Positions 1 through 21,405 of a stretch of DNA of 21,405 bases are shown piece after piece. The first letter of the stretch is position 1; every line of letters begins with the position of its first letter. A program made the position numbers and the translations under genes. This stretch comes from a virus: positions 1 to 21,405 of the IMG/VR virus record IMGVR_UViG_3300012096_000089. One strand, 5' to 3'. Below the pieces are notes generated by a model that saw only the letters and a list, made by a program, of their open reading frames with translations, did no database searches and was not told the DNA's origin.

Positions 1-896
1 CTGGCAAAAACCAGGGAGCCATGATGGCCCGGCGGCACGGTCACCGAGAGAACGAGCCCCGGCGCCGGGGTAGGGGTTGGCGTGGGATTTGGCGTGGGGC
101 TGGGAGTTGGACTCGGTGTCGGCGCTGGCGTGGGAGTGGGGGCCGGTGTCGGAGTAGGCGCAGGTCCTCCCTGCGAGGTTGTCGAGTAGCTGTAGACGTA
201 GCCGTGCTGTAGTCCATCCGCCTCCAGATAATCCCACAGAATCGATCCCAGACCGTTTCGCCCAAAGCCCGGCCCCCAGGAGTTGAGAATCGTCACGTAC
301 TCGCGGTCATAGCCAACGGCGCACACCTGGTGGTATCCACTAGTTGCCGGTCCGTGGCCGCTCTGCCAGCCGAAGTCAGAGGGTAGCAGCAGGGCAATCA
401 CGGCGGGCTGTCCGGAGGCGATGCAGGCTTTGATCTCCTCGCGGAACGGGCCCGGCTGCTGGGTGACGAAGGCATAGGAGGCGACGACCTTCTCGGTGCC
501 ACTTGCGAGGAGGGGCGTGCCACGATCGTGGCACAACTGGAGCACGAGCCGGCTATCGACACCATTCTGCCCCGTTCCGCCTGCCTCACGATAAAGAGAG
601 AGCCAATTGAAGACATCCCATGATCCCTGGTTGTGTTGGGTATCGATGCTGCAGAGTCCGCAGGTAGACGCAGCCACGCAGGCGCCAGTGTTGCCCTGAT
701 TGTAGGGCTGGCCGGTCACCCATCGCGTCAGGTCGGCGGTCTCGGGCACGCCCGCAGCTAGCATTCCGGCAATGGCGGGATGGTCCCGGAGGGCGAAGTC
801 GCGAGGGTCTGGATGCAGCCGCAGGGAGCCGGTGCCGAGCCAATGCGGCGGCACCGGCGCCAGGCCGGACTGATAGCGGATAAGCGAGTCGGTCAT
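1..896 (-). CDS. Papain-like (C1A-type) cysteine peptidase with Pro-Thr linker, 3' end off the window
   Basis: Open from ATG at 896 to the left edge (298 codons, no stop), so the C-terminus is missing. The papain signature is complete. Gln67 lies six residues before the nucleophile Cys73 ([11 protein letters not shown]), followed by His189 ([11 protein letters not shown]) and Asn205 ([10 protein letters not shown]), each in the spacing and context of the C1A family. Residues about 243-279 form a Pro-Thr/Ala/Ser repeat linker, and a new domain begins after it ([13 protein letters not shown]). No signal peptide is seen. ATGA overlap with the upstream IPT/TIG gene implies translational coupling. 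It is a clear paralogue of the peptidase at 2358-3059. Inference: a virion-associated or lysis-stage peptidase tethered through the linker to a binding domain. Known C1A enzymes cut proteins, not peptidoglycan, so the target is unknown. Confidence 0.88.
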
Positions 897-1591
897 GGCG
901 CCACCTGAAAGGCAAAGCCGGAGGTATGCAGCCCGTCAGCGCGGCGGATATCGAGATCGCAGGACCCGGGCGACAGGGAGGGCACGAGGATTACAATCGC
1001 GCCGTCCGTCCATGCCTGAATGGATACTGGCTGGTGTCGAATCCAAACGCTCCCACGGGCAGCGCCAAACCCCTGCCCTAGAATAGTGACCACATCACCA
1101 GGGCGGACTGTCGACACGCGGCCGCCCGTCGCATCGACGACCCACGTCTTCTGCGGAAGAAAGAGGCCCCCCGAGATCGCCGGGTAGGGAACCCCCGCCG
1201 GATAGACCACGATCGGGAGACCGACAGCCAACACCTGCGAGCCGATGTCCACTTCGACCGGCGAGGGCGGCGGCGTCCCCGCCGGCAGAGGCGGCACTGT
1301 CACCGAGATCCCGGTGGCATTCGGCTGTAGATTGGTCGCCGGCACGCCGCTGAACTTGACGCTGGTTGCTGCCAGAAGCCCCGTCCCCTCGATAATCAGC
1401 GTGTCCCCCGAATGGATCTGCGTCGTATGGTTGCGGTTGGCGTCCCGGTAGCCGGTGATCAGCCCTGGTGATGGAACGGGCGGCGGCACTGGTGGCGGCA
1501 CTGGTGGAACGGGCGGAACAGGCGGTGGCGGCAGCACGGCGCCAGGAACCAGCGCCGGCCCGATCGTATACATTTGACCGCCGATCATCAC
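893..1591 (-). CDS. Proline-rich protein with two IPT/TIG immunoglobulin-like domains
   Basis: 232 residues from ATG 1591. A polyproline stretch (about residues 17-42, PPPPVPPVPPVPPPVPPPVP) is followed by two tandem IPT/TIG-like beta-sandwich units. The first is around residues 58-125 (SGDTLIIEGTGLLAATSVKF) and the second around 160-230 (RPGDVVTILGQGFGAARGSV). Such Ig-like folds are common on phage tail and head surfaces and in adhesins, where they bind carbohydrate. The stop overlaps the start of the left-edge peptidase (ATGA), linking the two genes. The start is uncertain. GGTGATC before GTG 1594/ATG 1591 resembles an extended Shine-Dalgarno. However, the frame stays open upstream to 1699 and a better AAAGGAG lies there with only CTG (1687) or ATT available. 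Likely a surface adhesin; no enzymatic motif seen. Confidence 0.82.
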   Translation of the reverse strand: MMIGGQMYTIGPALVPGAVLPPPPVPPVPPVPPPVPPPVPSPGLITGYRDANRNHTTQIHSGDTLIIEGTGLLAATSVKFSGVPATNLQPNATGISVTVPPLPAGTPPPSPVEVDIGSQVLAVGLPIVVYPAGVPYPAISGGLFLPQKTWVVDATGGRVSTVRPGDVVTILGQGFGAARGSVWIRHQPVSIQAWTDGAIVILVPSLSPGSCDLDIRRADGLHTSGFAFQVAP

Positions 1592-1699
1592 CTGATCACC
1601 AAGTTGCAGCGTAACTGGCGCAGCGGCGCGCGGACGGGCGGCTTGCCGGAACGCCGGCAGCCGGGGAGGGTGTGCGTGTGCGAACAGGAGAATCTCCTT
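1592..1699 (-). other. Gap that may encode an N-terminal extension of the IPT/TIG protein
   Basis: 108 bases between two minus-strand genes, open in the frame of the IPT/TIG gene right back to the TGA at 1700-1702. AAAGGAG sits directly after that stop. The first start-like codon at good spacing is CTG at 1687. The predicted residues just before ATG 1591 (APVTLQLGDQV) look like ordinary protein and run smoothly into MIGGQMYTIG. It may be coding with a non-AUG start, or simply untranslated leader. Confidence 0.4.
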
Positions 1700-1900
1700 T
1701 CAGTGGATCGAGAAGAGGATGTCGCTCACAACTTTGGCGACGGCCTCCGGATCATTGGAAGTGGCCGCCTTGGCGCCATCTTGGAAGCGGCCGGCGAGGG
1801 CCAGATAGCCTTCCGTCTTGATGTGATTCTTGAGTAGCGACGCCAACTCATGCTGCACCAAGCGAGCGCCGAAGAGCTTGAGAATGAAGACCAGTTGCAC
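1700..1900 (-). CDS. Small conserved-looking hypothetical protein, 66 aa
   Basis: GTG start at 1900 is chosen because AGGAG lies six bases upstream (AGGAGACACCCGTG), overlapping the stop of the preceding two-TM gene. The protein begins with a hydrophobic stretch (QLVFILKLFGARLVQ) and continues as a soluble amphipathic segment (HELASLLKNHIKTEGYLALA), ending in SDILFSIH. No family is recognised. It sits between a small membrane protein and the IPT/TIG gene, so it may belong to the same lysis or adhesion module, but nothing in the sequence fixes its job. Confidence 0.72.
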   Translation of the reverse strand: MQLVFILKLFGARLVQHELASLLKNHIKTEGYLALAGRFQDGAKAATSNDPEAVAKVVSDILFSIH

Positions 1901-1909
1901 GGGTGTCTC

Positions 1910-2050
1910 CTAGATCAGTCGCGATAGGGCCACCATACCGATGAGAAGCGCAAGCAGGGGGGCCAAGTGGCCGATGAGTGTCAGGACCACGCAGAGAATG
2001 AACACGATCAGGGCCAGAATCCAGCCGGCCGAGACGGGTTGAATAGTCAC
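1910..2050 (-). CDS. Two-TM micro-protein, holin candidate, 46 aa
   Basis: Translation starts at GTG 2050, which overlaps the TGA of the upstream gene (GTGA). The product is 46 residues and almost entirely membrane: TM1 about residues 9-27 (GWILALIVFILCVVLTLIG) and TM2 about 29-44 (APLLALLIGMVALSRL), with a very short N-terminus and an Arg near the C-terminus. Two close hairpin TM segments match the topology of class II holins or small pinholins, which open the inner membrane at lysis. Its place between a TM/coiled-coil protein and two peptidase genes makes a lysis role plausible. It could equally be a small virion or superinfection membrane protein, since size and topology alone do not prove a holin. 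Confidence 0.75.
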   Translation of the reverse strand: MTIQPVSAGWILALIVFILCVVLTLIGHLAPLLALLIGMVALSRLI

Positions 2051-2361
2051 TTTTTCTCTCCTGTGGGGGCAGATGGATCGGGAGTCGATGCCATGATCGC
2101 CGGGAGTACCGAGGCGGCTGATTTCGGAGAAGCGACAACCGCCGCCGCTGCCGCTGCCGCGGTGGCCTGCGCTGCCGCCGCTGATTGCGTGAGAGCCAGC
2201 AACTCGGCCATTCGGCCGTTGATCGTGATCTGGATCTCCCGCACATCCGCGCGCGTCTTTTGGATCTGCTGCGAGTTGATTCGGCTGTTGATCGTTGCCG
2301 TGATCGCCGCTATTGTGGCAGGGGTTACGGCTATAATCAGATCGAACAGGTGACTGCTCAT
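2047..2361 (-). CDS. Membrane-anchored coiled-coil protein with Ala-rich tail, 104 aa
   Basis: ATG at 2361 overlaps the stop of the peptidase gene (ATGA), and this decides the start although the frame is open further upstream. The N-terminal hydrophobic segment (about residues 5-24, LFDLIIAVTPATIAAITATI) is followed by a helix likely to form a coiled coil (INSQQIQKTRADVREIQITI, to about 60). Next comes an alanine run encoded by GCN repeats and a charged end (TGEKK). One TM plus a heptad-like helix is the layout of many phage holin-accessory or membrane-scaffold proteins. It is translationally coupled on both sides, peptidase upstream and two-TM micro-protein downstream. No recognised family; the role in lysis is inferred from context only. 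Confidence 0.75.
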   Translation of the reverse strand: MSSHLFDLIIAVTPATIAAITATINSRINSQQIQKTRADVREIQITINGRMAELLALTQSAAAAQATAAAAAAAVVASPKSAASVLPAIMASTPDPSAPTGEKK

Positions 2362-3059
2362 GGGGTATCCGTGGCAGTGTAGGAGTACGTGTCCCCATTC
2401 TGCAGGTTGTCCGCGAGCAGGAAGTCCCACGGGATCCGCCCGAGGCCGTAGCGACCCCAGCCATTGCCCCAGGAGTTGGCAACGATCGCGTTGGCGGGAT
2501 CGTAGCCAATGAGGCACAACTGGTGATAGGCCGGCGTGCGCGGACCGGCGCTATCCCAGCCGAACTTCGACGGCAGCCGGCAGGCGAGAATGCAGGGACG
2601 GTTCGCGGCCAGCGATGCCTTCAGCGTCGATACGAACGCCTCCGGCTCCTGTGGCGCGAAGTGGTAGGAGGCGATGCGGTGTCGAGCCTGCCTCCCGACC
2701 ACGCGCAGGCCGGTATCCTGCGCATACTCCAGAGCGGCGCGAGCCGGCACTCCCTCACGGCCGTTCCCACCCACGGAGTGATAGGCCTCCAAAAATTCAT
2801 AGACTCGCCAGGCGCCACGGTCGATCTGGTCCTGAATGCTCTCCATCAGCGCTATCGAGGCCATCACACAGCAAGGAATCGTCCCCTGGGTATAGATCGA
2901 CTTGATCAGCGGCGCCAGCGTGTAGGCGTCAGGAACCCCAATCTCCGCCTGTGCGGCCACGCCAGGGATGTGCTCCATGCGATAGTCGCGCGGGTCGCGC
3001 TGGTGGGGGACGGCGCCCGTGGCATAGTCGCCCCAGTTGCGGCTACTATGCGCCCGCAT
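2358..3059 (-). CDS. Papain-like (C1A-type) cysteine peptidase, 233 aa
   Basis: A compact papain-fold peptidase with an intact catalytic set: oxyanion Gln58 (YTQGTIPCC), nucleophile Cys64 six residues on, His179 (AYHQLCLIGYD) and Asn195 (IVANSWGNGWGRYGLGRI). Two cysteines stand side by side at 63-64; alignment with its paralogue at 1-896 makes Cys64 the nucleophile. The N-terminus shares DPRDY/DPRDF with that paralogue, supporting the ATG at 3059, which overlaps the upstream gene by 14 bases. No signal peptide, long propeptide, linker or added C-terminal domain is present, unlike the paralogue. Known C1A enzymes cleave polypeptides. A role in host surface degradation, virion maturation or lysis is inference. 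Confidence 0.9.
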   Translation of the reverse strand: MRAHSSRNWGDYATGAVPHQRDPRDYRMEHIPGVAAQAEIGVPDAYTLAPLIKSIYTQGTIPCCVMASIALMESIQDQIDRGAWRVYEFLEAYHSVGGNGREGVPARAALEYAQDTGLRVVGRQARHRIASYHFAPQEPEAFVSTLKASLAANRPCILACRLPSKFGWDSAGPRTPAYHQLCLIGYDPANAIVANSWGNGWGRYGLGRIPWDFLLADNLQNGDTYSYTATDTP

Positions 3060-3252
3060 TGGACTTGTCCGTCACTTCCGCCTGCGCCAGGACATTCGGA
3101 ATCAGCGGCGTCAGGTCGGTTGGATAGAGATTCTGCGGCAGGTTGATGACCACCTGGCCGGAGGGCATCGGTTGCCCATCCACGATCTTGGAAACGCGAA
3201 ACTCAACGGCGAAGCTGGTGATGACGTACTGTACTTCCTGCTCCTTGTCCAA
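3046..3252 (-). CDS. Small hypothetical protein, 68 aa, TTG start
   Basis: The frame is open from 3306. TTG at 3252 is preferred because GGAG lies about eight bases upstream (GGAGAGAGATTCTTG), just past the stop of the fibre gene at 3266. The product begins MDKEQEVQYVITSFAVEFRV and looks like a small soluble beta-rich protein (QVVINLPQNLYPTDLTPL) with no TM segment and no cysteines. It lies between the coiled-coil tail fibre and the papain-like peptidase and overlaps the latter. No family recognised. A fibre chaperone or peptidase partner would fit the position, but this is speculation. Confidence 0.7.
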   Translation of the reverse strand: MDKEQEVQYVITSFAVEFRVSKIVDGQPMPSGQVVINLPQNLYPTDLTPLIPNVLAQAEVTDKSNAGA

Positions 3253-3265
3253 GAATCTCTCTCCT

Positions 3266-4843
3266 CTAGCTGAATGCCCCGTTGCTATACACGGGGACTG
3301 ACCCAATGCTATTGCCGTTGGCGTCGAACACCTCCAAGGCTTTCAGCACCGTGCCCGGCGTGGCCAGCGTCGTCTTGGTCACTGCGTTCCCAGCGCCGAG
3401 GCCAGAGACCGCGAGTACCTTGTGCAGCCCCTTGAAATCGAGTAGGTCATTCGTCTGCGCCACATCCTGCAGGACACCGGACTGCATGGTCTGGAGAACC
3501 CAATCCGAGGTAACGCTGCCCGGCGTCGCGTTGCTCTGGATCCACCTCTGACTACCGATCTGCACGGCGGCCCCCGTGCTGTCCCCGCCATAGACCTGCA
3601 GCCCGGCTCCGAATCCGGCGGCCGGCACGCCGGAGGAGAGCTGGTGGCCCAGGCGCAGTGCAAAGCTCGGCGCGTTGTTGACCGCGTCGAGGAAGGTGCT
3701 GATGATCTGTCCGGGCCCGGTGATCTTATACACACTCACGCCGCCGACCTGGAAATCGAGGAACACGTTGGTGAAGTCGGCCTGGTTGGCGCCGAAGTGA
3801 GTGCCGCCGGCGGCGCCGTTGAACCCGGCAACGCCGGAGGAGAAGTTCGGGCGGCTGGCCGTGCTGGCCTGGCGCGGCACCGAGTAATAGCCGGCCGGCG
3901 CGTTCGCCCGAAGCTCCCCCGAAGGGTCGCCGTAGAGAGTCACCTGGCCGGCGCCCGCCACGCGGTTGACCAGCGCGATGGCCGTGGAGATTGCTCCCGC
4001 CGTGTTGGAGGTAAGCCAGCACTGCAGGTTCCCCGCCTCCTGACCCACGCCCGCCGCATCGGAGAGGAAAATTTGCACGCCCGTGCCGAAGCCCCCCACA
4101 CCTACTCCGCCTCCCGAGATGCCCCAGAGTTGCAGGCAATGAGACACGCCATTCGTGACAAGCGAGGGATCAGAGATGAAGAAGGCAACCTCCCCAAGGC
4201 TATTGAACTTGGCGCGGACCTGATTGGCGATCTGGTCCGTGAGATAGAGGTTGGGCCCGGTGACGGTGTGCGGCGGGCTGCCGGTGTTGTCGGTGCTCCA
4301 GGCGTAGCGCCCATCCATACTCAGGTCATAGGCCGGCGCGTTGTTGATCCGCACGAATCCGGTTAGCGTGCCGCCGGCCAGCGGTAGCGCGGCGTTAGCG
4401 ACCGCATCTGTATTCGCGAGGGCCTGATACAGGAAATTAAAGTGAGTCTGACCGGCCGGATAGAAGAACGGCACGCTCGGCACCGCGCCCGGAACCGCGC
4501 CAGGGAAGTCGTGGGCGGCGGCCTCCGCGACCTGCCGCTTGACGATCGCCTGCTCCAGCGCCTCGCGCTCCTGCTGAATCTGCTCCAGCACCGAGACCGC
4601 GTGATCCCAGCCCTGCGCCAGGAGGTCCCGCTGGCGCTCGTGCTCGGCCGCCTGCGCGTCGGCGTAGGCCATCGCCTGCCGTGCGGCATCGGTGGCCGCC
4701 TGGAGGTGCACCGAGCGGTTGACGAAATCGGCCCGCAGCGCCTTGGCCTGGGCGATGACGTGCGCGCCGACCTGCTTCACTTCCTCGGCCTTGTCGGCTC
4801 CATTCCCAGTCGCCGGGCGCACCCGGAACTCTGACAGGCTCAT
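3266..4843 (-). CDS. Tail fibre protein with N-terminal coiled coil, 525 aa
   Basis: ATG 4843 (MSLSEFRVRP) is chosen over ATG 4864 because GGAGG lies eight bases before it. Residues about 15-110 are strongly helical and heptad-like (QRDLLAQGWDHAVSVLEQIQ, EREALEQAIVKRQVAEAAAH), suiting a trimeric coiled coil. A linker rich in Pro and Phe follows. The rest is a Gly/Ser/Asn/Thr-rich beta structure with fibre-like segments (NAALPLAGGTLTGFVRINNA; GQIISTFLDAVNNAPSFALR). The phrase ALPLAGGTLTG is common to many phage tail fibres. No catalytic motif or intramolecular chaperone recognised. It probably forms a receptor-binding fibre or spike at the tail tip. Confidence 0.85.
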   Translation of the reverse strand: MSLSEFRVRPATGNGADKAEEVKQVGAHVIAQAKALRADFVNRSVHLQAATDAARQAMAYADAQAAEHERQRDLLAQGWDHAVSVLEQIQQEREALEQAIVKRQVAEAAAHDFPGAVPGAVPSVPFFYPAGQTHFNFLYQALANTDAVANAALPLAGGTLTGFVRINNAPAYDLSMDGRYAWSTDNTGSPPHTVTGPNLYLTDQIANQVRAKFNSLGEVAFFISDPSLVTNGVSHCLQLWGISGGGVGVGGFGTGVQIFLSDAAGVGQEAGNLQCWLTSNTAGAISTAIALVNRVAGAGQVTLYGDPSGELRANAPAGYYSVPRQASTASRPNFSSGVAGFNGAAGGTHFGANQADFTNVFLDFQVGGVSVYKITGPGQIISTFLDAVNNAPSFALRLGHQLSSGVPAAGFGAGLQVYGGDSTGAAVQIGSQRWIQSNATPGSVTSDWVLQTMQSGVLQDVAQTNDLLDFKGLHKVLAVSGLGAGNAVTKTTLATPGTVLKALEVFDANGNSIGSVPVYSNGAFS

Positions 4844-4891
4844 CTCTGCATCCTCCGCAATCATCTTACCACAAACGCAGAGCTCGGGGCA

Positions 4892-5827
4892 TCAGGCGGT
4901 ATTCGCCAGCAAGCCGTTCGCCGCCAGGGCCGCGCGGATTGCCGTCAGGGCAGCCTTGACGGCGACCATGTCCGCCTGGGCATAGAGGGCGCCGGCGGCA
5001 ATCCCGGATACCCCTGCAGCAGAGGCGTTGGCCTGCTGCACGACGGGCATGGCGCCATACCAACCCTGCTTCTGGCCGACCGCGGTGCCCCATTTGGTTC
5101 CGGTCGTGGTATCAAGGACGAAGTCGCGGCCATTGGGAGCGATGGCCACCTGCAGCGCCAGAGAGCTATCCTTGACCTCCATCATATTGGCCGTCTGGCC
5201 GGCGGCTGCAGTAAGTGTCAGGCCTTTCTGCGTGCTGATCATCGGCTGGACATCAAGTTGACCATCCCAGACGCCGCTGACCGCTCCGAGCCCCAGCGCC
5301 ACGCGGCTGTTGTTGCTGCCCACCGACTCAATGGCAAGAAACGTCTGGCCCGTCTGGCTGTTGTTGAAAAAGATCGCTGTCGTTGGATCGAGAGTGCCGC
5401 TGTCCGGGTAGACGCCCGCAATCCCCCAGGTCATGAGCGCCCGCGTCGGGACGGGTGCGACGGGGTTGTTGACAGACATCACCAAATTGGCAAGGAAGGT
5501 CTTGTCGGATGCAACGCGCGTAATGTATTCATCCGCGCAGGTCGTATCGGCATAACCGGCCTGCGAGACGCCCCAGATCATGTTGGCCGCCGATGTCGCC
5601 CCCGGCATGACAGGGGCACCCACCGCTGTGGAAAGTAGAAAGGCTGTCCCCGATGGATCGATACGACCCTGCACCGCCCCCGTCTCATCCCCCCATTGCA
5701 GGTGCGCCGCCGTCTGTCCCGCCGAGTGCCGCTTCAGATTCAGCGCAACAACCGTATCTGTCACCGGCTGAATGGTATTCTGCAGCACGGCGCCGGGGTC
5801 CTGGTAAATGCCTTCAAGGTAACTCAT
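4892..5827 (-). CDS. Tail fibre-like protein, 311 aa
   Basis: ATG 5827 has an excellent AAGGAGGG four bases upstream. The N-terminus (MSYLEGIYQDPGAVLQNTIQ) is related to that of the next fibre gene (MSYLSVLVNPGTEFRNAIQP), suggesting a shared attachment domain. The middle is beta-rich with short repeats. The C-terminal about 70 residues (KWGTAVGQKQGWYGAMPVVQ, then an Ala-rich helix ALTAIRAALAANGLL) match a tail end I know from many phage fibre-type proteins. Role: tail fibre or tail-surface receptor-binding protein. Adjacent fibre genes upstream and downstream indicate a cluster of alternative or co-assembling fibres. Confidence 0.83.
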   Translation of the reverse strand: MSYLEGIYQDPGAVLQNTIQPVTDTVVALNLKRHSAGQTAAHLQWGDETGAVQGRIDPSGTAFLLSTAVGAPVMPGATSAANMIWGVSQAGYADTTCADEYITRVASDKTFLANLVMSVNNPVAPVPTRALMTWGIAGVYPDSGTLDPTTAIFFNNSQTGQTFLAIESVGSNNSRVALGLGAVSGVWDGQLDVQPMISTQKGLTLTAAAGQTANMMEVKDSSLALQVAIAPNGRDFVLDTTTGTKWGTAVGQKQGWYGAMPVVQQANASAAGVSGIAAGALYAQADMVAVKAALTAIRAALAANGLLANTA

Positions 5828-5842
5828 GATGCCCTCCTTGTA

Positions 5843-6793
5843 TCAGACGATCTGCCATGCCGAGCCATCCGAAACCAGCTTCACGGCTGCCTTCGGGCTG
5901 GTTATGTCATAGGGCGCGGCCTCGCCGTCGATGGTCTGGCCTCCCGTGGTGCCGATGTGAACAGCGTTCGCGGTGAGGTCGGTTTTCTTGGCCCCGAATT
6001 CCCTGCCAGTGTGGCCCACCGCAGTCGGAAGCGTGAGCGTGAAGGCCCCACCGCTCGCGTCGGCGAGGACATAGTAATCGGTGTAGAGCAAGGCGTAATT
6101 GGCCGACTTGGATGTAATGGCCATGTTGGCCAGCAGAATGCCATCATTTAAATTGAGCGGCGTCGCGCCCCCTGTCGTGTATAGCCCCAGGTTGATCAGG
6201 GACTGACGGAGGTCATCAGTCGCCGCCGGTCGATTGACTGCCGTCGCGCCCAGGAATCCAATGGCCGCCGCGCCGCCTAGCGCCTTGAGACTCAGGCAGA
6301 GTCGGCCAGGCGCACCTGAAGTATGGTCGGCGACCTGGAACTCCATCTTGCCCGCATAGGTGGCGTTCAGGCCGATATCCCACGCCGGCGTGATCGAGGC
6401 CACCAGGTGGCTATTCTCCGTCGTATCTGTCGACTGGAGGAAGAAAAACATCTGCGCGGTATGCTCTTGGAACTCCACATAGGAGCTTAGATGCCCGGCG
6501 GCATCGAATGAGCCCACGATCAATGGCGGGGCGTTGGTGTTGATCGCCCCGTTAATGATGCAGGCAGCATCGTTGGGATTGAAGGCCGTGATCTCGGTGT
6601 TGACTCCAACGAGACCGGGGGGATAGACCGCCAGTAGAGTATTGGCGAAGTCGTAGGTGTCACAATGGAAAATGCGGGCATTGGAGGTCGGCGAATGCGG
6701 GCTGATGCGCAGCCCCTCGACGTTATCAAGCAGGGGCTGAATGGCGTTCCGAAACTCGGTGCCCGGATTGACGAGAACGGAAAGGTAACTCAT
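5843..6793 (-). CDS. Tail fibre-like protein, 316 aa, hybrid of neighbouring fibre domains
   Basis: ATG 6793 is preceded by AAGGGAGG. The N-terminal about 35 residues resemble those of the fibre at 4892-5827. The C-terminal 85 residues (232-316) align without gaps with residues 187-271 of the fibre at 6804-7619; I count 56 identities by hand. The gene thus joins the N-terminal module of one neighbour to the C-terminal module of the other, a sign of domain shuffling or partial duplication. The C-terminal module (LADASGGAFTLTLPTAVGH, then TTGGQTIDG, ending VSDGSAWQIV) is a beta-rich tip type common in phage fibre-like proteins. No enzymatic motif. Likely receptor-binding. Confidence 0.84.
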   Translation of the reverse strand: MSYLSVLVNPGTEFRNAIQPLLDNVEGLRISPHSPTSNARIFHCDTYDFANTLLAVYPPGLVGVNTEITAFNPNDAACIINGAINTNAPPLIVGSFDAAGHLSSYVEFQEHTAQMFFFLQSTDTTENSHLVASITPAWDIGLNATYAGKMEFQVADHTSGAPGRLCLSLKALGGAAAIGFLGATAVNRPAATDDLRQSLINLGLYTTGGATPLNLNDGILLANMAITSKSANYALLYTDYYVLADASGGAFTLTLPTAVGHTGREFGAKKTDLTANAVHIGTTGGQTIDGEAAPYDITSPKAAVKLVSDGSAWQIV

Positions 6794-6803
6794 CGCGCCT
6801 CCC

Positions 6804-7619
6804 TTAAGAAATCCACCAATTGGCGCCGTCGCTCACCATACGGAGGGCAGCCATGGAGCTGACCAGGTTATAGGGTGGGGCTACAGTGTCAATCGTCTGG
6901 CCGCCGGTCGTCTGGACGTGAACAGCGTTCGCCGTCACGTCGATTTTCTTGACCTCGAACTCTTTGCCGGCGTGACCTACGGCTGTCGGCAGCGTCATCG
7001 TCCGGGCGCCGCCGCTGGCGTCGGCGAGAATGTAGAAGTCGGTATAGGTGAGCGCGTAGTCCACATTCTTGGTGGTAATAGAGGGGGTCGAGCCTCCGGG
7101 AGGTAGTGCCGCCGATGGCAACACGCCATACACCTCAAACCCATCCGCTGCGGTCGCGTTCCAGGAGTTCAGATTCACGCTGCGTGGATGCCCGGCGCCC
7201 CCGCCCATCACCAGGTTCTCGCTCCGGACCTTCGCCTGCCGACCGCTCGGGTGGGTCATATCCACTGAGATCACGTTCGTGCCGTTGGTCGCGGCCGTAC
7301 CGAGCTTCGCCGAGTTGGCTGGAGGCGTGCCGGTTGTGTTCGCGGTGCCCGTGCCGTTCTGCAACAGGAAGAGGTGATTGGTACTCGAGGGCGTCAGGCC
7401 GGCGATGCTGAACCCGGCGCCTGCGACGACCTGGCCGCCAATAGAGGCGGTGCCGGCGGTCACAGTGGCTGCTAGGCCCGCGCCGATTCCGAGGGAGAGG
7501 CCGCTGATGACGAACGGCCCTAGGTCGAAGAGGCTGGCCTCTAGCAGATTCAGGTTTGCATTGTGTGCGGTGCCATCATAGACGGTGCCGATAGTATCGC
7601 CGGTGAACAAGTTAGGCAT
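6804..7619 (-). CDS. Tail fibre-like protein, 271 aa
   Basis: ATG 7619, with GAGGGG seven to nine bases upstream. The N-terminal section (MPNLFTGDTIGTVYDGTAHN) looks like a short attachment region. A Gly/Ala/Thr-rich middle (LSLGIGAGLAATVTAGTASI) is typical of fibre shafts made of small residues. Residues 187-271 form the tip module shared with the 316-aa fibre (LADASGGARTMTLPTAVGHA; TTGGQTIDT; VSDGANWWIS). The differing N-terminus and shared tip suggest the gene was assembled by module exchange. It lies between the BNR propeller gene and two other fibres. Function: tail fibre or baseplate appendage, by composition and position. Confidence 0.83.
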   Translation of the reverse strand: MPNLFTGDTIGTVYDGTAHNANLNLLEASLFDLGPFVISGLSLGIGAGLAATVTAGTASIGGQVVAGAGFSIAGLTPSSTNHLFLLQNGTGTANTTGTPPANSAKLGTAATNGTNVISVDMTHPSGRQAKVRSENLVMGGGAGHPRSVNLNSWNATAADGFEVYGVLPSAALPPGGSTPSITTKNVDYALTYTDFYILADASGGARTMTLPTAVGHAGKEFEVKKIDVTANAVHVQTTGGQTIDTVAPPYNLVSSMAALRMVSDGANWWIS

Positions 7620-7630
7620 TCGCTATCCCC

Positions 7631-9019
7631 TCACGCCCAGCTCAGGCCCCAGTCTCTACTCCGCACCTGTTGCCAGACACCCGCCTGGATATATCCTACC
7701 AGTAAAGTGGTCCCATCCGCCGCTATCTCGGCCGAGATGGTCTGCGCATCGATCCCGGTGACCACCTGGTGAGGGCTGGCGTCGATGAAGTCATTGCCGT
7801 AGGTGCCCGACCGGATGAGCTGCAGGTTGTTGGACCCATCGATGTAGAAGTAGAACGCCAACCCGTGATCGGGGCTGTTGATCACATAGGGATGGCTGCC
7901 CGTGGCTATCGCAATTGGCATAGCAGTGCTCCAGGAAACGCCTAGATCGGTGCTCTTACTGTGCAGGATGAAGACGCCATCATGCCAGATGGCGTAGAGA
8001 TTCGGCTCCTCCCATAACAGGCTTGGGCTGTTGTTGGTAGATCCCATCGCCTGATAGATCGTTCGCTCCTGCCACGTCTTCCCGTTGTCATAGGCCACCC
8101 GCCCGGTGAGCGTGTCCGGCGTCGCCGCGTAGACATAGGCGAACCAGATGGCGCCATGCTCGGGGACTTCCACCGAGGCGAGGGCCTGCATGACCTCCCC
8201 GGTCGGAGCCAGGAAGTACCGTACCTCATCCGAGGCGGACTCATGGGCGAAATCCGGCGGCGTAAAGATGAACTTGGAGCGATAGCGGGAGACCTCCTGT
8301 GCGTCATCAGTCGGGATGATGCCGCCGCTCGTGATGTAGCCGAAGGGCGGCGTGTAGGGAGATTGATTCCAGCCGGTCCACACTCCCGGATCGACCGAGG
8401 TTAGGTGACAAGTAATGAATGGGAGCCCGTTTCGCCGGGTGAAGAAGTTGAACCACTTGGTGGCCTCGGAGTTGATGATCGAGTCGTCCTGGAAGGCGAG
8501 CGCGTGACCGAACCCATTCGCCACCAGGGGGCCATTGTCTGGCACCCATGGATTGGAGGTGAGTGGCGGCTGATCGGAGAGCCAGACGAACGGCACCGTA
8601 ACCCCGCCGAGCGGTGTCGAGAAGACAAACTGACTGCTGTCGAAGTCCTTGGTAATGGAGATGAGGCCGCCGTTGAAGAAGCTGGCGCCGTTGTTGCCGT
8701 CCGGCTCGATGATGGACATAGAGGCCCATGGGCCGCCGGGCATCAAGGGCTGTTGGATGTCCACCCAGGTGAATGGGTCGCTGGGAAACGGCTTCTGCAC
8801 GAAGCGATAGACGGTCGTCCACTCGGCGTTGATCGAGATCCCGCTGTTGAGGGTAACGATGATCGCCAGAGAGGCACCGTGGATAACGCCGCCTATGGTG
8901 CTGTCGCGGGCGACGAAGATCCGGGAGGCGAGTACGGGGGCGCCGGGCGAAGAGGCGGGCCTTCCCGCGACGGCGATTCCGTCGCAACTGATCTCGCACT
9001 CCCAGACCGGTGTCGGCAT
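7631..9019 (-). CDS. BNR/Asp-box beta-propeller protein (sialidase-like fold), 462 aa
   Basis: Three Asp-box motifs are visible in the C-terminal third: AYDNGKTW (about residues 309-316), STDLGVSW (356-363) and SRDWGLSW (454-461), the last ending one residue before the stop. The S/A-x-D-x-G-x-x-W pattern marks beta-propeller blades of the sialidase/BNR superfamily. The rest is beta-rich (SDPFTWVDIQQPLMPGG, KWFNFFTRRNGLPFITCHL). I cannot identify the arginine triad or Asp/Tyr-Glu pair needed for sialidase activity, so it may only bind glycans or proteins. Position between tail-tip and fibre genes suggests a tail-borne receptor recognition or surface-polymer binding protein. ATG 9019 has GGCGGA six bases upstream. 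Confidence 0.82.
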   Translation of the reverse strand: MPTPVWECEISCDGIAVAGRPASSPGAPVLASRIFVARDSTIGGVIHGASLAIIVTLNSGISINAEWTTVYRFVQKPFPSDPFTWVDIQQPLMPGGPWASMSIIEPDGNNGASFFNGGLISITKDFDSSQFVFSTPLGGVTVPFVWLSDQPPLTSNPWVPDNGPLVANGFGHALAFQDDSIINSEATKWFNFFTRRNGLPFITCHLTSVDPGVWTGWNQSPYTPPFGYITSGGIIPTDDAQEVSRYRSKFIFTPPDFAHESASDEVRYFLAPTGEVMQALASVEVPEHGAIWFAYVYAATPDTLTGRVAYDNGKTWQERTIYQAMGSTNNSPSLLWEEPNLYAIWHDGVFILHSKSTDLGVSWSTAMPIAIATGSHPYVINSPDHGLAFYFYIDGSNNLQLIRSGTYGNDFIDASPHQVVTGIDAQTISAEIAADGTTLLVGYIQAGVWQQVRSRDWGLSWA

Positions 9020-9032
9020 CCAGGGTCCGCCT

Positions 9033-9311
9033 TCAACTCCCTGCCACGATATCGGGGCCGCCGATGATGCTGATATTGACCGTGAATGGAACCACCGTCA
9101 CGCCTCCACTATACCCCGTGGCAAACTGGCTGTCGAAGGCATGCTCCATCGAGCGCGCCAGACTGTTGCTGATGGCGTTGACCGTGTGTGGCAGGTCGTC
9201 ATGCTTCTGGGCGAAGATCTGACTTACGCGCCGCTCTACGCCGCGCAGGATCGAAGCGCGAATCTCCGCGAGAATGTCGGCGTGTGACGCTTGTTCGCCT
9301 CTGGTAGCCAT
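9033..9311 (-). CDS. Small tail-region hypothetical protein, 92 aa
   Basis: ATG 9311 lies two bases after the stop of the large tail-tip gene, so re-initiation is likely. The N-terminal half is helical and charged (ADILAEIRASILRGVERRVS, then HTVNAISNSLARSMEHAF). The C-terminal third is beta-like with glycines (YSGGVTVVPFTVNISIIGG). No TM segment or metal motif. Not recognised. Its position between the tail tip and the propeller protein suggests a small tail-tip component, connector or assembly factor. Confidence 0.75.
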   Translation of the reverse strand: MATRGEQASHADILAEIRASILRGVERRVSQIFAQKHDDLPHTVNAISNSLARSMEHAFDSQFATGYSGGVTVVPFTVNISIIGGPDIVAGS

Positions 9312-9313
9312 TG

Positions 9314-11812
9314 TCAGAATCCGTTCTCGATGTACTCGCCTGTATAGCTGGCGACATGGTAAGCGCCCTTCTCCAGCCGGGCGTGCATTCCAATCAGGCG
9401 ATAGTTGCCATAGCCCCCCAGCGTGAATGCCTGGCCGATCTTAAGGGAGGGCACCCAGGTTGCCTCGAATCGCGCCTCCCGCCGCCGCCGCCGCGTCTGA
9501 TTCCAGACGGTCCGCCCGATCCAGTTGAGCTGCGGACAGGAGAAGGTCCCCCCCACCTCCACGATCTCCGCACGCCAGCGGCCGATGTAGTTGACCGCGG
9601 CCGGGTTGAGGATGGAGGCCCAGTCGATCCACGGCGAGGAGTACTGAATGCTGCCGGTCTTCGCGTCCCCGCATTTGATGACGATGACGTTCGCCTCGGG
9701 CTCTACAGTGGTAAAGGTCACCGGGTTCCGGTAGGTCGGCAGGTGGGTCGGGTTGTTGACCGAGTCCGAGTGAGAATTGAACGTCACGGCTGGCGTGGTG
9801 AAATACTCGCGTGGGAGATAGAAGAAGGTGCCGTCGAGCCGAAAACCCGCATACCAGCCGCTGTAAAGATCCTGAATCCGCTTGATGAAGCTGGCGGCGG
9901 TGTCGCGATCGAGGGGCCGCCATCCCTGCTCCAGGTCCTGTGTCTTCTGGTGCACCCCCGTGGAGGTCTGGCCGCCCAACGGACTATTCAGCGTTGAGTA
10001 GGTGTTGGCGACATAGCCGGCGGGGAACTCCGCTGCACTGCAATCAACACCGCCCTGCTCGCAGACGAATTTCACCACGTCAATATGGCCGAAGTAGGGA
10101 GAATCGCCCGGCTTGAAGCCCGACCAGTCGCGCTGGTCGCGCAGGTAGGTATCCGCGAGCGCCTTCCATCGATCGGCGGCCGGGAAAGTTAGCCGACGCG
10201 GCGCGCCAGTCTCCACGAGTGGCGTTACCTCGATGGGCATGGTAATGCCAGTAAACCAGGGCTTGGCGCTGACAGTGTCATAAAGCTGGATCGGCAGCGA
10301 GCAGCGGTAGTAATAGGAGGCCAGCGCGAACGGAGTCTCATCGATCACCTCCGCGACCATCCGTCCCTCTCCCGGCGTCAGTCCTGCGGTGATGGTGACG
10401 TGATTGAGTGCCGATCCGGGGTTGACATCGCCCACTGTGGTAGGCGTCGTGGGATTGGACTGAAAGACCCGTGGTGTGGTGATCTGGTAGCCATAAACGA
10501 ACGGCGTCCATTCCTGCGTCAGATTCGGCGAGAGCGTCAGCACGACTCCGTACTGTCGCCGCTGGTCCGCGCTCATGATCGTGGCCGGTTTCGGGCAGTC
10601 GTTGGCGCTGTTCTCCGGAATGGTATAGCTGGGCGGCTGGGATTGCGCCGTGCCCACCGAGGACCCGTGGGTCAGATCGGCCGTGACCAGAACGGTGGGG
10701 CTCACAGAGGGCGTGTAATCGATGGTGACCGGCGGCGACTGAAGGGAGCAGGGTCCGGCCGGATAAGCAATGCGCTGAATCTGGAAGCGGCCGGCGGCCG
10801 GCGTCATCACCCAGACCAGCACGTTGTCAGAGCGAACGATGTCCCAGTCCGAACCGTCCGCGAGTAGCTTCGCGCCTCCATTCACCGTCAGAATGGCCCA
10901 TTTGCCCGAGCTGGAGTAGAGGAGCACTTGGTTGCGCCGGAACGGTATCCAGAGTAGGTTGCGGTCGTGGGCAAGGCTCTCTTGAGGCCGCACGCCAGCA
11001 TTGATGTTGCCCGTCCCTGGGGGGCTGAAGTCAGCCACCGTGAAGGCCGGGAAGACCATCTCCTTCTTCCACGCCGTGCGGTCCCCGCCAGGGGATATGT
11101 CCTTGAAGATCTCGATGGTCACATCCTTGACGCGGAGGCGAAACTGGCCGATGAAGAACTCATAGATGCAGGGGAATCCGAGCTGGGAGGTGGGATGATG
11201 CCAGCGGAAGAACAGATTGGCGTTCGCATCGAGCCGGCTCTTGCTGTGGCCGATGAACTTCCCATCCGCCGTGCTGCCGATCGGGATGACAGGAGGCGGC
11301 GTGGAAGCCGGCGGCATCGTCGCGGAGGGCTGGTAGGCGATGGTTGGCCCCTGCGTCTTTAGCGGCACTATGGTTAGATCGGTCGGCGAGGGAACGCCCA
11401 GCAATGCAGGTGGCGAACCCGGCACATCCTCTCTGGCGCCGGGGAACGAACCCGCCGGCCCCACGGGCACATGATATATGTAAGGATTATCCGGGTTGCC
11501 CTTGATCGGCGCTTCAAAGATCGATTGCGAGGAAACGTCCAGAGGGTTGACCACGATGTCTCCTGCGCCGCTTCCTGGCTGGTAGAGACGCAGGATGGAG
11601 GGAAGTGCTGCGGCTGTGTTCAGCCAGGAGGATTCGAGTTGCAGCGGGCGTAACATGAGTGTGCGCGTTGGCTCATCCGCCCACAGTCCCTGATGGGCCG
11701 CGTCGTCGGCGGGAAATCCCTTCTCCCAGAGCCGGCGCGTGGAGAGGAAATCCCAGAACCCGGGCTCGGCCAGGACAGGGATTGCGGCATCAAGAATCAG
11801 TTGCAGGGCCAC
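9314..11812 (-). CDS. Large tail-tip / baseplate-type structural protein, 832 aa
   Basis: Starts at GTG 11812 with AAGGA six bases upstream. It is the longest gene in the window and lies just past the tape measure, where siphoviruses encode tail-tip (Dit/Tal-like or central hub) proteins. The protein is beta-rich throughout, with Pro-rich linkers around residues 160-180 (TMPPASTPPPVIPIG). It carries phrases such as LFFRWHHPTSQLGFPCIYEF, a Cys pair near EQGGVDCSAAEF, and a C-terminus LIGMHARLEKGAYHVASYTG that reads like a tail-hub ending. No lysozyme, transglycosylase or peptidase motif is evident. Function assigned by size and gene order, not by a diagnostic motif. Confidence 0.82.
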   Translation of the reverse strand: MALQLILDAAIPVLAEPGFWDFLSTRRLWEKGFPADDAAHQGLWADEPTRTLMLRPLQLESSWLNTAAALPSILRLYQPGSGAGDIVVNPLDVSSQSIFEAPIKGNPDNPYIYHVPVGPAGSFPGAREDVPGSPPALLGVPSPTDLTIVPLKTQGPTIAYQPSATMPPASTPPPVIPIGSTADGKFIGHSKSRLDANANLFFRWHHPTSQLGFPCIYEFFIGQFRLRVKDVTIEIFKDISPGGDRTAWKKEMVFPAFTVADFSPPGTGNINAGVRPQESLAHDRNLLWIPFRRNQVLLYSSSGKWAILTVNGGAKLLADGSDWDIVRSDNVLVWVMTPAAGRFQIQRIAYPAGPCSLQSPPVTIDYTPSVSPTVLVTADLTHGSSVGTAQSQPPSYTIPENSANDCPKPATIMSADQRRQYGVVLTLSPNLTQEWTPFVYGYQITTPRVFQSNPTTPTTVGDVNPGSALNHVTITAGLTPGEGRMVAEVIDETPFALASYYYRCSLPIQLYDTVSAKPWFTGITMPIEVTPLVETGAPRRLTFPAADRWKALADTYLRDQRDWSGFKPGDSPYFGHIDVVKFVCEQGGVDCSAAEFPAGYVANTYSTLNSPLGGQTSTGVHQKTQDLEQGWRPLDRDTAASFIKRIQDLYSGWYAGFRLDGTFFYLPREYFTTPAVTFNSHSDSVNNPTHLPTYRNPVTFTTVEPEANVIVIKCGDAKTGSIQYSSPWIDWASILNPAAVNYIGRWRAEIVEVGGTFSCPQLNWIGRTVWNQTRRRRREARFEATWVPSLKIGQAFTLGGYGNYRLIGMHARLEKGAYHVASYTGEYIENGF

Positions 11813-11853
11813 TTTCCATCCTTAGGAGGATAGCGCCTTCCTCATCATCCAGC

Positions 11854-11871
11854 TATAACAGGCACAGGAGG
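11854..11871 (+). promoter_or_regulatory. Possible -10 box and strong RBS for the plus-strand nested gene
   Basis: TATAAC (11854-11859) matches five of six bases of a -10 box, but no convincing -35 is seen at 16-18 bases upstream. AGGAGG (11866-11871) lies seven bases before ATG 11879, an ideal plus-strand Shine-Dalgarno. The RBS is solid; the promoter is tentative. The 66-base gap also holds the divergent start of the tail-tip gene. Confidence 0.45.
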
Positions 11872-11878
11872 GAAGAAG

Positions 11879-12301
11879 ATGAAACCAATCGCCGCGCTCT
11901 TGTCCGTGTTGATCCTGGCCAATATCGCCGTTGCTGCCACGCACCGATACGCGGCCGATCAGGCCCGCATCGCCGCTCTCGAAGCCCAGATCCATCAGCA
12001 GCAGGCTCTGACTGCCGACCTGACACAGACCCAATACGACCAGAATCGGGCCAAGGTCTGGCGAGCCACCCACGGCCCCGGCGTTCAGGAAGAAGTCAAT
12101 CACTCCTATACGGCGCAGATCGCCTTCGAGCGCGCCAGCTCTGGGGATCCAGCGGCCTACGATCGACAACTCCGCGCCGATGCGAAGACAGAATCTGATG
12201 TCGCCACGTATGGCCCCGTCGCATGCGCCGCGGCCTACGCCCAGCAGTACAAGGCCGACAAGTACAGAGCAACGGCACTTCGCCGCCTGGGCTACCGCTA
12301 G
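11879..12301 (+). CDS. Exported or membrane-anchored coiled-coil protein nested antisense in the tail operon, 140 aa
   Basis: The only well-supported complete plus-strand gene. AGGAGG lies seven bases before the ATG. Residues 1-20 form a signal peptide or N-terminal anchor (Lys2, then AALLSVLILANIAVAA, with an AxA site at 17-19). A predicted coiled coil follows (ARIAALEAQIHQQQALTADL, to about 60), then a soluble helical region with one cysteine (PVACAAAYAQ). The minus-strand genes on either side leave a gap of about 485 bases that this gene fills. Its TAG shares CTAG with the tape-measure stop on the other strand. N-terminal anchor plus periplasmic coiled coil resembles Rz-type inner-membrane spanins; a moron-like host-modifying protein is the alternative. 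Neither is proven. Confidence 0.8.
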   Translation: MKPIAALLSVLILANIAVAATHRYAADQARIAALEAQIHQQQALTADLTQTQYDQNRAKVWRATHGPGVQEEVNHSYTAQIAFERASSGDPAAYDRQLRADAKTESDVATYGPVACAAAYAQQYKADKYRATALRRLGYR

Positions 12302-13320
12302 ATCCCGAAGGCGATCCGAGCATCGCGGGCAGTGAACGCCTGCCGCGCGATCGTGCCGGCGCCGCCCAGCACGCTCTTGACGAACGCATCCTCCATCTGG
12401 GCGGTGTGGGCCGATATCTCCTTGAGATAGCCAGTCTGTTCTGGGTCGCCTTTGTAGGAGATTCCAGCGCCGGCCTCGCCGCCTCCGAGATCTGCAGCCG
12501 TGGGGAGGTGCAGAAAATTGGCGAGCCGATTCAGAACCGTCGTCAGCTTGTCCACGCCTTGGATCATCAAATTCAGCAAGGGCACAACCACGGGGGAAAT
12601 GAAGCGCCCGATGGCCTCGAATAGACGGCCCATGCTAGAATGCAGCGCATTTACCGTTTGCGGCAGTGTATGCCGGAGTCCCTCGGCCACCCCGCTGAAT
12701 CCCTTGCCGACCTGACTGATGAGGTTGTCGACGTCCTTCAGGTCGCCCTTCAGCCTCGAGGGATCGATCCCGAGCGCGACTAGCCCCTGTGGTCGCCCCC
12801 TGCTGGCGCGCAGCAGGCGGTTCAGCACCTGGTCCGGATCGAGCCCGCGCGCCGCCGAGATGTCGAGCACAGTCGGCAGCAACTTCTCAATCTGGCTCTT
12901 CTGCAGTCCGAACTGCGCCGCGGTCGCCCCGAGGCCGGCAATCACGTTGTGATTGATGCCGGTGAGGTCCTGCAGGCGGTTGCTGAACTCCAGTAGCTGG
13001 CCTGTCGGGAATACGTTCCCGAGATTCTTCATCTGAAGGGCCAGACGCGCGGTCGTGGCCTCGCTCTCGCTGAACGCGGAGAGCGCCTTTCCGGCCAGCA
13101 GGAAGCCGCCCGTGACTACAGCCACCGCCGCAGCGACCAGCGCTAGCGGTCCGGTGAGGCTGACCATCACCCCTTCCAGCACCGCTCCCGCCGCCGCCGC
13201 CACGCCCTCCGCCTGCGCGTAGGCAGAGAACCCCACCGCGCCCTCGGCGAGCGCGGTATTCAGGGCCGGCGCTCCCTGCACGGAGAGTACTGTCAGGAGA
13301 GTATCGGAGACACTCGCCAT
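12298..13320 (-). CDS. Tail tape measure protein, short (340 aa)
   Basis: Position after the chaperone pair, Ala/Gly/Leu-rich helical composition and an internal hydrophobic segment (about residues 49-82, LTGPLALVAAAVAVVTGGFL) identify the tape measure. It sets tail length and is ejected ahead of the DNA. Other helical stretches include QDLTGINHNVIAGLGATAAQ and FISPVVVPLLNLMIQGVDKL. At the usual 0.15 nm per residue, 340 residues predict a tail near 50 nm, short for a siphovirus. ATG 13320 follows the stop of the preceding frame directly (TAAATG), with GGAGGGG just upstream. The stop overlaps the convergent plus-strand gene at CTAG. No peptidase or lysozyme domain is seen. Confidence 0.87.
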   Translation of the reverse strand: MASVSDTLLTVLSVQGAPALNTALAEGAVGFSAYAQAEGVAAAAGAVLEGVMVSLTGPLALVAAAVAVVTGGFLLAGKALSAFSESEATTARLALQMKNLGNVFPTGQLLEFSNRLQDLTGINHNVIAGLGATAAQFGLQKSQIEKLLPTVLDISAARGLDPDQVLNRLLRASRGRPQGLVALGIDPSRLKGDLKDVDNLISQVGKGFSGVAEGLRHTLPQTVNALHSSMGRLFEAIGRFISPVVVPLLNLMIQGVDKLTTVLNRLANFLHLPTAADLGGGEAGAGISYKGDPEQTGYLKEISAHTAQMEDAFVKSVLGGAGTIARQAFTARDARIAFGI

Positions 13321-13452
13321 TTACCCCTCCGCCTCCGCCTGGATCTTCTCGCACGCGACGCCCCAGGCGATCATATTGCGCCGGATTACACGCGCGGGCA
13401 GGCGGATCTCCTCCGGGACGCGCCCCAGAAACTTGACGCAGAACGCTCTCAC
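13321..13452 (-). CDS. Second frame of the tail-assembly chaperone pair (GT-type extension), 43 aa if started alone
   Basis: A short frame too small for routine ORF calling. It is open in -1 relative to the upstream chaperone and reaches from before the slippery site to TAA 13321. GTG 13452 overlaps the upstream stop (GTGA), so it could also start alone: VRAFCVKFLGRVPEEIRLPA, ending KIQAEAEG. As in lambda G-GT, the more probable product is a fusion made by -1 slippage at 13482-13488, giving about 177 residues. Its stop touches the tape-measure ATG, as is usual for these pairs. Such chaperones coat the tape measure while the tube polymerises. Assignment rests on gene order, frame relation and slippery site. 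Confidence 0.8.
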   Translation of the reverse strand: MRAFCVKFLGRVPEEIRLPARVIRRNMIAWGVACEKIQAEAEG

Positions 13453-13853
13453 GGCGAGGTCTTCTCCGCCTCGCTCGCTTCGAAAAAATCCCGGAGCCCC
13501 TCCTGCTCGGCTGCGTCCTTCTCGTTGACGCGGTTGATCGCCTTCAGGAGTTCGTCCATCTCCCAGTTCTTCAGCTTGTGAATCTTAAGGAAGTCGGTGT
13601 CAGCGAACACGCGCCGGCCCTCCGGCTCCTCGCTGTAGTAGGTGCTCATCATGATCTGCAGGAGGACCATCTGCGACTGATCAACGCCGGCTCCGCGCGG
13701 GTCGTTGGCGTGCCGCTGGCAGCGCTCGGTGATGTTCAGGCTGTCGGCGAGGGTCAACTCGTGGACGCACACCTCGCCCTTCGCCAGCGGCACCCACTCC
13801 ATTCGCGGGGGGACTTCCTCCGCCTCGTGGCGGTAGACGGTTCGCTCGCTCAT
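13449..13853 (-). CDS. Tail-assembly chaperone, zero-frame product (G-type), 134 aa
   Basis: ATG 13853 (MSERTVYRHEAEEVPPRMEW) is preferred because AAAGGA lies a few bases upstream. The frame is open further 5' but without a good RBS. The protein is mixed alpha-beta, with KGEVCVHELTLADSLNITER, then helices VDQSQMVLLQIMMSTYYSEE and KLKNWEMDELLKAINRVNEK, typical of small tail chaperones placed between tube and tape measure. Near its end (GLRDFFEASEAEK) lies the slippery heptamer that lets some ribosomes enter the -1 frame and add 53 residues. The ratio of short to long product normally matters for tail assembly. Family assignment is by position and frameshift, not by a unique motif. Confidence 0.85.
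   Translation of the reverse strand: MSERTVYRHEAEEVPPRMEWVPLAKGEVCVHELTLADSLNITERCQRHANDPRGAGVDQSQMVLLQIMMSTYYSEEPEGRRVFADTDFLKIHKLKNWEMDELLKAINRVNEKDAAEQEGLRDFFEASEAEKTSP
13454..13488 (-). promoter_or_regulatory. Programmed -1 ribosomal frameshift site (slippery heptamer plus hairpin)
   Basis: In the upstream reading frame the codons GAT TTT TTC contain the canonical heptamer T TTT TTC (13488-13482). After a seven-base spacer, GCGAGG (13474-13469) pairs perfectly with CCTCGC (13459-13454) across a nine-base loop. The -1 frame is open from the heptamer to TAA 13321. Confidence 0.85.
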
Positions 13854-13972
13854 AGGTCCTTTCAATGCCAGGCGCTGGGCAAGAATAGCGCTTGCCGCGC
13901 GGAAGCGCCTCTCTCGCGAGAGACAGACACTGCACTTACAGCCGCAGACATGCGGCGCGCCCATCTTCGCCA
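13854..13972 (-). other. 119-base spacer with a perfect palindrome and a hairpin
   Basis: Between the second tube-like gene and the chaperone. It holds a 14-base perfect palindrome, TCTCTCGCGAGAGA (13910-13923), and a second inverted repeat GCGCTT/AAGCGC around 13890-13910. No clear U-run follows, so it is not a confident terminator. It could be a weak processing or pausing element. The chaperone frame is open through it, but no ribosome binding site supports translation. Confidence 0.4.
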
Positions 13973-14383
13973 CTAGGTCACGCCCGTGGTTGGCGCGCCA
14001 GTGCCCTCGATCTCGAACTCCTGCGTGGCCGCCCCCATCGGCGCGGCCAGCTCGCCCTTGATGGGATAGCCGGTGCCGGCGAAGATAGGGGTTCCGCTCG
14101 CCACGCTGCCGCTGTAGCCCGTGACGGTGACCGCGGGCGGCAGCGTGGCGGAGGCGAACAGTGCATGGATCATGTGCGAGACGGAGGCGGGCACGACGAA
14201 GCTCTTGGCCGTGAACTTCCATCCGGAGGGCAGGGGAACCTTGAAATCCCACACGTCGCCATGGGCCGTCACGTCGGCGGTCTTGCCTGTCACCGTCGCC
14301 GTCCAGTCGCTCAATAAGGCGATCAGCACCCCATTTAAGGAGGCTTCAGCATATCTTCCATTTAAAACGGCTCTCGCTGCCAT
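13973..14383 (-). CDS. Tail tube-like protein (second of two), 136 aa
   Basis: Starts at ATG 14383 behind GGGGGTGA. The sequence has the pattern of siphovirus tail-tube proteins: an early beta strand (GVLIALLSDWTATVTGKTAD), then DVWDFKVPLPSGWKFTAKSF, a helix (VSHMIHALFASATLPPA) and a final beta segment (KGELAAPMGAATQEFEIEGT). It resembles the gene just upstream in layout (W-x-strand, FTAK motif, helix) although overall identity looks low. It directly precedes the chaperone and tape-measure genes, the usual place of the major tail protein. Which of the two forms the tube, and whether the other is a cap, terminator or decoration, cannot be told from sequence alone. Confidence 0.78.
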   Translation of the reverse strand: MAARAVLNGRYAEASLNGVLIALLSDWTATVTGKTADVTAHGDVWDFKVPLPSGWKFTAKSFVVPASVSHMIHALFASATLPPAVTVTGYSGSVASGTPIFAGTGYPIKGELAAPMGAATQEFEIEGTGAPTTGVT

Positions 14384-14517
14384 TCCATCACCCCCTTGGA
14401 ACGTATCTTGCCCGTATACCGATTATGCGTGGCGCGGTGTGGCCAGGCTCGGCGTGGCAGGGCAGGACGCGGCATGGTAGGGCGTGGATCCATAAAAAGA
14501 TCCATGCTCCATCCATC
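14384..14517 (-). repeat. 134-base spacer with imperfect G-rich repeats and a small hairpin
   Basis: Plus-strand reading shows degenerate units such as GGCGTGGCAGGGCAGGAC and GCGGCATGGTAGGGCGTGG over about 14425-14485. Next to them lies an inverted repeat, TGGATC (14485-14490) with GATCCA (14499-14504), whose loop is A-rich on plus and U-rich on minus. It lies between the two tube-like genes, in an operon where most gaps are under 20 bases. It may modulate relative expression of the two proteins. Confidence 0.5.
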
Positions 14518-14940
14518 CTAGTGGACGAAGCTCCAAGAGTTGGCGCCGGTGCTGTCGCCCGAGATCTGCAACTTGAAGGTTTCCTCCGCCCTGGCGCCGC
14601 TCGGCGTATTGTATGTCTCCGTCTCGGCGAAGCCCTGAACGGTCAACTGGGTGAATGCATTGTTGGAGTCGATCAGATCCAGGCGCCATATGGTCAACGT
14701 GTCATTAAGCGAGGCGTCGGAGATGAAGCCCAACCACGCCGAGGACTCGATGATCCGCTTGGCCGTGAAGGAGGCGTCGTTGTGAGAGGGCTGGTAGACC
14801 TCGGTGGCGTCCATCTTGATCGGGATTTTGAGCAGCTCGTTCTTCGTGTCGAAGGTCCAATCATAGGTGTCGAAGATCTTTGTGAAGACGCCGCCGATCT
14901 TGACGTACACGGCCCCAAACTGGCCTGTCTGTCTAGCCAT
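14518..14940 (-). CDS. Tail tube-like protein (first of two), 140 aa
   Basis: ATG 14940 overlaps the end of the preceding small gene by eight bases, with AAGGCGG upstream. Beta-rich protein with the tube-like order: QFGAVYVKIGGVFTKIFDTY, DWTFDTKNELLKIPIKMDAT, NDASFTAKRIIESSAWLGFI and a late strand AEETFKLQISGDSTGANSWS. The FTAK motif and overall architecture echo the downstream 136-aa gene. It could be the tube protein, or a tail terminator/completion protein because it follows the neck genes directly. A 134-base spacer separates it from its partner. Confidence 0.77.
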   Translation of the reverse strand: MARQTGQFGAVYVKIGGVFTKIFDTYDWTFDTKNELLKIPIKMDATEVYQPSHNDASFTAKRIIESSAWLGFISDASLNDTLTIWRLDLIDSNNAFTQLTVQGFAETETYNTPSGARAEETFKLQISGDSTGANSWSFVH

Positions 14941-15145
14941 CGCTCGCCGCCTTCTCGCGCACCGTCAGCCAGTCACAGATGTGCAGAGAGGCCGCCTGCG
15001 CCGCCGTCAGCTCCACCCAGACACCGGGCGGGAACTCCAGGCCGGTGCCGCGATAGGTCATTCCACGCGGGTTCAGGGTCTCGACCATGCCCTCATACAC
15101 CGGCTCCGCAGCCGGCGCTTCTGGCGCCCTCTTCTTGAGCATCAT
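14933..15145 (-). CDS. Small hypothetical neck/tail protein, 70 aa
   Basis: ATG 15145 overlaps the stop of the gp10-like gene (ATGA), which sets the start over the longer open frame. The N-terminus is Lys/Pro/Ala-rich (MMLKKRAPEAPAAEPVYEGM), then a compact region MTYRGTGLEFPPGVWVELTA and AAQAASLHICDWLTVREKAA. The middle reads like a small beta fold of the kind seen in short head-tail accessory proteins. No TM or metal motif. Translationally coupled between a likely tail-completion protein and the first tube-like protein, so a role at the head-tail junction is reasonable but unproven. Confidence 0.75.
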   Translation of the reverse strand: MMLKKRAPEAPAAEPVYEGMVETLNPRGMTYRGTGLEFPPGVWVELTAAQAASLHICDWLTVREKAASDG

Positions 15146-15654
15146 GCCCCTCCCTGCTTCATGATCCGCAGCACCGCTTCCCGGTACGCCATCTGCACGC
15201 GCGGGCGGAACTCCTGCTTCCACTCGTCGCGCCAATGCGCTGGGAAGCGCGTCCTTCGCCGACCTGGCTTGCCCGCCTCGTGGCGCGGCTCGGCGTAGAC
15301 GACGTCATTGACCACGTCCACCCGGTAGCTATTGGGCACCTCGACGCGCTCCCCGCGCCGCAGAGCGCCCGTCCGTTTCCACGCCTTCTGCGCGCCCTTG
15401 CTGCCGCGCTTCGGCGTTCCTGGTATGAAAGGCGTGTTCGCCGGTATCTGGCCTTTGGCGATAAAGGAGGCATACTGCCTCTCTTGGGCCACCTGCGACC
15501 GCGTCGGGATCGGCTTCGCATAGATCAGCTCGGTGATCTTCTTGCGGCAGAAGGCCAGCGTCTCCACGGCGATCTTGTTGGACGCGCGGCGAAACTCCGG
15601 CTCGACCGCATAGCCGCGCGCCCTCCACTTCGCCGCCAGCTCCGCCGCAGTCAC
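15142..15654 (-). CDS. HK97 gp10-like neck / tail-completion protein, 170 aa
   Basis: The frame is open far upstream, but GTG 15654 overlaps the TGA of the TM micro-gene (GTGA), giving MTAAELAAKWRARGYAVEPE. The C-terminal half has the gp10-type pattern: WKRTGALRRGERVEV, a beta strand DVVNDVVYAEPRHEAGKPGR, and a terminal amphipathic helix EWKQEFRPRVQMAYREAVLR. In HK97-type phages this family sits between connector and tail tube and completes or joins the tail. A basic middle segment (TPKRGSKGAQKAWKRTG) is notable. ATG 15702 is an alternative start. Identification is from remembered motif shape and order; moderately sure. Confidence 0.78.
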   Translation of the reverse strand: MTAAELAAKWRARGYAVEPEFRRASNKIAVETLAFCRKKITELIYAKPIPTRSQVAQERQYASFIAKGQIPANTPFIPGTPKRGSKGAQKAWKRTGALRRGERVEVPNSYRVDVVNDVVYAEPRHEAGKPGRRRTRFPAHWRDEWKQEFRPRVQMAYREAVLRIMKQGGA

Positions 15655-15776
15655 AGCCTTGGCCCTCCGAACGAATCCCGAACTATGGTCCAGATGAACC
15701 ATGCGATGGCTGCGATGAAACAGGCGGCGATGAGTGCCGCAATGGTGAGCAAAATCCACCCCAGGATGTGAATCAT
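15651..15776 (-). CDS. Single-TM micro-protein, 41 aa
   Basis: ATG 15776 overlaps the stop of the zinc-ribbon gene (ATGA), and its stop overlaps the next gene (GTGA), so it is locked into the coupled chain. The sequence MIHILGWILLTIAALIAACF then IAAIAWFIWTIVRD is one long or two short hydrophobic helices, followed by a short polar tail, SFGGPRL. Very small membrane proteins in head-tail clusters are sometimes holins or superinfection factors. Nothing further can be concluded. Confidence 0.72.
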   Translation of the reverse strand: MIHILGWILLTIAALIAACFIAAIAWFIWTIVRDSFGGPRL

Positions 15777-15982
15777 AGCTTCTTGATGCCGCAATGCGAG
15801 CAGGGAAAGCCGCAGCGCACGAAGCGTCCGCAAAGGATGCAGCGCCCCGCACTGTCCTCTGCAGCGGGCTTGTCCTGCGCGCCAAGCGCTCCGAAGAGCC
15901 TAGCGAGCATCCGCGCGACGCCATTCCGGATTCTCCAGTTCATCATCCTCCATCTGTCGGCGATGATAGGGCTGATACTCAC
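15773..15982 (-). CDS. Small zinc-ribbon protein, 69 aa
   Basis: GTG 15982 overlaps the upstream stop (GTGA). The C-terminal half carries two Cys pairs, C-I-L-C and C-S-H-C with an extra Cys between (RCILCGRFVRCGFPCSHCGI), a plausible Zn-binding ribbon. The N-terminal half is basic and Trp/Arg-rich with a hydrophobic helix (MMNWRIRNGVARMLARLFGA). Possible roles are nucleic-acid or protein binding in head-tail assembly. No family name is offered. Confidence 0.75.
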   Translation of the reverse strand: MSISPIIADRWRMMNWRIRNGVARMLARLFGALGAQDKPAAEDSAGRCILCGRFVRCGFPCSHCGIKKL

Positions 15983-16248
15983 GGCATCGGAGGCGGAGTC
16001 GGCGGTTTCACTGGCGCGGTCAGGTCGACCAGATCCTGATTGAGCTCGGCCAGATCGTCATCGGTCACGGCTACGCCGTCCTTGATCTGCTGCCGTAGAG
16101 CGGCAATCGCGGAGACGATCTCGGCGACGTCCGCCTTGAGATCTGCCTTGAACTTATCGAAATCAGCCTGCGTCGGCATCTGATCCAACCTTTCCCTGAT
16201 CTGCGCGATCAGTCGATAAATGTCGCGATGGCCCCACCAGCTCCTCAA
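15979..16248 (-). CDS. Small coiled-coil protein, 89 aa
   Basis: Starts at TTG 16248 inside the upstream stop (TTGA), so it depends on translational re-initiation. Almost wholly helical and charged with heptad spacing: RDIYRLIAQIRERLDQMPTQ, KFKADLKADVAEIVSAIAAL, DDDLAELNQDLVDLTAPVKP, ending in a Pro-rich tail (PPTPPPMP). Likely an oligomeric coiled-coil accessory protein. ATG at residue 24 is an alternative start. No known family recognised. Confidence 0.73.
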   Translation of the reverse strand: MRSWWGHRDIYRLIAQIRERLDQMPTQADFDKFKADLKADVAEIVSAIAALRQQIKDGVAVTDDDLAELNQDLVDLTAPVKPPTPPPMP

Positions 16249-16823
16249 AATCGCGTTCCTTCGGTGGTCAATGGGAATGGAACTAGCGGCAGCCCGGTCA
16301 CCTCGTCGAGCAGCTCATCGAGTTGCTGCCGCTCGCTCTTGGTCTGGCTCTGCGTGTGCTGGATCGGCACGCCCAGCACAAGTACGGGCATCGCCCACGG
16401 CTTCTCCTCGTCGTCCACCAGGTAGGCTTCGATGAATTTGCGGATGTGGGTCGGCATCTCCACGTCGATAAGCGCTTCGAAGCGTTCAGAGCCCTCCATC
16501 TCCAGGGGGAAATGAGTCCCCTGGATCTTTCGCATCTTCAGCGTTTCGAACAGGTTCTGCAGCGCGATATACGCCTCGGCCTCGCCGAAGAGGGTGTCCT
16601 TGTTGATATCGCCGCTGGCATAATCCGCCCCACCGCGCGTCTGCAGCCACGCGGATGCCACCGCAATCTCGGTGGTGATCCGCGCGATCAGGGTTGCATC
16701 GTCCGGATAGCCGAAGAGCGCATAGGCGTGGAAGTAGGTCGAGCCCAGCGAGCCCAGGGGGGCTACGTCGATCAGCCCCCCGAGGTCCCGCACGCGCGCC
16801 ACGCTTGTCAGCGGTCCTGGCAT
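16245..16823 (-). CDS. Probable head-tail connector / neck protein, 192 aa
   Basis: ATG 16823 with AGGAGG four bases upstream. It is mostly helical: DDATLIARITTEIAVASAWL, FGEAEAYIALQNLFETLKMR, HIRKFIEAYLVDDEEKPWAM and a charged C-terminal region QSQTKSERQQLDELLDEVTG. Size, helix content and place (after capsid and before the gp10-like gene) suit an adaptor or head-completion protein that seats on the portal. No diagnostic motif was found; assignment rests on gene order. It drives the coupled run of four small genes behind it. Confidence 0.72.
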   Translation of the reverse strand: MPGPLTSVARVRDLGGLIDVAPLGSLGSTYFHAYALFGYPDDATLIARITTEIAVASAWLQTRGGADYASGDINKDTLFGEAEAYIALQNLFETLKMRKIQGTHFPLEMEGSERFEALIDVEMPTHIRKFIEAYLVDDEEKPWAMPVLVLGVPIQHTQSQTKSERQQLDELLDEVTGLPLVPFPLTTEGTRF

Positions 16824-16831
16824 GCCGCCTC

Positions 16832-17533
16832 CTAACTCGGACTGAAGGTCACCTGCCAGATGCCCTCCGTCACCTGATTCGCCAGCGTGTTGGCGACCAC
16901 GACGGAAAGTGCCAGCACGTCATTGGCGGTCACCGCGATGTTGGCGGTGAGGGTCAAGACACGCGCCGTGTAGGCAACCAGAGCGCTACCGCCGGTGGTC
17001 TGCGTAGTATTGACGGCTGCAGTGCTGTCGACGACGGTGAGGGTCTGCGTCTTGTTGAGGAGGCCAAAGGCAATGTTGTTGGTATTGTTGGTGGCCAGCG
17101 CATCCTTGGCGACGAAACGGACGGCGACGATGTTGCCCGAGCAGGGCGCCATCAGCAGCACTTCGCCGCCGGCAGTGGTCGTAATGGTGCCCTGGGCCAC
17201 CGTGCGGCGGGCGGTCGTGATATTGGCGTCTGCCTTGGCCGCCGTGATGGCGCCCGGGCCCACCGTCAGCACGCCTGCAGCAGACAGGGTCGCATCGCCA
17301 GACACGGGGACCGAGAGCAGATCTGTGCCGTTGCCGACCAGGATCTGCCCCGAGGTCTTCGCGTTCAGCGGCGCGGCCTTGCCGGACGCGTTCCCGACCA
17401 GGAGATTGCCGCGCGCCAGGGTGACTAGGCTGGCGATATCGATGCCGTCCTGGTCCAATGCCGCCTTGTCCACCTTCAGGCTTCCCAGGTAGCTGCGCGG
17501 CCCCCGGTTGAGTGGTTCTCTTCCGTCTGCCAT
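16832..17533 (-). CDS. Structural protein with fibre-like N-terminal repeats (possible head fibre or decoration), 233 aa
   Basis: ATG 17533 with AGGAGG six bases upstream, ten bases after the capsid gene stop. Residues about 43-95 contain two related phrases, GNLLVGNASGKAAPLNAK and GQILVGNGTDLLSVPVSGD, then ATLSAAGVLTVGPGAITAAK, the kind of repeat seen in tail or head fibres. The C-terminal about 130 residues form a beta domain (GNIVAVRFVAKDALATNNTN; LTLTANIAVTANDVLALSVV; TEGIWQVTFSPS). Placement next to the capsid gene rather than with the tail fibres suggests a capsid-surface fibre or decoration protein. Confidence 0.78.
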   Translation of the reverse strand: MADGREPLNRGPRSYLGSLKVDKAALDQDGIDIASLVTLARGNLLVGNASGKAAPLNAKTSGQILVGNGTDLLSVPVSGDATLSAAGVLTVGPGAITAAKADANITTARRTVAQGTITTTAGGEVLLMAPCSGNIVAVRFVAKDALATNNTNNIAFGLLNKTQTLTVVDSTAAVNTTQTTGGSALVAYTARVLTLTANIAVTANDVLALSVVVANTLANQVTEGIWQVTFSPS

Positions 17534-17543
17534 TGGTAGCCTC

Positions 17544-18899
17544 CTAGAAGCTCGTCCCTACAACTACGCCCTTTCGATCCCAGATTCCGTAACCTGTCCA
17601 CGTTGACGAGACGACTTTATCCCACTGACCGTCTATGAGCCTGTCCGTCTCGACCAGGATGCCACCCTCGGTGTACTTGACCATCGCGATTCCAGGCTTG
17701 ACCTCCATCATACTGCTCGTGGTCCAGCCAGGGATCAGGCCGTCGATACCGGAGTCGCCTGCGGTGGCATCCCACCTGTAGATCGGCTTGCCCACCGGTG
17801 TGGGGAAGGCGCCGTCATTCTGGTAGTGCCAGCCGGCCAAGGGGTCCTTGAATTCCGGCATATCCAGCAACTTGATGATCGTGTCGATCGGCATGACGAA
17901 AATTCCGTCAAGCATTTCATAGCCCTGGGGGAACTTCGTGTCGAGCCTGATGATGTCGCGATATACCGGCGCGCCCGCCGCGGCGGCAGGGTAGGTAGGG
18001 GCTGCGCCCCCGCCGGGCGCGACCGTAGTTCCGTCGCCGTTGACCAGTGTGTCGATGCCGACGTTTGTCTGCTCGATCATGAATTGCTGGCCTACACGCA
18101 TCAGGCCCCGCTCGAAGATCGGGATCCGCTGCAGGCGGATGCTTTCGTAAGTCGCCAACGCCTTGCTGACGTACTTGTGCAGGAGGACCGGGTGATTGGT
18201 CGCCCGGATGATGATTTCCGTACTGTAGGCGCCTTCGCTGGAGAGCGCCGTCACGCGGTCGCCGGTGGTGTCGGTCATCATTGCGTGATCGGCGGTGTGC
18301 GAGTTGACCGGCACGTCCTCCATGATCAGGCGATCCAGCAGGGGCATCGCAAGGATGCCCGCCTGAATCGCGGCTGCATAGTAAAAGGGGAAGATAACCT
18401 GCGTTGTGCTCGTGACGAATGCCTTGGCGCCGCCCATTGGAAACACAGTCTGCACCTGGGGGGAGCTGGCGCAGGGCATCTTGTCCCGCATCGGGCCGGG
18501 CAAGGTGATGCCAGCGTCCTTGAATAGCGTGTCGATCGTCCAGCGATTGCGGGCGTACCTCTTCACCTTGCGGAGCCGGTTGCGCTCCCATGGCGGGCAC
18601 TTCAACTCCGCGACCCAGTGCTCCTCATACTCCTTCAGCTCGGCGTCGCTCGGCCCCACGCCTTCAGAGGCGGCCATAGCGGTGAGCCAGTCATTGGAAT
18701 CGACCAGCTCATCATCGGGGCCGCGCGTGGTTGCCGCCGCCTTGTAGAGGCCCATGGCGGCTTCCTTGCTGCCGGTCAGGCATGGCGCGATGGCGCTCTT
18801 GTGCATTTTCGCCAGGGCATCCATGCGCGCGACCTGCCACGCCTGCGCCTCGTGGTGAGTGCCCCGGTCAACGTTTTGTTTGAGGCTATTCATGCTCAT
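17544..18899 (-). CDS. Major capsid protein (HK97-fold type), 451 aa
   Basis: Located directly after the protease-scaffold and decoration genes, the standard order. The N-terminal about 120 residues are helical and charged (THHEAQAWQVARMDALAKMH, ELKEYEEHWVAELKCPPWER), like a delta or scaffold region removed or reordered at maturation. The remaining mixed alpha-beta protein includes MGGAKAFVTSTTQVIFPFYY, RGLMRVGQQFMIEQTNVGID, MLDGIFVMPIDTIIKLLDMP and MMEVKPGIAMVKYTEGGILV. The last resembles the late beta strands of HK97-type capsids. The start overlaps the preceding stop (TGATG) with GAGG eight bases upstream. The coat fold is inferred from order, length and pattern, not from a unique motif. 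Confidence 0.82.
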   Translation of the reverse strand: MSMNSLKQNVDRGTHHEAQAWQVARMDALAKMHKSAIAPCLTGSKEAAMGLYKAAATTRGPDDELVDSNDWLTAMAASEGVGPSDAELKEYEEHWVAELKCPPWERNRLRKVKRYARNRWTIDTLFKDAGITLPGPMRDKMPCASSPQVQTVFPMGGAKAFVTSTTQVIFPFYYAAAIQAGILAMPLLDRLIMEDVPVNSHTADHAMMTDTTGDRVTALSSEGAYSTEIIIRATNHPVLLHKYVSKALATYESIRLQRIPIFERGLMRVGQQFMIEQTNVGIDTLVNGDGTTVAPGGGAAPTYPAAAAGAPVYRDIIRLDTKFPQGYEMLDGIFVMPIDTIIKLLDMPEFKDPLAGWHYQNDGAFPTPVGKPIYRWDATAGDSGIDGLIPGWTTSSMMEVKPGIAMVKYTEGGILVETDRLIDGQWDKVVSSTWTGYGIWDRKGVVVGTSF

Positions 18900-19345
18900 C
18901 AGGGGAACCTCACAACCACGAACCCGGTGCCATGTGGCGTGCCGGCGTCCTTGGCGATGACCACGCCGACGCCTTCGCTGGCGTCCTGCTTGGCAATGAA
19001 GGATCGGTCGAGCACCGTGTCATGGCCGCCAGCGGCGACGCTAACAGTGATGGCGTCGCCGAGGGCAGGTGCGGTATCGCCCGGATCATAGGGCAGCTCA
19101 ATCGTGGCGCCGCTCACGAACTCGGCCACGGTGACCTGCTGGTTGGTGGAGTAAACGTGGTCGAGGATGCCGTACGGAGGGTCATCGTCTCCACAGAGCG
19201 AGACCTCATTACTGGATCCGGTCGTGATCTTCACCAGGTCGCCGATCTTGGGCGTCGTATAGGCGGCCGCCAGGTTCTTGGTCACCTCGTTCCACTGCCG
19301 GCGGAAATTGTCGCCGCAGGAGGGCAGGTTAGAGAGGTAGCTCAC
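18899..19345 (-). CDS. Head decoration/stabilisation-like protein, 148 aa
   Basis: GTG 19345 overlaps the upstream stop (GTGA) and has AGGAGG seven bases before it. A compact beta-rich protein: TTPKIGDLVKITTGSSNEVS, PYGILDHVYSTNQQVTVAEF, GATIELPYDPGDTAPALGDA, ending EGVGVVIAKDAGTPHGTGFV. This string of short strands with Gly/Asp turns, placed between protease-scaffold and capsid genes, fits the small beta proteins that decorate or stabilise phage heads. A capsid cement protein is the best guess; no catalytic residues are seen. Confidence 0.77.
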   Translation of the reverse strand: MSYLSNLPSCGDNFRRQWNEVTKNLAAAYTTPKIGDLVKITTGSSNEVSLCGDDDPPYGILDHVYSTNQQVTVAEFVSGATIELPYDPGDTAPALGDAITVSVAAGGHDTVLDRSFIAKQDASEGVGVVIAKDAGTPHGTGFVVVRFP

Positions 19346-20640
19346 AGTCTCACCTCCTGCCGTCCGCGCTGGCCGAAGAGCAGCTCCATCATGCCAGGCC
19401 CAGGCTTCTGGTCCTCCGCGCCGCCTGATTGTGCTTGGCCCTGCGCGAATGCTGCCGCGTGCCGCGTGTCGATCTCGGAGCGGACCGTTTCGAGCGCCGC
19501 GGCGTCCGCAAGGTCCAGGTGTTTCAGTACCGCGTCGCCGGCCGCCTTCTCGCCGAGAGAGGTGTAGAGGCGGCCGATCTCCGCCTTCAGATGCGTGCGA
19601 TAGGCCTCTCCATCGATCGCCAGCGGCTTGAGACGCTCGGTCTCGGTCTCAAGCTCCTTCTGGCGAGCCAGGAAGGCTGCTTTCTCCTTCTCGTCCACTT
19701 GCGTCTTCTCCTTAGTGCCAGCCTGGGGGGCCAGCGACTTGACAAACGCCGCCTTCGTGGCGTGCGGCGGGTAATGGCCCATCGTCTGCGCCCCGTACTG
19801 GGCGCCTAGCCAAACCATTGAGCCTTCGAGGGCTTCCGCCTTCTGGGCATCGCCCCCATAGGTCAAAGTGCATTTCCGGCCGTCATACATCTGGCCAACC
19901 TGGTGAGTGCAGACATTGCTGCCGCCCTCCTCACCCTCCATCTTCTGCGTGGTATCGTCGCCGTGGTATTGCTGCCAGCCGTCATAATCCTTCATGCACA
20001 GGTCGCAGATGCGCTTGTCGGGCAAGAAACCGATGGAGGAGTCCTTATACACGCCGGCCTTAATGGGCTCGACATGCGCGGAGTCGGCGTGCATGTAGAA
20101 CTTGGCGTGCAGGTAGTGGCCATCGGCCTGGGGATCACGCCGAACTTCGGCGTCGTAGAATCGGCCCATGGGGAGCGCGGTATAGTCGTGGCCCGGCATC
20201 AACGCCTTGCCCGGGAGGGTCTCGGCGAAGCGATCCAGATATTCCCTGGGAAACCGCTCGTCCGTGCGATCGTATTGGGTGTTAGCGAGGTGCATCTCGC
20301 CGGTGTAGACATCCTCGGCCGACCGGTGCTCGATGGCGTGGCGGTTGATCAGCTCCATCGCATAGTTGTCGGCGTTGGTGCTCTTGATCCGGGCGCCGGC
20401 CGAGATCTTGCGGCACATGCCAACGAGGGAGCGCTTATCATCCTCATCGTGGTCATTGCCGTGTTCGGTGCCCGAGGGGTCTTCGTAACCCGATGCGTGC
20501 GCGGCGGCAGATTGCGCTTCCGCCTGCCGATGAGCATTCGCCATGCTGTCCTTATCTCCAGGCGTGAACGTGTAACAGTGGCCAGAATCGCCCCATTGAT
20601 AGCCCGGCTTGCCATCTGACTGGCATTCGCGAATCGGCAT
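19342..20640 (-). CDS. Capsid maturation protease fused to scaffold-like C-terminus, with Cys cluster, 432 aa
   Basis: ATG 20640 (MPIRECQSDGKPGYQWGDSG) has GAGG six bases upstream and is preferred to ATG 20712. The N-terminal motif resembles a short Cys-Gly-Lys-Pro-Gly segment seen on other phage head proteins. Residues about 110-210 match the prohead protease core: GKALMPGHDYTALPMGRFYD with candidate His151, and GVYKDSSIGFLPD with candidate Ser201/202. A Cys/His cluster follows (CDLC at 212-215, CTH at 244-246, C257), a likely zinc insertion. Residues about 310-400 are a charged helix (KEKAAFLARQKELETETERL) like a scaffold. Such proteins process the capsid during head assembly. The third catalytic residue is not assigned. 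Confidence 0.85.
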   Translation of the reverse strand: MPIRECQSDGKPGYQWGDSGHCYTFTPGDKDSMANAHRQAEAQSAAAHASGYEDPSGTEHGNDHDEDDKRSLVGMCRKISAGARIKSTNADNYAMELINRHAIEHRSAEDVYTGEMHLANTQYDRTDERFPREYLDRFAETLPGKALMPGHDYTALPMGRFYDAEVRRDPQADGHYLHAKFYMHADSAHVEPIKAGVYKDSSIGFLPDKRICDLCMKDYDGWQQYHGDDTTQKMEGEEGGSNVCTHQVGQMYDGRKCTLTYGGDAQKAEALEGSMVWLGAQYGAQTMGHYPPHATKAAFVKSLAPQAGTKEKTQVDEKEKAAFLARQKELETETERLKPLAIDGEAYRTHLKAEIGRLYTSLGEKAAGDAVLKHLDLADAAALETVRSEIDTRHAAAFAQGQAQSGGAEDQKPGPGMMELLFGQRGRQEVRL

Positions 20641-20650
20641 CAGGCGCCTC

Positions 20651-20698
20651 AAAAAAAGAGCCGCCCGAAACATTCGTTTCCGAATGCTCCACGCGGCT
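20651..20698 (-). terminator. Terminator-like hairpin abutting the RBS of the head protease gene
   Basis: Minus-strand sense: outer AGCCGC/GCGGCT (20698-20693 with 20664-20659) encloses a perfect CATTCG-GAAA-CGAATG hairpin with GNRA loop, and is followed after one base by seven Us (20657-20651). The Us run straight into the GAGG ribosome binding site of the head gene. It probably ends or attenuates transcription from the right-end genes. Confidence 0.65.
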
Positions 20699-20711
20699 GC
20701 ATCGACGACCA

Positions 20712-20717
20712 ATTATG
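20712..20717 (-). promoter_or_regulatory. Possible -10 box for the head operon
   Basis: CATAAT in minus sense matches five of six bases of a -10 box, upstream of the terminator-like hairpin. No good -35 at 16-18 bases was found. Weak, listed because a head-operon promoter must lie somewhere if the hairpin stops upstream transcripts. Confidence 0.25.
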
Positions 20718-20743
20718 AAAGGAGTAGAATGGATCGATTCGAA

Positions 20744-21088
20744 CTACCGTCGCACAACATCTGGAAGACGACGATTGCAGTAAGGGCAGCGCGGACCATC
20801 GCACTGCGGATCGAGCCAGAGGCCGCATTGACATTTGATGCGCGGGCTAGCGAGCCCATGCCACTTCGTATCGGGAAACTCGCGCTTGTCTGCCAGGACG
20901 GCCTGCCGGTAAGCCTTGCCCGCCTCCGCGACGGCCTGGCGCGCCGCGATCATGGCCGGCGAGTCGTTAGGTTTGCGCTGCTCCAGCTCGCTCACTCGCT
21001 CGCAGGCGCGCTCATACGCCTCGTGCGCCGGCTTTGCGCGCGGCCAGCGGTTGGCCTTGACCATCTTGTTTGGCGGTGCTGGTTGCAT
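20744..21088 (-). CDS. Small zinc-ribbon protein, 114 aa
   Basis: The C-terminus carries a treble or ribbon-type cluster: C-Q-C-G, then C, then C-P-Y-C (about residues 85-104, CQCGLWLDPQCDGPRCPYCN), ending RRLPDVVRR. The N-terminal part is a charged helix (HEAYERACERVSELEQRKPN; MIAARQAVAEAGKAYRQAVL). The ATG at 21088 lies just past the tRNA-like gene; ATG 21064 is an alternative and neither has a strong RBS. It follows a TATAAT box and precedes a terminator-like hairpin, so it may form its own short unit. Possible roles are DNA or RNA binding. No family is claimed. A plus-strand ORF over the same bases is judged a shadow. Confidence 0.68.
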   Translation of the reverse strand: MQPAPPNKMVKANRWPRAKPAHEAYERACERVSELEQRKPNDSPAMIAARQAVAEAGKAYRQAVLADKREFPDTKWHGLASPRIKCQCGLWLDPQCDGPRCPYCNRRLPDVVRR

Positions 21089-21089
21089 A

Positions 21090-21160
21090 GAGCGGAGGCC
21101 GGAGTTGCACCGGCGCTTCCCGGGGGTAACCCGGGTGAGCTGCTGTTACTCAACCCCACT
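21090..21160 (-). tRNA. tRNA-like gene, anticodon TAC (Val) if functional, degenerate
   Basis: 71 bases fold as a full cloverleaf. The acceptor AGTGGGG/CTCCGCT pairs seven of seven with two G-U. The D arm is GAGT/GCTC, the anticodon arm CCCGG-GTTACCC-CCGGG, the variable loop AAGC and the T arm GCCGG-TGCAACT-CCGGC. U8, A14, U33 and T54-C56-A58 positions are sensible. Oddities are G at 55, C at 37, no GG in the D-loop, and no encoded CCA. It may be a decayed or unusual phage tRNA. Confidence 0.55.
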
Positions 21161-21202
21161 GCGACGTGGCGAAACAGCCCTACAACCACTTCGCCACATC
21201 GC
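21161..21202 (-). ncRNA. 13-bp RNA hairpin directly 5' of the tRNA-like gene
   Basis: In minus sense GCGATGTGGCGAA (21202-21190) pairs with TTCGCCACGTCGC (21173-21161) over 13 bp with a 16-base loop. The single imperfection is U-G in minus-strand RNA but C-A on plus, favouring a minus-strand RNA. It ends exactly where the tRNA-like acceptor begins and starts about six bases after the TATAAT box. Confidence 0.55.
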
Positions 21203-21207
21203 TATCT

Positions 21208-21213
21208 ATTATA
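21208..21213 (-). promoter_or_regulatory. Minus-strand -10 box (TATAAT)
   Basis: A perfect TATAAT in minus sense; transcription would begin near 21201, at the top of the 13-bp hairpin. No strong -35 is visible at 16-18 bases, so it may need an activator or a phage-modified polymerase. Confidence 0.4.
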
Positions 21214-21244
21214 GCCGATGTCTGCGTTTCTGGCATATACTTTG

Positions 21245-21374
21245 CACAGAACGCGTTGCGAAGCAAGCGCCGACCCTGAATCGGCGAGAGCGGGGAGGTG
21301 GTCGAATGAAGTAGCCTGATAGATCTCCAAGGACATGCGCCTAGCGGCCCGATGACCTCCGGGCCGCTTTTCTT
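21245..21374 (+). ncRNA. Possible plus-strand leader RNA with a two-codon ORF
   Basis: Downstream of a TATACT box (near 21237-21242), this segment holds a CGCCGA/TCGGCG hairpin (21268-21286). GGGGAGGT (21292-21299) lies seven bases before ATG AAG TAG (21306-21314), and an intrinsic terminator closes the segment. GGAGGT could also pair with ACCTCC in the terminator loop. It has the shape of an attenuated leader for the plus-strand gene at the edge, or a small RNA. Together with the hairpin and tRNA-like gene it fills the roughly 300 bases between 21089 and 21386 that lack a normal CDS. Confidence 0.35.
21343..21374 (+). terminator. Intrinsic terminator, plus strand
   Basis: AGCGGCCC (21343-21350) pairs perfectly with GGGCCGCT (21361-21368) over a ten-base loop and runs into TTTTCTT. 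Strong GC stem plus U-tract on the plus strand only. It sits 12 bases before the ATG of the edge gene, so it either ends a leader RNA or regulates that gene by attenuation. Confidence 0.75.
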
Positions 21375-21386
21375 ATGGAGGAGATG

Positions 21387-21405
21387 ATGGACCAATCACC
21401 CGAGA
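21387..21405 (+). CDS. Start of a plus-strand gene, runs off the right edge
   Basis: GGAGG (21377-21381) lies five bases before ATG 21387 (a second ATG at 21384 is too close). Only M-D-Q-S-P-E is visible, so no function can be given. It is divergent from the whole head-tail operon. Confidence 0.4.

Follow-up and report, generated by a model that had tools for sequence, protein, structure and literature searches.

What are two papain-type peptidase genes doing at the tail end of a phage record in which no murein hydrolase can be recognized? The question is raised by IMGVR_UViG_3300012096_000089, an uncultivated virus record of 21,405 bases, taken whole (the window). Uncultured phages devoid of a recognizable endolysin are difficult to account for on the basis of sequence, and a papain-type peptidase having a conserved active site, and residing in holin-like cassettes, is a concrete candidate for the opening of the host in some of them. 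C1A peptidases may be enzymes with which phages open cells, of a kind so far overlooked.

Organization of the locus

The record is linear, and is therefore probably a fragment. The minus strand carries nearly all the genes, which are ordered, moving toward the low-coordinate end, as major head protein (phrog_3922, 5e-27), tail chaperone-like protein, tape measure, large tail proteins and peptidase region. The latter is found below the tape measure and the tail-fibre-like genes (Table 1), in the tail/lysis setting that a first-pass annotation had assigned to it. The window record is an orphan. The major capsid protein has distant relatives only, and none among viral contigs; the 832-aa tail protein had no match in a search of phage records, and the relatives gave no host assignment.

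Table 1. Features of the window
Feature	Position	Strand	Description
P1, C1A peptidase	3..896	minus	ATG at 896, open to the record end, 298 aa, no stop reached; xylellain-type C1A domain ~22-242, Pro/Thr linker ~245-280, start of C-terminal part
TIG protein	893..1573	minus	Pro-rich N-terminus and two IPT/TIG domains (PF01833, 2.1e-14, two stretches)
66-aa protein	1700..1900	minus	No membrane segment by hydropathy; soluble-looking
46-aa protein, holin-like	1910..2050	minus	Two hydrophobic segments; overlaps the stop of the upstream gene
104-aa protein	2047..2361	minus	A single marginal hydrophobic segment at the N-terminus, followed by a coiled-coil-like/Ala-rich stretch
P2, bare xylellain-type C1A peptidase	2358..3059	minus	Complete, 233 aa
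68-aa small protein	3046..3252	minus	Upstream of P2, 14-base overlap
Tail fibre/baseplate-like genes	3266..11812	minus	Upstream of the cassette
140-aa protein, lone plus-strand gene	11879-12301	plus	Lies between the tape measure and the tail genes; hydrophobic segment at the N-terminus, then coil-like stretch
Tape measure	12298-13320		PHROG match; peptidase cassette placed below

The stretch from P2 to P1 is a compact late operon, in which the TGA of P2 overlaps the ATG of the 104-aa gene, and the TGA of the TIG gene overlaps the ATG of P1. The IPT/TIG protein noticed earlier between the two peptidases is recovered by Pfam, and is a possible surface-binding partner of P1. Its start at 1573 is that of the gene call, 1591 being an alternative. 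The small membrane proteins said to accompany it are of uneven quality, as the description fits the 46-aa protein, applies marginally to the 104-aa protein, and does not apply to the 66-aa protein. Holin-like denotes here, as throughout, a hydropathy profile only. In outline the 104-aa protein matches the proteins featuring a membrane segment and a coil in the cassettes of relatives. The remark that the window has no recognizable murein hydrolase holds for the genes scanned with Pfam and for five lysin-family searches.

Other features of the window may be mentioned. Tail proteins encoded by 5843-6793 and 6804-7619 (both minus) are in tandem and share a C-terminal module (ADASGG..TLPTAVGH.G.EF..KK.D.TANAVH), and those encoded by 4892-5827 and 5843-6793 have a common N-terminal start, these being tandem duplicated fibre genes. 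The product of the lone plus-strand gene is reminiscent of an i-spanin, and has no convincing match to a Pfam family; were it a spanin, a Gram-negative host would follow.

Sequence and predicted fold of P1 and P2

P1 and P2 are 40% identical over 221 aa (BLASTP, E=2e-55), a degree of paralogy which excludes chance similarity. The Gln-Cys-His-Asn set reported for both genes is aligned at all four positions (Q67/C73/H189/N205 in P1, Q58/C64/H179/N195 in P2), the oxyanion Gln, the catalytic Cys and His and the orienting Asn following one another as in papain, and the motifs QG..C, H and NSWG are found in both, as in xylellain. Profile searches score P1 above the papain-family cut-off (PF00112, 24.0 bits, cut-off 20.7) and leave P2, 40% identical to P1, under the same cut-off (17.6 bits); PHROG 16701 (peptidase) matches both alike.

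AlphaFold2 models, built from viral relatives, were obtained for P2 (pLDDT 86.6, pTM 0.85) and for the P1 domain (pLDDT 83.1, pTM 0.81). Both predicted folds are papain-like, and their top solved match is xylellain (3OIS; VIA Z 22.8, rmsd 3.2 A over 213 residues for P2; VIA Z 22.7, rmsd 2.7 A over 205 residues for P1), which ranks above Der p 1/Der f 1, papain, falcipains and cathepsins, papain-family enzymes scoring a VIA Z of about 20. Since C1A structures are the best matches, the mere sharing of the papain superfold is discarded. Membership in the Peptidase_C39_2 family (PF13529) was also rejected, because scores (19.6 and 16.7 bits for P1 and P2, respectively) are below the family cut-off of 24, and the predicted folds fit C1A structures best.

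Identity, predicted folds and profile matches thus bear out the view of two paralogous papain-family peptidases. P2 is indeed the bare enzyme. As to P1, the Pro-Thr linker is present, and the further domain thought to follow it amounts to ~18 residues before the record end; no viral contig holding the left end of the window was found. By hydropathy, neither protein has a signal-like hydrophobic N-terminus, as expected if the enzyme is released by a holin. Predicted fold and residue positions suggest that P1 and P2 are short, propeptide-less, catalytically competent xylellain-type C1A peptidases; taken jointly with the function at lysis discussed below, this is rated slightly above an even chance.

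Viral relatives

Profile scans of IMG/VR identified over 80 distinct viral C1 loci. The catalytic Q, C, H and N residues are kept in 82, 82, 83 and 82, respectively, of 83 full-length viral C1 proteins, and PF00112 matches 81 of them. Neither LysM, PG_binding, SH3 nor other recognized cell-wall-binding domains were detected by Pfam in the 83 proteins, three of which carry Cu_amine_oxidN1. Linkers followed by varied C-terminal modules are found in viral C1 relatives, and resemble the modularity of lysins. In BFVD, C1-like phage proteins are named N-acetylmuramidase, peptidoglycan-binding-like and endolysin.

The C-terminal modules of viral C1 proteins are swappable. In L113 and L108 the C1 linker is followed by a common domain (RLLD[TS]RSG.GLSGKF ... 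AGRGGIPA), a different one occurs in both L003 and L099, and L007, L012 and L111 have C-termini that are alike and belong to the copper amine oxidase N-terminal type.

Two C1 genes within one locus occur only in the window and in L151; L170, a third candidate, is apparently a single gene split in two. P1 and P2 group as sisters (support 0.99) in a tree built from 150 C1 proteins, viral and bacterial, and from this placement the pair looks like a duplication specific to the lineage of the window phage. Relatives of P1 and P2 in genome contigs (21-54%) are bacterial or archaeal genes providing no host signal, and none of the few inspected is prophage-like. One match was obtained in Chloroflexota, in a neighbourhood not phage-like, and none, at the same threshold, in Actinomycetota.

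Association with lysis-like modules

Genes in all loci, viral and bacterial, were defined by a home-made caller, and direct neighbours of C1 were monitored for small membrane-type genes (up to 160 aa). Such genes adjoin 31 of 91 viral C1 genes (34%) and 39 of 415 control genes (9%), the latter being long genes other than C1 in these loci (Fisher P=2e-8). No enrichment is seen in bacteria (3 of 69 C1 genes), and about two thirds of viral C1 genes have no small membrane neighbour. The best examples, in which small membrane genes flank C1 on one or both sides, are L003, L005, L098, L099, L108, L113 and L116, which form with L131 one clade of the tree (support 0.90). In L101 (7537-7914) and L121 (7684-7998), small lipoprotein-like genes, possible spanin-type partners, are located directly upstream of C1.

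Three siphophage records of 34-41 kb, G002 (L099), G003 (L113) and G004 (L116), have C1 in a holin-like cassette. Terminase and tail genes occur in all three, to which portal, capsid and integrase genes are added in G003 and G004. C1 was the only lysin-like Pfam match in the three records among the proteins scanned, that is, most of them, the smallest and some others being left out. In G003 and G004, C1 lies between terminase and integrase, distant from the tail module. One protein of G002 (L177-L179) matches the gas vesicle proteins GvpL/GvpF (8.4e-13).

Six lysin families were searched in twelve records. Amidase_3, M23, NlpC/P60, CHAP and GH25 were not found in records G000-G009 and G011, nor Amidase_2 in G001-G009 and G011. 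Matches were restricted to G012/L011 (amidase) and, weakly, to G010/L133 (CHAP-like, adjoining C1); the Amidase_2 search took in the L011 record and not the window, the other five the window and not the L011 record. In viruses that do have a canonical endolysin, C1 often adjoins it: genes in L011 are ordered amidase-holin-C1, and in L017 and L133 C1 is paired with a canonical endolysin neighbour. C1 therefore recurs in lysis-like modules, either alone or along with a canonical endolysin.

Function of the peptidases

The first-pass annotation had left two choices for the pair, digestion of a proteinaceous host coat or action at lysis. Both are still live, and the evidence leans toward lysis, because small membrane genes are enriched next to viral C1 genes, C1 is the sole lysin-like gene recovered by the Pfam scans of three siphophage records, and a C1 gene is found beside a GH25 lysozyme in phage THSA-485A. 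That P1 and P2 are xylellain-type C1A peptidases, active and operating at lysis, is a reading of modest confidence, a little better than a coin toss. Both would be expressed late from the tight minus-strand operon. P2 lacks a signal sequence, and its translation is coupled to that of two small membrane proteins; it most likely would build up in the cytoplasm, be freed once the holin-like protein permeabilizes the membrane, and then cleave peptide bonds in the host envelope, either as the whole of the lysis enzyme or as one component of it. P1, a duplicate copy extended by a linker and a C-terminal part and set behind the TIG adhesin-like protein, most likely would perform the same cleavage in a targeted manner, either at lysis or from the virion. 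Substrates may be peptidoglycan peptides, an S-layer, or some other envelope protein. Papain-family chemistry favours a protein coat, and the stand-alone C1 cassettes favour a load-bearing layer. Against a function at lysis it can be argued that C1A enzymes are known protein endopeptidases, that cell-wall-binding domains are missing in the 83 viral proteins, that two thirds of viral C1 genes have no membrane neighbour, and that C1 genes are found in quite different contexts in Shaeky and in jumbo phages.

These contexts are the isolated C1 genes of the jumbo phages XacN1 and FLC9, with no visible lysis neighbour, and the C1A gene which in Streptomyces phage Shaeky (L199, 5431-6291) resides inside a tRNA array; the family probably has, therefore, more than one role. 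As the Shaeky gene shows, C1A genes can also be carried about singly, as cargo. Such lone C1 genes, among tRNA or metabolic genes, would suit host-directed intracellular proteases, used for takeover, defence or inhibitor cleavage, their late position in the window being incidental. A coupled late operon including membrane proteins and a TIG protein, and two copies near each other, make this very unlikely for P1 and P2. The peptidases could rather be virion-associated tail-tip proteases that break down a surface layer made of protein (S-layer, sheath, pili) during entry; P1 in particular, because of its linker and TIG neighbour, would be the anchored form. The peptidase genes follow tail-fibre-like genes, P1 follows the TIG adhesin-like protein, C1 in L005 comes immediately after large tail proteins, and some phages (THSA-485A, L011, L017, L133) have C1 in addition to an endolysin. 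However, the location of C1 far off the tail module in G003 and G004, and the enrichment of viral C1 next to small membrane genes, render a role at entry unlikely, if less so than host-directed proteolysis.

The pairing of C1 with GH25 in THSA-485A, and with endolysins in L011, L017 and L133, also fits a narrower form of the function at lysis, in which C1 would cut S-layer or envelope proteins, and a muralytic enzyme encoded outside the record would cut peptidoglycan. This is a real possibility, of less than even probability, and contrasts with the finding of no second lysin in G002-G004. The broader proposal, that xylellain-type C1A peptidases are a widespread, unrecognized class of phage lysis enzymes, acting with a holin as sole endolysin and duplicated and specialized in the window, is doubtful and advanced tentatively. 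If true, opening of the host envelope would depend on cleavage of protein or peptide cross-links, and not on classical amidases, CHAP enzymes or lysozymes. If C1A peptidases do function at lysis, lysins would gain a new enzyme family, or protein-coated hosts would be indicated.

Comparison with known systems

Some phage records are already annotated as encoding a C1A peptidase. In the open-access literature, which was searched to the exclusion of subscription papers, no description of C1A as phage lysin, no association of C1A with lysis modules, and no C1A enzyme with peptidoglycan activity were found. Proteins of the Peptidase_C39_2 family (PF13529) share the papain-like fold with P1 and P2, and the profile match is weak. 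Xylellain, the C1A peptidase of Xylella fastidiosa (PDB 3OIS), is the best structural match for both, at 18-24% identity; its gene is bacterial, and lies outside a phage lysis-like operon. In Thermoanaerobacterium phage THSA-485A, Tsac_2838 (peptidase C1A papain) ends the tail module, and is 28-30% identical to the viral C1 relatives L113 and L007; it had no match to P1 or P2 in tblastn searches. In contrast to the window genes, it is present in single copy, directly after a GH25 lysozyme. Xylellain-type C1A peptidases have been described in Caudoviricetes (Myoviridae/Siphoviridae), and interpreted as independent acquisitions from bacteria (PMC10380794), in passages that give neither their function nor their gene context. 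The genes are of the same kind as P1 and P2. The presence of C1A peptidases in tailed phages is therefore already in print; relative to those passages, the duplicated pair and the statistical link of C1A genes to lysis-like cassettes are new here.
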